This document shows, in pieces, positions 1 through 64,000 of a DNA stretch of 64,000 bases (its first letter is position 1; every line of letters begins with the position of its first letter). A program made the position numbers and the translations under genes. Source of the stretch: Gemmatimonadaceae bacterium (GTDB lineage Bacteria > Gemmatimonadota > Gemmatimonadetes > Gemmatimonadales > Gemmatimonadaceae); contig JADLCY010000011.1 in the NCBI GenBank assembly GCA_020846935.1, positions 558,001-622,000 on the forward strand, given 5' to 3'. The notes below the pieces were generated by a model. That model made no database searches and was not told the DNA's origin. It saw only the letters and a program-made list of their open reading frames with translations.

Positions 1-1
1 C

Positions 2-649
2 TCCGCGGCCGTGCGCGAGGCCCTCGTCACCGCGGGCGTGGATCCGCGACGCGTCGATGTGGTGCACTCGGGCGTGCCCGCTCCGCGTGTTGCCGCCGCG
101 CGTGACTGGCGTGTTGAGCTGGGCTGGCCCGCCGACGCCGTGGTCTGCGGCATCGTGGGTGCGATGACCGCCGAGAAGGGCATCGGCATCCTGCACGACG
201 TCGCGGCCCGCCTTCCCGACGATGTCCGTGAACATGCCCGCCTCGTGCTCCTTGGCGGACACGCCAGGGGCCGCGAGTCCATCGAGGGACTCGAAGCGTT
301 CCGCGCGGGGTTCGTCGACGAGATCCACGCCGCCATGGCCGGCCTCGACATCCTGTGGCACCCGTCGAGCGCCGAGGGCCTGGGCACCAGCGTGATCGAT
401 GCCATGGCGCTGCGCGTGCCTCCGGTCGCCTTCGCGGTCGGTGGACTACCCGAGTTGGTCGACAACGAACACTCGGGACTCCTCGTCCCCGCAGGAAACG
501 TCGCCGCATTCGCGGCCGCGGTCGCGCGCCTCGTCCGCGATGCGCCCGCCCGGGAGCAGCTCGCGGCCGCTGGGCCCGCGAGAGCCGCGGAGTTCAGCGT
601 CGAGCGCATGATCGAGGGATCGCGCGCCGCTTACGCCCGGGTGCTGTAG
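2..649 (+). CDS. Glycosyltransferase family 4 (GT-B), 5' end outside the window
   Basis: C-terminal part of a retaining GT-B glycosyltransferase that moves a sugar from an activated donor onto a glycan or lipid. The frame is open to the left edge; the GTG at position 11 is internal coding, so the real start lies upstream. The GT4 signature is visible as HPSSAEGLGTSVIDAMA (E-x7-acidic, with Asp where Glu is usual), followed by a Gly-rich stretch before LVDNEHSGLLVPAG, the donor-nucleotide site. About 215 residues remain of the usual 350-400. A strong hairpin follows the stop. With the GT2 gene downstream it suggests surface glycan or glycolipid synthesis; donor and acceptor cannot be told. Confidence 0.85.
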   Translation, partial: SAAVREALVTAGVDPRRVDVVHSGVPAPRVAAARDWRVELGWPADAVVCGIVGAMTAEKGIGILHDVAARLPDDVREHARLVLLGGHARGRESIEGLEAFRAGFVDEIHAAMAGLDILWHPSSAEGLGTSVIDAMALRVPPVAFAVGGLPELVDNEHSGLLVPAGNVAAFAAAVARLVRDAPAREQLAAAGPARAAEFSVERMIEGSRAAYARVL

Positions 650-656
650 CCCCAAC

Positions 657-686
657 GGGGCAATGCGCGGCATCGCGCGTTGCCCC
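657..686 (+). terminator. Hairpin after the GT4 gene
   Basis: Thirteen-base-pair stem (arms 657-669 and 674-686, one G-U pair) with a four-base loop, just after the stop of the GT4 gene. No U-run follows, so it may stabilise the 3' end rather than terminate alone. The remaining bases up to 935 hold no convincing gene. Confidence 0.5.
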
Positions 687-935
687 GTCACCGCGCACGC
701 GGTCGGCAAAGGCCTGCACCCGGGCGAGGGGCACCATCGGGGCAGCGGAGCGCATTCACGATGAGAACCCGGGCTTGTATGGTCCGGAATCGATGGTTCG
801 GATGCCGGGGCCGGCGAACGACCCGGAGACGGATGCCCGCGACCGGCAGGGTTGCCTGAATCCCGGCGACCGGAACGGGGTATGACGCCACCACCGCCCC
901 GCTAGCTTTCGGGCTCCCGCGACGCGACCACCGCC

Positions 936-1694
936 GTGCTCTACATCTGCATCCCGGTCCACAACGAGGCGCCGACCATCGGGGTCCTCCTCTGGAAGAT
1001 TCGCGCGGTCTTTCAGGAGTATTCTCGCGAGTACGAAATCCTCGTGTATGACGACGGGAGTACCGACAGCACGGCGGAAACGCTCGCCGGCTACGCGCGC
1101 GCGCTCCCGCTGACCGTGCTCGGTGGTTCCACCCGCGTGGGATACGCGGGCGCGCTCGCCGCACTGTTCCAGGCCGCCTCGCAGCGCACGCGGTACGCCC
1201 GCCGGGACGCGGTGATCACCCTGCAGGGCGACTTCACCGATCCGCCGGAACGCATTCCGGAGTTTGTTCGACGCTTTGAAGGCGGTGCGGACATCGTCGT
1301 CGGCGAGGACAACGCCGCCGCTGGCGCCCACCCTGCACCGATCCGGCGCATGCGGCAGCTCGCCCCGCTGGCTCTGCGGGCCTTCGTGAAGACGCCGGGC
1401 ATCAGCGACCCGTTCGGTACGTTCCGCCTCTATCGCGTGTCGGTCATTCGCGATGCGCTCAAGGCGCCTGGCAGCACGCCGCTGGTTCAGTCCATCGGAT
1501 GGGCGGCCAACGTCGACCTGCTGCTCTCGCTCGTCCCGCACGCCCGGCGCGTGGAGAGCGTGCCACTCGAGCCACGGTACGACCTGCGGCCGCGCCAGAC
1601 GCGCATCCGACCGTTTGCCGACGCCTGGAGCCTGCTGCGCTTCAGCCGCGCGGCGCGTGCCCGTTCGCTCCCGGCCCTGCCGGCCCGGGAGTAA
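936..1694 (+). CDS. Glycosyltransferase family 2
   Basis: Inverting GT-A glycosyltransferase of 252 residues. The N-terminus CIPVHNEAPT is the typical GT2 beginning; DDGSTD at residues 39-44 binds the nucleotide sugar, and QGDFTDPP (from residue 97) takes the place of the metal-binding DxD region, as in dolichyl-phosphate-mannose-synthase-like enzymes. No membrane helix is evident. GTG start at 936, with the conserved N-terminal motif directly after it. The next gene begins one base after this stop, so the two are probably co-transcribed. Substrates are not predictable from sequence. Confidence 0.85.
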   Translation: MLYICIPVHNEAPTIGVLLWKIRAVFQEYSREYEILVYDDGSTDSTAETLAGYARALPLTVLGGSTRVGYAGALAALFQAASQRTRYARRDAVITLQGDFTDPPERIPEFVRRFEGGADIVVGEDNAAAGAHPAPIRRMRQLAPLALRAFVKTPGISDPFGTFRLYRVSVIRDALKAPGSTPLVQSIGWAANVDLLLSLVPHARRVESVPLEPRYDLRPRQTRIRPFADAWSLLRFSRAARARSLPALPARE

Positions 1695-1695
1695 G

Positions 1696-2451
1696 GTGCT
1701 GCGGCGCGCCCTGGCGACCCTCGCCCTGCTCGTGCCCGTGGAGTCGCGCGCGCAGGCGATCGGCGCTCCCCCCGCGGCATCCTCCGTGCCGTTCCAGGTC
1801 GGTGAGCGGCTCGCGTACGAAGTGCGGTTCGGCAAACTCCGGGTCGGCGAGGGCGTCATGGAACTCATCGACAGCGAGTCGATTCGCGGCCGCGACACCT
1901 GGCATACGCGATTCCGCATCCGTGGCGGCGTCCCGTTCTATCGCGTCGACGACGTGCTCGAGAGCTGGATCGACAAGGCAGAGTTCCACTCGCTCCGGTT
2001 CGTGCAGGACCTCGAAGAAGGCGGCCGCCTCCGCGAACGCCGCTACGAGTTCTTCCCCGACCGAAAGGTCTTTCGCGAGAACGACGGAGAGGAAGAGCCC
2101 AGCGTGGAGCAGCCCCTCGATGACGGGTCCTTCCTCTACTTCGTGCGCACGCTGCCGCTCGAAGTCGGCGCGACCTACACGTTCGACCGCTATTTCCGCC
2201 CGGACCGCAACCCGGTGGTGGTCAAGGTCCTCGGGCGGGAGCGCGTGAAGGTGCCGGCGGGAACGTTCGAGACACTCGTCCTGCAGCCGGTCATCAAGTC
2301 GAAAGGCGTCTTTTCCGAGCGGGGCGAAGCGCGCGTCTGGATATCGGATGATCCGCGCCGCATCATGGTGCAGATGAAGACCAAGACGAAGATCGGCTCC
2401 CTCAACCTGTACCTGACATCCGTCCGCCTGACGACCGCACCGACAGGTTAG
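1696..2451 (+). CDS. Secreted DUF3108-family protein
   Basis: Predicted 251-residue exported protein. An N-terminal hydrophobic segment (ALATLALLVPV) ending in an SRAQA signal-peptidase-like site is followed by a beta-rich domain starting FQVGERLAYEVRFG, the characteristic opening of DUF3108. Family members are periplasmic or outer-membrane associated with no established biochemical role. The GTG start at 1696 lies one base after the GT2 stop, giving translational coupling. An alternative frame extends upstream inside the GT2 gene but would lose the signal peptide, so this start is preferred. The stop lies in a GTTAGGC motif. Confidence 0.75.
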   Translation: MLRRALATLALLVPVESRAQAIGAPPAASSVPFQVGERLAYEVRFGKLRVGEGVMELIDSESIRGRDTWHTRFRIRGGVPFYRVDDVLESWIDKAEFHSLRFVQDLEEGGRLRERRYEFFPDRKVFRENDGEEEPSVEQPLDDGSFLYFVRTLPLEVGATYTFDRYFRPDRNPVVVKVLGRERVKVPAGTFETLVLQPVIKSKGVFSERGEARVWISDDPRRIMVQMKTKTKIGSLNLYLTSVRLTTAPTG

Positions 2452-2519
2452 GCTCCGGCCCGGCCGAAGCCGACCTCTCGCGCGTCCGCACCATTCCGGT
2501 CACGCGCCGTCCCAACAAG

Positions 2520-3413
2520 GTGAGCGCGTCCGAGTTCGCGAAACCCCCGGGCGTGCATCCGGGATTCGTCGACTTCCTGGACGCCCTGCCCGACATCCTC
2601 GTCGCGCGCGACTTCCGGCGCGTCGCCGCGGCGGTCGTCGACGCGGTCCGCCGGGAACGAGGCGTCATCGTCATGCTCGGCGGTCACGTGGTGAAGACCG
2701 GGCTCTCGCCGATTCTGATCGACCTCATGCGCCGCGGCGTCATCACGCACCTCGGGATGAACGGGTCGGCCGCGATCCACGACTACGAAATCTGCCGGTT
2801 CGGCGCGACCTCAGAGGACGTGGCCGCGGGCCTCCGCGACGGCACCTTTGGGATGGCCGAAGAGACCGGCCGCGGCCTCAATGACGCGTTCGTGCATGGC
2901 ATGAAGGCGGGATGGGGAATGGGCGAATCCGTGGCCCGCGCGCTCGACGCGGAACCGACGCTCGCCAACGGCGACCTCTCGATCCTCCGAACGGCACACC
3001 AACTCGGGATCGCCACCAGCGTGCACGCCGCGCTCGGCGCAGAAATCATCCACCAGCATCCCAGCGCCAGCGGTGCAGCCATCGGCGATACCAGCCACCG
3101 CGACTTCCGCCGCCTGGCCGCCTCGATCACCAGCCTGCACGACGGTGGCGTCGTGCTCAACATCGGCAGCGCCGTCATCATGCCCGAGGTCTTCCTCAAG
3201 GCGCTGACGATCGCTCGCAACCTGCATGAGGGTCGCCCGACCGGGTTCACGACCTGCGACCTCGACATGAACCGCCACTACCGCCCGCGCGTCAATGTCG
3301 TGCAGCGCCCGACGCAAGCCGGAGGAGCGGGCTACGAAATCACCGGACACCATGAGATCATGGTGCCGCTGCTGGCGTGGGCCATCGTGAGCGGGCTGGA
3401 GTCCAGGGTCTGA
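2520..3413 (+). CDS. Conserved protein resembling deoxyhypusine-synthase-like bacterial family, function unknown
   Basis: About 297 residues from GTG 2520. Sequence blocks HVVKTGLSPILIDLM, MNGSAAIHDYE, GTFGMAEETGR and HQHPSASGAAIGDTSHRDF match a conserved bacterial family that I recall being loosely annotated as deoxyhypusine-synthase-like; no catalytic lysine motif of true deoxyhypusine synthase was identified. Cytosolic, no signal peptide. The frame stays open upstream and reads DLSRVRTIPVTRRPNK just before the GTG, which looks like genuine family N-terminus, so translation may begin further upstream, close to or overlapping the DUF3108 gene, but no good ATG or GTG was found there. Confidence 0.6.
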   Translation: MSASEFAKPPGVHPGFVDFLDALPDILVARDFRRVAAAVVDAVRRERGVIVMLGGHVVKTGLSPILIDLMRRGVITHLGMNGSAAIHDYEICRFGATSEDVAAGLRDGTFGMAEETGRGLNDAFVHGMKAGWGMGESVARALDAEPTLANGDLSILRTAHQLGIATSVHAALGAEIIHQHPSASGAAIGDTSHRDFRRLAASITSLHDGGVVLNIGSAVIMPEVFLKALTIARNLHEGRPTGFTTCDLDMNRHYRPRVNVVQRPTQAGGAGYEITGHHEIMVPLLAWAIVSGLESRV

Positions 3414-3507
3414 CCCGGCGCGCGGGAAGGAGGCTCGTGCGGCTCGACTCCCGCTCCCGCGCCCGTCAAACCCTCGGCATCGCCGCGAGTGGACAGCCAG
3501 GGCCGGC

Positions 3508-5073
3508 CTACTCGCTCACCCCGGCCCCCGGCTTCGCCCGCGTTGCCCGGTTGCCTAACGCGATCCCCGTGCGGAGCATCAGGTCACCCACGCGCGCCAG
3601 CTTCTCGTAGTTGATCAGCGCCGCTTCGTCGGTGACCTGGTGGTATTGGTCGTGGAGACCCGACGTGAAGAACACGATCGGGATGCCCTTCCGGGCGTAG
3701 TTGAAGTGGTCGCTGCGGTAGTAGATGCGCTCCGGATGGGTCGTCGTGTCCCACTCGCGATTGAACGTGAAGGGCTGCGGCAACGCCGCGTTGACGGAAT
3801 CGACCACCGTGCCCAGCACCGCGCTCTGGCCGTTTGGCGCCGCACCCGGCCCCACGAGGTAGAGCGAGTCCGTGCCGTTGCGGCCGATCATGTCGGCGTT
3901 GAGCTGTGCGACGATCGAGTCCAGCGGAACCGTCGGCTTGTCGGTGAACGCCTCGGACCCGAACAGGCCCTTCTCCTCGCCAACGTGCCACACAAAGAGC
4001 GCCGAGCGCTTCGGCCGCGGGCCCTGCAGCCACGCGCGCGCGATCCCGAGCAGCGTCACGCTCCCCGAACCGTCATCGTCTGCCCCGTTGTTGATCGAGT
4101 CACCGTTCACCGGCGCGCTGATCCCGATGTGATCGTAGTGCGCACCGAACGCCACGTACGTCGCGCGGAGCGCGGGGTCGCTCCCGCGCACGATACCCAC
4201 CACGTTGTATCCGTTGAAGCGCGACGCGGTCTCGCTGTAGCTCGCCTTGAGTCGTGTTCCGGACGCCAGGGCCCCTCGGCTCGCCGGCCAACCGGCCGGC
4301 ATCAGCACCGAGCCGAGCCGACCCACCGCGACCATCGGCAACGGCCGGGGCCCGTCCGCCGCGAGCGGCGTGCCCTTGTCGAGTGCGATCTGCGTCCCTG
4401 CGAACTGCGAAGCGGCCTGATGAAATGTCGAGTCGGGCAGCAACAGGACCACCGCGGCGGGCTGGCGCCCGATCGCGAGTCCGAGGCGGTTGAACAACGA
4501 CTGCGGATTCGCCAGCGCCTTCGTCTGCTCGGCGTCGAGGCCAGGAGGTACGGCGCCCGCGATCACCACCACCTTGCCCGCCACCTGCAAACCGGCGTAG
4601 TCGTCGCGCTGGAGCTTGGGATCCACCAGCCCATACCCCGCAAACACCACCTCGGCGTCGACCGTGTTCCGCGGGAGCGGCGCGCCGGGCCCCAGGGACG
4701 TGAGAAAAGCGAAATCCCTCCCGAGCGATAGCGTCGTCGTGCCACCGGCCGAGCTCACCTGGATCGGGCCCGGCGTAACCACGGTGCGGTGCATGGGCAC
4801 GCGCGCGAAGTAGCCGCTGTCACCGCCGGGCTCCACTCCGATCTCCTGGAGTCGCGCGGCAATCCAGCGGGCCGCCTTGTCCGCGTACGGCGTCCCGGTC
4901 TCGCGACCACCGAACGAGTCACTCGCAAAGACGGTGAGGTCGCGCCGCAGCTCCGCGACCGAAAGGCCGCTGGTCGCGGCGGCCGGAGCAGCCGACGGCG
5001 TCGAGGGCGCCCCAGACGCGCAGGCGGCGGCGAGGCAAAGCACTGCGGGTGACGCAAGGCGTGACAATCGCAT
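3508..5073 (-). CDS. M28-family metallopeptidase with PA-type insert, probable lipoprotein
   Basis: Zinc aminopeptidase of the M28 family, 521 residues, exported. The N-terminus is hydrophobic and ends in LAAAC (Cys 18), a weak lipobox. Metal ligands are visible in order: GAHYDH (His 312, Asp 314), NNGADDDGSG (Asp 332/333), catalytic Glu pair in GEEKGLFGSEAF (366-367), NADMIG (Asp 394) and DQYHQ (His 479). Residues about 130-280 form a protease-associated-type insert. The stop region carries a GCCTAACG motif. Likely digests peptides in the periplasm or at the cell surface. Convergent with the upstream-family gene on the left. Confidence 0.9.
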   Translation of the reverse strand: MRLSRLASPAVLCLAAACASGAPSTPSAAPAAATSGLSVAELRRDLTVFASDSFGGRETGTPYADKAARWIAARLQEIGVEPGGDSGYFARVPMHRTVVTPGPIQVSSAGGTTTLSLGRDFAFLTSLGPGAPLPRNTVDAEVVFAGYGLVDPKLQRDDYAGLQVAGKVVVIAGAVPPGLDAEQTKALANPQSLFNRLGLAIGRQPAAVVLLLPDSTFHQAASQFAGTQIALDKGTPLAADGPRPLPMVAVGRLGSVLMPAGWPASRGALASGTRLKASYSETASRFNGYNVVGIVRGSDPALRATYVAFGAHYDHIGISAPVNGDSINNGADDDGSGSVTLLGIARAWLQGPRPKRSALFVWHVGEEKGLFGSEAFTDKPTVPLDSIVAQLNADMIGRNGTDSLYLVGPGAAPNGQSAVLGTVVDSVNAALPQPFTFNREWDTTTHPERIYYRSDHFNYARKGIPIVFFTSGLHDQYHQVTDEAALINYEKLARVGDLMLRTGIALGNRATRAKPGAGVSE

Positions 5074-5090
5074 GTCCGGATGAGACCGAA

Positions 5091-5128
5091 GGGGAAAACG
5101 AAGGCCGACCCTCCTTCGAGGGTCGGCC
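5091..5128 (-). terminator. Rho-independent terminator
   Basis: Perfect ten-base-pair stem (arms 5103-5112 and 5119-5128, six-base loop) downstream of the small membrane protein gene. Read on the minus strand it is followed by TTCGTTTTCCC (5091-5102), a reasonable U-rich tail. Confidence 0.8.
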
Positions 5129-5163
5129 GTTCAAAGCTAGTGAGGTGCGGCGTTCGCTCGGGA

Positions 5164-5391
5164 CTAGATGGAGGCCGTGCCCGACCACCGCTCGCGCAGG
5201 CGCCGGGCCGTGTCCGGACTGACGATGCGCACGACGAGATAGATCATCGCTCCGACCAGGGCCACCCAGATGGCCATCTTGAGCAGGGTCAGGAGCAGAG
5301 CGAAGAAGATCCCGAAAACGCCGAAGAAGAGCTTGAGCAGGAACAATCCGCCGACAGCGAAGAGCCCGATCATGAAGATGGTGCGCAGCAT
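5164..5391 (-). CDS. Small integral membrane protein, unknown function
   Basis: About 75 residues, almost entirely two hydrophobic helices (IFMIGLFAVGGLFLLKLFF and LLLTLLKMAIWVALVGAMIY) and a charged C-terminal tail (SPDTARRLRERWSG). The ATG at 5391 has TGAGGT upstream as ribosome-binding site; a longer open frame exists but its extra N-terminus is Arg-rich noise. A clear terminator follows. No family recognised; topology suggests an inner-membrane protein with a cytosolic tail. Confidence 0.65.
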   Translation of the reverse strand: MLRTIFMIGLFAVGGLFLLKLFFGVFGIFFALLLTLLKMAIWVALVGAMIYLVVRIVSPDTARRLRERWSGTASI

Positions 5392-5630
5392 GGTCCCGTA
5401 CCTCAGGTGCAAGTCCTGCTTGGGTGTACGCGCCGCCGCGCGCGATGGTTTCAGGGCTCGGCGGCCGGACCGGCGGCGGGCCGGCCCCCTCAGGAACCCC
5501 GGTGATAACCGTCTATTCCTGAGTGAAAGGGTTGTGCCTACACGCCCGAGTGCGCGCCCGGAGCTAGATTCACGCCCGACCCAGTGGTCCGGCCATCCGG
5601 ACCGATCCGGACATCTTCCCAACGCGGGAC

Positions 5631-6554
5631 ATGGCAGAATCGCTCTACCAGATCATCGGCCGCCACCGAAAGGAACCGCTCCCTGAGCGGAAGCCGAGTT
5701 GGCTCAAGGTCCGGGCACCGGGCGGAGCGAACTACGTACGGCTCAAGGGCCTCATGCGCGAGCTGAACCTGCATACGGTCTGCGAGGAGGCCCACTGCCC
5801 CAACGTGGGCGAGTGCTGGGAACACGGGACGGCCACGTTCATGATCCTCGGGGACGTCTGCACGCGCAACTGCGGCTATTGCGCGGTATCCCACGGGCGA
5901 CCCCCGGTGTACGACGTCGAGGAGCCCAATCGTGTCGCGGCCGCGATTGCGGAGATGAACCTGCGGCACGCCGTCATCACGTCGGTCGATCGCGATGACC
6001 TGCCCGACTATGGCTCATGGATCTTTGCCGAGACGATCCGGCAGATCCACGCCCGCGTTCCGGGCTGCTCGGTCGAGGTTCTCGTTCCCGATTTCCAGGG
6101 CGACGAAACGGCGATCCGCGCGGTGCTCGACGCGGCGCCAGAGATCTACAATCACAACACCGAGACGGTGCCGCGCCTGTACAAGCGCGCTCGGCCCGGC
6201 GGTCGCTACGAGCGCGTCCTGAACATCTTCCGGTTTGCCAAGCGAGCCGCGCCACACATCCCCACCAAGACCGGCATGATCCTCGGGCTTGGCGAGGCCA
6301 TCGAGGAGGTGCTGGAGGTGATGCGGGACCTCCGCAGCGTCGATGTCGACATCCTCACGTTGGGGCAGTACCTCCGGCCATCCAACGATCACCTCCCGCT
6401 CGACCGCTATTACACGCCCGCCGAATTTCTCGAGCTGCGACAGGCCGGACTCGCGATGGGGTTCCGCCACGTCGAGTCCAGCCCGCTCGTCCGCTCGAGC
6501 TACCATGCCTGGGAGCAGGTCCAGGCCGCAGGAATGGTCGCCGAGGAAGCGTAG
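5631..6554 (+). CDS. lipA: Lipoyl synthase
   Basis: Radical-SAM enzyme that inserts two sulfur atoms into octanoyl groups on lipoyl domains, completing lipoate synthesis. 307 residues, normal length. Auxiliary cluster cysteines C51-x4-C56-x5-C62 (CEEAHCPNVGEC) and the radical-SAM CxxxCxxC (CTRNCGYC, C77/C81/C84) are intact; the C-terminal RSSY supplies the serine ligand of the auxiliary cluster. ATG start at 5631 with the conserved N-terminal extension. Lies directly upstream of the genes for the complex that carries its substrate; lipB, for the preceding step, is about 10 kb downstream. Confidence 0.97.
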   Translation: MAESLYQIIGRHRKEPLPERKPSWLKVRAPGGANYVRLKGLMRELNLHTVCEEAHCPNVGECWEHGTATFMILGDVCTRNCGYCAVSHGRPPVYDVEEPNRVAAAIAEMNLRHAVITSVDRDDLPDYGSWIFAETIRQIHARVPGCSVEVLVPDFQGDETAIRAVLDAAPEIYNHNTETVPRLYKRARPGGRYERVLNIFRFAKRAAPHIPTKTGMILGLGEAIEEVLEVMRDLRSVDVDILTLGQYLRPSNDHLPLDRYYTPAEFLELRQAGLAMGFRHVESSPLVRSSYHAWEQVQAAGMVAEEA

Positions 6555-6703
6555 GCTCCCCGCGCGACCACGCACGAATCCTGACAGCATCCGGTCCGGC
6601 GACGCCCGACGGCAATAGGCCGCAGCTCGTCGTCCGGACTTCGCTCCTCCGCTGCGCTCGCATGCAGCGGGCGCCCCGAACGATGGCACGCATCACACCG
6701 CAC

Positions 6704-7723
6704 ATGGCGAAGAAAAGACCCGACCCAAAGCCTGAGCCCACGCTCGGTGACACGGACGCTCCCACGCGCCGGACCCTTCTGCGCTCCATGCTCCTCCAGC
6801 GCCGCTTCGAGGAGCGTTGCGCCGAGGCTTACGCGCTCGGCCGGATCGGCGGCTTCTGCCACCTGTACATCGGGCAGGAGGCGACTGGCACGGGCGTGAT
6901 TTCGTTGTTGCGCCCCGACGACTACGTCATCACCACCTACCGCGATCACGGACAGGCGCTCGCGCGCGGCATCTCAGCGCGTGCGGTGATGGCGGAACTC
7001 TTTGGGCGCAGCGATGGCTGCGCGCGCGGCAAGGGCGGCTCGATGCACCTGTTCGATCGCAACACGAACTTCCTCGGTGGTCACGGGATCGTGGGTGGGC
7101 ACGTCCCGCTCGCGACCGGCGTCGGCTTCGCGATCAAGTATCGCGGCGGCGACCAGGTGTGCGTGTGCTTCATGGGCGAGTCGGTCGTGAACACCGGCGC
7201 GTTCCACGAGGCGCTGAACATGGCGGGTTTGTGGAAGTTGCCGGTGATCTACGTGATCGAGAACAACCGCTACGGCATGGGTACCGCCCTCGAGCGGGCG
7301 TCGGCGATCCATGACATCTACCAGCGCGGTGCCGCGTACGACATGCCGCGTGGGGTGATCGACGGTCAGGACGTGCTGGCCGTCCGCGCGGGGACGGCCG
7401 AGGCCATCCGTCGCGCGCGCACGGAGTCGATGCCGACGCTGCTCGAGATCCGCACCTACCGCTTCATGGGCCACTCGATGTCTGATGCCGTGAGCGGCAC
7501 ATATCGGACGAAGGCCGAGCTCGACGAGTACCTGCAGCGCGATCCGATCAACGTGCTCCGCACGCACATGGAAGACGCCGGCGAGATCGACGACGCAGGG
7601 ATGGCCGCGATGGACGACGAGGTGAAAGCCGAGGTCCAGGACTCCTGGGACTTCGCCGAGGCGAGCCCCGAGCCCGCCCCCGAGAGCCTGTACGAGGATG
7701 TCCTCGTGGAGACTACGACCTAA
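6704..7723 (+). CDS. pdhA: 2-oxoacid (pyruvate) dehydrogenase E1 component, alpha subunit
   Basis: Thiamine-diphosphate-dependent decarboxylase subunit of about 339 residues; pairs with the beta subunit encoded next. Signatures include YIGQEATGTG, YRDHGQALARG and the cofactor region from FMGES (158-160) to IENNRYGMGT (ENN 186-188). The usual GDG...NN motif reads GES...NN here, with Glu in place of the Mg-binding Asp. ATG 6704 gives MAKKRPDPKPE; ATGs at 6683 and 6662 are in frame and cannot be excluded. The stop is two bases from the next start, so the pair is translationally linked. Pyruvate is the likely substrate, but branched-chain specificity cannot be ruled out. Confidence 0.9.
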   Translation: MAKKRPDPKPEPTLGDTDAPTRRTLLRSMLLQRRFEERCAEAYALGRIGGFCHLYIGQEATGTGVISLLRPDDYVITTYRDHGQALARGISARAVMAELFGRSDGCARGKGGSMHLFDRNTNFLGGHGIVGGHVPLATGVGFAIKYRGGDQVCVCFMGESVVNTGAFHEALNMAGLWKLPVIYVIENNRYGMGTALERASAIHDIYQRGAAYDMPRGVIDGQDVLAVRAGTAEAIRRARTESMPTLLEIRTYRFMGHSMSDAVSGTYRTKAELDEYLQRDPINVLRTHMEDAGEIDDAGMAAMDDEVKAEVQDSWDFAEASPEPAPESLYEDVLVETTT

Positions 7724-7724
7724 C

Positions 7725-8708
7725 ATGCCAGTCATTACCTACCGCGACGCCCTCAACCAGGCCCTTCGCGAGGAGATGCAGCGCGACGATCGCGTGTTCC
7801 TCATGGGCGAAGAAGTGGCCGTGTACCAGGGCGCCTACAAAGTCTCCAAAGGCCTGCTGCAGGAGTTCGGCGAGATGCGCGTCGTCGACACGCCGATCAC
7901 CGAACTCGGGTTCGCCGGGGTGGGCGTCGGCGCGGCGATGGTTGGCCTGCGACCGGTCATCGAGTTCATGACCTGGAACTTCGCGCTGCTGGCGCTGGAC
8001 CAGGTGGTCAACGCCGCCGCCAAGATGCTCTACATGTCCGGCGGCCAGTACCACATCCCGATCGTGTTTCGCGGCCCCAACGGCGCCGCGCTCCAGCTCG
8101 CCGCCCAGCACTCACAGGCGTGGGACTCCTGGCTGGCCCACATCCCCGGCCTCAAGGTGGTGTCGCCGGGAACACCGTACGACGCCAAGGGGCTCCTCAA
8201 GAGCGCCATTCGGGACGACAACCCGGTGATGTTCCTCGAAGGCGAGATGATGTACAACTGGAAGGGCGAGGTGCCCGCCGAAGAGTACGTCGTCCCGATC
8301 GGCAAGGCGGACATCAAGCGCGAAGGCGACCATTGCACGGTGGTCACCTATGGAAAGCTGGTGACGCTTGGCCTTCAGGTCGCTGATGCCCTGGCAAAGG
8401 AAAACATCAACGTGGAGGTCGTCGACCTTCGGACGATCCGGCCCCTGGACGTCGAGACCGTGCAGGCTTCGGTGCGCAAGACGAATCGCTGCGTGGTACT
8501 CGAGGAAGGCTGGGAGTTCTGCGGCGTCGGCGCGCAGGTGGTGGACTATGTCCAGCGCGACTGCTTCGACGATCTCGACGCCCCGGTCGTGCGCGTGCAC
8601 CAGGCGGACGTACCCATGCCATACGCCAAGAATCTCGAGAAGGCCGCGAAGCCTGATCTGGCCAAGACCATCGCGGCCGTGAAGAAGGTCATGTATCTGG
8701 ACGGGTAG
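7725..8708 (+). CDS. pdhB: 2-oxoacid (pyruvate) dehydrogenase E1 component, beta subunit
   Basis: 327 residues, full length for the family. Begins MPVITYRDALNQALREEM and carries FLMGEEVAVYQGAYKVS and DTPITELGFAGVGVGAAM, the beta-subunit active-site segments; the C-terminal transketolase-type domain includes VVDLRTIRPLDVETV. Forms the alpha2beta2 E1 with the preceding gene, decarboxylating the 2-oxoacid and reductively acylating the lipoyl arm of E2. Start ATG 7725 is two bases after the alpha-subunit stop. Confidence 0.95.
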   Translation: MPVITYRDALNQALREEMQRDDRVFLMGEEVAVYQGAYKVSKGLLQEFGEMRVVDTPITELGFAGVGVGAAMVGLRPVIEFMTWNFALLALDQVVNAAAKMLYMSGGQYHIPIVFRGPNGAALQLAAQHSQAWDSWLAHIPGLKVVSPGTPYDAKGLLKSAIRDDNPVMFLEGEMMYNWKGEVPAEEYVVPIGKADIKREGDHCTVVTYGKLVTLGLQVADALAKENINVEVVDLRTIRPLDVETVQASVRKTNRCVVLEEGWEFCGVGAQVVDYVQRDCFDDLDAPVVRVHQADVPMPYAKNLEKAAKPDLAKTIAAVKKVMYLDG

Positions 8709-8820
8709 AGGGATGGACGCGTGGACGGGCGGATGATTTCGGATCCGTCCTTCCGCCCGCGTTCATCCATTCGTTCGTACGCCCGTCTATCCGTCCGCCG
8801 TCACTCATCCGTCCATAGTC
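8709..8820. repeat. Simple GGATGGACG-type repeat between E1 beta and E2 genes
   Basis: The whole spacer is built of degenerate GGATGGACG units on one side and their complements (CATCCGTCC, CGTTCATCC) on the other. It can fold back on itself, for example GGGCGGA pairing with TCCGCCC. The same low-complexity vocabulary recurs at 15776-15890, 30350-30672 and about 63835-63900. No gene or clear promoter. Confidence 0.6.
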
Positions 8821-10161
8821 ATGGCTACCAAGGTGTTCATGGAAGCGCTCTCTCCCACGATGGAAGAGGGACGCCTCGTCAAGTGGCTCAGGAACGAGGG
8901 AGACGCCGTGAAGAACGGCGATGTTCTGGCCGAGGTGGAGACCGACAAGGCGATCATGGAGCTCGTGGCGCGCGGCGATGGGGTCCTGCGCAAGCGGCTC
9001 CTCGCGGAGGGCGCGACGTCAGCCGTGGGGGCGCTCATCGGCGTGATTGCGGCGCCTGGTGAGAACATCGATGCCCTGGTGGGGGGCACAGGTGGCGCGG
9101 CGAGCGCGGGCGGCGCAGTGAGCGCGCCGGCGGCGAGCACCGCAGCCGTGGCGCCGGCGTCCGCCGCAGCAGCCTCCACCGCCGCCGCAACAGCCAACCG
9201 GGGGGCCCCCCCCGTAGCTCAAGCTACGACCGAACCCGCCACCGAGCGCAATCATCCTGTCCCCGCTGTAACCGATTCCCCGCTGGGGCGGCCGCGGTCC
9301 TCACCGCTCGCGCGACGACTCGCCTCCGAACGTGGGCTCGACCTCGGTGGCGTCCAGGGCTCGGGACCCGGCGGCCGCATCGTGAAGAAGGACGTCGAGG
9401 CCGCGGCTGTTGCCCCTGCCCGCCCGACCGCAGCTGCCGCTTCCCCGCTCGCAACCGTTGCACGCGCCGCGACCGGCGAGGCCTACCGCGACGTCCCGCT
9501 GACCCAGATCCGCAAGACCATCGCGCGCCGACTCAGCGAGTCCCTGGGCCCGATCCCCACCTTCTTCCTCACCGCTGAATACGACATGGAGCGCGTCGCC
9601 GAGATGCGGAGCGCCATGGCGGAACTCGGGAGCGAATTCAAGGTCTCGTTCAACGACATCGTGCTCAAGGCGGTGGCCACCGCGCTCGCACAACATCCGG
9701 AATGCAACGCCCACTGGATGGGCGACCACATTCGCTACTGGAACCGTGTCCACCTCGGCATGGCCGTCGCTGTGGAGGACGGGCTCATCACCCCGGTCAT
9801 CTTTGACGCGGACACCAGGAGCCTGCGTGACATCGCGGCAGCGTCCAGGGACCTGGCCGCGCGCGGCCGCGAGCGAAAGCTCAAGCCCGACGAATACACG
9901 GGCTCCACGTTCTCCGTCTCGAACCTCGGGATGTTCGGCATCGACCAGTTCACCGCCATCATCAATCCGCCCGAAGCCGGCATCCTCGCGATCGGTGGCA
10001 TCGAGCAGAAACCCGTCGTGCACGATGGCGCGATCACCATCCGGCGGCGCCTCCGCGTCACCATGAGCTGCGACCACCGCGTCATCGACGGGGCCACGGG
10101 CGCGAGGTTCCTGCAGACCCTGCGCCGCCTCATCGAGAACCCCTTGATGCTGGTGTACTGA
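8821..10161 (+). CDS. pdhC: Dihydrolipoyllysine acyltransferase (E2 component)
   Basis: Core of the pyruvate-type dehydrogenase complex, 446 residues: one N-terminal lipoyl domain (residues 1-80, lipoylated Lys 43 in VETDKA), an Ala/Pro-rich linker (about 90-155), the E1/E3-binding domain (about 161-195, SPLARRLASERGLDL ... GSGPGGRI) and the catalytic acyltransferase domain ending with CDHRVIDGATGA (His 419, Asp 423). Transfers the acyl group from lipoyl-lysine to CoA. It is the substrate of LipA and LipB, which are encoded on either side. Confidence 0.95.
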   Translation: MATKVFMEALSPTMEEGRLVKWLRNEGDAVKNGDVLAEVETDKAIMELVARGDGVLRKRLLAEGATSAVGALIGVIAAPGENIDALVGGTGGAASAGGAVSAPAASTAAVAPASAAAASTAAATANRGAPPVAQATTEPATERNHPVPAVTDSPLGRPRSSPLARRLASERGLDLGGVQGSGPGGRIVKKDVEAAAVAPARPTAAAASPLATVARAATGEAYRDVPLTQIRKTIARRLSESLGPIPTFFLTAEYDMERVAEMRSAMAELGSEFKVSFNDIVLKAVATALAQHPECNAHWMGDHIRYWNRVHLGMAVAVEDGLITPVIFDADTRSLRDIAAASRDLAARGRERKLKPDEYTGSTFSVSNLGMFGIDQFTAIINPPEAGILAIGGIEQKPVVHDGAITIRRRLRVTMSCDHRVIDGATGARFLQTLRRLIENPLMLVY

Positions 10162-10396
10162 GAACCGGGCACCACGCCGCAGCCCGACCGTCGAGGGAGG
10201 TGGATCCGCTCTTACGCACCCGACGGGTGATGTGATCCGCGTCCCGGTAGCTGGCGGCAACGCGGCAACGCGGCCGGCCCAGCCCGGCGCCGCCAGCCAT
10301 CTGCGCTAAGGCCGTTCGCGCCATCGCTCGAATCGTTACAGCAGCGGTTGCCAGGGTCACTCAGGCGACGTCTTCCGTGGTCGATAGCCCCCACGG

Positions 10397-13300
10397 ATGC
10401 CCGGCTCAGCCGTTCGAACGCTTCTTGCCCCACGACTCGGCGCTGCGCTTTTCGGCGCCACCCTTGTCTGGCTCCTTGCCGCGTGTGGCGGGAGCGAAGG
10501 CGAGGGCGTTCCCACTGGCTCGAACGCGCCCCGGACGGGCTCCCTCGCCTTGGTCATCGCTGGCCTGCCCGGCACCGCGTCGGCGTCGGTCACCGTGGCT
10601 GGGCCTGGAGGCTTCACGCAGAGCGTTGCCGGCTCCACAACCCTGCAGGGCCTCGCGGCGGGCCCCTACACCATCACGTCGGCCGACGCCACGCACGGGA
10701 GCGATCGCTACGTGCCGAGCGCGACCTCGGCGTCGGTGGTGGTGTCGCACGGCGCGACGGCGTCAGCCACCATCACCTACGCCATCGCGTCCGGCTCCAT
10801 CAATCTGACCCTGAGCGGCCTACCGGTCGGCGCTGACGCCGCCGTGCGGCTCACCGGGCCGAACGGGTTCAGCCGGATGGCGACCTCATCAGGCGTGATC
10901 GGCGGCCTCGCGCCTGGATCCTACTCCCTTACCGCCGCGCCCGTCGCCGCAGGCGGACACACCTGGACGCCCGCGACCATCTCCGCGTCGCTGCAGGTTG
11001 AAGCCAGCGCCACGTCGGTACCCGTGTCCGTCTCGTACGACGTCTCCACGGGTGCACTCACCGCAGGTATCTCCGGACTCCCCGCCGGCCAGGCGCCGTC
11101 GGTCCTCGTGACCGGACCCGCCAGCTTCGCCAGGACCGTCGCCGCCGGCGAATTGATCACGAACCTTACGCCGGGCACGTACACGCTGACGGGCGCCCCC
11201 GTGAGCGTCGGCGCCGATCAGTACCGCGTTCCCGCCGCGCTGCAGGTCGTCGTTGGAGCGTCGACCACGCCCGCCACGGCGCAGCTGGTGTACGCGCTCG
11301 CGAGCGGCCGGCTCTCGATCGCGTTCGCGGGCCTTCCGCAGGGCGCGAACGGTTCGGCCGTCGTCACCGGCCCGTCAGGCTACGAGAAGACCGTGACGGC
11401 CGCCGAAACGATCACCGGACTGGCTCCCGGCATGTACACCGTGACGCCATCCGACGTCGTCGTGAGTGGTGTGACGTTCGGCGTGGCGGCCGGCGCGCAG
11501 CCCGTTGCCGTCTCCGCCTCTGCCACGCCGGCGACGGCCTCCCTCACCTACGCCATCACGAAGGGCGCGCTCCAGGTGATCGTGCTGGGCCTCCCGCAAT
11601 CCCTGTCCGGGTCCGTGATCGTGACCGGGCCCGGCGGCTTTGCCGACACGCTGTCTCGCACCACGGCGCTCGTGGGCCTTGCGCCTGGCACCTACGCGTT
11701 GACGGTCCGCAACGTCAATGCGGGCTTGCACGTCTACGCGGGCACGCCAACGAGCAGCCAGGCGGTGGTCACCGCGTCGGCGACCGCGGTTCAATCCACG
11801 GTCACCTACACCCTCGCGTCCGGCCTCCTCGATCTGACGGTGAACGGGCTGCCTAACGGCGTGCTCGGCAACATCACGCTCAGCGGACCGGGTGGATACT
11901 CACAGGCCATCACCGGCAGCCAGCTGATCTCCGGCCTCGCTCCCGGCGCGTACACCATCACAGCCGGCACCACGCAGGGCGGCGGCACGATCTACGCCGG
12001 CAGCCCCGGCACGCAGCTCCTCAACATCGCCGCGTCCACATCGGCCATCCAGGCAACGGTGACGTATCGATCCGCCAGTGGATCACTCAACGTGACCATC
12101 AATGGCCTGCCCGGTGCGGTGAACGCCGACGTGCGCGTGACGGGCCCGGGCGCGTACAGCTCGACGCTGACGGCGACGCAGCTGCTGAGCGGCCTCCTGC
12201 CCGGCAACTACACGGCGACAGCAAGCCCGGTCACACACTCCGGCGCCACCTACACGGCGTCGCCTGCGTCGGCTTCGGCCACGGTCACCACCGGTGGGAC
12301 CGGGAGCGTATCGCTCACCTACACGCAAACGGGCGGGCCACCACCGCCACCGCCGCCCTTCAACCTCGTCATCGACGGCATGCACGTGCAGCAGGTGGTG
12401 CAGTCCTACGCCGGCACCGTGCCACTCGTGGAGGGCAAGGACGGCCTCCTCCGCGTCTTCGTGAAGGCCTCGGCGACCAACACCGCGGCGCCCACGGTGC
12501 GCGTGCGCTTCTACAACGGCGCCACGCTGCAGTCGACCGTCAGCATCAACCCGCCGGTCAGCGCCGTGCCGACCTCGGTTTCGCAGGCGTCACTCTCGGC
12601 GTCTTGGAACGTCGTCGTGCCGGCGGCGCTCATGGTCCCCGGCCTTCGCATCCTCGCCGACGTCGACCCGACGAACACCGTGACCGAGTCCGCGGAAAAC
12701 GACAACTCCTGGCCCACGTCCGGGACGCCGCAGACCATGGACATACGCGCGGTCCCGTCGTTCAACATCCGCTTCGTGCCGGTGACCCAGTCGGCCAACA
12801 ACCTGACCGGCGGCGTCACGGCCGGGAACGTCGGCTCGTACCTCTCGTGGACGACGAAGCTTTTTCCCACGGGGACCGTCAACGCCGACGTGCGCGCGCC
12901 CTACACGACGAATGCGCCCGTGCTCCAGGGCGGCGACGGCAACGGCGCCTGGTCGCAGATCCTGAGTGAGATGAACGCGCTCCGCACCGCCGACGGTTCG
13001 AGTCGCTACTACGCCGGCATCGCCCGCGTGACGTACTCGTCAGGCATCGCCGGCCTGGGCTACGTGCCCGGCCGCGCCACCCTGTCCTGGGACTACCTGC
13101 CCTCCGCGTCCGAGGTCGTTGCCCACGAGCTTGGACACAACTTCGGCCGCTTCCATGCCCCCTGTGGCGGCGCGGGCGGCCCCGATCCCTCATACCCGTA
13201 CGCCGGGGGTCTGATCGGCGTCTATGGCTACGACGTCGCCTCGTCGTCGCTCAAGGCGCCCACGCTGTCCGACCTCATGGGGTACTGCAACAACAACTGG

Positions 13301-13927
13301 ATCTCGGACTACACCTACGTCGCGGTCATGAACCACCGGATCGCGAATCCCTACGTCGCGGCGGCGCGCGCCGTGGCCACCTCGGCGCCCAGGCGCGGCC
13401 TGCTGGTCTGGGGCCGGATCAGCAAGGGCCAGGTGATCCTCGAGCCGGCCTATGAGGTGAACACCGCGCCGTCGGTGCCCACCGGTCGTGGGCGCCATCG
13501 CCTGCAGGCCTTCGGGCCGCTCGGGCAGACCCTGCTCAACGTCGCCTTCGACGGTGAACGCGTCGCGGATGCCAACGACCCCACGATGGAGCACTTCGCC
13601 TTCGTCCTCCCGCTCGATGTCCTTGGCGGCGTTGCGCCGACCCGATTCCGCGTGACCGCACAGGGCCGCAGCGCCGAGCGTCGATCCACCGGTGCAGACC
13701 TCAGCCTGCGCGAAGCGCCCGCCGCCGAACGGCGCGGCAGTCGCGAGATCCGAGTGAAATGGTCCGATCGCGAGGTGGCCGGCGTCATGGTGCGCGACGC
13801 GCGCACCGGCGAGATCCTCTCCTTCGCCACCGGTGGCGACGCCGCCATCGTCACCAGTGCGCGCGACGTGGACCTCGTGCTCTCCGACGGCGCCCGTAGC
13901 ACGGTCCGTCGAGTGCGCGTGCGCTAG
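10397..13927 (+). CDS. Large lipoprotein with seven tandem 85-residue modules and a metzincin-type metalloprotease domain
   Basis: 1,176 residues. Lipobox LLAAC (Cys 30) predicts an exported lipoprotein. Residues about 47-642 are seven consecutive modules of about 85 residues with the pattern SGxLxVxIxGLPxG, VTGPxGF, GLAPGxYT and a final VTYxxA. A PPPPPPP linker (about 645-652) leads to a CARDB-like beta domain and then a protease domain with HELGHNFGRFH (His 910, Glu 911, His 914, His 920), the HExxHxxGxxH zinc motif of metzincins, and a Met-turn candidate DLMGYC (Met 961). A C-terminal beta-rich domain follows. It sits between E2 and E3 genes without obvious functional link. Family within the metzincins is not certain. 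Confidence 0.8.
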   Translation: MPGSAVRTLLAPRLGAALFGATLVWLLAACGGSEGEGVPTGSNAPRTGSLALVIAGLPGTASASVTVAGPGGFTQSVAGSTTLQGLAAGPYTITSADATHGSDRYVPSATSASVVVSHGATASATITYAIASGSINLTLSGLPVGADAAVRLTGPNGFSRMATSSGVIGGLAPGSYSLTAAPVAAGGHTWTPATISASLQVEASATSVPVSVSYDVSTGALTAGISGLPAGQAPSVLVTGPASFARTVAAGELITNLTPGTYTLTGAPVSVGADQYRVPAALQVVVGASTTPATAQLVYALASGRLSIAFAGLPQGANGSAVVTGPSGYEKTVTAAETITGLAPGMYTVTPSDVVVSGVTFGVAAGAQPVAVSASATPATASLTYAITKGALQVIVLGLPQSLSGSVIVTGPGGFADTLSRTTALVGLAPGTYALTVRNVNAGLHVYAGTPTSSQAVVTASATAVQSTVTYTLASGLLDLTVNGLPNGVLGNITLSGPGGYSQAITGSQLISGLAPGAYTITAGTTQGGGTIYAGSPGTQLLNIAASTSAIQATVTYRSASGSLNVTINGLPGAVNADVRVTGPGAYSSTLTATQLLSGLLPGNYTATASPVTHSGATYTASPASASATVTTGGTGSVSLTYTQTGGPPPPPPPFNLVIDGMHVQQVVQSYAGTVPLVEGKDGLLRVFVKASATNTAAPTVRVRFYNGATLQSTVSINPPVSAVPTSVSQASLSASWNVVVPAALMVPGLRILADVDPTNTVTESAENDNSWPTSGTPQTMDIRAVPSFNIRFVPVTQSANNLTGGVTAGNVGSYLSWTTKLFPTGTVNADVRAPYTTNAPVLQGGDGNGAWSQILSEMNALRTADGSSRYYAGIARVTYSSGIAGLGYVPGRATLSWDYLPSASEVVAHELGHNFGRFHAPCGGAGGPDPSYPYAGGLIGVYGYDVASSSLKAPTLSDLMGYCNNNWISDYTYVAVMNHRIANPYVAAARAVATSAPRRGLLVWGRISKGQVILEPAYEVNTAPSVPTGRGRHRLQAFGPLGQTLLNVAFDGERVADANDPTMEHFAFVLPLDVLGGVAPTRFRVTAQGRSAERRSTGADLSLREAPAAERRGSREIRVKWSDREVAGVMVRDARTGEILSFATGGDAAIVTSARDVDLVLSDGARSTVRRVRVR

Positions 13928-14113
13928 CCAATGGCGTAGGGTTCCCGGAAGACGCGAGGGCGCTTGTCCTCCGCTTCATCCCGAGCGGCGTTGGCCGCGG
14001 CCGGGACGCGCTCACCCGGCACTCATTCGGGTCGATCAGCGAGTAGATTTCGGCCGTTCCGCACGACCTCAGGGGCCTGTGCGCCCCGCTGAAATCCGAC
14101 TCGAATCGATCGA

Positions 14114-15529
14114 ATGGCCTCCTACGACGTCATCTTCATCGGCGGCGGGCCCGCCGGCTATGTCGGCGCCCTGCGTTGCGGGCAGCTCGGCCTCTCCACC
14201 GCCGTCATCGAGCGCGAAGGCCTGGGCGGCACCTGCGTCCTCTGGGGCTGCATCCCCGCCAAGGCCCTGCTCGAAAGCGCATCGCTCGCCAACAAGGTGC
14301 GCCACGCCGCGGATTTTGGCGTCAGCGTCGGCGACGTGAAGTTCGACTATGGCGTCGCCATGAAGCGCTCCCGCGCGGTGAGCGCCCAGAACTCCAAGGG
14401 CGTCGAGTTTCTCTTCAAGAAGAACAAGGTCACCTGGATCAAGGGCACCGGAAAGCTCGTCAAGGGCAAGTCCGGCGTCGCAGTCTCGGTCAGGGGCGCT
14501 GACGGCAAGGAAGAGGTGCACGAGGCGAAGAAGGGCATCGTCATCTCCACCGGCTCGCGCGTGCGCGGCCTGCCGCAGGTCGGGCTCGAGCTGAACAAGA
14601 CGACGGTGATTTCGTCCGACGAGGCCCTCGTGCTCGACAAGGCGCCGAAGGCGGTCGCCGTGATCGGGGCCGGCGCCGTTGGCTGCGAGTTCGCCGACGT
14701 CTTCAATGCGTTCGGCGCCACCGTCCACCTCGTCGAGGTGCTGCCCAACATCCTGCCCCTGGAGGACGCCGACGCCTCGGCCGAAGTGGGCCGCGCCTTC
14801 AAGAAGCGAAAGATCAACGTCCACACCGGCGCAAAGCTGTCGAACGTGAAAGTCGGCAAGGACTCCGTGAAGCTTACCATCGAGGCAGGCGGGGCGACGT
14901 CCGAGATCGAAGTGGAGAAGGTGCTCGTCGCGGCCGGCCGCGCGCCTAACGTGGAAGACGTGGGGCTCAAGGATGTCGGCGTACAGCTCACCGAACGCGG
15001 CTTCATCAAGGCCGACCCGATCACCTACGAGACCAGCGTGAAGGGCGTCTATGCCATCGGCGACGTGATCGGTGCGCCCATGCTCGCCCACAAGGGCCAG
15101 CGCGAGGGCCACATCCTCGCCGACCGGCTCGGCGGACAGCACGCGCACCCGCTCACGTACACCAACATCCCCAACGCCACGTACTGTCACCCCGAGGTCG
15201 CTTCGATCGGTCTGACGGAGCAGGCGTGCAAGGAGCAGAAGCTCGACTACAAGGTCGGGAAGTTCCCCTTCTCCGCCAACGGCCGGGCCCGCACCTCGGG
15301 CGAAACCGAGGGCTTCGTGAAGATCATCCGCGATGCCAAACACGGGGAAATCCTCGGCGCGCACATCGTTGGCGCCCACGCCACGGAACTGATCCACGAG
15401 ATCGTGGTGGCTCGCGAAAACGAGTTCACCGTCGAGGAGATCGACCTCGCCATCCACGCGCACCCGACGCTGTCGGAAGCCGTGGCCGAGGCCGTGCTCG
15501 ACTCGATGGGGAAGCTGTTGCACGCGTGA
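14114..15529 (+). CDS. lpdA: Dihydrolipoyl dehydrogenase (E3 component)
   Basis: FAD-dependent disulfide oxidoreductase, 471 residues, that re-oxidises dihydrolipoamide with NAD+. FAD site GGGPAGYVGA near the N-terminus; redox pair Cys 41/Cys 46 in GGTCVLWGCIPAKAL, where VLW replaces the common LNV; NAD-binding GAGAVGCEFADVF; C-terminal HAHPTLSEA with the catalytic His at about 450. ATG 14114. Supplies E3 for the E1-E2 genes upstream although separated by the protease gene. The 187-base spacer before it has no recognisable gene. Confidence 0.95.
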   Translation: MASYDVIFIGGGPAGYVGALRCGQLGLSTAVIEREGLGGTCVLWGCIPAKALLESASLANKVRHAADFGVSVGDVKFDYGVAMKRSRAVSAQNSKGVEFLFKKNKVTWIKGTGKLVKGKSGVAVSVRGADGKEEVHEAKKGIVISTGSRVRGLPQVGLELNKTTVISSDEALVLDKAPKAVAVIGAGAVGCEFADVFNAFGATVHLVEVLPNILPLEDADASAEVGRAFKKRKINVHTGAKLSNVKVGKDSVKLTIEAGGATSEIEVEKVLVAAGRAPNVEDVGLKDVGVQLTERGFIKADPITYETSVKGVYAIGDVIGAPMLAHKGQREGHILADRLGGQHAHPLTYTNIPNATYCHPEVASIGLTEQACKEQKLDYKVGKFPFSANGRARTSGETEGFVKIIRDAKHGEILGAHIVGAHATELIHEIVVARENEFTVEEIDLAIHAHPTLSEAVAEAVLDSMGKLLHA

Positions 15530-15607
15530 GGCCAGGCGGACGTGCGGACGACGAAGGTACAGACGACGAACGTGCAGACGACGAGCGTGCGGACGATGAA
15601 CGTACGA

Positions 15608-15775
15608 GCGGCGGAGGTGCGGAAGGCGGTGCGAACGGCGGATGAACGAGCGGCGGAGGTGCGGAAGGCGGTACGAACGGCGGCTGAGCGAACGGCGGAG
15701 GTGCGGAAGGTGGTGCGAACGGCGGATGAACGAGCGGCGGAGGTGCGGAAGGCGGTACGAACGGCGGATGAACGA
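15608..15775. repeat. Minisatellite: four tandem 42-bp units
   Basis: Four consecutive 42-bp units at 15608, 15650, 15692 and 15734, each built on GCGGCGGAGGTGCGGAAGG followed by a GAACGGCGGATGAACGA-like half, differing by a few bases. The unit length is a multiple of three, so the frame stays open through it, but the 14-residue repeat has no start, no family and near-identical open frames on the other strand, so it is treated as non-coding. Confidence 0.85.
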
Positions 15776-15890
15776 ACGGCGGATGAACGAACGGCGAGTG
15801 AACGGATGGCGGATGGCGGATGGTGGATGGTGGATGGTGGTTGCTGGACGGCGGATGGCGGATGGCGGATGGACGGACAGGCACGGAGAC
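15776..15890. repeat. Short-period repeat tract (15-bp then 7-bp units)
   Basis: Continues directly from the 42-bp array: first 15-bp units ACGGCGGATGAACGA, then a run of 7-bp units ATGGCGG / ATGGTGG up to ATGGACGG. It looks like stepwise decay of one expanding motif. The rest of the E3-lipB spacer (15530-15607 and 15891-16088) has no gene that I can support. Confidence 0.75.
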
Positions 15891-16088
15891 ATGGAGTGCC
15901 GCACCAGTCCCCCGTGCCGTCATCCCGGACAAGTAGCCATTCAGAGCCGATGAGGAGCGACAGCAACGCACGGGGCAGATCGATTTGTTCTCCCCCGCTT
16001 CACACGGCTCACCGAGCGCGATGCGGGCCAGGCTGGTGAGCATGGAGCGAGTGCGACCACAAAGCCTGATCCACAGTCGTTAGGGCCG

Positions 16089-16853
16089 ATGGACGAGTCG
16101 AGACAGCTGCTGGTCGTCGAGCTCGGGCTTCGGGCGTATGCCGAAGCCCTCGAGATCCAGCGCGAGGCCGCGCGCAAGCGCATCACCGGCGAGATCGACC
16201 AGGACATGCTGCTCCTCGTCGAACACCCCCACGTCATCACCCTCGGCCGATCGACGAAGCTCGTGAACCTGGTCGCTTCGCGTGAAGACCTCGAAGCGCG
16301 CGGGATCGAGCTGTTCGAGGTCGAGCGCGGTGGCGACGTGACGTATCACGGCCCAGGGCAACTGGTGGGCTATCCCATCATCGACCTCAAACGCCACCGC
16401 CAGGACCTGCACTGGTATCTCAGGCAGGTCGAAGAGGCGCTGATCACCGCGCTGCGCCGCTTTGGGATCGAGGGAGCGAGGAGCCCGGGCTTTACCGGCG
16501 TGTGGGTCGAGGGCGGCTTGGGCGGCGCGACCGCCGCGCCCCGGTCTGAGGGTCAGGAGGCGATCAGCCCACGGGCACGGAAGATTGCTTCGATCGGCGT
16601 CCACGCCCGCGATTGGGTCACGTGGCATGGCTTCGCGCTCAACGTGACCACTGACCTGGCCCGCTTCGACGCCATCGTCCCTTGCGGCATCACCGACGTG
16701 ACCATGACCTCGATCGAGCGGGAGCTGCCGCACGACAGCGCCGTGGACATGGTCGCGACGCGTGAGCGCGTCGTCGAGGCCTTTGGCGAGGTGTTCGGGC
16801 TGCAGCCGCGACCATTTCCCGAGGGGCTGAACCTCGGTCGGAGCATGGGGTAA
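16089..16853 (+). CDS. lipB: Octanoyl-ACP:protein N-octanoyltransferase
   Basis: Transfers octanoate from acyl-carrier protein to the lipoyl-domain lysine of E2, the first step of lipoate assembly. 254 residues. Motifs: LLLVEHPHVITLGRS, GGDVTYHGPGQLVGYP, catalytic Lys 165 in KIASIGVHA and the acyl-thioester Cys 199 in VPCGITD. About 20 extra residues (EGGLGG...SPRA) separate the GVWV strand from the catalytic lysine, compared with the compact E. coli enzyme. ATG 16089. Completes the lipoylation pathway with lipA at the other end of the locus. Confidence 0.95.
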   Translation: MDESRQLLVVELGLRAYAEALEIQREAARKRITGEIDQDMLLLVEHPHVITLGRSTKLVNLVASREDLEARGIELFEVERGGDVTYHGPGQLVGYPIIDLKRHRQDLHWYLRQVEEALITALRRFGIEGARSPGFTGVWVEGGLGGATAAPRSEGQEAISPRARKIASIGVHARDWVTWHGFALNVTTDLARFDAIVPCGITDVTMTSIERELPHDSAVDMVATRERVVEAFGEVFGLQPRPFPEGLNLGRSMG

Positions 16854-16921
16854 GTCCACCCGCCGGCGATATATTGGACGCGCGGCCTACCGCCGACTTC
16901 AGGTCCTCTTCTCGCACCAAC

Positions 16922-17401
16922 ATGAGCCCTTCCCCACGCCCCCGCTCCGGTTCCGTCGTCCTTGCTGCGCTCGGTTTGCTCGCGCTCACGGCGTGCCAGG
17001 ACAAGCGCCTTCGCGAGCTCGACGTCGGCATCTCGCGCGACTCCGCCATCCGGATCCTCGCCGACGGCTCGCTTGGCACCGCCGACACGATCCCCAACAT
17101 CTACCGGCACAACCGATACTTCATGCAGGGGCGCGAGTTCGACGTGTATCTCTTTGACGCGGAGAACCGGAAGGCGTGGACCGACCCGGAAGTCCTCGAC
17201 AAGGATCTGACTCCGGTGGTGGTCGTCGATGGGAAGGTCGACGGGTGGGGCTGGGGACACATGGACGACGTCACGTCGAAGTACGGGATCCGTATTCGGG
17301 CCGGAGACGTGGTCCCGACGACGACGGTCACCACGCCGGCGCAGCTGCCCGGCGATTCAGGTGCAAAGGTGGTTCCGGACAGCGGAGCGACGTCCCGGTA
17401 G
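16922..17401 (+). CDS. Small lipoprotein, unknown function
   Basis: 159 residues starting ATG 16922. Signal with lipobox LTAC (Cys about 26, ALGLLALTACQD). The mature part contains a short alpha/beta segment (LDVGISRDSAIRILADG, then NRYFMQGREFDVYLFDAE) and a Thr/Pro-rich tail. The arrangement resembles small BamE/SmpA-like lipoproteins in which a helix pair precedes a beta-hairpin, but I cannot confirm that family. A strong terminator follows directly. Confidence 0.65.
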   Translation: MSPSPRPRSGSVVLAALGLLALTACQDKRLRELDVGISRDSAIRILADGSLGTADTIPNIYRHNRYFMQGREFDVYLFDAENRKAWTDPEVLDKDLTPVVVVDGKVDGWGWGHMDDVTSKYGIRIRAGDVVPTTTVTTPAQLPGDSGAKVVPDSGATSR

Positions 17402-17425
17402 AGCACGCAGCCAAAGAGGTACCAA

Positions 17426-17460
17426 GGGGCGCGGCCGACCACGAGGCCGCGCCCTTTTTT
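17426..17460 (+). terminator. Rho-independent terminator
   Basis: Perfect ten-base-pair GC stem (arms 17427-17436 and 17445-17454, loop of eight) followed at once by six T residues (17455-17460). The best terminator in the window; ends the lipoprotein transcript. Confidence 0.95.
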
Positions 17461-17470
17461 CTTGTTCGAG

Positions 17471-17821
17471 CGCGAGGTGCGATGCGCTTTTGCGCGCGCG
17501 CCTCGGGGTTGAGCCGCCGCCTGCGGCGCCGGCGAGTCGCGCTCATCGACAGCGGCGCTTTGAGGGTGCTGCGCTGCGCGCGCGTTGCGGGGTGAGCCGC
17601 CGCCTGAGACTCCGGCAGGTCGCGCCCGTCAAGTAGCGGCACTTTGAGGGTGCGATGCGCTTTGCGTGCGTTGCGGGGTGTGCCGCCGCTCGAGACTCCG
17701 GCAAGTCGCGCCCGTCGAGTAGCGGCACTTTGCGGGTGCGCCACGCTTCGTGGGCGCGGTGCGGGGTGCACCCGCGGTTGGAGACTTCGGCACGTCGCGC
17801 GCTGCCGAGCAGCGGCGCGTT
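17471..17821. repeat. Four-copy structured tandem repeat, 84-91 bp units
   Basis: Copies begin at about 17471, 17562, 17646 and 17732. Each shares a GGGTGCGATGCGC-like start, GCGGGGTG, an ACTCCGGCA-like core, GTCGCGC and AGCGGCACTTT. In copy 3 GTGCCGC (17680-17686) pairs with GCGGCAC (17722-17728) and inside it CTCGA (17689-17693) pairs with TCGAG (17715-17719); copies 1 and 2 keep GCCGC/GCGGC arms. Lies between two convergent transcription units, after the terminator. No gene is credible here. Confidence 0.8.
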
Positions 17822-17859
17822 GGTTCGGACAATCGCGGGCGGTGTGGCCCTGAATGCAC

Positions 17860-17889
17860 AACGGGCCCCGCCTTTCGGCGGAGCCCGTT
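17860..17889. terminator. Hairpin between convergent genes
   Basis: Thirteen-base arms 17860-17872 and 17877-17889 with one mismatch and a TTTC loop, just downstream of the Big2 lipoprotein gene on the minus strand. No long U-run on either side, but the placement fits a terminator for that gene. Confidence 0.6.
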
Positions 17890-17916
17890 GTTTCGAGCTT
17901 CAGGCGTTGAGCTGCG

Positions 17917-20900
17917 TTAGCAGTTCGTGCCCTTGACGCAGGAGCCGGTCGAGAGACCGTCGCCAGCCGTGGTCATACCCACCGCGCGGATGACGTCACC
18001 CGCGGCAACCGCCGGGGAGACACCGCTGAGCGTGTACGTCCAGAACCGGTTGGAGCCCTGGTCGAAGATCGTCGGGTTGGTGCCCGGGACCGCGTCGACC
18101 TTTCCGAGGTACACCCAGCGGCCTTCGCTGCCGGCCGTGGAGTAGCGGAAGAACCCAACCTGCGGGAACGGCACGTTCGTGATGACCGTGCTGGTGAGGG
18201 CGCGGGCCTGGATGGCGCTGCCCGTGGTGCCCACACCGAAGACGAACCACTTGCCACCGGCGCCGAGCGAGGAGATCGGCGAACCGGCCGGCACCTGACC
18301 CGCGAGGATCGGGGCACCGAAGAAGGCTGACACGAACGGCGGCGTCGTGTAGACCACCGTGCTCGGGGTGTAGGCGCGGATGTCATAGACCTGCGCGACC
18401 ACACCGATCGGCTTGTAGTTCGCGTTGTTGGCCACCGGCGGGAGCGAATCGAGCGTGGCGACCGAGTCGATACCGCGGAGGAAGTTGATCGGCAGCGTCA
18501 GGCCAGCAGCGCCGAACGGAGCCAGACCACCAACCACGCTGGACAGCGGGGCACCCGAGAACGGCGCCTTGTAGTCCGTGAAGAACGCACGCGGGAAGTA
18601 CAGGGTGTCGGCACCAGCGCCGTCAGGACCGGTCATCGCCGGGTAACGGACGCCGAGGGCGCCATCGAGCACTTCGAGTTCGTCCGTCGCATTCGGCACA
18701 AAGGCAACCGAAGCACCACCCGTGAGGATGGCCGGGAAGCCGATGCCCGTGATGAGCGGAGTGGCCACATCCACGGCGACCGTCTTCGTCACGGTGCCCG
18801 AGCTGTTACCGGCACGGTCAACGACGCTGGTCTCGTAGGTGTAGTAGCCGGCCGAGTCCGTGTTCGTGGCGGACGGGTACAGCGCGTTGACGCGGCCAGT
18901 GCTGCCGCCCGACGCGTTGATGCCCGTGCCGTACACGCTCGCGGTGTCGCGGCGGTACGTGTTGTCGTTCACGTCGACCGCGCCGAGGCGGCGGGCCGGC
19001 GCGCAGCTCGAACCGACGCCGACGATGCAGGTCGGGCCGGACGCGGCGAGGCGCGTGATCTTGACGAACTGCGGCTCGGCGCCAATGGTCGTGCCGAAGC
19101 CCGAACGCGTGTCACGATAGCGGACGCCGAAGTAGCCGGAGTCAGCGCGAATCGTGTTGAGCACGTTGCCCTGGTTCGACAGGACCTTGGTGTTGCCAAG
19201 GGTGTCGAGCGCCGGGAGCAGGATGCGCGGCTCGCCCGAGCCCACGGTGGCCGTGAGGTAGTCGAGCGTGGGCGCCGTGACGTCAACGCCGAAGTTCTGC
19301 GTGCCCGGCGACGTGCTGGTGCTGCCGAGGTACGTGATGCTGGCGTTGCCCAGGAGATCCTTCTCGGTCACGCGGCCGTTGTAGGCGTTGACCGTGAAGT
19401 CGACCGGGTTTTCGGGGATGTTCGTGGTGTTGGCAACGTGCGTGACCCACGCCGTGCCGGAGACCGCGCGATCTTCGTACTCGTACACGTCCGTCGAGGC
19501 GGCAGCAGTGCCGACGCCGCCGTCAACCGCGCGACCACGGGCCAGAAGGCCAGCCGACGAGGTGTCGTGACGGAAGGCCGCGTTGGCCCAGTAGTCGTTG
19601 GTGGTGGCCGCAACGAAGGCGTAGGTCGCGGTGCCCGGACCAGCGACGTCGATGCGAACCGGGATCGCGGCGGCCTGCACCATGAGCGCGGCGTTCGCGA
19701 AGAGCGTACCGATCGGCGCGCCGACCGGGTCGATGCCGACGACGGCCGCGGGGCCGGCGTTGCCATCAGCGCGGAGCGAGGCGGCGACGCCCGGCTGCAC
19801 GTTGACGTTGGTCAGGCCGGTGCAGCTGAACGTGGCCGTGAACGGAGCCGCCGTGTCGGTCACCGCGGCGCCGCAGAGGCTCGCGTTGCCGTCGATCGAG
19901 GCGTCGTCCAGGTGGATCGTGGCCTGGGTGATCGTGTTACCCGAGTACATGACCGGGATCGTGTTGACCGTGGTCGAGGTGCCCGGGCCGCCGTACCACA
20001 GGAGGCCCACGCCCGACACCGCCGTGTTGCTCGGCAGGGTCCAGCGCGCGTGGAACGTGTCGGTGTTGTTCAGGTTGATCGTGATGGTGTTCGAAGCCGT
20101 CGGGCCCGAAGCAGCCGTCACGAACAGTTCCGCCTGCACGCCCGTCGAACCGTTCAGGAAGCTGACGGTCGAGGTGGAGTCGGCGTTGATGGTGTAGGCC
20201 GCGGTGTTGATGGAGAGCGTCACCGGGGCGTTCGGGGCACCATTGACCGTGAAGGCCTGCGAAGCGGCCGACTTGCTGCCGAGCTTCACGCGGACCGAGT
20301 CAAGCGTCTGGTTGCCCGCCGAGATGTTCATCGTGACTTCGATCTGGCCGGCGACGTTCGCGATGTTCACCGGAACGTTCGTGGCGCCGGTCGTGATCGA
20401 GGAGATCGAGACCGAGGCGCTGGCGACGTTGATCGTCGTAGCGACGGACAGCGAGTTGGTGTTGGTGGCGGCCGTGGTCGTGATGACCGCGGTGCCGTTG
20501 CCAACCGCCGTCACGAGGCCGGTGGTGCTGACCGTGGCGACGAGCGTGTTGGACGTCGCGTAGGTGTACGTGACCGTCGGCGTGCCAACCGTCGTGGCGC
20601 TCGGAACGAGCTGGACGGTCGAGCCGATGCCCAGGTTGGCCGTGGTCGGCGCAACCGTGAGAGCCGTCAGGTTGTTCGGAACGGCCACGACCGTCACCGC
20701 GAGGGCAGCCGACTTCGTGTTGTCGACCGTCGAGGTGGCCGTGATGACCGACGTACCAGCGGCAACCGCCGTGATCAGACCGGAGGTCTGGTTCACGGTC
20801 GCGACCGCGGCGTTGTTCGAGGCCCAGTTCACCGTGCCGGCGACGCCCGCATCGCGATCAACCGTCGCAACCGCGGTGGCCGTCTGGCCGACCTGGAGAT

Positions 20901-21297
20901 TCAGCGCCTGCGGCGACACCGAGACGCTGCGAACGGCCAGCGCCGTGACGTTCACCTGCGCCGCGCCCGACTTGGACGCATCGACCGTGGAGACCGCGCG
21001 GACCGTGGTGTTACCAGCCGCAACCGCGGTGACCTGACCGGTGGTGGCGTTGACCGACGCGACCGCAGGCGTCGAGGACGACCAAGCCACGGTCGTGGCG
21101 GCGCCACCCGTGGTCTCGACGCTGACGCCGAGGGTCGCCGACTCGCCAACCTTGAGCGAGAGCGTCGATGGGCTCACCGTCACCCCGACGACCGCAACCG
21201 GCGTCGGCGTAGGAGCGGCGATGGATACGTCGTCACCGCAAGCCGCCAAGGCCGCAAGCCCGGCGAGTGCGATGAACGACCGAGAGAGTTTCTGCAT
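17917..21297 (-). CDS. Large Ig-like (Big2) domain lipoprotein
   Basis: 1,126 residues from ATG 21297, preceded by GGGGGAAAAGA as ribosome-binding site. Lipobox LAALAAC predicts lipidation. The N-terminal third holds three clear Big2-type modules (VSPSTLSLKVGESATL; VSPQALNLQVGQTATA; VAPTTANLGIGSTVQL), each ending with VTAVAAGNTTVRAVSTVD-like strands. The remaining 700 residues are beta-rich, Thr/Ser/Gly-rich and without a recognised domain; four Cys at the very C-terminus and near residue 850 could form disulfides. Probably surface exposed and adhesive or structural. A longer frame upstream of 21297 lacks a signal and is rejected. Codons are less extreme in GC than neighbours. Confidence 0.8.
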   Translation of the reverse strand: MQKLSRSFIALAGLAALAACGDDVSIAAPTPTPVAVVGVTVSPSTLSLKVGESATLGVSVETTGGAATTVAWSSSTPAVASVNATTGQVTAVAAGNTTVRAVSTVDASKSGAAQVNVTALAVRSVSVSPQALNLQVGQTATAVATVDRDAGVAGTVNWASNNAAVATVNQTSGLITAVAAGTSVITATSTVDNTKSAALAVTVVAVPNNLTALTVAPTTANLGIGSTVQLVPSATTVGTPTVTYTYATSNTLVATVSTTGLVTAVGNGTAVITTTAATNTNSLSVATTINVASASVSISSITTGATNVPVNIANVAGQIEVTMNISAGNQTLDSVRVKLGSKSAASQAFTVNGAPNAPVTLSINTAAYTINADSTSTVSFLNGSTGVQAELFVTAASGPTASNTITINLNNTDTFHARWTLPSNTAVSGVGLLWYGGPGTSTTVNTIPVMYSGNTITQATIHLDDASIDGNASLCGAAVTDTAAPFTATFSCTGLTNVNVQPGVAASLRADGNAGPAAVVGIDPVGAPIGTLFANAALMVQAAAIPVRIDVAGPGTATYAFVAATTNDYWANAAFRHDTSSAGLLARGRAVDGGVGTAAASTDVYEYEDRAVSGTAWVTHVANTTNIPENPVDFTVNAYNGRVTEKDLLGNASITYLGSTSTSPGTQNFGVDVTAPTLDYLTATVGSGEPRILLPALDTLGNTKVLSNQGNVLNTIRADSGYFGVRYRDTRSGFGTTIGAEPQFVKITRLAASGPTCIVGVGSSCAPARRLGAVDVNDNTYRRDTASVYGTGINASGGSTGRVNALYPSATNTDSAGYYTYETSVVDRAGNSSGTVTKTVAVDVATPLITGIGFPAILTGGASVAFVPNATDELEVLDGALGVRYPAMTGPDGAGADTLYFPRAFFTDYKAPFSGAPLSSVVGGLAPFGAAGLTLPINFLRGIDSVATLDSLPPVANNANYKPIGVVAQVYDIRAYTPSTVVYTTPPFVSAFFGAPILAGQVPAGSPISSLGAGGKWFVFGVGTTGSAIQARALTSTVITNVPFPQVGFFRYSTAGSEGRWVYLGKVDAVPGTNPTIFDQGSNRFWTYTLSGVSPAVAAGDVIRAVGMTTAGDGLSTGSCVKGTNC

Positions 21298-21864
21298 TCT
21301 TTTCCCCCTTCTGCAGAGATGAGATTGTGCTGCCGTGAACCACATACGAACGACCTGCTGACCTACCACTTGTTGCGTCCTGCCATGCTGTGCCGCTGCG
21401 ACCCGCACCTCCTGCCGCCCGACGGACAAGCGCCGACGGGAGGCGCAGCGCGGCCTCCGTCTAGACTGGAGACCCCACCTTGCTCCCGGCGGTCACTTCG
21501 ATTTTCGAGCAGCCCGTGGACCCATCGCAGGCCCAAGTCCACAGCCAGTCAAAATACCCCCGAGCCGAAAGGGGGTCAAGGCAAACGAAAGCCACGCTTG
21601 GCTTTCCATTCGCCCTGCCCCACTCCGGTGCTCCGGGTCCTGCCCCGCCAGGTCACCCTCGCGGTCTGTCTCGCCCTGCGACCCATGACCTCCCGCGCTC
21701 CTGCGTCCGGGGTGCGTGGTGGCGCCGTCGGTCACACTGTCGCAATCGCGGCGCGAATGTACGCTCGTCAGGCACCCCGCGCCAGAGTGAATTTCCCCTA
21801 GGCAGAACCCTCCCCTGCCTGACGAGTTGACCCCCCATGACGATCGGCTCGTCAGGCGGGCAAC
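21298..21864. other. Intergenic region between divergent Big2 lipoprotein and helicase genes
   Basis: Should hold both promoters, but none can be placed with confidence. One clear element is a CCCCC/GGGGG hairpin around 21556-21577 in the Big2 leader, followed on the minus strand by TATTTTGACTGG. I looked for riboswitch cores (cobalamin, c-di-GMP, TPP) and saw none. Confidence 0.4.
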
Positions 21865-24072
21865 TTGGGACGCTCAGATGGATGGCGCGTGGATACCGTG
21901 TACCAACGCCGCCCGCGCTCCGCCGCCCCCCGTTTTCGCCCGAACACCTTTCCCCACCCGAAGAAACGCCGCAGCTTTCCCGCCGTGCCCCACGCGCCGG
22001 ACCCCGCCCCTCGCATCTATCCCAGCCGGAACGACCCCCTCACCAGGGCCGACCGGGATCTCGCCGCCGAACTCAACGCCGAGCAGGCTGCCGCGGCCAC
22101 GTTTGGTAATGGGCCCCTCCTCATCATCGCGGGCGCGGGCACCGGAAAGACGCGGACCCTCACGTACCGCGTCGCGGACCTCATCCGGCGCGGCATCCCG
22201 CCGGAGCGCATCCTGCTCCTCACCTTCACGCGCCGCGCTGCCCAGGACATGCTCCAGCGCGTCGAACGCCTCGTCGGCTCGGCCAGCCGGCAGGTCCACG
22301 GGGGCACCTTCCACGCCACGGGGCACCGGCTGCTACGCCGCTTTGGCGCCGCCGCCGGCGTCCCCGCGGACTTCTCCATCATGGACCAGGGGGACGCCGA
22401 AGATCTCATGCAGCTCTCCCGGGCCCACCTGGGATTCGCCGACGCAAAGAAGAAGCGGTTCCCGAAGAAGGAATCGCTGCACTACATCTACTCGAGGCAC
22501 GTCAACACCGATCTGCCGATCGACGGCATTCTCCGCGACGAGTTCCCGCCGTTCGTCGAGTATCTCGACGCCATCTCGGCGATCTTCGCGGACTACACGG
22601 ATCGCAAGGCCGCTCGCAACCTGGTCGACTACGACGACCTCCTGCTCTTCTGGCTCGCCATGCTCGAGTCATCGGCGAGCCTCGCCGCCCGGCTCGCCGG
22701 CCTCTACGACCACATCCTGGTCGACGAGTACCAGGATACCAACGTCCTGCAGGCGCGCGTGCTCCAGGGCATGGCGCGCCCGCACGGCAACATCGCGGTG
22801 GTTGGCGACGACGCGCAGAGCATCTACAGCTTTCGCGGCGCATCCTTCCGCAACATCCTCGACTTCCCGCGCACCTTCGACGGGACGACGATCGTCACGC
22901 TCGAGGAGAACTACCGTTCGACGCAGCCGATCCTCGATGCGACCAACGCCCTGATCGCCAGGGCCGAGGAGCGCTTCACCAAGAACCTCTGGACGAAGCG
23001 GGAAGGCGGTGAGCGACCGTGGCTCGTTTCCATTCAGGATGAGCAGCAGCAAACGCGGTTCGTGGTCGAGCGGATCCTCGAGCTGCACGAGCAGGGGATG
23101 CCGCTGGGTGAGATGGCGGTGCTGATTCGCGCCGGGTACATGTCGGCCGACCTCGAGATCGAGCTGACCAACCGCAAGATCCCGTTCGAGAAGTGGGGCG
23201 GCCTCAAGTTCCTCGAAGCGGCCCACGTGAAGGACGTGCTGGCGTTTCTCCGGGTGCTGGAAAACCCACGCGACGAGGTGAGCTGGTACCGCATCCTGTT
23301 GCTGCTGCCGGGCATTGGAGACTCGACGGCGCGCGAGACGATCACCGCAATGGCGGATCGCGGCTGGGACCCGCGGGCGTTTGCGTCGGTCCCGGTGCCG
23401 CCACGCGCCCGCGCCGCGCAGGCGGCGCTGGGCACGCTGCTCGGCCGGCTCGGCCTGCCTGACGAGACGGAGGGTTCGGTGGGCCGCGACATCGCCCGCA
23501 TCCGGACGCTCTACGACGATATCCTGCGCGAGAAGTACGACCGGATCGAACCGCGGCTCTCGGACCTGGAACAGCTGCAGGTAATCGCCAGCGGCTACCC
23601 GAGCCGCGCGAGCTTCCTCTCGTCGCTGGCGCTCGAACCGCCGCAGGCGACGCAGGATCTGGGCTTCGGGCCGAGCGATGACGACACCGACGCGCTGGTG
23701 ATCTCGACGGTGCACAGCGCCAAGGGCAAGGAGTGGGACGCGGTATTCCTGATCTGGGCGGTGGACGGCTGGTTTCCGATGTCGCGGTCGTTAGGCAGCG
23801 ACGAGGAACTGGAAGAGGAGCGGCGGCTCATGTACGTGGCGATGACGCGGGCCCGCAATCACCTGGCCGTGACCTACCCGCTCCACGCGTATGCGTCGCG
23901 CCGCGGCGCCGACTATTCCATCGACCAGCTCTCGCGGTTCATCGACCGTGAGGTCCGCGGACTGATGGAACGCGTGGTTCCACAGGTCGAAGCGCCCGAC
24001 GCGCCGCCGCCGGAGCCCCAGGCGCCGATCGACCTGCGCGCCATCATGCGCGGGAGATTCGGCGCGCGCTGA
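21865..24072 (+). CDS. UvrD/PcrA-type superfamily 1 DNA helicase
   Basis: ATP-driven 3'-5' DNA helicase of about 735 residues. Walker A GAGTGKT (residues 90-96), motif Ia TFTRRAAQDM, motif II VDEYQDTN (Walker B), motif III GDDAQSIYSFRGA, motif IV ENYRS, motif V STVHSAKGKEWDAVF and motif VI VAMTRARNHL are all present, so it should be active. The start is uncertain: TTG 21865 is the longest; GTG 21889 or 21898 are possible, and the first 50 residues are Arg/Pro-rich. Family members act in repair or replication-fork processing; specific role unknown. Carries one CGTTAGGC motif giving a TTA codon (residue SLGSDE). Confidence 0.92.
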   Translation: MGRSDGWRVDTVYQRRPRSAAPRFRPNTFPHPKKRRSFPAVPHAPDPAPRIYPSRNDPLTRADRDLAAELNAEQAAAATFGNGPLLIIAGAGTGKTRTLTYRVADLIRRGIPPERILLLTFTRRAAQDMLQRVERLVGSASRQVHGGTFHATGHRLLRRFGAAAGVPADFSIMDQGDAEDLMQLSRAHLGFADAKKKRFPKKESLHYIYSRHVNTDLPIDGILRDEFPPFVEYLDAISAIFADYTDRKAARNLVDYDDLLLFWLAMLESSASLAARLAGLYDHILVDEYQDTNVLQARVLQGMARPHGNIAVVGDDAQSIYSFRGASFRNILDFPRTFDGTTIVTLEENYRSTQPILDATNALIARAEERFTKNLWTKREGGERPWLVSIQDEQQQTRFVVERILELHEQGMPLGEMAVLIRAGYMSADLEIELTNRKIPFEKWGGLKFLEAAHVKDVLAFLRVLENPRDEVSWYRILLLLPGIGDSTARETITAMADRGWDPRAFASVPVPPRARAAQAALGTLLGRLGLPDETEGSVGRDIARIRTLYDDILREKYDRIEPRLSDLEQLQVIASGYPSRASFLSSLALEPPQATQDLGFGPSDDDTDALVISTVHSAKGKEWDAVFLIWAVDGWFPMSRSLGSDEELEEERRLMYVAMTRARNHLAVTYPLHAYASRRGADYSIDQLSRFIDREVRGLMERVVPQVEAPDAPPPEPQAPIDLRAIMRGRFGAR

Positions 24073-24175
24073 ACCGTTGACGGGGGCCGGTTCGAGGCAC
24101 GGTGCATCTCGGATCCTGGCATGGCGATTCATGGCGGGGCGCGTGGCGTCAGCGCCTGCCCGAGACCATACCCGC

Positions 24176-25261
24176 TCATCGCCGCGCTTCGGGCCGCTCC
24201 ATCCACGACCGCAGTGCGGCATAGGGATCACTCGCGGTGGCCACCAGGCGCCTGACGAGGGTGATGGTCGATGCCAGGTCGCCGCCATTCCGCCGGTGGA
24301 GCTCGTCGAACAGGTAGAGCTCGGAGGCATACGTGCGGCGGGCCAGCAGCGCGGCGTTGTCGAGCTGCAGGCGCGAGAGCCTGGCGCCGTCGAGGGTTCG
24401 CAGGCGCGGCGCGATGTCCCGACGCAGGACCGCACGCATGACCCCGTAGACCGAGTCGCGCGCGGCGATGCGGGCGCTCGACGTGCGCCCGGGCACGGCG
24501 AACACGCTGTCGATCTTGCTCGCGGTGGCTTCCCAGAAGGCACCCAGCAGCTTGTCATCCTCCCATTCGAGATCGGCGCGGCGCGCCATGTGAGCGTCTC
24601 CGCGCCGGCGGAAGAACTCCGCCGCGCCGCGGGCGCCGACGAAGCTCGCGAAGGATTCGTTGAACACCACCGACCCCTTCACGAAGAGCGTGGTGTGCAG
24701 CAGCTCGTGGATGACCGTGGCCGCCAGGCCGGCAGAATCCTGCGCGATCGTGGTCGACAGCAGCGGGTCGTCGAACCACCCGAGCGTAGAAAACGCCGAG
24801 GCAGGCCGCAGGTAGGTGTCGAAGCCCGCCTCGCGCATCGACGCCGCGGTGCGTGCGGCGAGCTCGAAGTCGAAGAAGCCCTTGTAGGGAAACCGCCCCA
24901 CGACCGGAAACCACCACGTGTGTGCGGCCAGGGTGTCGCGCCGTGACGCCGAGAGCACCAGCACCAGGGTGTCCCGGTCGAGTTGCACGAAGGTGGTGAA
25001 CTCCCGTGCGGCGCGGAGCCCGATGTGCTGCAGGGCAAAGGTGCGCACGTCGGTGACGAGGCGCAGGCGCGCGGCGGTTCGGGGCGGCGTCGCGGAATCG
25101 GCGAGCAGGTCGGTGATGTCCCGCCGCGCGGCAAGGATATGGGCCTCCTCCCAAGCGGCACGCGCGATGTAGCGACCCGTCGCGGTCACCGCACCGAGCA
25201 GCAGCAGGATCGCGACGACCACGCCGGCGATGCGCAGGACGATTCGAAGGAGGCGTCGCAC
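24176..25261 (-). CDS. Predicted membrane-anchored aminopeptidase (COG4324 type)
   Basis: 361 residues. One N-terminal transmembrane segment (IVLRIAGVVVAILLLLGAV) then a periplasmic metalloprotease-like domain with WWFPVVGRFPYKGFF, VIHELLHTTLFVKG (HExxH) and FNESFASFVG, the signature blocks of the putative aminopeptidase family Aminopep/COG4324. The ATG at 25261 places the helix at the very N-terminus. Substrate unknown. Convergent with the helicase and divergent from dnaE. Confidence 0.85.
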   Translation of the reverse strand: MRRLLRIVLRIAGVVVAILLLLGAVTATGRYIARAAWEEAHILAARRDITDLLADSATPPRTAARLRLVTDVRTFALQHIGLRAAREFTTFVQLDRDTLVLVLSASRRDTLAAHTWWFPVVGRFPYKGFFDFELAARTAASMREAGFDTYLRPASAFSTLGWFDDPLLSTTIAQDSAGLAATVIHELLHTTLFVKGSVVFNESFASFVGARGAAEFFRRRGDAHMARRADLEWEDDKLLGAFWEATASKIDSVFAVPGRTSSARIAARDSVYGVMRAVLRRDIAPRLRTLDGARLSRLQLDNAALLARRTYASELYLFDELHRRNGGDLASTITLVRRLVATASDPYAALRSWMERPEARR

Positions 25262-25590
25262 GCCGCAAGGTCGTTTGGCGTCGCACGGAGTTCAACTGCG
25301 CAGCGGCTTCGCGGACGACCGGCGCGCAAGCGCGCGGGCGCGGAAGCAGGTGCGCATGCACGTGCGACGCGTGGGGGCGCGGGCGCCGCGCGGATGGACG
25401 CGCACCCGTGGGCAGCGGGCGCGGCGCTGATCAACGCACACCGCGTGGGGGCGCAGCAGCGGCACACACAGCCGCGCGACGCACCGGCGCGTTTGCCGAG
25501 GCCACGGGGCGCGCGCGGAGCCGCGTTCGTGCCCCCTCGACGCCACAGTCGGCGCAAGCTCTTGCCTTCCCCTTCCCGTCCGGGCTTCGT
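25262..25590. other. Divergent promoter region between aminopeptidase and dnaE
   Basis: 329 bases, almost all G and C, rich in GCGCGG and CGCACC runs. It must contain promoters in both directions but I cannot recognise -35/-10 elements. The dnaE frame is open back to 25408, but the residues it would add are Arg/Ala noise, so ATG 25591 was chosen. Confidence 0.4.
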
Positions 25591-28500
25591 ATGGAAGGCC
25601 CGCCCGCTCGCCCCTCGCCTCGCCCACCCGCGCCCCACGACGTGAGTTTCGTTCACCTCCACTGCCACTCCGAATACTCGTTGCTCGATGGCGCGAACCG
25701 CATCGATGACCTGATCCGGCGCGCCCAGGAGTTCGAGCAGCCGGCCCTGGCCATCACGGACCACGGCAACCTGCACGCGGCGTGGGAGTTCCAGGAGAAG
25801 GCGAAGAAGGCGAAGGTCAAGCCGATCATCGGCATGGAGGCCTACGTGGCCCCGGGCGACCGTCGACTGAAGACGCGCGGCGCGATGGGCCAGAAGCCGT
25901 ATTACCACCTCGTGCTCCTCGCGCGCGATCTCACGGGGTACCGCAACCTGGTGAAGCTGTCGTCGCTGGCGTACACCGAGGGCTTCTACACGCGGCCCCG
26001 TGTCGACCGCGAGCTGCTCCGTCAGTACTCCGAGGGCATCATCGTCTCCTCGGCCTGCATGGCGGGCGAGATCGCGCACCACCTGGAACTTGGCGATCTG
26101 CATGGCGCCATCCAGGTCACCGAGTGGTACCGCCACGTCTTTCCGGACCGCTACTACCTGGAGGTGCAGGCGCACGATTCCGAGGGACAGGCACAGCTCA
26201 ATACGCGGATCCTCGACCTGGCGAAGCGCACGGGCGTCCCGGTGATCGCGACGAACGACTCGCACTTCCTCAAGGCCGACGACCACGACGCGCACGACGT
26301 GCTGCTCTGCATTGGCCTGGGGAAGGACCGCGAGGACAAGGACCGCATGAAGTACGACGCGGGCCTGTACTTCAAGAGCGCGCCCGAGATGGCGGCGCGT
26401 TTTCCGGACCATCCGGAAGTGATCGCGAACACACTGGCGATCGCCGACGCCTGCGACGTGCAGTTCCCGAAGAAGTACCACGTGCCCGCCTTCCCGCTGC
26501 CGCCGGAGGCCGCCACCGAAAACGCGTTGCTGGTCTCGCTGGCATCGACCGGTGCCGGTGTGCGCTACGGAGTTCCGCTCCCCGCGCATGTGCAGGAGCG
26601 GCTCGACTACGAGCTGCGGGTGATCGCGGACTCGGGATACGCCGGCTACTTCCTGATCGTCGCGGATTTCATCAAGGCGGCGCGCGATCGCGGCATTCCG
26701 GTGGGTCCGGGACGCGGCTCGGCGGCCGGGTCGCTCGTGGCGTACGCCCTGCGCATCACCGACGTCTGTCCGCTGAGGTACGACCTGCTGTTCGAGCGCT
26801 TCCTCAACCCGGAGCGCGTGTCGATGCCCGACATCGACGTCGACTTCTGCTTCGAGCGGCGCGGCGAAGTCATCGAATACGTGCGCGAGAAGTACGGAAA
26901 GGAAGCGGTGGGCCAGATCGTGACGTTCGGCACGATGAAATCGCGCGCCGCGGTGAAGGACGTGGGCCGCGTGCTTGGCTTCACCCCGGCCGAAACCGAT
27001 GCGCTCGCAAAGCTGATTCCCAACCAGCCCAACTTCTCGCTCACCGTTGGCGAGGCGATCGCGAAGATCGCCGACGTGCGCAAGCTCTACGAGTCGGACG
27101 ACCGGTACCGGCAACTGCTGGACTACGCCGTGGCACTCGAGGGTTTGTCGCGGCACACGGGCGTGCACGCCGCCGGCGTCGTCATTGCCCCAGGACCGCT
27201 GGACGACTACGTGCCGATCTGCACGCAGGAGTCGCGCGGATCGGGGAGTGGATCGGACGAGCGGGTGGTGGTCACGCAGTACGACATGAACGCGCTCGAG
27301 AAGGCGGGCATGTTGAAGATGGACTTTCTGGGTCTGACCACGCTCACCGTCATCTTCGACACGCTGCGCGCGATCGAGGCCACGGGAGCCGTGGCGCCGG
27401 ACCTCGACGCCATCCCGTACGACGACGCCGAGACGTACCGCATGCTGCGCCTGGGGCGCACGGTGGGCGTGTTCCAGTTCGAGTCGCCGCTGGCCACGGA
27501 CATGTTGCGCGCGATGCGCTGCGACCGGTTTGACGATCTGGTCGCCTCCAACGCCCTGATGCGTCCGGGTCCGCTGGATGCCGGCATGCACAAGGTCTAC
27601 CAGCGGCGCAAGCGCGGCGAAGAGCCGATCGTCTACGCGTTGCCCGAACTCGAAGCGATCCTCGAACCCACGTACGGCGTCATCACCTACCAGGAACAGG
27701 TGATGCGGATCGCGCAGGTGCTCGCCGGCATCTCGCTCGCCGAGGCCGACGTGCTGCGGAAGGCGGTGGGGAAGAAGGATGCGGAACTCATCAAGGTCGA
27801 GCTGGGCAAGTTCGTGTCGAAGGCCGTGGCCCGCGGCTATGACGCGCGCATCATCGAGGAACTCTCGGGGCAGATCGAGACGTTCGGTCGCTACGGGTTC
27901 AACAAGTCGCACTCGGTCGCCTACTCCGTCATCTCCTACCAGACGGCGTGGCTCAAGGCACACCATCCTGCCGAGTTCATGGCGGCGCTGCTGTCGTCGT
28001 CGATCGGCGACACGGATAGCGTGGTCAAGTTCATCAACGAAGCGCGCGAGCTGGGCATCACCGTGTTGCCGCCGGACGTGAACGAATCGGGCTACAAGTT
28101 CACGGTGGTGGGCCACAAGCGGATCCGCTTCGGGCTCGGCGCCATCCGCAACGTGGGACGCGCGGCCATCGACTCCATCCTGGCGGCACGCGCGACCGCG
28201 CCCTTCACGAGCCTGTTCGACCTCACCGAACGCATCGACCTGCGGCTGTGCAACAAGCGCGTGTTCGAGGCGCTGATCCACTCGGGCGCCGTCGACACGC
28301 TGGGCGGCCACCGGGCGCAGTACCTGGCGACGCTCGACGCCGCGCTGCAGGAGGCGTCGCTGCGGCAGAACGAACGGGAGACCGGGCAGTGGTCGCTGTT
28401 CGGCGAACCGGTCGAGGGCCCCGAGGGGGCGGGCCCCCACGGCGCGGCGCTCACGCTGCCTAACGTCGGGCACCTCTCGGAGTCGGAACGCCTGACTCGG

Positions 28501-29169
28501 GAGAAGGAAATCCTCGGGTTCTACATCTCCGGCCACCCGCTCGAGCCCTATCGCGCCGAGTGCGAGCTGTTCGCGTCGCACACCGTGTCGGCGCTCGGGA
28601 CGTGGCAGGAGGGCTCGATCTCGCTGGGTGTGGTCGTCACCGCGATCAAGCGGCAGGTGTCGAAGCGGAGCGGCGCCGAGTTCGCGCGGCTCACGGTGGA
28701 GGACTTCTCGGGATCCTCGGAACTGCTCGTGTTTCCCGAAGCCTGGGCCGCGCTGGCGGATCGCATCCGGCCGGACGTGCCGCTGCTGATGAAGGGTGGC
28801 TACTCGCGCCGCGACCAGGGACAGGACAACCCGACGTTCATCGTGGAGTCGGTGCAGCGCTTCGAAGAGCTGCGGATCGCGGGGCAGGTCGCGGTGGAAC
28901 TGGTGGTCGACGGGCCGGCGGCGGCGCGGGCAGGTGAAGGCGCTCTCATCGGGGGCGACCTCCCGCCTGGCGTCTTTCAGGACGTCCGGATCGTGCTCGA
29001 AGGGCATCCCGGATCGGCGCCGGTTGAGGTACGTTGGGAGGATGGAACGGGGGGCGTGGCCCGATTGCGGTCGCGCTCGCTCAAGGTGGCCGCGAATGGC
29101 GCAGCGCTTGGAGAACTTCGCGCGCTGCTGGGGTCGGACCGGGTGCGACTGATTCGCGTCGGAGGGTAA
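25591..29169 (+). CDS. dnaE: DNA polymerase III alpha subunit
   Basis: Replicative polymerase catalytic subunit of 1,192 residues. PHP domain first (HLHCHSEYS about residues 18-26, TDHGNL, TNDSHFL), then the C-family polymerase core with catalytic aspartates in MPDIDVDF (Asp 414, 416, 418) and GPGRGSAAGSLVAY, the KSHSVAYSVISYQTAWLK helix, HhH region and a C-terminal OB-fold (about 970-1,075). DnaE1 type; no separate 3'-5' exonuclease domain. The stop is five bases before accA, so the two are probably co-transcribed. Contains one GCCTAACG motif (LPNV). Confidence 0.97.
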   Translation: MEGPPARPSPRPPAPHDVSFVHLHCHSEYSLLDGANRIDDLIRRAQEFEQPALAITDHGNLHAAWEFQEKAKKAKVKPIIGMEAYVAPGDRRLKTRGAMGQKPYYHLVLLARDLTGYRNLVKLSSLAYTEGFYTRPRVDRELLRQYSEGIIVSSACMAGEIAHHLELGDLHGAIQVTEWYRHVFPDRYYLEVQAHDSEGQAQLNTRILDLAKRTGVPVIATNDSHFLKADDHDAHDVLLCIGLGKDREDKDRMKYDAGLYFKSAPEMAARFPDHPEVIANTLAIADACDVQFPKKYHVPAFPLPPEAATENALLVSLASTGAGVRYGVPLPAHVQERLDYELRVIADSGYAGYFLIVADFIKAARDRGIPVGPGRGSAAGSLVAYALRITDVCPLRYDLLFERFLNPERVSMPDIDVDFCFERRGEVIEYVREKYGKEAVGQIVTFGTMKSRAAVKDVGRVLGFTPAETDALAKLIPNQPNFSLTVGEAIAKIADVRKLYESDDRYRQLLDYAVALEGLSRHTGVHAAGVVIAPGPLDDYVPICTQESRGSGSGSDERVVVTQYDMNALEKAGMLKMDFLGLTTLTVIFDTLRAIEATGAVAPDLDAIPYDDAETYRMLRLGRTVGVFQFESPLATDMLRAMRCDRFDDLVASNALMRPGPLDAGMHKVYQRRKRGEEPIVYALPELEAILEPTYGVITYQEQVMRIAQVLAGISLAEADVLRKAVGKKDAELIKVELGKFVSKAVARGYDARIIEELSGQIETFGRYGFNKSHSVAYSVISYQTAWLKAHHPAEFMAALLSSSIGDTDSVVKFINEARELGITVLPPDVNESGYKFTVVGHKRIRFGLGAIRNVGRAAIDSILAARATAPFTSLFDLTERIDLRLCNKRVFEALIHSGAVDTLGGHRAQYLATLDAALQEASLRQNERETGQWSLFGEPVEGPEGAGPHGAALTLPNVGHLSESERLTREKEILGFYISGHPLEPYRAECELFASHTVSALGTWQEGSISLGVVVTAIKRQVSKRSGAEFARLTVEDFSGSSELLVFPEAWAALADRIRPDVPLLMKGGYSRRDQGQDNPTFIVESVQRFEELRIAGQVAVELVVDGPAAARAGEGALIGGDLPPGVFQDVRIVLEGHPGSAPVEVRWEDGTGGVARLRSRSLKVAANGAALGELRALLGSDRVRLIRVGG

Positions 29170-29174
29170 CCGGA

Positions 29175-30143
29175 ATGGCGAGTACTCCTACGCTCGAGTT
29201 CGAACGGCCGATCTTCGAGCTCGAGAAACAGATCGACGAACTGAAGAAACTGGCGGGTGACCAGCAGCTGTCGGTCGAGTCGGAGATCGCGCCGCTCGAG
29301 CAGAAGCTCGCGACACTGCGCACGGAGGTCTATCGCAACCTGTCGCCGCTGCAGCGACTGCAGGTGGCGCGCAGCAGCAAGCGCCCGTTTTCGCTGGACT
29401 ACCTGCGCCTCTGCTTCACGGACTTTGTCGAGCTGCATGGCGACCGGCTCTTTCGCGAAGACGCGGCGATCGTTGGCGGCTGGGCCCGCCTGGACGGCGA
29501 GACGGTCATGGTCATCGGTCACCAGCGCGGGCGTGACACCAAGGAGAACCTGCGACGCAACTTCGGGATGCCGCACCCCGAAGGCTACCGCAAGGCGCTC
29601 CGCCTGATGAAGCTGGCGGAGAAGTTCCACGTTCCGGTCCTCACGTTCATCGACACGCCGGGCGCGTGGGCCGGCCTGGGCGCCGAGGAGCGCGGCCAGG
29701 CCGAAGCGATCGCGCGGAACCTGTTCGAGATGAGCCACCTCGAGGTGCCGATCATCGCGACCGTGATCGGCGAGGGCGGATCGGGTGGCGCATTGGCGTT
29801 AGGCATCGCCGACCGCGTCCTGATGCTCGAGAACTCGGTCTACTCGGTGATCACGGTCGAGGGCTGTGCCGCCATCCTGTGGAAGGACGGCAAGAGCCCG
29901 GAAATGCGCGAGCGCGCGGCCTCCGCGCTCAAGATCACCGCGCAGGATCTGCTGGAACTCGGCGTGATTGACGAGATCGTCCCCGAACCCGCCGGCGGCG
30001 CCCATACCAATCACGAAGTGGCGGCCGCTGCGCTGCAGGAAGCCCTGATCCGTCAGTACGAGGAGCTGCGCAAGATGAAGCCGGAAAAGCTCGTCAGGCG
30101 GCGCAGGGAGAAGTTCCTCAAGATGGGAAAGTTCACGGAATAG
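29175..30143 (+). CDS. accA: Acetyl-CoA carboxylase carboxyltransferase subunit alpha
   Basis: 322 residues. Transfers the carboxyl group from biotin to acetyl-CoA with AccD, giving malonyl-CoA for fatty-acid synthesis. N-terminal coiled segment (FELEKQIDELKKL), then the crotonase-like carboxyltransferase fold with GHQRGRDTKENLRRNFG, FIDTPGAWAGLGAEERGQ and EGGSGGALALGIADR, where oxyanion glycines are intact. ATG 29175 with GGAGG nine bases upstream, overlapping the dnaE 3' end. Carries one CGTTAGGC motif creating a TTA codon in ALALG. Confidence 0.97.
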   Translation: MASTPTLEFERPIFELEKQIDELKKLAGDQQLSVESEIAPLEQKLATLRTEVYRNLSPLQRLQVARSSKRPFSLDYLRLCFTDFVELHGDRLFREDAAIVGGWARLDGETVMVIGHQRGRDTKENLRRNFGMPHPEGYRKALRLMKLAEKFHVPVLTFIDTPGAWAGLGAEERGQAEAIARNLFEMSHLEVPIIATVIGEGGSGGALALGIADRVLMLENSVYSVITVEGCAAILWKDGKSPEMRERAASALKITAQDLLELGVIDEIVPEPAGGAHTNHEVAAAALQEALIRQYEELRKMKPEKLVRRRREKFLKMGKFTE

Positions 30144-30672
30144 GAGCGTGAACGGACGGGCGGGTGGAGAGGAGCGAGTCGGACCCAGACGCTCGCCGAA
30201 GGGGCCATCGCGCGTGTTCGCGCGGCACGACGGCCGGAGCCCCGATGAGCTGGCCAATGGTTGGCGCCATCCGCGGCGCTGCCGTCGTGGGACGGATGCC
30301 GTTCAGGAACGCATGACGCAGTCGTGGCTCAACGCCCAGGCGGCACGGCGGATGGACGGGGAGAAGGATCGCCAGGCATTGCAAGCGACCTGGCGCCACG
30401 GCGAGCCGCAGCAGGCTCCGGACCGATCGATGCCGGACGGTCGGCGTCCGCGAGGATGGACGCAGGACGGACGAGCGCTGGTCGGATGGGCGGTTGGGCA
30501 TGCGCGGTCGTGTCAAACGGAGGGCTCCCGGAGCGCTTCCCCGACCGCTTAACCTTGAGAGGCCCCTCAAATGGCGAGCGCTGCAACCCACGCCGAGGGC
30601 GAGGTGTTGCGCGTCGTTCATCCGTCGATCTCCCGGCATCCATCCGTCCCAGGTTCATCCGTCCACCGGCTC
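30144..30672. repeat. Intergenic region with GGATGGACG-type short repeats
   Basis: 529 bases between accA and ricT. Units GGATGGACG, GGACGGACG and their complements CATCCGTCC / TTCATCCGTC cluster at 30350-30370, 30455-30490 and 30618-30668. Several overlapping open frames run through it on both strands, none with a family resemblance or good ribosome-binding site. The ricT frame is open from 30571, but that extension encodes the repeat and is not used. Confidence 0.5.
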
Positions 30673-32181
30673 ATGCTCGTCGAGGTTGCCTTCAAGGGAA
30701 ACCGCAAGGAGTTCTTTCACTGGGACGCTGACGACGCGCTCCCGTCGAGGGCGCCGGTCATCGTCGAGGCGGATCGCGGCGAGGACCTGGGCTATGTGCA
30801 TGCACAGGGAGAACACGCGGAGAAGCGGTTGAAGGGCGTGCCTCACGCTCCCGAGGAGGGCGTGACCAGGAGCGTGCGTCGCCTGGCGTCGACAGACGAC
30901 GTCCATCGCGTCGAAGAGTTGCGGGAGCAGGACGACGTGGCACGACGCAAGGCGGTGGAACGGGTGAAGGCCAACGGGCTCGTCATGAAGCTCACGGATG
31001 CCGAGTGGCGCTGGGACCGTCGCAAGCTCACGATCTATTTCACCGCCGAGAAGCGGGTGGACTTCAGGAATCTCGTGCGCGAGCTGGCGTCGATGTTCCG
31101 CACACGCATCGAACTCAAGCAGATCGGCGTGCGCGACGAAGCGAGGCGACTCGGCGGCATCGGGCGCTGTGGGCGCGAATACTGCTCGGCGGCGTGGCTG
31201 CCTGACCTGCGGCCGGTGAACCTCGGCGTGGCGCGCGATCAGCGGCTTTCGCTCAACCCGACGCAGATCTCGGGCGCGTGCGGACGGCTCATGTGTTGCC
31301 TGCGCTACGAGCACGACTTCTACGTGCAGCAACGCAAACGATTCCCCAAGGAGGGACGCATCATCGAAACGGCACGCGGCGAGGAGAAGGTGGTGTCGAA
31401 CGACATCTTCCGCGAACGCGTGACGCTGAGGAACGCCGAGGGGGAGAGTCGCATCGTTCCGCTGGCGGAGCTGCGACGCGAGTGGAAGGCAGCGCCGGAC
31501 CGCACGATCGAAGACGAAACGCCACCCATTCCGTTCGAGGGGCTGAGCGATGAGGTGCTGCGCCTCCAGGACACCTCGGAGATGCCGGCGTGGCTGCCGC
31601 GAACGCCGACGGGTGGCCACGAGGCACGCCGCGCCTTGCCCGTGCGTGACGTCGAGGCGGCCGCGCGCGCCGATGCCACGGCGCCTGATCCGCGACCGCG
31701 CCGCGAGCGCGACCAACGACGGAATGCCGGTGAGCGTCGCCTGTCAGGAGAGCGTCCCGGAGCACGCCGAGGCGACGAAGAACGCGGAGACGGCGGAGCA
31801 CTCCGAGACAGCCGAGAACGCGGGCCCGACGGAGAACGCCGAGGCAACCGGGATCTCCGAGGCAACCGAGAACGCGGACCCGACGGAGAACCCCGAGGCA
31901 GCGGCGAACGCCGAAACGACGGCGATCGTCGCGAACGCGCGCCACGGACCAGCCCGGAGCAGCAGACGTCTTCTGGGGCGGCAGGGGATTTCGGCGGCGA
32001 GGCGAAAGGTGCCGAGCCCGAGTCGTTGCCGCAGCGAAGCGACGCGCAGGCCGCGGGCGACGCGGAGTCTCAGGAAGGGCAGGAACGCCGGCGCAATCGG
32101 CGTCGCCGCGGCCGTCGCGGAGGGCGTCGCCCCGACGCTGACGGCGATGCCTCACCTTCGACCGACGGAGCGGATTCGTGA
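30673..32181 (+). CDS. ricT: PSP1-domain protein RicT with long Arg-rich tail
   Basis: 502 residues. Residues 1-290 are the PSP1/RicT domain: conserved GRCGREYC (Cys 166, Cys 171) and CGRLMCC (Cys 203, 208, 209), the cysteines that in Bacillus bind an iron-sulfur cluster within the RicA-RicF-RicT complex affecting mRNA processing. Residues about 330-502 form a low-complexity tail with repeating GERR, RGNRD, GPDGE units and a basic RRRNRRRRGRRGGRR end, likely RNA-binding or disordered. Start ATG 30673 (MLVEVAFKGN). Its TGA overlaps the metG GTG by four bases. RicA and RicF are not seen in the window. Confidence 0.88.
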   Translation: MLVEVAFKGNRKEFFHWDADDALPSRAPVIVEADRGEDLGYVHAQGEHAEKRLKGVPHAPEEGVTRSVRRLASTDDVHRVEELREQDDVARRKAVERVKANGLVMKLTDAEWRWDRRKLTIYFTAEKRVDFRNLVRELASMFRTRIELKQIGVRDEARRLGGIGRCGREYCSAAWLPDLRPVNLGVARDQRLSLNPTQISGACGRLMCCLRYEHDFYVQQRKRFPKEGRIIETARGEEKVVSNDIFRERVTLRNAEGESRIVPLAELRREWKAAPDRTIEDETPPIPFEGLSDEVLRLQDTSEMPAWLPRTPTGGHEARRALPVRDVEAAARADATAPDPRPRRERDQRRNAGERRLSGERPGARRGDEERGDGGALRDSRERGPDGERRGNRDLRGNRERGPDGEPRGSGERRNDGDRRERAPRTSPEQQTSSGAAGDFGGEAKGAEPESLPQRSDAQAAGDAESQEGQERRRNRRRRGRRGGRRPDADGDASPSTDGADS

Positions 32182-33707
32182 GCCGGCCGTTCTACATCAC
32201 CACCGCGATCGACTACGCGAACGGTGACCCGCACCTGGGCCACGCCTTCGAGAAGATCGGCGCGGACGTGATCGCCCGGTACAAGCGTCTGGCCGGTGAT
32301 CGCGTGCATTTCCTGACCGGCCTCGACGAACACGGGCAGAAGGTCGCCCAGGCGGCGGCCGACCGGGGCCTGTCGCCGCAACAGTTCGTGGACGCCATCG
32401 CCGGCCGCTTCACGGCCATGTGGACGCGGCTCGGCATCTCCAACGATCAGTTCATCCGCACGACGGACGCGGCACACAAGCGCGGCGTGGTGGCACTGAT
32501 CGAACGCATTCGCGCGATCAGCCCCGACGACTTCTACGAGCAGACGTACGAGGGGTGGTACTGCGTGGGGTGCGAGCTGTTCAAGCGCGAGAACGAGATT
32601 GCCGACGGCAAGTGCGTGCTGCACCCCACGCGCGAACTGGCGTGGACGCAGGAGCGCAACTGGTTCTTCCGGCTCTCCCGACACGCGGAGTTCCTGCGGA
32701 ACCTGATCTCGGGCAATGCAGCGTTCCTGCGACCCGAGTCGCGGCGGAACGAGATGTTGGCCCTGTTGGACCAGGGGCTGGAGGACATCTCGATCACGCG
32801 CTCGCGTCTCTCGTGGGCGGTGCCCTTCCCGCTGCCCTCCTCGTCTGGTGAGACGCAGGGCACGTGGGTATGGTTCGACGCCCTGCCCAACTACATCACG
32901 GCAGCGGGGTACCCCGACGCGTCGTTCGCCGACCGGTGGCCGGCCCAGGTCCACGTGGTGGGCAAGGACATCAATCGGCTGCACTCTATCGTTTGGCCAG
33001 CGATGCTGCGCTCGGCAGACTTGCCCATCCCGGAGGCGGTATGGGTGCACGGGTTCGTGCAGCTGGGCGGCGAACGCTTCAGCAAGTCCGCGGGGGTCAA
33101 GCTCGAGCTGGCGGATGCGACCGATCGCTTCGGCGTGGATGCGTTTCGCTACTTTCTCATGCGTGAGGTGCCGTTCGATGGTGACGGCAACTTCTCGTGG
33201 GAACGGTTCGAGGAGCGCTACACCGCCGACTTGGCGAATGCCTGGGGCAACCTGGCGAGCCGTTCGATCGCGATGGTGGAGAAGTACTGCCAGGGCCGCG
33301 TGCCCTCAGCGCCCCTAACCTCGCTTGATGAGGCGGACCGCACGGACTACGACGCGTATCACGCCGCCATGGACGGACGAGACGGGTATCTGCTGCACGA
33401 GGGCCTCAAGGCCGTGTGGAGCACGATCGCGCGCGGCAACGAATACGTCGATCGGCAGGCGCCGTGGAAGCTGGCCAAGGATCCGGCGCAGCGACCAGCG
33501 CTCGAGGCGACGATGGCGGCGCTCTGCCGGCACCTCGCCCGGCAGTGTGTGGCGCTCTACCCGTTCATGCCCGGCAAGTGCGAGGAGCTGTGGCGCCAGC
33601 TCGGAGCACCGTCGCACCTGCCCGATCAGCGGTTCGAGCACCTCGCGTCGCTCGATTGCGCCGGCTGGGCGGTGAGCAAGGGAGCGGGACTGTTCCCGAA
33701 GGGCTGA
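32178..33707 (+). CDS. metG: Methionyl-tRNA synthetase
   Basis: Charges tRNA-Met; 509 residues, the short form without the C-terminal dimerisation domain. Class I motifs are visible: PHLGH (His 19, His 22) and RFSKSAG (Ser 302-Lys 303-Ser 304) for KMSKS. The zinc knuckle is WYCVGCELF ... KCVLHP, similar to the Thermus-type enzyme. GTG start overlaps the ricT stop (GTGA). Anticodon-binding helices occupy the last 150 residues. Confidence 0.96.
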   Translation: MSRPFYITTAIDYANGDPHLGHAFEKIGADVIARYKRLAGDRVHFLTGLDEHGQKVAQAAADRGLSPQQFVDAIAGRFTAMWTRLGISNDQFIRTTDAAHKRGVVALIERIRAISPDDFYEQTYEGWYCVGCELFKRENEIADGKCVLHPTRELAWTQERNWFFRLSRHAEFLRNLISGNAAFLRPESRRNEMLALLDQGLEDISITRSRLSWAVPFPLPSSSGETQGTWVWFDALPNYITAAGYPDASFADRWPAQVHVVGKDINRLHSIVWPAMLRSADLPIPEAVWVHGFVQLGGERFSKSAGVKLELADATDRFGVDAFRYFLMREVPFDGDGNFSWERFEERYTADLANAWGNLASRSIAMVEKYCQGRVPSAPLTSLDEADRTDYDAYHAAMDGRDGYLLHEGLKAVWSTIARGNEYVDRQAPWKLAKDPAQRPALEATMAALCRHLARQCVALYPFMPGKCEELWRQLGAPSHLPDQRFEHLASLDCAGWAVSKGAGLFPKG

Positions 33708-33858
33708 CGACCGTCGTTCACTGACGCGTTGCTGCATCTCGGACATTGCGTCCGGTCTGGCCCGGTCGAGTGCGCCTCGTCACCGCCGAGGCTGTGACGT
33801 CAAGCCTTGTGACTCCGCGCCCGGAGAGCGCATTTCAGGGCGTCGCGTCCCTTTCGAA

Positions 33859-34638
33859 ATGCGCCGCTGGACGATCCTGCTGATCTCGCACGACACCGAA
33901 GCTCCGCGGAGTTTCACGTTCACCGAACGCGCGTTGCGCGTAGCGGGGAGCGTTGGCGTGGGCGCCGCACTCGTCGCAGCAATCGGCGTGGGCACCCTCA
34001 TTGCGCGGTCCGGAGATTGGCCGGCGCGCGACCCATCGCGCGCGCTCGCGCAGCACGATTCGGGCGCCTCGCCGCATGTGGCCGCGTTGCGCACGCAGGT
34101 GGGCGCCATTCGCAGCGCGCTCGACACCATCCGCGCGCAGGATGCGCGCATGCGGGCGATTGCGGGCGTGCAGACCGCGGCGGACTCGCTCCTCGCGCAT
34201 GCCGCGCACCTGGCCGAGCAGTACCGTCTGCTGGGGAAGGCGGCGATGCGACTCGATACCCTGGACGTGCTGTCGCTGAGGCCCGAGAGCCTGCGGGTCG
34301 CGACCGCGAGTAATGCCCGGGTCCGTCGCAACGGCCGAGCCGTGCAGTGGGCGCCGACGCGGAGTGGCGCCGTCCTCGCCGGGTTCGACGCCGAAGTCGC
34401 TCGGGCGCAATCGGCGTCCGACGGTCGGTGGCAGATCGACCTTCGCGCTCCTGGGGGCCTCGTTGGCCGCGTCAGCGCATCGGGGCGACCGGTGGTGCGC
34501 GAGGGAGAGCGCGTGCTGGCCGACCAGCCGGTGATGTTCGTGGCACCGGCGCCTAACGCTGGCGACGCGTGGTATGAGTTGCGTCGCAACGGCATCGCAC
34601 TGGACCCGACGTTCTCGCGCGGTGCGTTCAGGCCCTGA
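33859..34638 (+). CDS. LytM-like protein lacking catalytic residues (degenerate M23)
   Basis: 259 residues. Opens RRWTILLISHDTEAPRSFTF and a single transmembrane helix (about 28-48), then a coiled-coil-like stretch (VAALRTQVGAIRSALDTI ...), the layout of membrane-anchored M23 endopeptidase regulators. The end, DAWYELRRNGIALDP (from about 236), matches the LytM core HxHYEVRxNGxxVDP, but both histidines are replaced (A, W) and the upstream HxxxD motif is absent. It therefore looks like an inactive LytM scaffold, comparable in concept to EnvC/NlpD activators. Convergent with the lipoprotein gene to the right. Confidence 0.65.
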   Translation: MRRWTILLISHDTEAPRSFTFTERALRVAGSVGVGAALVAAIGVGTLIARSGDWPARDPSRALAQHDSGASPHVAALRTQVGAIRSALDTIRAQDARMRAIAGVQTAADSLLAHAAHLAEQYRLLGKAAMRLDTLDVLSLRPESLRVATASNARVRRNGRAVQWAPTRSGAVLAGFDAEVARAQSASDGRWQIDLRAPGGLVGRVSASGRPVVREGERVLADQPVMFVAPAPNAGDAWYELRRNGIALDPTFSRGAFRP

Positions 34639-34653
34639 TCGGGCGGGTGGTCT

Positions 34654-34692
34654 GCGCGTCCCCGCACGACTGTTTCCCGGTGCGCGGGACGC
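34654..34692. terminator. Hairpin between convergent genes
   Basis: Arms 34654-34667 and 34680-34692 (GCGTCCC/GGGACGC plus GCAC/GTGC, one bulged base) in the 70-base gap between two convergent genes. Could serve both directions; no U-tract. Confidence 0.5.
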
Positions 34693-34707
34693 GAGAATGC
34701 AGGCGCC

Positions 34708-35160
34708 TTACGGGGGCGGGGCGACCGGGTCGCCACCACCCGACGTGCCTGTGGAGATGCCTCGAACGAGCAGACCGACCGCAATCCCACCGAGCGCGGC
34801 TACGATCACCGTTCGAATGGTCCTCGGGCGATCGATCACCCGCAGCTCCATTCTCGCCACCGCGGATCGCGGCACGCTGACCGGCTCTCCGGTCCAGGAC
34901 ACTCGGCGATCCTCGGCGGTCATGGTCTGCGAAACGGCGAGGCGCCACACGTTGGACTGCTCCTCGAGAAGTCGCCCGTCGAGGACCGTTACGTTGCGTC
35001 CGACGGTGGTAGCGAGCGACGAGCTTCCCTCGGGCGTGAGGAAGGACCGTACTTCGGTGCCGACCTCGGGCTGCGGCGTGGCAAGCGGCACGTACTTGTA
35101 GCACGCACCGAGGCTCGCGGCGGAGAGCGCGAGGAGAATGCGGAAAGCTGGGCGAGTCAT
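34708..35160 (-). CDS. Small lipoprotein with C-terminal membrane segment (family A)
   Basis: 150 residues from ATG 35160 with lipobox SLGAC (CYKYVPL). Mature part is a small beta domain (WTGEPVSVPRSAVARME) and then a hydrophobic C-terminal helix (TVIVAALGGIAVGLLVRG). A paralogue with the same plan and shared motifs (CYxxVPL, EGRLV, WxGExVSxPR, RT) lies at 42654-43142 in the SusCD operon. Function unknown; the pattern of a small barrel plus a tail helix suggests an envelope-associated role. The 288-base stretch from 35161 to 35448 is its leader and holds nothing else that I can support. Confidence 0.7.
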   Translation of the reverse strand: MTRPAFRILLALSAASLGACYKYVPLATPQPEVGTEVRSFLTPEGSSSLATTVGRNVTVLDGRLLEEQSNVWRLAVSQTMTAEDRRVSWTGEPVSVPRSAVARMELRVIDRPRTIRTVIVAALGGIAVGLLVRGISTGTSGGGDPVAPPP

Positions 35161-35448
35161 GGTGGCGAAGTTGCCATCGAGGGGCCTCACATACAAGCGA
35201 CACCCGGGGGTCCGAATCGCCCCATGTGACTCGTCACTGGCGCGAACCCTTGCCGCGGCCCCCGAGCAATCCGGCCATACCCGTGTCGATACGAAGGCCT
35301 CGCCGAGGGCCACTGCCCCGACCACCGTGAGGGGCCGCCACCAGCCAGGTACGTTCGCGAATGCTGAGTCCGACCCCTTCTTTCTTGCTCCTGGCTTTCT
35401 GGGCCGCGCTCGACCTCTGCTCCTGGGCTCTATGGGCCCCGCAGTGGC

Positions 35449-36009
35449 CTACTTGCTGAAATCCACCTTCGGCGCTTCCCTCGCCTCGGGCGTCGTCACC
35501 TCGAAGTACTCGCGGGCCTTGGCCCCGATCACCTTGGCCGTCAACACCGCCGGGAACCGCCGGATGTACGTGTTGTAGGTCTGCACCGCCCCGTTGTAGT
35601 CGGTCCGGGCCACGGCCACGCGGTTTTCGGTGCCCGTCAATTCATCCTGCAACCGCAGAAACGCCGCGTCAGACTTGAGCTGCGGGTAGGCCTCGACGGC
35701 GATCATGAGCCCGCGCACGGCCGCGGTGACCTGTTCGTTGGCGTTGGCCATTTCCTTCGGGTCGCCCTTCTGCAGGGCGCCCTGCAGTCCGGCACGCGCC
35801 TGAGCGACCTGCGTGAAGACTTCGAGCTCCTGCTTGGCCTGCCCCTTCACCGTTTCCACGAGATTCCCGATGAGATCGTGCCGGCGCTGCAGCTGCACCT
35901 CGATCTGCTGCTTCCCGTTGTTGACGTTTTCGTCGTAGGTCTGGATGGTGTTGTAGCCGCACCCGGTGAGGGCAAGGCTCGTGGCGAGGAGGGCAGCGCG
36001 GAATCGCAT
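35449..36009 (-). CDS. LemA-family lipoprotein
   Basis: 186 residues from ATG 36009; lipobox ALTGC. LemA signature: YNTIQTYDENVNNGKQQIEV followed by RRHDLIGNLVETVKG and helical ENRVAVARTDYNGAVQTYNT, a long alpha-helical domain. LemA proteins are frequently encoded with TPM-domain proteins, as here (two genes upstream). Biochemical role not established. Encoded third in a TPM - nucleotidyltransferase - LemA cluster, 87 bases after the nucleotidyltransferase. Confidence 0.9.
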   Translation of the reverse strand: MRFRAALLATSLALTGCGYNTIQTYDENVNNGKQQIEVQLQRRHDLIGNLVETVKGQAKQELEVFTQVAQARAGLQGALQKGDPKEMANANEQVTAAVRGLMIAVEAYPQLKSDAAFLRLQDELTGTENRVAVARTDYNGAVQTYNTYIRRFPAVLTAKVIGAKAREYFEVTTPEAREAPKVDFSK

Positions 36010-36096
36010 GGGGGAACTCCGGAGAGAGGTCGGGGCGGTCAGGAACATGGAACGTGTGCGGGCAGCAGGGGGCGACGATGGTCGCAGTGAAGCATC

Positions 36097-36810
36097 TCAG
36101 GGGACATAGGCATCGAGCCACGCAGCCAGCGACTGCACGGTCGCGAGGTATCGCTCGACGACAGCGGCAAGATCGCCCGCCGGCATCGGATCGTTGTGTC
36201 GTACATGCCGAAGCACGCGCTGCACCGCACTGGTGTCGAGCGTGGTCCGCTCGCTCACCCGCTCGCAAACCACAAGCGAATCGGCCGAGGGCGCCTCGCC
36301 GTACATGCGCAGCACCGCACGAAACAGCACCATCACCGTGCTCACCGAATCGGTGAGCATCGTGCGCAGCGCCTTCTGATCACCATCGGCCAGCAAGATG
36401 GCGTGGCGCATCCGGAACAGCTTGCTCATCGCCTCGTGCTCGAGCTGGAGACGGAGATCCTTCATGTCCACGACGATACCCGCGATGGGCAGGTCGCCGG
36501 CGAGCACATGGTGGTGCGCCAGGATGTCGGCGTACTCCATCGGAAAGATGTCGGCCCCGCCCAGCCATTCCGTGCGCGTCATCGTGAGCGGCGGCGGATT
36601 ACCGGCTTCGCGCCACCCGCGGGCGATCGGCGCCTCGCGGTGCAGGTGTTCCATCGTGATGTGCTCCACGACCACCAGCACGTTGAGGTCCGAATGCTTC
36701 GCGATGTGTTCGCCGCGCGCCGCGGACCCGTAGAGCGCCACCGCCACGAGGTCGTTGCCGTAGATCGCCCGCAGCTGAGCGATGAGGTCATCAAGAGTCA
36801 TCTTCGCCAT
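36097..36810 (-). CDS. Minimal-nucleotidyltransferase-fold protein with altered metal site
   Basis: 237 residues from ATG 36810. The N-terminal fold shows YGSAARGEHIAKHSDLNVLVVV: the G-S motif (28-29) is intact, but the second acidic residue of the DxD pair is Asn (D41-L-N43). A helical C-terminal domain (HEPN/KNTase-like, about 120-237) follows. Enzymes of this fold transfer NMP to small molecules, proteins or tRNA; the Asn suggests reduced or altered catalysis. Begins two bases after the TPM-gene stop, so co-translated. Could be a non-catalytic regulator. Confidence 0.7.
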   Translation of the reverse strand: MAKMTLDDLIAQLRAIYGNDLVAVALYGSAARGEHIAKHSDLNVLVVVEHITMEHLHREAPIARGWREAGNPPPLTMTRTEWLGGADIFPMEYADILAHHHVLAGDLPIAGIVVDMKDLRLQLEHEAMSKLFRMRHAILLADGDQKALRTMLTDSVSTVMVLFRAVLRMYGEAPSADSLVVCERVSERTTLDTSAVQRVLRHVRHNDPMPAGDLAAVVERYLATVQSLAAWLDAYVP

Positions 36811-36812
36811 GG

Positions 36813-37685
36813 TCACCAACTCCCGCTGGAGCCGCCACCGCTGAAACCACCTCCGCCACCAAACCCGCCAAAGCCACCACCGCCTCCACCCCAGCTGCCG
36901 CCACCAAAGCCACCCCCACCCCATGAGCCGCGTCCGTGTCGGTATGAGGTCGCGTTGAACGCCTCGGACGCCAGGAGATACAGGCACCCGCGCCTCCGAC
37001 CTCCCCTGGCACTCGCCATCATCACGAAGAGCACCAGCAGCACCACGAACACCACCAGCGCAGAACTCGGCTGCACGGTGCCGCCGCCACGTTGGCGCTG
37101 GACGAAGCGCGAATCCACGACCGTGGAGTCGAGCGAAAACGAAAACTCGGTCGCGTATCGCTGGGCGAGCCGCTGCGTGATCAGCTCGAGAGCGCTCGAA
37201 TAGTCCTGTGCCTGCAGGTACGGGATCGCCTCCCGACGGATGTCTCCGGCGATGGCGTCCGTAATGAAGCCCTCGGCGCCCTGCCCCGTCTGGATCGAGA
37301 TCTGCCCGCGGCCATCGGACGCGGTCTCCTTTGGGATCAACAGCACGACGACCGCGGCGTTGCGCGAACGGTCCCCAATCGCGGCGTTCGAGCCGACGCG
37401 CCATTCACGCCCAATCCGGAGGGCCACGTCGCCCACCTCGCGCCCCCCAATGTCGGGCATGGTCACGACGACGATCTCGCCGCCCGACGCCGCCTTCACG
37501 GCAAAGATCGCCCGGTTCATCCGCGCCACCGCATCGCCAGACAGCACGCGGGCCTCGTCCACGACCATGTCGGCCTCGGAGGCGCTGAAGCCGCGTGGCG
37601 GGGATGGAATGGCGACGGCCTGCTGGAACCAGAGCAACGCGCCCGCGAGGGCAGGAAAGAGTACCGTCACCAGTCGGTGGGGCAC
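36813..37685 (-). CDS. TPM-domain (YgcG-type) membrane protein
   Basis: 290 residues. Signal segment (LVTVLFPALAGALLWFQQAVA), then the TPM domain (about 38-185) with VDEARVLSGDAVARMNRAI, GEIVVVTMPDIGG and TGQGAEGFITDAIAGDIRR, a transmembrane helix (ALVVFVVLLVLFVMM, about 218-235) and a Gly/Ser/Trp-rich C-terminus (GGGGFGGG repeats) as in YgcG relatives. TPM domains have been linked to phosphatase activity and to photosystem II repair in plants. Starts at GTG 37685 (GTG six codons later is possible). First gene of the cluster with the nucleotidyltransferase and LemA. Confidence 0.87.
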   Translation of the reverse strand: MPHRLVTVLFPALAGALLWFQQAVAIPSPPRGFSASEADMVVDEARVLSGDAVARMNRAIFAVKAASGGEIVVVTMPDIGGREVGDVALRIGREWRVGSNAAIGDRSRNAAVVVLLIPKETASDGRGQISIQTGQGAEGFITDAIAGDIRREAIPYLQAQDYSSALELITQRLAQRYATEFSFSLDSTVVDSRFVQRQRGGGTVQPSSALVVFVVLLVLFVMMASARGGRRRGCLYLLASEAFNATSYRHGRGSWGGGGFGGGSWGGGGGGFGGFGGGGGFSGGGSSGSW

Positions 37686-37862
37686 GCAGGCGAGCGCAAC
37701 GTTTGAACGCGGTGGGTCACTGGGCGAGTGTGGTGGCCGGGACGGCGCGGTGGGAAGGCTGGTCGAGTCCGGCGTGCCTCGGGGACCCCGACGCCCGCGC
37801 CGTGTATCTTACACCACGCGAAACCATTCGTCCGGGTTTCCGGCCCCCACCCTCGCATCGTC

Positions 37863-38552
37863 ATGCGCCCTGCGCTCCTTGTGATCGCCGCCGTCGCGGT
37901 GGCCGCCTGCACTCAGGCCGACGCCAGACCGCTGGCCGCCAACGCACCCAGAATTGTCGACCTGCCGGCTCAGGCCCCCGGGGGACAGCAGAAGGCCCTG
38001 CCGGACCCACGCGTCACCCGCGCTGACCTCGCGCGCATCGACGGAAAGCCCGAGGCCAAGCTCTGGATTCTCGTCGTGAGCGACTTCCAGTGCCCCTTCT
38101 GCAAGGAATACCACGAGAAGACCGAGAAGCAGGTGCACAAGGAGTTCGTGGAGACGGGCATCGCGCGGCTCGCGTACATCAACTACCCGCTCAAGATCCA
38201 CAAGAACGCCGTACCGGCGGCCGAAGCCGCGATGTGCGGTGGCGCCCAGGACAAGTTCTGGCCTTTCCATGACCGCCTCTTCGCGACCGTCGGCACGTGG
38301 GGCAACCTTGCGAGTCCCTCCGCGGCGTTCGAGGGCATCGCGGCGGAACTCAAGCTGAACGTCCCGATCTGGAAGAAGTGCGTTGCAGACCACGTCATGG
38401 TCCCGATGATCCAGGCTGACTACCAGCGCGGGTCGAGTGCCGGCGCATCCTCGACGCCGACGTTCCTCATCGGCCGGGTCGTGATCCCCGGAAACGCGCC
38501 GATCGAGGTCTTTCGCACGGCGGTGAAGGAAACGCTGGCCGGCACCATGTAG
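37863..38552 (+). CDS. DsbA/thioredoxin-fold lipoprotein
   Basis: 229 residues from ATG 37863, lipobox VAAC (Cys 16). Thioredoxin-like fold with active site DFQCPFCKEYH (Cys 77, Cys 80) and cis-Pro loop STPTFLIG, with a helical insert between: typical DsbA/Thioredoxin_4. Should be a periplasmic disulfide oxidase or isomerase; CPFC resembles DsbA-like redox partners of the BdbD/ScsC groups. The stop lies four bases before waaA, which suggests co-transcription. Confidence 0.88.
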   Translation: MRPALLVIAAVAVAACTQADARPLAANAPRIVDLPAQAPGGQQKALPDPRVTRADLARIDGKPEAKLWILVVSDFQCPFCKEYHEKTEKQVHKEFVETGIARLAYINYPLKIHKNAVPAAEAAMCGGAQDKFWPFHDRLFATVGTWGNLASPSAAFEGIAAELKLNVPIWKKCVADHVMVPMIQADYQRGSSAGASSTPTFLIGRVVIPGNAPIEVFRTAVKETLAGTM

Positions 38553-38556
38553 ATCC

Positions 38557-39846
38557 GTGCACCCCATCACGCGAGCGGCCTACCTCATCGCGGGGCACGC
38601 GGCGACGCTCGCCTCGGCGATCGCGCCCAAGGGTGGCCGCAAGGTGCTGCGATCGCTGGCGGCACGGCGGGGGGGGCTGGATGAGTGGGAGGCGTGGGGC
38701 CGCACGCGTCGCGACCCGGCGCGCCCCCTGGCCTGGTTCCACGCCCCCTCGGTCGGTGAAGGTTTGCAGGCTCGACCCGTCATCGACTTGATCCGCGCGC
38801 GACGCCCCGAGTGGCAGGTGGCCTACACGTACTTTTCGCCGAGCGCCGAGTCGTTCGCCGCGAAGTTGCCGGTGGACGTGGCGGGGTACCTGCCCTTTGA
38901 CACGCCCCGTCAGGGCCAGCGCCTCGTGGCCGCGCTGCAACCTTCGGCGCTGGTGTTCGCCAAGCTCGATGTCTGGCCGCTGCTCTGCGAGGCGGCACAC
39001 GGCGCCGGGGTCCCGTTAGGCATGGTGAGCGGGACGGTGTCGCGGGGTTCCCGGCGTCGGGGGGGGCTCGCCCGCGCGCTGACGCGGGACGCCTACGCGC
39101 TGCTTGATGGCGTGGGGGCGATCTCCGATGACGACGCGCGCCGTCTGGTTGAGCTGGGGTGCCGGCCGGCGTCCGTTACCGTCACCGGCGACACGCGATA
39201 CGACCAGGTGTGGGCCCGCGCACGCGGCGTGGATCGCGCGCAGGGCCTGGTCGGCGCGCTCGGCTCGCCGCGCCCGACCATCGTGGCGGGAAGTACGTGG
39301 CCGAGTGATGAGGCGGTGGTGCTCCCGGCATTCCTGGCCACGTGCGAACGAGTACCACGTGCCCGGCTCATCATCGCCCCCCACGAGCCAACCGACGCGC
39401 ACCTCCGGCCGATCGAACGTTGGGGCGAGGCCTCGGGCGTGGATCTCGCGCGCCTGGGCGCGCCTGACGTTGGTGACGCCGACGTGGTGCTGGTCGATCG
39501 CGTCGGCGTGCTCGGGGACCTGTATGCACTCGGCACATGTGCGTTTGTCGGCGGCGGCTTCCACGCGGCCGGACTGCATTCCGTGCTCGAACCGGCCGCG
39601 TTCGGCATTCCGGTGATGTTCGGCCCAAAGCACGAGAAGAGTCGCGATGCCGGGCTGCTGCTCGAGCAGGACGGCGGCGCGTCGGTGCGAGGGGTGGCCG
39701 AGCTGGCCGATGCCATGACCCGCTGGCTTGGACCGGGTGCTGCGATCGCGGGCGACCACGCGCGAACGGTGGTGCAGGACGGCCTGGGCGCCGCGGAGCG
39801 TGCGTTTGACCTGGTGTCGCGGTTGGTGGATCCCGGCGAAAACTGA
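38557..39846 (+). CDS. waaA: 3-deoxy-D-manno-octulosonic acid (Kdo) transferase
   Basis: GT-B enzyme that adds Kdo to lipid A precursor, showing that the organism makes LPS. 429 residues, GTG start. N-terminal membrane helix, then FHAPSVGEGLQARPV (catalytic Glu 68, the base in Aquifex WaaA), AGSTWPSDE, IIAPHEPTD and VGGGFHAAGLHSVLEPAAFGIPVMFGP, the CMP-Kdo binding region. Stop is ten bases from the convergent gene. Contains a CGTTAGGC motif producing a TTA codon. Confidence 0.95.
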   Translation: MHPITRAAYLIAGHAATLASAIAPKGGRKVLRSLAARRGGLDEWEAWGRTRRDPARPLAWFHAPSVGEGLQARPVIDLIRARRPEWQVAYTYFSPSAESFAAKLPVDVAGYLPFDTPRQGQRLVAALQPSALVFAKLDVWPLLCEAAHGAGVPLGMVSGTVSRGSRRRGGLARALTRDAYALLDGVGAISDDDARRLVELGCRPASVTVTGDTRYDQVWARARGVDRAQGLVGALGSPRPTIVAGSTWPSDEAVVLPAFLATCERVPRARLIIAPHEPTDAHLRPIERWGEASGVDLARLGAPDVGDADVVLVDRVGVLGDLYALGTCAFVGGGFHAAGLHSVLEPAAFGIPVMFGPKHEKSRDAGLLLEQDGGASVRGVAELADAMTRWLGPGAAIAGDHARTVVQDGLGAAERAFDLVSRLVDPGEN

Positions 39847-39855
39847 TCCCCAGGC

Positions 39856-40503
39856 CTAACGAGTCGCCCCGGTGAGGCCCGGCGGTCGATACGCGACGGA
39901 GAGGCCGATTCCGTTACGCCCGAAGAGGTCGCCGCCACCGAAGAACGCGGCGCCACGGATCGCCAGCACGCTGGTCACTTCCCACGATGCGCCGACGTCG
40001 AAGTCGATGCCGATCCCCGAGGCGTCGCCGCAGTGGCCGCAGAAATCGAGCGACAGCCGCGGATGCACGTACGGTGTCAGCGTCGTGTTGCCGTCAAGTT
40101 CGAAGCGATGTCCCGCATTGATACCGACGGGGAGGCGCAGGGTGACGGGATCGCCAAGTGCCGTCCCGGCACCGGCGGTGAACAGGAGGTCGAGTGGAAC
40201 TTCGGAGGTCGAGCGGGTGAGCTGAAAGGCGTACTGCGCCCCGAGCGCGAGGAGGTTGCTCCGACCGCGAACATCCGGCGCGACCAAACCGGCCTCGAGC
40301 GTGAACTGCGAGCGTGAGGCAAGCGCTTCACGCCACTGGATGATGAGCGTCGTCCCTCCCCTGCCGGCATCCGCAACGCCGGCGTTGAACTCGCGGTGCT
40401 CAACGACCGGAGTCTGGAAAACTGGATAGGACCAGGCCTGGGCGTGCGCGGTGGCGACGGGAGCGAGCAACGTGAGGGCGACGAGGGGGAAACGCATGGT
40501 CAT
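39856..40503 (-). CDS. Putative small outer-membrane or secreted beta-barrel protein
   Basis: 215 residues, ATG 40503 (ATG 40497 also possible). Cleaved signal peptide MTMRFPLVALTLLAPVATAHA. The rest is alternating amphipathic strands (TTLIIQWREAL, SNLLALGAQYAFQL, HRFELDGNTTLTPYVH, ASWEVTSVLAIRGAAFFGGG), ending with aromatic/hydrophobic AYRPPG. No family recognised. The stop is within a GCCTAACG motif. A -10-like TATGAT about 40650 on the minus strand may drive it. Confidence 0.6.
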   Translation of the reverse strand: MTMRFPLVALTLLAPVATAHAQAWSYPVFQTPVVEHREFNAGVADAGRGGTTLIIQWREALASRSQFTLEAGLVAPDVRGRSNLLALGAQYAFQLTRSTSEVPLDLLFTAGAGTALGDPVTLRLPVGINAGHRFELDGNTTLTPYVHPRLSLDFCGHCGDASGIGIDFDVGASWEVTSVLAIRGAAFFGGGDLFGRNGIGLSVAYRPPGLTGATR

Positions 40504-41059
40504 GGGTCGTGGTGTGCGGGGGCAGTCTCAGGAGCCATCAGCCAGTGCTGCGTGCCCTGCGACAGGCGTCGGCTCGCTGCGGACGAGCGGGAACGGGGAG
40601 CTGCCGTCGGGGCGCATGATGCGCGAGCCGAAACAGTTCATCCGTTCATCATACCCGGACAACCTAACGAAAGGTTCAACCGGAACTCGAAGGGTACGCC
40701 TCGGGGAACGCCGTGATTCACGCCGACCGGGGACAGGGGTGCTGGGCCGAAGGGCGTGGACGGCGAGTTGTCGTCGCCGAAGGGGCGCGACCAGGACGAG
40801 GAGGTCGAATCCTCATCAGCGGAGGGCGCGTGGGCGCGCGCGAGCCCGATTACTCAGGTCAGGGACAACAGCAGGGGTCGGAGCCGCGGCTGCGCGGCGC
40901 CCGGCGACGAAGGCACGGCGGTCGGGCCGACCTCGTCGGAGGGGCGCGAGGAGGGTCGATCGTTCTCCCGAGAAACGTCCGAGGGCGCCGATCCGCATGG
41001 ACCGACGCCCCCTGGAGTTGTTCGCGCAGCGCTTGGGTCGCTGCGGCGCGTTCGGCGTT
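40504..41059. other. Gene-poor stretch
   Basis: About 550 bases with several overlapping open frames on the plus strand, all Arg/Gly-rich and without family resemblance or ribosome-binding sites. No gene is supported. A short arm at about 40800 (GAGGA/TCCTC around GGTCGAA) is reminiscent of a tRNA T-arm but no other tRNA parts are present. Confidence 0.4.
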
Positions 41060-41545
41060 TTACGGCGAGACCTGACCCCGGATCTCGCCGGGAGGATACC
41101 GGCGCGTGTGCACATTGAGGTAGGTCGTGCCCGCCCGGATGCGCTTCAGGAGCGAATCGTAGTTGAACACCCCGGAAAAGGTGGACTGTCGTGTGGCGAT
41201 CCCGCTGTTCAACACGCCGGTGACGCCACGCCCGGTGGTCGGGCCACCAAAGGTGAAGTACATCACGGGTCCCGAGCTGTTCACGTCGCCGGCGTGGAAG
41301 TGCCCGGCGGTGATCGAGTCCATGCCGGACACATAGACGACCCACTCGATGCTGTCGGGCGAGAGGACCGTCACCACCGCGCTGCCGGTGGCCGTGGTGG
41401 TGACGGCGTTGGGCTTTTCGTTGAGCCCGTTCAGGGTGACGACGTACCGCTCCCTCGCCGGCGTGGTCGCGTCATCGTCGTCGCCGCACGCGACGAGGCT
41501 CATCGCCCCGAACGCGCAGACGAACAGCGCACTGCTCAAGCGCAT
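41060..41545 (-). CDS. CHRD-domain lipoprotein
   Basis: 161 residues from ATG 41545. Lipobox SLVAC, Asp-rich spacer DDDD, then one CHRD domain (about 34-160): YVVTLNGLNEKP, ITAGHFHAGDVNSSGPV, RIRAGTTYLNVHTRRYPPGEIRGQV. CHRD domains were first described in chordin and occur widely in bacterial exported proteins, with no firm enzymatic role. Probably surface located. Separated by 265 bases from the DUF4397 gene upstream. Confidence 0.88.
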   Translation of the reverse strand: MRLSSALFVCAFGAMSLVACGDDDDATTPARERYVVTLNGLNEKPNAVTTTATGSAVVTVLSPDSIEWVVYVSGMDSITAGHFHAGDVNSSGPVMYFTFGGPTTGRGVTGVLNSGIATRQSTFSGVFNYDSLLKRIRAGTTYLNVHTRRYPPGEIRGQVSP

Positions 41546-41574
41546 GTGGTCTCCTGCGATTGCTACCCATGGCT

Positions 41575-41632
41575 CGGCGAGGCACTGGGGGGTGCGCCGT
41601 TCCAGTTGCGCGAAAAGCTAACCCCGCTGGTT
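41575..41632. repeat. 58-bp repeat, copy 1
   Basis: 54 of 58 bases match 51527-51584. Lies in the leader of the CHRD lipoprotein gene. The second copy is immediately upstream of a transposase gene, so this copy may be a solitary insertion-sequence end. The rest of 41546-41810 has no gene. Confidence 0.8.
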
Positions 41633-41810
41633 GCGGGCGAAAACCCGGCGCGGCACTCGACGACCCTGTCCGGCGCCTTCGGCGCTGACGGGATCCGGGT
41701 GTACACACGCCCGGCGCCCCAAACGATCGAGGCCAGGGATCAACTCCCCGGCCTCGATCGTGCAGGTCGTCATGACAATGGACCGTCACACGACATGAGC
41801 GTTCCCGTGT

Positions 41811-42620
41811 CTAGCGCGGCACCCGGTCCACCAGGTACAGGATGCCCGGCGTGGAGAATCCCTGTGGCGCAAGTGATCCGGCCACCGAGCGTGGCACGAC
41901 CAGAGCCGTGATGGCTGTCCCACCAATGTCGGTGCCACCGATGGCGGTAAGTCCGTTGATTGCTGCAGAACCAACCGGCAGCGCGCTCGCCGGGGCCACC
42001 ACGGTCGACGCTCCTGGCGCCGTGGCCTGCAGGGCGCGCGCCCCTGTCGCGACCAACTGGTATGCCGAGGCTGTGCCGTAGGCCACGCCCGACACCAGGC
42101 TCGCAAAGGTGCCCGTCGTCGACGACGCGGTGCCCACATCCACGCTGCCCAGGTTCACCCCGGCGTTCACGACCCGCACCGCGATCTGGTTGGCCCCGAT
42201 CGTCGCAGGGACCTGGTCCTCCAGCACCCACAGCCGGTCGGCCGGCGCACCGCCAGGCCGCGCCAACCCGAGGTGAATGACCGTGTAGTAGGTATTGGCC
42301 GTGAAGGTGATCGACGTGTCCATCACGATCTGCGACGTGATATTGATGTTGTCGCTCGTTGGGAAGATCCGCAGGCGACGCGCCCCCGCGCCCATGGCCT
42401 GATATGGCGTATTGGCCCGGAAGGTCATCCCGTACGCCCACGGTGAGTTGTCGACCGCGTCGATCGGGCGCCAATCCATCGCCGACGTATCGGGGACCAC
42501 GTGCACATAGCGTACGTACGCAATCGGCGCGGTGGGGGCCAGCTCCACGCCGGGGTCATTCTCGCAGGCGACCAGACTGAGTGCCGGAATGACACCAAGC
42601 AGGCGAACCAGAGCTCTCAT
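41811..42620 (-). CDS. DUF4397-domain lipoprotein
   Basis: 269 residues from ATG 42620. Lipobox SLVAC (CENDPG), then the DUF4397 pattern: AYVRYVHVVPDTSAMDWR, TPYQAMGAGARRLRIFPTS, ANTYYTVIHLG and AIRVVNAG-like strand, repeating towards a second, weaker half. Often found beside SusC/SusD or fasciclin-like exported proteins; function unknown. Last gene of the SusC-SusD-lipoprotein-DUF4397 run, 34 bases after its predecessor. Confidence 0.85.
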   Translation of the reverse strand: MRALVRLLGVIPALSLVACENDPGVELAPTAPIAYVRYVHVVPDTSAMDWRPIDAVDNSPWAYGMTFRANTPYQAMGAGARRLRIFPTSDNINITSQIVMDTSITFTANTYYTVIHLGLARPGGAPADRLWVLEDQVPATIGANQIAVRVVNAGVNLGSVDVGTASSTTGTFASLVSGVAYGTASAYQLVATGARALQATAPGASTVVAPASALPVGSAAINGLTAIGGTDIGGTAITALVVPRSVAGSLAPQGFSTPGILYLVDRVPR

Positions 42621-42653
42621 GAGTCGATATCCTCGGCCTTGAAAGTCGACCGT

Positions 42654-43142
42654 TCAGTGGGAAAACCGAAGGAGGGAAATGCGAATTGTCTCGGGTCCTG
42701 TGGGCGGGTTCGACGGGTCTCGCTCACGCCCGCCGGACAGGAGTTGACGCGTCACGATGAAGGCAATGATGCCACCGCCGATGCCGGCCACGGCCAGTAC
42801 GGTTCGTCCTCGCGACAGAGCACGCGCGTTGACTCTGGCCACCTGTGCGCGCGGAATGGAGACGCGTTCACCGCTCCATTGCGCCTCGCCGTCCCGGATC
42901 GACCTCACCTTGAACACCTGCATGTCGAAGGCGGCAGGCGAAAGCGCCACCAGCCGACCTTCGACCTCCACGAGGCCACTCCCGAGTCGTTCGGCCAGTG
43001 CGACGCGCCCTTCGTCGGATATCTCGAGCGCGACACGCTCACCGGCGGCAGGCGCCGTCCCCACGTCGAGAGGAACGCTCACGTAGCAGCCTCCCAACGC
43101 GAGGGCGACGCCACACATGGCCACGACCCGGCCGGCTGGCAC
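42654..43142 (-). CDS. Small lipoprotein with C-terminal membrane segment (family A paralogue)
   Basis: About 160 residues; lipobox ALGGC (CYVSVPL). Beta-rich middle (VEGRLVALSPAAFDM, WSGERVSIPRAQVARV) and a C-terminal hydrophobic helix (TVLAVAGIGGGIIAFIV). Clear paralogue of the lipoprotein at 34708-35160. Start choice is open: GTG 43142 (taken, gives an Arg in the signal n-region), GTG 43148 (one base after the SusD stop) or ATG 43118 (shortens the signal). Located between SusD and DUF4397, so possibly an accessory of that outer-membrane uptake system. Confidence 0.65.
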   Translation of the reverse strand: MPAGRVVAMCGVALALGGCYVSVPLDVGTAPAAGERVALEISDEGRVALAERLGSGLVEVEGRLVALSPAAFDMQVFKVRSIRDGEAQWSGERVSIPRAQVARVNARALSRGRTVLAVAGIGGGIIAFIVTRQLLSGGRERDPSNPPTGPETIRISLLRFSH

Positions 43143-43149
43143 CAGCACC

Positions 43150-44799
43150 TCAGAACCCGTAGGTCCCGCGAGGCGCGGTCCCTGGGCCGCCGCCCCCCAG
43201 GTCGTAGAACGGCCGACCGCGGGAATCCATCTCCTGATAGGGCACCGGGAACTGGAAGGCCGTCCCCGTGATGAGATCCCCCCAGCCGCGTCCATCGAAG
43301 TACCATGAACCGAAGCGACCGTGCGCCAGTTCCATGCGCAGCTCGTACTTCATCGCTTCGAGGATCGTGCCGCATGCCGTCGAAGTGAACGCCGGCCCGA
43401 CCGGAACGCGCGGAACGCAGCTCGCACCTCCAGGCACCACATCGGTTGCCGACGTGATGACCCCGGCGAGTGCCGGCAGGCCCGCACGGACCCGCGAGAT
43501 GTCGATTCGAGCGGCGGCCTGGGCAAACTGGTTCTTCCGGATGTAGCCCTCGGCGGCGATCAGGTTCGCCTCCTCGGGGCGGAACTCCGGCCACTTGCCA
43601 TTGTCGCCGGCGTTCCGGATGTACTTGTACCGGATGTAGTCGTAGTTCGACGTGCCCCACGGGTCGCCGGGGACATCCTGACCGGTCACACGATTGCGAA
43701 CGTAGGGCATCGTGGCGTACGAAGCCGGTTCGGCCGCGGAGGCCGCCTGCTGCAATGCGCGTGTGTTGCCCGCAGGCCATCGCTTGTCAGGCGACTGGAT
43801 CAGGAAGTCCGTCCGCGTCGTGAGCGGACGGGCGAGCCACGCATCGTACTGGCCGGACACGTCGGCCATGCCGTAGTACATCGGTGAGATCTGGCTCCAG
43901 CCCGCCGAGACATACATCTGGCTCGACTGGAACCCGATACTCCACCCGCTGGAGCCACCCACCGTGGCCTCGACCACATCGGTCACGCCGCGCGTCGCAT
44001 CGGCAATGGCGAGATCCCAGTTCACCGCGGCACGTTCGGCCGGCGTCCGGGCAACGCTGACACGGAAGCGTGCACGCATCTGCCGGACGACCTGCAGGAA
44101 CAGGTCGCGTGACAGCGTCGTTCCCGACATCCACGCGGCGGGGGCGGGATATCCTCCGGATCCCGTCGCCGGCGCCGTGAGCGCAATGGCTTCCGCACTG
44201 TCAAGGTAGGTGATGGCGGCCTTCATCGCGTCGCTGTAGGACGCGAGCCCGGGCACGGAATCGCTCGCCATGCCCGGGCCGACAACCGCCACCGAGTCGA
44301 ACAGCAGCGAGAGCTGGCCAATCGCACACGCCATGCCGAAGAAACCGAACGACTTGACGCGCGCGAAGAACCCGTCGGACACGAGGCTCGGTTGATCCTT
44401 CTTGATTGTGTTGAGCGCACTCAGGCCGTTGGCGAGCTGCCGCGCCAACCGAGCCTCGGCGGAATAGAGACTGAACGGCTCTCCCGTCCCCGGTCCGCCA
44501 CGGGAATTGACGATGGGAGTTCGCGGGATACCGACGCGTACGCCCATCGAGAAGTTGTTCAGCTGTGAGTACGCCTCGAGACTCAGCATCAGGAGCTGAG
44601 GCTGGACCGTAATGGCCTGGTATCCGTTTCGGCACTGCTGATAGCCGGTGCCGATCGTCTGTTCGATCGTTGCGGGCGCCGCGAACACACGCGCCACGTC
44701 GGGGTTGTTGTCGTTGTCCGCAGACAACGCGCTGTCGCAGGCAGCCACCGCCACGAACATCAGGGCCGCCGTCGGGAGGAATCGGTGGAACGCAGTCAT
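43150..44799 (-). CDS. SusD/RagB-family nutrient-binding outer-membrane lipoprotein
   Basis: 549 residues from ATG 44799, lipobox VAAC. Helical TPR-like scaffold; SusD hallmarks at the end include YIRKNQFAQAAARIDISRVRAGLPALAG and ILEAMKYELRMELAHGRFGSWYFD (conserved E(R/K)RxELxxEG(x)R(W)xD-like region). Acts as a lid on the partner SusC barrel to capture a glycan or peptide. The substrate cannot be read from sequence. Starts 53 bases after the SusC stop. Confidence 0.88.
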   Translation of the reverse strand: MTAFHRFLPTAALMFVAVAACDSALSADNDNNPDVARVFAAPATIEQTIGTGYQQCRNGYQAITVQPQLLMLSLEAYSQLNNFSMGVRVGIPRTPIVNSRGGPGTGEPFSLYSAEARLARQLANGLSALNTIKKDQPSLVSDGFFARVKSFGFFGMACAIGQLSLLFDSVAVVGPGMASDSVPGLASYSDAMKAAITYLDSAEAIALTAPATGSGGYPAPAAWMSGTTLSRDLFLQVVRQMRARFRVSVARTPAERAAVNWDLAIADATRGVTDVVEATVGGSSGWSIGFQSSQMYVSAGWSQISPMYYGMADVSGQYDAWLARPLTTRTDFLIQSPDKRWPAGNTRALQQAASAAEPASYATMPYVRNRVTGQDVPGDPWGTSNYDYIRYKYIRNAGDNGKWPEFRPEEANLIAAEGYIRKNQFAQAAARIDISRVRAGLPALAGVITSATDVVPGGASCVPRVPVGPAFTSTACGTILEAMKYELRMELAHGRFGSWYFDGRGWGDLITGTAFQFPVPYQEMDSRGRPFYDLGGGGPGTAPRGTYGF

Positions 44800-44851
44800 C
44801 GGCAATCCTCGGGTGGGCAGGGATGCCAGTCGGCATCCCCGCAAGGCGACT

Positions 44852-47800
44852 CTAGAAGCGGATTCCAACGGAGAACGTGAACGTGCGCATCTGCGGATAC
44901 TGGTAGGCCGCGACCGCCGTGATGGCTGAGCTGTTCAGGTTCGTGCCAGACACACCGACTTCCGGATCCCACCCGGTGAAATCGGTGATCGTGAGCAGGT
45001 TGCGCCCGATCACCGACAGTGACGTTTCGGGCAGGCCCCAGAGCCGCCCGAGCTGATAGCCCAGCGTGACCTCGCGCAGCTTGGTGTAGCTGGCCTTCTC
45101 CGAGGTCAGGTTGTTGGCCCCGAGAATGTCATAAAAACCGCCCACGCCGGCCGAGTTATCGGGCGCCGGTGCCCGCCAGTAGTACCCGATCGGCTTGGCA
45201 TCGCCCACGGATCTGCCGGCCTGGTCCTGAGCGCGCGTCGTGAAATCGCCGAGCGACCAGTGGCGCTCCTCATTCGCCACGTGTTGCCCGATCGCGGCAT
45301 CGATGAGGAAGTAGAGGTTCAGCTTCTTGTACCCGATGGTGTTCGACAGCGTGTAGCGCTGCTTGGGCAGCGTGTTGCCCACGCGATCGAGCACCGCGTT
45401 TCCGGTGGAGTCGCGCCGGACGATCGGCATGCCCCAGCTGTACTGCGGAATGCCCCACGGTGCGTTCACGGTGCCGCCAGCGTTCGCGCAGTTCACGACG
45501 CCCGTTGTGCCGGTCGGGGATCCGTTGCGAACGCAGCCAGGGTTCACCGCCTGCCAGAGGTTCTTGGTAATGCCATCCTGCGGCGTGTTGCCTGAACCGA
45601 CCCAGACCACGAACCCCTGGTCATTCTTCTGGTACGCCTTCCCAACACCGCAGTCCGCGTTGAACGGAGCCGGCAGCTGCGCGCAGGACGTGACGAAGTT
45701 GCGGCCCCAGATCGTACCAATGCGCTCGCCTTCCGCAAATCGGAACGTCGACGATTCCGTCGTCTGGAAGAAGGGCGGCACGCCAAGCTTGGTGATGTAC
45801 GAGAACGTCTGGTCCCAGCCGATCCGGGCGTTCCACGAGAGGTCTCCGCGGTTCACGACCGGCAGGTTGAGGGACACTTCCCACGTCTTGTTGTCGAGCG
45901 TGCCCGCATTCCTCCACTGGTTGAGGAAGCCCGACGCGCCGGGAACGGGGACGAGGATGATCTGATCGGTCGTGGACGCCTTGGCCCGCGTGATCGTCAG
46001 GCCGTACTTCGAGAACAGCTCCGCGTCCAACCCGACCTCCCATTCGCGCGTGTACTCGGGACGCAGGTTCTTGTTGCCCAGCGTCTGCGCCGTCACCGCG
46101 CCACCGGCGCCGATGGTGAAGGTCTCGTATTGCGCCGAGAAGCGCGGGCGGCCACCAGCCGTTCCGTAGGAACTGCGGATCTTGAAGTCGTTGATCGCGC
46201 CCTTGGCCGGCCACCAGGCTTCGTCCGACGGGCGCCATGCCGCCGACGCCCGATAATACGTCGCCCATCGGTTGTTCTCGCCGAACAGCGATGACCCGTC
46301 GCGGCGCACCAGTCCGTCCACGATGTAGCGTCCACGGAAGTCGACGGCAGCACCGAGCACCGCTCCGATGGCCGAGACCTTCTGATTCGACGAGCTGACC
46401 GTCTGGGATGCCGTCACGTTGTTCAGCGTGCTGAGCCCCGGGATGGCCAGCGTGTTGCCGCTGTTGTCCTGGCCGTTCCCGTATTGCTGCTCGAACGCGT
46501 AGCGCGCGTTGAGGCGAGCATCGAGGCCTTCGCGCAGGAAATTCGAGCGACGGGCGGTCCCGGTGAGGGACATGTTGATGTTGTCGTCCCGCGACGTTTG
46601 CTCGTTGCGATCGCCGATGCCGGTGGTGCCCGTGGTCGTGGTCACGCGATAGCCGCGGTCGCGCTGGAAGTAGTAGTCCCAGCGGCGGCGGTCGTAGCTG
46701 GCGTTGCCCTCGAAATCCAGCCACGACGTGGGGGCAAAGCGCGTGGTGTTGGACGCGAGGAACCGGTCCGTTTGCTGACGACCCTGGTTCGCCTCGTTCC
46801 AGTACAACGGATTGGCGTTTTGATCGCCCTGATTGAGCGGATTCGATCGCACGAAGAGCCGGCCGAACGAGTCACGCCGCAGGAGGTCGACCCCGACCGG
46901 CACGCGCGTCAGGCGGAAGAACTCGCCGTCGAGATACTGCGTGTTGTTGGAGTAGAACGTGTTGACCTGCGTCGTCCACTTGTCGTTCACCTGCTGGTCG
47001 GCGTTGAGTCGGAACGTGTTCCGGTTGTAGCCGCGCAGGAACTCGACGGCACCCTCCTGGCGGAGCGAGGAGGCCGAGGCGTACACACCGGTGTTGTTGT
47101 AGCGCCCGGTCATGTCGAACGTGGCGTTGTTGAACAAGCCGCTCGTCGTCGCCGACTTCACCGGATCGTACATGCGCGGGAAGTACCGGGTCTGGAACGT
47201 GCCCCGAAGCAACGGTTTGGAGAGGGAGAGTGCGATGCCACCGTCATTCTGGAAGAGCGCCGGCGCCAGGGCGTTCCCACCGCCCTGCTCGTTGATGCGC
47301 AGCGCCTCGGCCTCGAAGTCGATGGTGCGGAGGCACTGCGGCTGGCCGTTGACGAGCCCCGACGCGGCGTTGGTTGCCCGCATGCAGAATCGCTCGTTCT
47401 TCTCGTCCATCATCAGGAAGTGATTCCGTGCGAGCGGGAACTCCCCGGCGATATCGTTGAAGCCGAACTCGTTGCGCACGTTGAACCGTGTGCCCGCACG
47501 CCCGGCCTTGGAGCTCTTCGTGGTCACCTGGATCACGCCGTTTCCGGCGCGCGACCCGTACAGCGACGACGCCGCGGCGCCCTTCACGACCTCCACGGTC
47601 TCGATGTCCTGCGGATTCAGGTCATTGAGGCCACCGTCGTAGATCACGCCGTCCACAATGACCAGCGGCGCCTGAGAGCGACCGCTGGCATTGAGCGACT
47701 TGGGTCCGCGCAGCACCACGGCCGGCGCGGTTCCCGGTCGACCGGAGGGCGCAACGATCTGCGCGCCAGTCACCTTGCCCTGCAACTGCGTGAGGGCGTT

Positions 47801-48256
47801 GGTCCCCGGCACCGGAAGGTCTGCCGCATTCACCTGGTCGACGGTGATCGCCAGCTTCCGCTTCTCGGTGGCGCCCGTGACCCCAGTGACGACGACCTCG
47901 GAGAGGCGGTTGATGTCCACCTCGAGCCCGAAGTTCTCCGTGTGGGTGCCGGGACTCAGCGTGATCGTGCGTGCGAGCGGCTTGAAGCCAATGGAGCGCA
48001 CTCGGATGGTGACCGACTGGCCACGGACTCGCTCGGCCGGCAGCACGATGCGATACGTGCCCTGCTCATCCGTGCCCACGGAGGCGTTGAGCTCCGTGAT
48101 GGTGACGTTGGCCCCGAACAGCGGGCCACCTCCCTCCAGCCGTGAAACCTTGCCAGTGACGATGGTGCCCTGTGCAAGCGCCGACGTCGCGCTCAGGACG
48201 AGCGCGAGTGCGCACGCGGACAGGGACCACTGCTGCGCGGACAGCAGGTGTCTCAT
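44852..48256 (-). CDS. SusC/RagA-family TonB-dependent outer-membrane transporter
   Basis: 1,134 residues. Cleaved signal (ALALVLSATSALAQ), N-terminal carboxypeptidase-regulatory-like domain (about 30-115: TGKVSRLEGGGPLFGANVTI), plug domain with LSEVVVTGVTG, VPGTNALTQLQGKVTG, VVLRGPKSLN and the SusC motif YGSRAGNGVIQVTTK, then a 22-strand barrel ending in a terminal aromatic (FSVGIRF). Imports a large ligand with SusD using TonB energy. GGGAGG ribosome-binding site before ATG 48256. No sugar-processing enzymes are encoded next to it; the nearest gene is a divergent beta-propeller. Confidence 0.95.
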   Translation of the reverse strand: MRHLLSAQQWSLSACALALVLSATSALAQGTIVTGKVSRLEGGGPLFGANVTITELNASVGTDEQGTYRIVLPAERVRGQSVTIRVRSIGFKPLARTITLSPGTHTENFGLEVDINRLSEVVVTGVTGATEKRKLAITVDQVNAADLPVPGTNALTQLQGKVTGAQIVAPSGRPGTAPAVVLRGPKSLNASGRSQAPLVIVDGVIYDGGLNDLNPQDIETVEVVKGAAASSLYGSRAGNGVIQVTTKSSKAGRAGTRFNVRNEFGFNDIAGEFPLARNHFLMMDEKNERFCMRATNAASGLVNGQPQCLRTIDFEAEALRINEQGGGNALAPALFQNDGGIALSLSKPLLRGTFQTRYFPRMYDPVKSATTSGLFNNATFDMTGRYNNTGVYASASSLRQEGAVEFLRGYNRNTFRLNADQQVNDKWTTQVNTFYSNNTQYLDGEFFRLTRVPVGVDLLRRDSFGRLFVRSNPLNQGDQNANPLYWNEANQGRQQTDRFLASNTTRFAPTSWLDFEGNASYDRRRWDYYFQRDRGYRVTTTTGTTGIGDRNEQTSRDDNINMSLTGTARRSNFLREGLDARLNARYAFEQQYGNGQDNSGNTLAIPGLSTLNNVTASQTVSSSNQKVSAIGAVLGAAVDFRGRYIVDGLVRRDGSSLFGENNRWATYYRASAAWRPSDEAWWPAKGAINDFKIRSSYGTAGGRPRFSAQYETFTIGAGGAVTAQTLGNKNLRPEYTREWEVGLDAELFSKYGLTITRAKASTTDQIILVPVPGASGFLNQWRNAGTLDNKTWEVSLNLPVVNRGDLSWNARIGWDQTFSYITKLGVPPFFQTTESSTFRFAEGERIGTIWGRNFVTSCAQLPAPFNADCGVGKAYQKNDQGFVVWVGSGNTPQDGITKNLWQAVNPGCVRNGSPTGTTGVVNCANAGGTVNAPWGIPQYSWGMPIVRRDSTGNAVLDRVGNTLPKQRYTLSNTIGYKKLNLYFLIDAAIGQHVANEERHWSLGDFTTRAQDQAGRSVGDAKPIGYYWRAPAPDNSAGVGGFYDILGANNLTSEKASYTKLREVTLGYQLGRLWGLPETSLSVIGRNLLTITDFTGWDPEVGVSGTNLNSSAITAVAAYQYPQMRTFTFSVGIRF

Positions 48257-48664
48257 GCGACCTCCCAGGGGCGTTGTGGGTGGGGAGTCGAACTGCGCTG
48301 GGCCGGAGCGGACTGGGGGGAGTTCGTTCCGGGTATGTGAGGGCCAAAGTGCAGACTACAGGTGCCTTTGGCAAGGGAAGGAAAACCCCGTGGTGGAATC
48401 CCGCCGGCTCGCCCCATCCCTGACGTCACCTCAGCAAGGGGCCGCCGGATACCGCGCGTTCGCCACAGCAGACACCTCGCGAGTGCATCAAGTCGAGGCA
48501 CGGACCGCGAAAGGCATTGACGGTGACCGTTCCGCCCTCAGGGGATTCTCATGAGCTTTGCGCTGCAGCGCTTCGCTTGCGCGTCGCCATGCGGACGCGG
48601 CGGACCCTTCACGTCGCGCGCGCGTCGACATTCATTGCCATCGACTCCGACTTCGTGACCCATC
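48257..48664. other. Divergent promoter region of SusC and the beta-propeller gene
   Basis: 408 bases. On the minus side the SusC ribosome-binding site GGGAGGTCGC is clear; no -35/-10 pair can be placed. No open frame resembles a known protein. Confidence 0.45.
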
Positions 48665-49693
48665 ATGACTGGTTCCGTCATCCTGCGCTCCGCGCTCTCC
48701 TGCTCGCTCGTGCTCGGCGCCGCCGCCGCGGACGCTCAGCAAGCGGCACGACCGCCCTACACTGTCGGGAATCCCGTAGGTCTGCCCGTCGTACCAGGCG
48801 CGGGCGCGGTGTTCACTCCGGTCTCCGCCAACGTGAAGATGTTCGGCGCGATCTACTCCGCCGAGAGCTGCTCGTACGACGACGTGCGCGGCCTGATCGT
48901 CGTCCCAAACCGTGGCGTGCCGCAGGCCGTTCAGACGAACAACGCCTGGGTCTCGCTGATCAACCACGACGGCTCGGTGCACACCGCGCGCTGGATCGGC
49001 GTGCAGGCCGCCGGCGCCCCGCGCGCCGCGCTCGAGCCGCCACTCGTGCTCAACGAACCGCTAGGCAGCGACATCATGGGCGGCAATCTCTACCTCGCCG
49101 ACCGCGACGGCGGCACCACGCCAGACGACCCCAGCGTCTCCGTGGTGCGTCGGTTCGACATGCGGACGGGGACGCCGAACGGAGAGATTCGCGTGGCGGG
49201 CTCCACAGGCTTCAACGACATCGAGGTCGCCAGCGATGGGACGATCTACGCGACCCAGACCGGTGCGGCGGATGCACCCACCACCTGGCACGTGTGGAGG
49301 ATCACGCCAGGCGGCGCGGCCAGCATCCTCGTGCAGGGCGCTCCGTTGCGTCAGCCGAACGGCATCGCGCTGGACGGCGAGGGCCGGATCGTGGTCGTAA
49401 ACATCGGAAACGAAGAGGTGCTCACCTTCTCCACCGACGGCCGGCTGGTCGCCACGGAACGGGCCGTGCAGGCCGGCAACGACGGCCTGGTAATCATGCC
49501 CGGCGGGACCAAGTACGTGAGCAGCGTGATCAACGGCGGCATCTCGCGCATCCGGCCGGGCCAGCCCGCGGACCTGATCGCGAGCAACGTCCCGAGCGCG
49601 GCCTCGATGTGTTACGACGCCGGAGCGAACCAGCTCGTGGTGCCGATGAACGCGAACAACGGGCTGGCGTTCATCTCCCTCGGCCGGCCGTAG
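48665..49693 (+). CDS. Secreted SMP-30/NHL-like beta-propeller protein
   Basis: 342 residues. Signal peptide (ILRSALSCSLVLGAAAADAQ), then beta-propeller blades: GFNDIEVASDGTIYATQTG, QPNGIALDGEGRIVVVNIG, GNDGLVIMPGGTKYVSSV, matching SMP-30/gluconolactonase-like folds. Acidic and Asn residues that bind metal in gluconolactonases are plausible (IALDGEG) but not enough to assign lactonase activity. A stem CGGCCGGC/GCCGGCCG overlaps its stop (49681-49700). Divergent from the SusC operon, possibly handling its substrate. Confidence 0.75.
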   Translation: MTGSVILRSALSCSLVLGAAAADAQQAARPPYTVGNPVGLPVVPGAGAVFTPVSANVKMFGAIYSAESCSYDDVRGLIVVPNRGVPQAVQTNNAWVSLINHDGSVHTARWIGVQAAGAPRAALEPPLVLNEPLGSDIMGGNLYLADRDGGTTPDDPSVSVVRRFDMRTGTPNGEIRVAGSTGFNDIEVASDGTIYATQTGAADAPTTWHVWRITPGGAASILVQGAPLRQPNGIALDGEGRIVVVNIGNEEVLTFSTDGRLVATERAVQAGNDGLVIMPGGTKYVSSVINGGISRIRPGQPADLIASNVPSAASMCYDAGANQLVVPMNANNGLAFISLGRP

Positions 49694-49751
49694 CCGGCCG
49701 GGATAACCCGCGAAGCAGCCGCAACGAAACCGTGCGTCCCGGAGGCGTCCG

Positions 49752-50198
49752 CTACTGCCCGCCCCGCCGACGCACGTCTTCGATGTCCCGTGGCCTGGCG
49801 GATGCCCGCTTGTTCCTGAGCAGGTCGGCGCGTCCAAGGAAGGCGACCGACACCCCGAACATCACTCCCGGAACTCGCTGTGGCCAGGCATCCTCGAACG
49901 CAACCGCGAAAATGTCGGTGAGCACATCGATCCGGTAGGGTGGGAGGCCGAGCTGAACCACGCGATCTGGCGCCTCGAAGTCCTGCGCCTGAACGCCAAG
50001 GGACTCGAACGGTGCTCCGAAAGCCACCAGCGCGAGCCAGACGCGCATGGCATTGTCCGGTGACCTCTCGACCCAGAGATCGAGGTCGCCGGTAACGCGC
50101 GGCACACCATGAGCGGCAAGGGCGTGCGCGCCGACTACCAGAAAGCGGGCGCCTGCCGCATTCATCTCCACCAGGACGTCCCTGAACGGCTCGATCAT
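49752..50198 (-). CDS. Nucleotidyltransferase-fold protein, possible toxin of a toxin-antitoxin pair
   Basis: 148 residues. GAHALAAHGVPRVTGDLDLWVE is the signature of DUF6036/AbiEii-like nucleotidyltransferases: a G-x-hA motif followed by T-x-D-L-D-L with both metal-binding aspartates kept. The second half (PYRIDVLTDI, DLLRNKRASARPRDIEDVRRR) completes the fold. The start ATG overlaps the stop of the upstream 73-residue gene by four bases. Such pairs are common and have been proposed to be toxin-antitoxin or tRNA-modifying systems; activity here unproven. Confidence 0.75.
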   Translation of the reverse strand: MIEPFRDVLVEMNAAGARFLVVGAHALAAHGVPRVTGDLDLWVERSPDNAMRVWLALVAFGAPFESLGVQAQDFEAPDRVVQLGLPPYRIDVLTDIFAVAFEDAWPQRVPGVMFGVSVAFLGRADLLRNKRASARPRDIEDVRRRGGQ

Positions 50199-50416
50199 TC
50201 GTCCGCGTTGTGCTCGCGAAGCGTCGCGAGCACAACCGGCATGGCGTTACGCGTGTACGACGGCAACTGACGACCCGAGAGGCGCCACGCTTCCAGGGTG
50301 AGGACGCCGACGGCGGCAACTCGCTCGTCCACCGACCCACCCATCCGCGGATCGCCAGCATCTTCGCTGCCAAGGGACGTGATGCGGACCGTCATGCGGC
50401 GCTTCATGCGCTTCAA
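50195..50416 (-). CDS. Small protein upstream of the nucleotidyltransferase, antitoxin-like
   Basis: 73 residues, basic start (MKRMKRRMTVRI) and a helical middle (LTLEAWRLSGRQLPSYTR). Overlaps the nucleotidyltransferase gene by four bases, the arrangement of antitoxin-toxin pairs of this type. No DNA-binding fold can be claimed. Confidence 0.55.
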   Translation of the reverse strand: MKRMKRRMTVRITSLGSEDAGDPRMGGSVDERVAAVGVLTLEAWRLSGRQLPSYTRNAMPVVLATLREHNADE

Positions 50417-50635
50417 GTTAGCGCTTGCTGGACGGGCGCGCCTGACGGCGCCGGGCTGACAGCACTCCGCTCAGGAGTCAGACGCGTGCTGGCCCGACAG
50501 GTCGCGTCGGCCGCCCGAACGGGCGGAACGTCTCCCCGAGTTTCACGCACGCCCTTCATGCCCGTGAATGCGCGGCGACCGCGCGAGGGCGCCAACGTTT
50601 GTGGCGTGAGGCGCGATCGTCAGCTGGCTGGAGCC

Positions 50636-50761
50636 TCAGAGGTACACGCGCCCGCGCATCGTCGTCGCCACCGAGCGGTACTCTCGCCACTTCTGGCCAC
50701 GCAGGATCAGCTCGACATACGGCTGCCGGATGCTGATGGCTCGAACGATGCGTTGCGCCAT
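50636..50761 (-). pseudogene. ASCH-domain fragment
   Basis: A 41-residue frame, too short to be a full domain, begins MAQRIVRAISIRQPYVELIL and continues with EYRS and MRGRVYL, the first half of an ASCH fold (RNA-binding, PUA-like), then stops. Full ASCH domains have about 100 residues. It overlaps the 3' end of the ISL3 remnant in another frame. Likely left behind when the element inserted or was deleted; a frameshift may explain the stop. Confidence 0.55.
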
Positions 50762-51213
50762 GTTACGAGCCGCGCCTCCATCGCGGCCTGATCGATCGCC
50801 CGCACCGTGTCCAAGCTTAAGCCAAACCAGTCCGCGACCTGCTGGATCGGCAGGACGGCGGTGAGCCGAGCGACGCTATCGACGAAGCGCCGCGTCATGC
50901 GGGCATATCGGTCCAGCCACGGCAACGCTTCCACGGTGGGGCCACACGTCGCGCAGACCACCCGGGCCTGCGGCACGACGAGCCACGTCTCGGCATCCAG
51001 GATCGGCAGTCCCCGAATCCGGCGGTCGGCGACGTCATGCACCTGGGCGCTCGCGTGCCCGGAGCGACTGCAATACCGGCGCGCCGTCGGCACCGCGTCG
51101 AGGCAAATCGTGACCTGTGGGGCGCCGGACGCGGTCCCACCGGGCTGCAGCGTCACTTCGCGAATCACAAACCCCGGCCAGCCCCCCAGCAGGGCGGTGA
51201 TCTCTTCGTAGGC
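50707..51213 (-). pseudogene. ISL3-family transposase remnant
   Basis: About 168 residues from ATG 51213 (MAYEEITALLGGW). Matches the N-terminal zinc-finger and helix-turn-helix part of ISL3 transposases: ARVVCATCGPTVEALPWLDR and VADWFGLSLDTVRAIDQAAM. The DDE domain is missing; homology ends about residue 145, then a short non-homologous tail follows. The first Cys pair reads CSRSGH where CSRCGH is expected, so the finger is already damaged. Left inverted-repeat end is visible at 51279-51303; no right end was found. Confidence 0.8.
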
Positions 51214-51278
51214 CATCGGACGCCTCACGCCGTCGGGTCGCGATGCGCATGCCACACGCGCCCGGGTCTGTCACCCGA

Positions 51279-51303
51279 GGTTCCCGGAAATCCCCGAAGA
51301 ACC
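51279..51303. mobile_element. Left terminal end of the ISL3-like element
   Basis: Reads on the minus strand GGTTCTTCGGGG...CCGGGAACC, the ISL3-type terminal repeat (GGTTCTT beginning). It abuts exactly the point where the adjacent transposase gene is interrupted (codons HPTLF then TTCTA), which marks the insertion site. Confidence 0.6.
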
Positions 51304-51458
51304 TAGAAAAGAGTCGGGTGGATGTGATACTCGTCGCACAGATCCGAAATGGGGATCTGGTCGACCAGGTGACTGCGCAGGATCGTCGCCTTCTCATCCG
51401 GGGTGAACTGGCGTCGAGCACCGGTCTTCTTCTGTCGTTTCCCGTTGCGACCCGTCAT
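51303..51458 (-). pseudogene. Helix-turn-helix transposase gene (IS3/IS66 OrfA type) interrupted by the ISL3 element
   Basis: About 51 residues from ATG 51458: RRQFTPDEKATILRSHLVDQ and ISDLCDEYHIHPTLF, a typical HTH_Tnp_1 OrfA start. In relatives FYRWQ follows; here the codon after Phe begins TA and then runs into the ISL3 terminal repeat, forming a stop. The rest of the gene was not found in the window. Confidence 0.7.
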
Positions 51459-51526
51459 GACTCCTCCGAACTCCACGATACCAAGTGTGGAGGGGTGAGG
51501 AGTCACATTTCAACTGAAGCGGAACA

Positions 51527-51584
51527 CGGCGAGGCACTGGGGGGTGCGCCGTTCCAGTTGCGCGGTAAGCTAACCCGGCTGGTG
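51527..51584. repeat. 58-bp repeat, copy 2
   Basis: 54 of 58 bases match 41575-41632. Located 68 bases upstream of the OrfA-type transposase start, consistent with an insertion-sequence end. Confidence 0.8.
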
Positions 51585-51730
51585 AACCCGGAGAGGGCTG
51601 CTGTCGTTCACGCACTCATTTGGGGTTCCTGTTCGACCAGGTACACGACTGCGGCCGCGGCGAATGCCCCTCCCTGAGGTGCGGCGCTGCCACCGACGGT
51701 TCGAGCACAAGTAGCGTCGGCGAGTGACAC

Positions 51731-51767
51731 GACGACGGGGAAGCGCGGCGCGCTTCCCCGTCGTTGT
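51731..51767 (-). terminator. Long hairpin downstream of the lipase/LamG gene
   Basis: Near-perfect stem of about 17 pairs: GACGACGGGGAAGCGCG against CGCGCTTCCCCGTCG plus GTC, two bulged T. It lies 16 bases after the stop on the minus strand. No U-run. Confidence 0.6.
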
Positions 51768-51782
51768 CGTTGCTCCCCAGCA

Positions 51783-54700
51783 TCAGGGCAGTGAGATGAT
51801 CTGCGTCTGGGTGAGGATGCGGTTGAAGATGTACACGTTGTCGATGAATCCGTCGAACTGCCCCGGCGACGTACTGGCTTGTCGACCGATGAGGAGGTCG
51901 GCGACGATCGCCGGCGCAGCTGCCGTTGCTGCACCAGACGTGTAAGTACCCGGCACGGGGTTGCCGTCGAGGTACACCTCGGTGAACCCGCTCGGCCCGA
52001 ACCGCCTGACGATCGCCACCTGGTGCCACTGGCCGTCATTCATTGTTGTGAGGCCGTTGCCATTCGGGGCGTAGAACATGCCCGTGGCCGACCCGCCCGC
52101 TGAGCAACACTGGAACCCGGAGCCTCCCGGCTGGAGGTACGCGAGGAAGTGGATGACGTTTCCAGGCTCCCGTCGTGACACGGGGATCATTCCCACGCCA
52201 AGTGGCGTGAATTGCTTTCGGACCCAGAACACGAGGGTCAGGTCGTTCGTCAGGCCCGCGAGGATGGGGTTCGACGGCACGGACACGACGCCGAACGGTC
52301 CGAAGGACATGGCGGTGTTGGCCTTGCCGTCGTGGCCCGCGACGGTCGTCGTCTGCAGCGCTGTGCCATGGTTGGAGTTGCCGCTACTATCGTCGCCGTT
52401 GCCATCGAGCGGATAGAACGCGGCGAGACCTGTCGGGATCGGCGGCGTTGGCGGTGCCGGGATGTTCGCAAGGGCCGCGATCGTGGCGGGACTGAGCATG
52501 CCGCGATAGACCCTCACGTCATCCACGCTTCCACGAAACGCGTTGGCGCTCGTGTACGGCACCGAGCCGACGCTAAAATCGACGTCGATCGCTCGCGCCG
52601 AGAACGAGAAGCCGACGGTGCTCACGAACGCGCCATCGTAGTACAGGCTCATGGTCTGCTTGACGCCATCGAAGACTTGCGTGACGTGGTGCCACTGGCC
52701 CGTCGGAGCGCTGCCGGTGGACGCGTATGCCGAGTGGCAGGATTCTGTTGGTGTGCACGCGGAGACGAATGGCGTCGCGTTGGGCTGCAGCTGGACGGAC
52801 GCGCTCATGTCATTCCTGCCCATGCTGTAGACGAGCATGTTGTCCGGCCCGGGCGGAAGCTGATCCGGCTTCATCCACAGGGCGACCGTGAACTGGTCGG
52901 TGCTCTTGAACGCCAGCTTCGAGCTTGGGGTGACGGGCGCGTTCATGAGGCTCGTGCCACCGGCGAAGCGGACGGCGCTTCCGGTCCCCACGCGGCCGGG
53001 GACGAAGAGCGCGTTGGTCAGGGTACCGTTGATCGGGTTCGCCGTGACGTCGTCGGCATTGCCGTCGAACTTGTAGTGCGCGACAAGGACCCCGGCACTC
53101 GGGACGGGCTTGAGCAACGCCTTGACGTGATCGACGACAGTTACGCCAATCCCCGTCTTGTTGACGAGCATGAGGTGATCGGTGGATGCAAACTCTACGC
53201 TGCCTGCAATCGCACGAGCCCACGCCGGCCGTGCCGACGACTTGGCCACGAATCCGTCGTGATCGTTCGAGGCCACGGGGCTGCTAGGGTGAAGCTCCAG
53301 GGTGCACCCGAGGATTCGCAGTCCGGCCTCCGTTACCACGTCGTAGTCGATTGCTGGCACTGTGGTAGTCCCCGACACTGCCACGACGACGTCATCGTCC
53401 GACCCCAGATAGGAAGCACCGCCCGACGGAAACAGACGCCAAACGTCCTTCTGTGTCTGTGAGCCAGAAAGCGCCGCAAGCTTGCCGGCCACAACGTTGT
53501 GCCACCAGCCCCAGTGGTTCGTGCATTGCTGCATCGCGTCGGACTCGAGGTCGTACCGGGCATCCGCCACCCCGGTACCCCATCCTGAATCTGCTGCAGG
53601 AGTGCCTTCGTGAGGACTTCCGAGCGTCAGAACCCTGTCCACGCGCTGGCGTGGCGTATTGCCGTTGCGTCCATCGTGGAGCTTCAGGAAGCGTCGAGCC
53701 ACGACTCCACCCAGGGAATGGGCGACGAGGGTCGCACGCTTGCCGTTGTGAAACGCCATGATCTTCTGGATCTCGGTGTGGAGCGCGTCCGCGGCAGCGT
53801 CCACTCCTTCATTCGACGGGTACTTCAAGTACCAGATCTGGTATTCATCGTCGATCTTCCACCCCGTGTTGTCTGGCAACTGCAGCTCTGGCGTGAAGTC
53901 CTCCCAGTAGCTCAGATCGGGAGACCAATTGTCAAAGTCGTCGCAGCTGGAGTTTGCAGCAACAAGCCCGTGAACGAGAATCAATGGCCGCTTCGTCGGA
54001 TCTGCGACGGCTCCGTTGGGCAGCACCGACGCATAGTTGTTCTGACACGTTTGGGGAACGGAGGCAATCACCAGATGCACGGACAACGATCCGAAGACGT
54101 TGACCGACCACTGGTACTGAATGGATGGTTGAAGCGTGACGGGATCGCGAACGAACGAGGCCGTAGCGCTCACCTGAGTCCTGGACTGTATGAGCCTCGT
54201 GGCAGGATCGAGAAACAGCGCGTAAGGAACTCGCTTTTGACCGGCGGGCAGAGGCTGGTCCGGGATGCGGAAGGTAAGTTGAAGTCGCGTCCCTTGTGGA
54301 GTGCTCTGGACGGCACCTCGACCGAATCCCCTCATTTGCGCAGTGGGCAACGGTGAGGGGTCGTCGACACGAAGGTGCGTCACCAGGGAGAGTGGCGTCT
54401 TACGTCCCGGGAGCACTGGGACGGCTGAGCTCTCCGACAACCCGATCTTCAACGGCGCCGCTGCAGTTGCCGGTACGGTGGCAACCAGACTCGGACCCGA
54501 TGGCAGGGAGACGGTCGTGGCGACTCCCGGTGGCGCGACAGCTTGACGAGCTTCCAGGACGCGGAGAAGCGCAACCACCGCTGAGGCTCCGGGTTGACCG
54601 AAGACCCTGACGACCACGCGGTTCCGTGCATCGAGCTGCAACGTCCTGCTCAGTTCACCGCCGCGTGCTGACTCTGTGTCTTTCCGGCTCAGAATCAACA

Positions 54701-55019
54701 CGCCGTTGACAGAGACTTCCGCAGCCGCTCCCAGGCTGGCCCGGACCGCGAACATGTAGCCCGTTGCCTTGTCACCGGGGAGCAGTGCCTCGATGGTTAC
54801 ACTGGTCTTTCCCGAGGGCACGACGACGGCCTTGGGCCCATATGTGCATTGAAAGCACTCGCCGGTTGGAGGAATCACGTCACGCGATGCTTGCAGCGGC
54901 GCGGCAAGAGGAGCATTCGCCTGCGTCACGACAGAGTCTGAGCACGCGCCAAGGATCAGAACAGCAAGTAGGGCTGCAACTCGACGGTAGTAGGTGGACA
55001 CTGGGCGCCTCCTGGACAT
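51783..55019 (-). CDS. Lipase-like alpha/beta-hydrolase lipoprotein with two LamG domains
   Basis: 1,078 residues from ATG 55019; lipobox ILGAC (Cys 26). After a beta-rich N-terminal region comes an alpha/beta-hydrolase: PLILVHGL (oxyanion His-Gly, His 350) and VAHSLGGVVARRF (nucleophile Ser 435 in the GxSxG-like AHSLGG), then GSPHEGTPAADSGWGTG, typical of triacylglycerol-lipase/PGAP1-like enzymes. Residues about 640-830 and 855-1,075 are two LamG/concanavalin-like modules (AHYKFDGNADD; AFYPLDGNGDDSSGNSNHG), which would bind carbohydrate or surface ligands. Exported; substrate unknown. Lower GC at places than neighbours, and placed in the mobile-element region. Confidence 0.85.
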   Translation of the reverse strand: MSRRRPVSTYYRRVAALLAVLILGACSDSVVTQANAPLAAPLQASRDVIPPTGECFQCTYGPKAVVVPSGKTSVTIEALLPGDKATGYMFAVRASLGAAAEVSVNGVLILSRKDTESARGGELSRTLQLDARNRVVVRVFGQPGASAVVALLRVLEARQAVAPPGVATTVSLPSGPSLVATVPATAAAPLKIGLSESSAVPVLPGRKTPLSLVTHLRVDDPSPLPTAQMRGFGRGAVQSTPQGTRLQLTFRIPDQPLPAGQKRVPYALFLDPATRLIQSRTQVSATASFVRDPVTLQPSIQYQWSVNVFGSLSVHLVIASVPQTCQNNYASVLPNGAVADPTKRPLILVHGLVAANSSCDDFDNWSPDLSYWEDFTPELQLPDNTGWKIDDEYQIWYLKYPSNEGVDAAADALHTEIQKIMAFHNGKRATLVAHSLGGVVARRFLKLHDGRNGNTPRQRVDRVLTLGSPHEGTPAADSGWGTGVADARYDLESDAMQQCTNHWGWWHNVVAGKLAALSGSQTQKDVWRLFPSGGASYLGSDDDVVVAVSGTTTVPAIDYDVVTEAGLRILGCTLELHPSSPVASNDHDGFVAKSSARPAWARAIAGSVEFASTDHLMLVNKTGIGVTVVDHVKALLKPVPSAGVLVAHYKFDGNADDVTANPINGTLTNALFVPGRVGTGSAVRFAGGTSLMNAPVTPSSKLAFKSTDQFTVALWMKPDQLPPGPDNMLVYSMGRNDMSASVQLQPNATPFVSACTPTESCHSAYASTGSAPTGQWHHVTQVFDGVKQTMSLYYDGAFVSTVGFSFSARAIDVDFSVGSVPYTSANAFRGSVDDVRVYRGMLSPATIAALANIPAPPTPPIPTGLAAFYPLDGNGDDSSGNSNHGTALQTTTVAGHDGKANTAMSFGPFGVVSVPSNPILAGLTNDLTLVFWVRKQFTPLGVGMIPVSRREPGNVIHFLAYLQPGGSGFQCCSAGGSATGMFYAPNGNGLTTMNDGQWHQVAIVRRFGPSGFTEVYLDGNPVPGTYTSGAATAAAPAIVADLLIGRQASTSPGQFDGFIDNVYIFNRILTQTQIISLP

Positions 55020-55278
55020 GGCCGTGGTGTCACCATGATCCACGAGTGCTGTCACACGAGCGTCTTATTGTAACGGCGACCCCTCGTGCTGGAACGAAGG
55101 CGATCACTGTTCGGCGGTGATAAGTCGTGGAAATGCCGGAGCTACCGAGAAATGACGCCTGGCTGACGCGGGCCATTCGGACCTGTAAGCGGAGGATCAC
55201 TGGCCGTCGCTCTCCATCGCCTGCGCGACACACGGAAGGAGCCACGATCGGCTACTCCCGCGTTGTTGGTGGCCTTCG

Positions 55279-55812
55279 TCAGGCAGCGATTGGCGCCGGC
55301 GTCGCAGGCGGCACTACCAGCACCGGCGCCGACGGCGGCCCCACCGCCTCATCGGGCGCAGACAACCGCGCGAAGCGCGAGATCGTCCGCCACTCCGCCA
55401 GCTTCGACGGCGACCGCTCCAAGTGCGGTGACACCATCGCGTCGAGGATCCTCACGACGCTCCGCCCTCGCGCATACTGCTGCCGAAGCGCCGCCGTCGA
55501 GGCCGACCGCCTCCCGAAGTCCGACGCGCGCGCATCGATCCCTACCCGCAGGTCCGCGGCCGACCTGCGCAGCTTCTCCACGAAGTCCTCCGGGAAGCCG
55601 ATGCTCACGAACGACGCCTTGTGTTCCTCGACGAAGTCCGCGACGCCCTCCGCGTCCGCGATGGTGCTGGTGTTGTCCCGCGCCGTCAGCAGCGACAGCG
55701 ACGCAACGAGCGGCCTCCGGAGACAGCACCGTCGCCGCATGACTGATCGGGCGCAGGAACTCGCGTCGCACCGCGGCGATCTGCGCCTGCTTCACCCGCG
55801 TGCTCGCGGCCG
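55279..55812 (-). pseudogene. Conserved hypothetical gene, frameshifted and cut by an IS
   Basis: The readable part (55279-55740) encodes TARDNTSTIADAEGVADFVE, FPEDFVEKLRRSAADLR and RGRSVVRILDAMVSPHL, a helical family seen in several GC-rich environmental phyla. Further upstream the homology continues in another frame (QIAAVRREFLRPISHAATVL) up to about 55812, where transposase sequence begins. So there is a frameshift near 55700 and the 5' end is lost. Family function unknown. Confidence 0.6.
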
Positions 55813-56569
55813 CAGCCGAGGTGCGGGAGCGCCGCGCGCAGCGGCGCCATCCGGTCTTTGCCGCGCCCGAACGGCTCACCACCGGCCCGAACCAGGTGTG
55901 GAGCTGGGACACTACGCGCCTCAAGGGGCCGGCGACGTGGACGTGGTACCACCTCTACCTGCTGCTCGATATCTTTAGTCGCTATGTGGTCGGCTGGCTG
56001 GTCGCCCCTCGCGAATCGGCCGCCCTCGCCGAACGACTCATCGCGACGAGTTGCGCGCGACAGGGGATTCTTCCACGCCAGCTGACCGTCCACGCCGATC
56101 GGGGCGGCGCGATCACCTCCAAGCCCGTGGCGCTGCTCCTGGCCGATCGGGGCGTCACGAAGACGCATTCCCGGCCCCACGTCTCGAACGACAATCCGCT
56201 CTCCGAAGCGCAGTTCAAGACGCTCAAGTATCGTCCCGCCTTTCCCGGTCGTTTGGCTCCCTCGTGGACGCGCGCACCCACGGAAACGTGTTCTTCCCTT
56301 GGTACAACACGGCGCATCGCCACCGCGGCCTCGGACTGCACACGCCGCACGACGTGCACTACGGCCTTGCCACCGCGCGCCCGGCCGCCCGTGCGGCCGT
56401 CCTCACCGCCGCGTACGGCCGGCATCCCGAACGCTTCGTGCGCCACTGCCCGCTCCCGCCCATGCTGCCCACCGCCGCGTGGACCAATCCCTCCAACTCC
56501 TCGGCGCATCGCCCGCGTTGGAGGACGTCGCTCAGTAAACTCAACCACCCGGTATCTCAACTCCGTTGA
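55813..56569 (+). pseudogene. IS3-family transposase OrfB (integrase core), truncated and frameshifted
   Basis: DDE integrase core: WSWDTTRLKGP (first Asp), HADRGGAITSKPVALLLADR (second Asp), then SRPHVSNDNPLSEAQFKTLK (Glu). After KYRPAFPGR the frame breaks by one base near 56250, and the homology continues in another frame with ARTHGNVFFPWYN and HRHRGLGLHTPHDVHYG. The N-terminal third of OrfB is missing. Cannot transpose on its own. Followed by CTCCGTTGACAGGCTCCGTTGAG, a short direct duplication at the boundary. Confidence 0.85.
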
Positions 56570-56578
56570 CAGGCTCCG

Positions 56579-57336
56579 TTGAGCCCTCCCCTTCTTGCCG
56601 GCGAGCGGCTCAGCCCTGGCTCCGTCTTCGGGTTGACGCCTGCGGAGCGCGCCCAATGCCGCACCGCGTTTGCGTCCCTCCGCAACGAGGGAATGTTTAC
56701 CCCACCGTCGCTGCAAGGCAGCGTCGCATGGCCAGGGCTGTGGGGAGGAATGAACTGGGATGGCCTCACATGGGACCTGTAAGGCATCGACTCGTCGCGA
56801 CAGTCAAACGAGTCGCCATGGTAGTCAGATTGCACCACAGAAGTCGCGCGACGGCCCCGGCTACGGCAGATCAGCCCATCGAATGGTTAGCGCAGGATGG
56901 AAGCCCGTACGCAGCGACCAGGGGACCGCTCGTGGTGGCCTCCGGAACACCATGTTCGCCCCCTCCGTGGGGTAAGGTCGTGGCACTCGAAATTGCGAAC
57001 TCGCGAGTTGACATCGCGTGGGAACGTCCCTTGGGAACCGTCCCTTGGCTACAAGGTCACAAGGGCTACGAGAGCTGGGGCTCGCTCTCATTTGGAGGAC
57101 CATTGATGATCGCTTCTGGCCTCACCTTTGTAGCGGGCTCGCAAGACGGCAAGATTCGCGCACTCGACGTGTCTGACGGTAGCCCAGTTTGGGAGCGTCA
57201 GCTTCCAGCGGGCGGACAAGCTTCACCGATGACCTACGTCCTCGACGGCAGGCAGTATGTCGTAGTCGCTGCGGGCGGGCGAAGTGGAATCGGCGCACCC
57301 GGAGACTGGGTTGTCGCGTTCAGGTTAAGGGAGTGA
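56579..57336 (+). pseudogene. 3' part of a PQQ-type glucose/alcohol dehydrogenase gene
   Basis: Two frames together give the C-terminal quinoprotein propeller: frame one 56579-56782 (GLTPAERAQCRTAF, MFTPPSLQGSVAWPG, GGMNWDGLTWD), then a one-base shift near 56780 into frame two (GPVRHRLVATVKRVAMVV ... GHKGYESWGSLSFGGPLMIA, DGKIRALDVSDGSPVWERQ, VVVAAGGR). Everything upstream, with signal peptide and catalytic Asp, is missing where the IS3 fragment begins. Non-functional remnant. Confidence 0.8.
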
Positions 57337-57353
57337 CAGCGGCAGAATCGGGG

Positions 57354-57384
57354 AATAGGCCAGACCCTGTGAGCCTGGCCTATT
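57354..57384. terminator. Hairpin between the PQQ remnant and atpC (convergent)
   Basis: Ten-base arms 57354-57363 and 57375-57384 (AATAGGCCAG/CTGGCCTATT), loop of eleven. Both ends carry A/T pairs so it can work in either direction; it ends the atp operon. Confidence 0.75.
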
Positions 57385-57402
57385 TGAATGCCGCACATGT
57401 GC

Positions 57403-57654
57403 CTACACCGCCTCCGCCCTCTCCGTCACCACCCGCACGTTGTCATCGACCACCTGAAGAAACCCACCCTCCACCGCGAACCGCCCGGCCGACCCACCCG
57501 CGCCGAGCCGCAACGTCCCCTTCCCCAGCAACGTCATCATCGGCGCGTGCGAGGTGAGGATCCCCACCTCGCCATCGAACGCCGGCGCGGTCACCTGCTC
57601 CACCTCGCCCTCGAACAGCGTCTTCTCCGGAGAGATCACCGAGACCTTCAGCAT
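57403..57654 (-). CDS. atpC: ATP synthase F1 epsilon subunit
   Basis: 83 residues, the short form containing only the N-terminal beta-sandwich (KVSVISPEKTLFEGEVEQVT, GEVGILTSHAPMMTLLGKG) without the C-terminal helical pair that inhibits ATPase in E. coli. Links gamma to the c-ring. Starts four bases after atpD. Confidence 0.92.
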   Translation of the reverse strand: MLKVSVISPEKTLFEGEVEQVTAPAFDGEVGILTSHAPMMTLLGKGTLRLGAGGSAGRFAVEGGFLQVVDDNVRVVTERAEAV

Positions 57655-57658
57655 CGCC

Positions 57659-59197
<1,539 letters not shown>

Positions 59198-60058
59198 CTA
59201 CTCCAGGGCCGCGGCGCCGCCGACGATCTCCGCGATTTCCTGGGTGATCGCGGCCTGACGGGTGCGGTTATAGGTGCGGCGGAGCACGTTGAGCATCTCG
59301 CCCGCGTTGTCCGTCGCGCTCTTCATGGCGGTGCGACGGGCGCCCTGCTCTCCCGCGGCCGTTTCCACGAGCGCGCGATAGACCTGGTTGCGCACATACA
59401 ACGGCAGCAGGTCCGACAGGATCGCCTCGGCGGATGGCGCGAGGATGTAGTCCGGCGCGGCGCCCTTCCGCTCGGGCGGAGCCACGGGAAGTATGCGGCT
59501 CGTCGTGGGCGGCGTGGAGAGCGCAGAACGGAACTGCGCATACACGACGTACACCGCGTCGAGCTGACCATCGATGAACTGCTGCATGATCCCGTCGATC
59601 AACGCGCTCGCGTTCTCGGCGCTCGGCTTCTCGGAGATCATGGTCGTGACCGAGGCGAGCTGCTCCCCCACATAGCGGAAGTAGCCGACGCCACGGCGAC
59701 CCTCGACGTGCAGGTCCACCGCCACGCCGCGCTCGCGGAGCCGCGCCAGCAGGCCGCGGGCCTCGCGAATGAGGTTCGAATTGAAGCCGCCGCACAGGCC
59801 GCGGTCCGCGGTCATGAGGATCACGGCGGCGCGCCGCTCGCGCTCCGGCTGGCGCAGGAGCGGAAATCGTTCAGCGAGATCCGGCGAATAGAGACCCGAA
59901 AGCACCTCGGCGAGCGCATTGGCGTACGGGCGCGCCGCGGTCACGCGATCGAGCGCCCGCTTCATCTTGGCGGTCGCCACCATCTCCATGGTGCGCGTGA
60001 TCTTCCGCGTGTTTTCGGTCGTCTTGATCCGACCTTTCAGCTCTCGGCCTTTAGCCAT
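59198..60058 (-). CDS. atpG: ATP synthase F1 gamma subunit
   Basis: 286 residues; central rotary shaft. N-terminal helix MAKGRELKGRIKTTENTRKITRTMEMVATAKMKRA and the C-terminal ATDNAGEMLNVLRRTYNRTRQAAITQEI helix are both canonical, with the Rossmann-like middle domain between. Located between atpA and atpD as usual. Confidence 0.96.
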   Translation of the reverse strand: MAKGRELKGRIKTTENTRKITRTMEMVATAKMKRALDRVTAARPYANALAEVLSGLYSPDLAERFPLLRQPERERRAAVILMTADRGLCGGFNSNLIREARGLLARLRERGVAVDLHVEGRRGVGYFRYVGEQLASVTTMISEKPSAENASALIDGIMQQFIDGQLDAVYVVYAQFRSALSTPPTTSRILPVAPPERKGAAPDYILAPSAEAILSDLLPLYVRNQVYRALVETAAGEQGARRTAMKSATDNAGEMLNVLRRTYNRTRQAAITQEIAEIVGGAAALE

Positions 60059-60118
60059 CGCTTGTTACGGACGTATGGGCGATTGACGGATTGACTGCGG
60101 GTGACGGGTCGGAGCCGG

Positions 60119-61687
<1,569 letters not shown>

Positions 61688-61727
61688 GTCGGGACGGTGC
61701 GTAAGGATCGGACGACGGGCTGTCTTT

Positions 61728-61755
61728 GGGGCTTGTGAAAATTATCACAAGCCCC
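61728..61755. promoter_or_regulatory. Perfect palindrome with CRP-like half-sites upstream of atpA
   Basis: GGGGCTTGTGA-AAATTA-TCACAAGCCCC: eleven-base perfect arms around a six-base AT core. The inner part is TGTGA-N6-TCACA (61734-61749), the consensus of CRP-family operators. Read on the minus strand, TTGAAT (61768-61763) and GATAAT with an upstream TG (TGTGATAAT) could be -35 and extended -10 of the atpA promoter, spacing 15, so the operator would overlap the -10. The alternative is a terminator for the AraC-type gene, but no U-run follows. Confidence 0.6.
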
Positions 61756-61763
61756 TGGGGCAT

Positions 61764-62606
61764 TCAATGGGACGGTCTTGGTTTGTTGGGTCGCCGGGAC
61801 CGGTTTCGCCCCTGGCCGAACCGCTCGAACAGGTCAACCGCCCGGAGCCGAGCCAGCGAGGTTGGGCGCGTCCCGATGATCCGTTGGGCGGTCGTGCTCA
61901 GATGCGAAGATGAAGCGAAACCGAGCACCTTGGCCACGTCTCCCACGTCGTACCCGGGGTTCTTGGCCAGCTCGGCGGCCGCCAGAAGACGCACCAGGTC
62001 GATGACCCGCTTGATGTTGGGCGCATTGCTCCCCGCCGCGAAGGCTCGGCTCAAGTGTTCGCGCGTGATGCCCATCCCGGAAGCCAGGGTCTCGGTGAGT
62101 ACAGGGCGCCCACCGTAGCCGACGAGAGACGACCAGGCTTGGCGACGGAGCGGGGTGTCGATGTGCAGCACGGGGTGTGGCTCACGAAGCGCGACCGCAA
62201 ACCGACGGGTGAAGCTGAGCGGCAGGATCAGGTCGAGCAGATGCCCATCGTCCACGGAATCGACGGCGAGGTCGGCGAAATCGCTGGCCGCGCAGCGGGC
62301 GACCACGGACGCATCGGTCGATCGCAGCGGGGTCAGGCCGACGAACGGCGTGCTCGGGTATTCTCGCGCCAGGTCGATGGCGTGCGGGGTCTCGTCGTTC
62401 GGGGCGCCGAGGTCAACGAGGGCCACGTCAACGAGCTGACGGTGAAAAGCCGCGCGAAAGTCCTTGAGCTGGCGCGCAAGCACGAGGTGGTGGTGCCGCC
62501 GGGGAAACGCCTGGCGCGCGAGCGCACGCGACCGATCCCGCACGGCGAGGACGGCGATGGTGAGCGGCCCGGTGGACGCACCGCTGCGATCGACGGGGCG
62601 TCTCAC
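61764..62606 (-). CDS. AraC-type regulator with pseudo-receiver N-terminus
   Basis: About 280 residues from GTG 62606, which overlaps the Nudix stop (GTGA). The C-terminal third is an AraC-type double helix-turn-helix (SGMGITREHLSRAFAAGS ... VGDVAKVLGFASSSHLSTTAQRIIG). The N-terminal part (VALVDLGAP, TPFVGLTPL) looks like a degenerate receiver domain without the phosphoacceptor pocket clearly kept. No ligand known. It sits directly above the atp operon, and its stop overlaps the proposed atpA -35. Confidence 0.75.
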   Translation of the reverse strand: MRRPVDRSGASTGPLTIAVLAVRDRSRALARQAFPRRHHHLVLARQLKDFRAAFHRQLVDVALVDLGAPNDETPHAIDLAREYPSTPFVGLTPLRSTDASVVARCAASDFADLAVDSVDDGHLLDLILPLSFTRRFAVALREPHPVLHIDTPLRRQAWSSLVGYGGRPVLTETLASGMGITREHLSRAFAAGSNAPNIKRVIDLVRLLAAAELAKNPGYDVGDVAKVLGFASSSHLSTTAQRIIGTRPTSLARLRAVDLFERFGQGRNRSRRPNKPRPSH

Positions 62607-63073
62607 GAGGTGCCAGCGCCGGGATCGACCATGCCGGACGCCTTGCGCAACACGGCACGTGCGTTTTCGTAGGCGACGAGCGTCATCGCGCTGTCGAACG
62701 TCTCCCATCGACAGGCCGTGATCCCCTCCTCGCGCTGTGGCGTGGTATGCTCGGCGTCGGTCTCGAGGAGGAAGAAGTGGCAGACCTTGTGCACGAGCCG
62801 ACCGCGAAAGCGGAAGTACCAGTCGATGGTCTCGATGGCGCCGCGCAGTCTGAGGGCCACGAGACCGGTCTCCTCGGCCACCTCGCGCAGAGCGGCGTCG
62901 GCGGGCGCTTCCCCGTTCTCGACGTGTCCCTTGGGAAATCCCCAGTTCCTGTACGAGTCGCGGATGACGAGAAAAAGCGGCGCGTCGGGCGTCCGGCGCA
63001 CAACGATGCCGCCCGCGGAGATTTCCTCCCGGGTCTCGTCGTGCCGCTGGCTGCGGGCGCGCGCGGGCGTCAC
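62603..63073 (-). CDS. Nudix hydrolase
   Basis: 156 residues. Nudix box GHVENGEAPADAALREVAEE(TGL) at 49-71 with all catalytic Glu present; SAGGIVVRR and the IETIDWYFRF strand are typical of MutT/diadenosine-type hydrolases. GTG start is immediately after the ABC gene stop. Cleaves nucleoside-diphosphate-linked compounds; the substrate is not predictable. Confidence 0.9.
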   Translation of the reverse strand: MTPARARSQRHDETREEISAGGIVVRRTPDAPLFLVIRDSYRNWGFPKGHVENGEAPADAALREVAEETGLVALRLRGAIETIDWYFRFRGRLVHKVCHFFLLETDAEHTTPQREEGITACRWETFDSAMTLVAYENARAVLRKASGMVDPGAGTS

Positions 63074-63823
63074 CTACACACCGGCAGCCACATTCGGTTC
63101 GGCGCGGCCCTCGACGAACTGGCGCACCTCCTCGTCACGGGAGTTCCGGATCTCGTCCACGGTGCCGACCTGTCGCACCCTTCCCTCGTAGAGCATGGCG
63201 ATGCGCGTGCCGACGCGGAACGCGGACTTCATGTCGTGCGTGATGACGATCGAGGTCACGCCGAGTCGGTCGCGCATGCGGACCATGAGGTCATCGATGA
63301 CGGAGGATGTGACCGGATCGAGGCCGGTGGTGGGTTCGTCGTAGAGGATGTACTTGGGCCTGAGGGCAATCGCGCGTGCAAGACCAACGCGCTTGCGCAT
63401 GCCGCCGGACAGCTCGGCGGGAAACTTCTCATGGACGTTAGGCAGGTCCACCAGTTCCAGCACTTCCGCCACGCGGTCGGCGATCTGCCGTTCGGTCATG
63501 TTTCCGCGCTTGCGGAGCCCCATGGCGACGTTGTCGCCGATGTTCATGGAGTCGAAGAGCGCGGCGAATTGAAAGACGTATCCGATGGAGGCGCGGAGCT
63601 CGGAGAGGTCGCGTCGCGAAAGTCGGGGGACATCGTGGTCGTCGACGAGGACGGTGCCCGCGTCCGGGGTGAGAAGGCCGACGATGTGCTTGATCGCGAC
63701 GGACTTTCCTGAACCGGAGTACCCGATGATGACCATGGCTTCTCCCTCTCGCACTTCGAGGGAGAAGCCCTGGAGCACGCGTTTCGAGCCGAAGGCCTTG
63801 TAGACGTTCTCGAAGACGATCAT
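63074..63823 (-). CDS. Mla-type ABC transporter ATP-binding protein
   Basis: 249 residues. Walker A GYSGSGKS (34-41), signature LSGGMRKR (138-145), Walker B ILYDEPTTGLDP. GYSGSGKS with PAELSGGMRKR and the sequence VLQGFSLEVREGE resembles MlaF/Ttg2A, the ATPase of phospholipid-trafficking systems between inner and outer membrane. The permease (MlaE) and MCE protein would be expected on the upstream side, outside the window. First of an ABC - Nudix - AraC operon. Confidence 0.88.
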   Translation of the reverse strand: MIVFENVYKAFGSKRVLQGFSLEVREGEAMVIIGYSGSGKSVAIKHIVGLLTPDAGTVLVDDHDVPRLSRRDLSELRASIGYVFQFAALFDSMNIGDNVAMGLRKRGNMTERQIADRVAEVLELVDLPNVHEKFPAELSGGMRKRVGLARAIALRPKYILYDEPTTGLDPVTSSVIDDLMVRMRDRLGVTSIVITHDMKSAFRVGTRIAMLYEGRVRQVGTVDEIRNSRDEEVRQFVEGRAEPNVAAGV

Positions 63824-64000
63824 ACCAAGGGGACAGGCGGTCGGGCGGACAGATAAGAACGACGGACGGCTGGACCGCGAACGGAGCGACGAGTGCCGTC
63901 GAAGCCTGGTCGTGTGCGCGTCCCGGCTCGGAGGCGGGGCACGCCTCGCGCCGCTGGTGGACCGGGAATCAACATCACGGATGTGATGCGTGAAAGGGTG
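63824..64000. other. Leader of the ABC gene, with GGACGG-type repeats
   Basis: Contains degenerate GGACGG/GGACAG units (about 63835-63900) of the type seen at 8709-8820, and CATCAC/GTGATG arms near 63970. No coding evidence at the window edge. Confidence 0.4.

Follow-up and report, generated by a model that had tools for sequence, protein, structure and literature searches.

The window, that is the whole 64,000-nucleotide stretch of Gemmatimonadaceae DNA that was analysed, carries the atpAGDC genes of the F1 part of ATP synthase, preceded by an AraC-type (HTH_18) gene on the same, minus, strand (Table 1). The two are separated by a gap of 76 bases (61688-61763), which holds a perfect palindrome, GGGGCTTGTGA-AAATTA-TCACAAGCCCC. 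Inspection of the sequence confirmed what the initial annotation had described there: two perfect arms of 11 bases, a centre of six A/T bases and, within the arms, the pattern TGTGA-N6-TCACA. Downstream of atpC (55800-57336) are ORFs that, by eye, resemble a disrupted integrase and the end part of a PQQ-type dehydrogenase. The genes of the F0 part are found on a different contig, contig 15 (L031:456-3235, G000:C15), in the order AtpZ-like gene, a second gene without assignment, atpB, atpE and atpF. The ATP synthase of this organism is thus split.

Table 1. Features at the atpAGDC locus (positions in the window; promoter features and operator are predictions)
Feature	Position	Strand	Remarks
Whole palindrome	61728..61755	.	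28 bases as first reported; outer GGG/CCC without conservation in relatives
Predicted Rex operator TTGTGATAATTTTCACAA, palindrome core	61733..61750	-	Letters in atpA direction; exact TTGTGA-N6-TCACAA
Predicted -10 TAATTT, with extended TG at 61746-61747	61739..61744	-	Inside operator; from family alignment; putative function
Predicted -35 TTGAAT	61762..61767	-	17 bases before -10; overlaps AraC-type stop codon; putative function
Predicted atpAGDC transcription start region	61731..61733	-	Placed from the -10 position
atpA, F1 alpha subunit	60119..61687	-	PF00006, PF00306, PF02874
atpG, F1 gamma subunit	59198..60058	-	PF00231
atpD, F1 beta subunit	57659..59089	-	PF00006, PF02874
atpC, F1 epsilon subunit	57403..57654	-	PF02823
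AraC-type (HTH_18) gene, upstream of atpA	61764..62708	-	PF12833

Within the window, the single copy of TGTGA-N6-TCACA is by itself only mildly unusual (a mean of 0.07 in shuffled windows), since at least one copy also occurs in 7 of 100 shuffles. At the scale of the 4.5-Mb genome the signal becomes clearer. The search for further copies, suggested in the initial annotation, brought the total to eight, against one for a control pattern read backwards. The longer form TTGTGA-N6-TCACAA, with up to two mismatches, occurs 43 times versus 19 for its control, and four copies are exact. When 59 genomes of the family are taken together, 188 exact copies are counted versus three for the reversed control.

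Relatives were labelled by kinship, with f1 for the same family, f2 for the sister family and f3 to f9 for more distant ones; family, order and genus are used in this sense throughout. Conservation upstream of atpA had been put forward as a test of the palindrome, and it is indeed observed: the site is present in 57 of the 60 same-family genomes examined, a count that leaves aside 15 more family genomes, and in 33 of 34 genomes of the sister family, six of these with one mismatch. Of 56 same-family loci fetched, 54 were readable upstream of atpA (G012 and G003 being unreadable), and 51 of these have the site, 50 in exact form and one with a single mismatch; it is absent from G018, G025 and G052. 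The six family genomes added to this set all have it (G156, G159, G095, G044, G101 and G126), and the one sister-family genome lacking it is G090. Absence from close relatives, the outcome that would have spoken against the proposal, is not what was found, because the site is kept in nearly all genomes of the two families. Among named records, the closest by AtpA are the Gemmatimonadota MAGs L032-L034 (81-87% identity), all of which carry the site; no site was seen at atpA on the contig read of L035 (Gemmatimonadales bacterium). Further away, one f3 genome (G085) keeps a version with two mismatches at the atpA position, another (G082) has no atpA site, and none was found at atpA in the 18 genomes examined of families f4 to f9. 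Alignment of the relatives restricts the conserved stretch to about 21 bases (CTTGTGA...TCACAAGC), the outer GGG/CCC being variable. It is therefore the core of the palindrome that close relatives have kept at atpA. A homologue of the AraC-type gene stands beside atpA in 41 of 56 loci, some of them short, and the site is also present at loci where this neighbour was not found (for instance L123, L145, L150 and L153). The AraC-type gene is thought to be a neighbour of the site, not its regulator.

The site has the same orientation in all 51 aligned family sequences, and its bases suggest the reason. At position 6, T is present in all but one of the 51 sites, A stands at position 7 in 43, and position 11 is T in all 51. 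In addition, a TTG is found 17 bases before the start of the site (positions -17 to -15: T in 44, T in 42 and G in 37, out of 50 sites whose sequence extends that far). These features point to an atpA promoter with a -35 of the form TTGnnn, a 17-base spacer and an extended -10, TGA-TAATTT, lying within the operator itself. Such an embedded promoter would explain the fixed orientation. In the sister family, position 6 is T in 28 of 33 sites, C in four and A in one, and position 11 is T in all 33. The extended -10 that the initial annotation had placed inside the palindrome thus appears plausible, its function being presumed from the conservation of these three bases. An alternative -10, GATAAT preceded by a 15-base spacer, was rejected: it would require T as its last base, where 9 of 51 sites have A, and the T at position 11 is invariant. 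The promoter elements at atpA derive solely from the family alignment; a general promoter scan of 60500-62500 returned none at its threshold.

The same conservation bears on the other reading offered in the initial annotation, in which the palindrome would be the intrinsic terminator of the AraC-type operon and would act as an RNA hairpin. In its favour, the 28 bases would fold as RNA at -20.9 kcal/mol (z -7.06). However, no T-tailed terminator-like site occurs on either strand in 60500-62500, and it is the bases of the loop, the orientation and the spacing to the TTG that are conserved, whereas the outer bases of the stem vary and the inner ones are near invariant instead of covarying. Moreover, the site is missing in G052, a genome in which rex was not found, though the ABC, Nudix and AraC-type genes remain upstream of atpA there. 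With a stem but no T tract, and with its loop, orientation and spacing conserved, the palindrome is most improbable as a terminator, and this reading was set aside.

The core of the palindrome leads instead to Rex, for which the motif TTGTGAANNNNTTCACAA has been reported (PMC5355995). The atpA site fits this type of operator by its exact TTGTGA-N6-TCACAA and departs from the fuller consensus at position 6, which is T where the consensus has A. The genome contains one rex gene, its product scoring above the cut-off for PF06971 and for the NCBIfam Rex models and matching solved Rex structures by sequence (3ikt at E 5.6e-47). In the aligned ranges, Arg47-Lys48 of this protein (QVRKDLS) stand opposite Arg48-Lys49 of Thermotoga maritima Rex, described as key DNA contacts (PMC8836258). 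Of the four exact sites of the genome, one lies 13 bases ahead of rex itself (C14) and one at atpA (C11); the third stands upstream of a multihaem cytochrome gene (C6), and the fourth has a blue-copper gene on one side and hisG on the other (C8). Two AT-rich sites with one mismatch precede an ETF-domain gene (C7) and the F0 operon (C15), the latter 20 bases before its AtpZ-like first gene; a third one-mismatch site is at C7:88733. In the corresponding records, the Rex-like sites of the multihaem cytochrome, of the ETF-domain gene and of blue-copper/hisG are at L009:2870-2887, L010:2772-2789 and L011:2918-2935, respectively. Each half of the ATP synthase thus has a Rex-like operator in front of it, exact at F1 and with one mismatch at F0.

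In the family, the site is found upstream of rex in 49 of 53 genomes, the exceptions being G007, G017, G018 and G044. These rex sites have A at position 6 in all 43 aligned cases, versus T in 50 of 51 at atpA. At F0, 46 of the 55 genomes with an atpB match were searched, over both strands of all the sequence fetched, and TTGCGA-N6-TCACAA with at most one mismatch occurs at 35 of these 46 loci. It is missing in the other 11 (G009, G017, G018, G025, G028, G047, G030, G033, G044, G052 and G055). Among these, G009 has the TTGTGA form instead, altered at one base, the upstream sequence of G028 and G047 is short, and the genomes that bear rex include G017, G030, G033, G044 and G055. Across the family, the predicted control of F0 is less uniform than that of F1. 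Position relative to the promoter would also differ: at F0, TTGCGA of the operator may itself serve as the -35, with TAnnTT 17 bases on, and at rex the putative -10 (TAnnTT) would run into the left end of the operator.

The initial annotation had proposed a CRP/FNR-type factor for the palindrome, binding before the F1 operon. TGTGA-N6-TCACA fits the CRP half-site, and the genome encodes three cNMP-domain proteins (L006, L007 and L008); of these, L006 and L007 obtain the highest scores with the NCBIfam CRP model, although neither reaches its cut-off. Yet the same core recurs before rex, as seen above, and the outer T and A of TTGTGA/TCACAA, which extend beyond the CRP pattern, are near invariant (50 and 51 of 51). 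Moreover, in a comparison across relatives that followed L006 alone among the Crp/Fnr-type proteins, the presence of the site and that of the protein come apart in both directions. G025 and G052, two genomes with neither rex nor a single exact site, retain a homologue of L006 at 71-72% identity, and the site is retained in G004, G006, G036, G037 and G039, where the best match to L006 has an E value of only 2.8e-8 to 1.8e-12. The site follows rex better than it follows L006. A protein-binding operator before the F1 operon is therefore upheld, but its assignment to the CRP/FNR class is not: in view of the fit to the Rex consensus, of the core before rex and of this double dissociation from the only cNMP protein compared, binding by a CRP/FNR-family protein is very unlikely.

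How far the site tracks rex itself was examined over larger sets of genomes. In a phylum set of 150, at least one exact site is present in 128 of 137 rex-bearing genomes versus 2 of 13 rex-less ones, G012 and G095 (Fisher p 8e-10). At atpA, within the order and with G085 and L035 left out, 87 genomes have both site and rex, three have the site with no rex found, two have rex without the site and three have neither (p 0.0014). These p-values overstate the independent evidence because the genomes are related, and the separate rex-less lineages that inform on the atpA site number two (genus g26 and G090). In the family, rex was found in 53 of 59 genomes. The rex-less G025 and G052, both of g26, lack the site at atpA and at F0 alike, and their genomes contain no exact copy; G090 of the sister family likewise has no exact site anywhere and none at atpA. 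These three are half of the six rex-less genomes readable at atpA. The site is kept, with no rex found, in G095, G027 and G038 (99%, 74% and 72% complete, respectively); in G095 the missing rex is perhaps an assembly gap. Similarly, no rex was found in G012 (98% complete), where an exact site occurs once and F0 carries a site with one mismatch. Conversely, 2 of 89 rex-bearing genomes lack the atpA site. The first, G018 (f1, genus g19; L228), has an intact-looking rex, in which the QVRKDLS helix and the two domains are preserved, and shows no site at atpA, F0 or rex, apart from a candidate with three mismatches upstream of rex; a rewiring of Rex in this genome is possible. The second, G082, has rex and no exact site genome-wide. 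Absence of the site where rex is absent thus holds as a trend. Separately, seven of the ten genomes of genus g61 in family f5 (G072, G098, G100, G103, G131, G158 and G167) contain 12 to 22 exact sites each, the other three contain 7 or 8, and the remaining 140 genomes of the set 0 to 6. This excess may reflect an expansion of the Rex regulon or, alternatively, a repeated element.

Considering these data, the core of the palindrome is very probably the operator of Rex, the NAD(H)-sensing repressor, a reading to which we give a probability of about 0.9. It is supported, at the level of sequence, by the site, the gene order, the conservation, the fixed orientation, the lack of the site in three genomes without rex and the identification of the rex gene. 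From these we infer Rex binding, repression, the response to NADH, the promoter elements and the start site. At a low NADH/NAD+ ratio, Rex would sit on TTGTGATAATTTTCACAA and cover the -10 of the atpAGDC promoter, so that F1 synthesis would be held down. A rise in NADH, for example upon shortage of an electron acceptor, would release Rex and F1 would be made; release of Rex by NADH is established for the family of regulators (PMC8836258, PMC5355995). The second operator, predicted to cover the -35 of the F0 operon on its separate contig, would act in step with that of F1, and the third, at the rex promoter, would let rex control itself. Rex would thus obstruct RNA polymerase at points that differ slightly among the atpA, F0 and rex promoters.

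With less assurance, we lean towards a broader model in which Rex would be the single coordinator of the split ATP synthase in the order, the NADH/NAD+ ratio setting the output of F0 and F1 together through operators placed in different promoter elements. In this model, the wiring at atpA would have arisen once near the base of the order, f1 and f2 possessing it and f3 retaining a decayed trace, because a rex match is found in 17 of the 18 more distant genomes (f4-f9; weak in f9) and an atpA site in none.

Control of atp by Rex is not without precedent. In Streptomyces avermitilis, Rex is described as binding and repressing atpIBEFHAGDC through TTGTGATACGGTTCACGA, with EMSA, ChIP and DNase I footprints on the promoter (PMC5355995). 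The regulator family, the type of operator, the target enzyme and the overlap with the core promoter are the same as here, and TTGTGATACGGTTCACGA also has T at position 6, as at atpA. However, the S. avermitilis genes are described as forming a single complete operon whose operator overlaps the -35, whereas here F0 and F1 are split, each with its own predicted operator, over the -35 for F0 and over the -10 for F1, in another bacterial group and as known from sequence. In Staphylococcus aureus, the Rex operators are TTGTGAAW4TTCACAA, upstream of anaerobically induced genes (PMC2883068). The palindrome and its AT-rich centre are common to both systems; the opening of the abstract of that study does not mention an ATP synthase target. 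A literature search returned no report of Rex control in the present bacterial group, which is weak evidence of absence since subscription journals were mostly outside its coverage. Rex control of atp is already proven in S. avermitilis; the lineage described here is apparently new for it.

If the proposed model is correct, expression of ATP synthase would be tied to the NADH/NAD+ ratio in a group for which we found no report of Rex control, and the prediction recurs in 90 of 94 genomes that were examined from the two families. The case also illustrates that a 'CRP site' picked by eye can be a Rex site. For these bacteria, it would mean that one redox sensor, with a proven precedent for its target, stands over the F0 and F1 parts of a split ATP synthase and has been kept there across two families.
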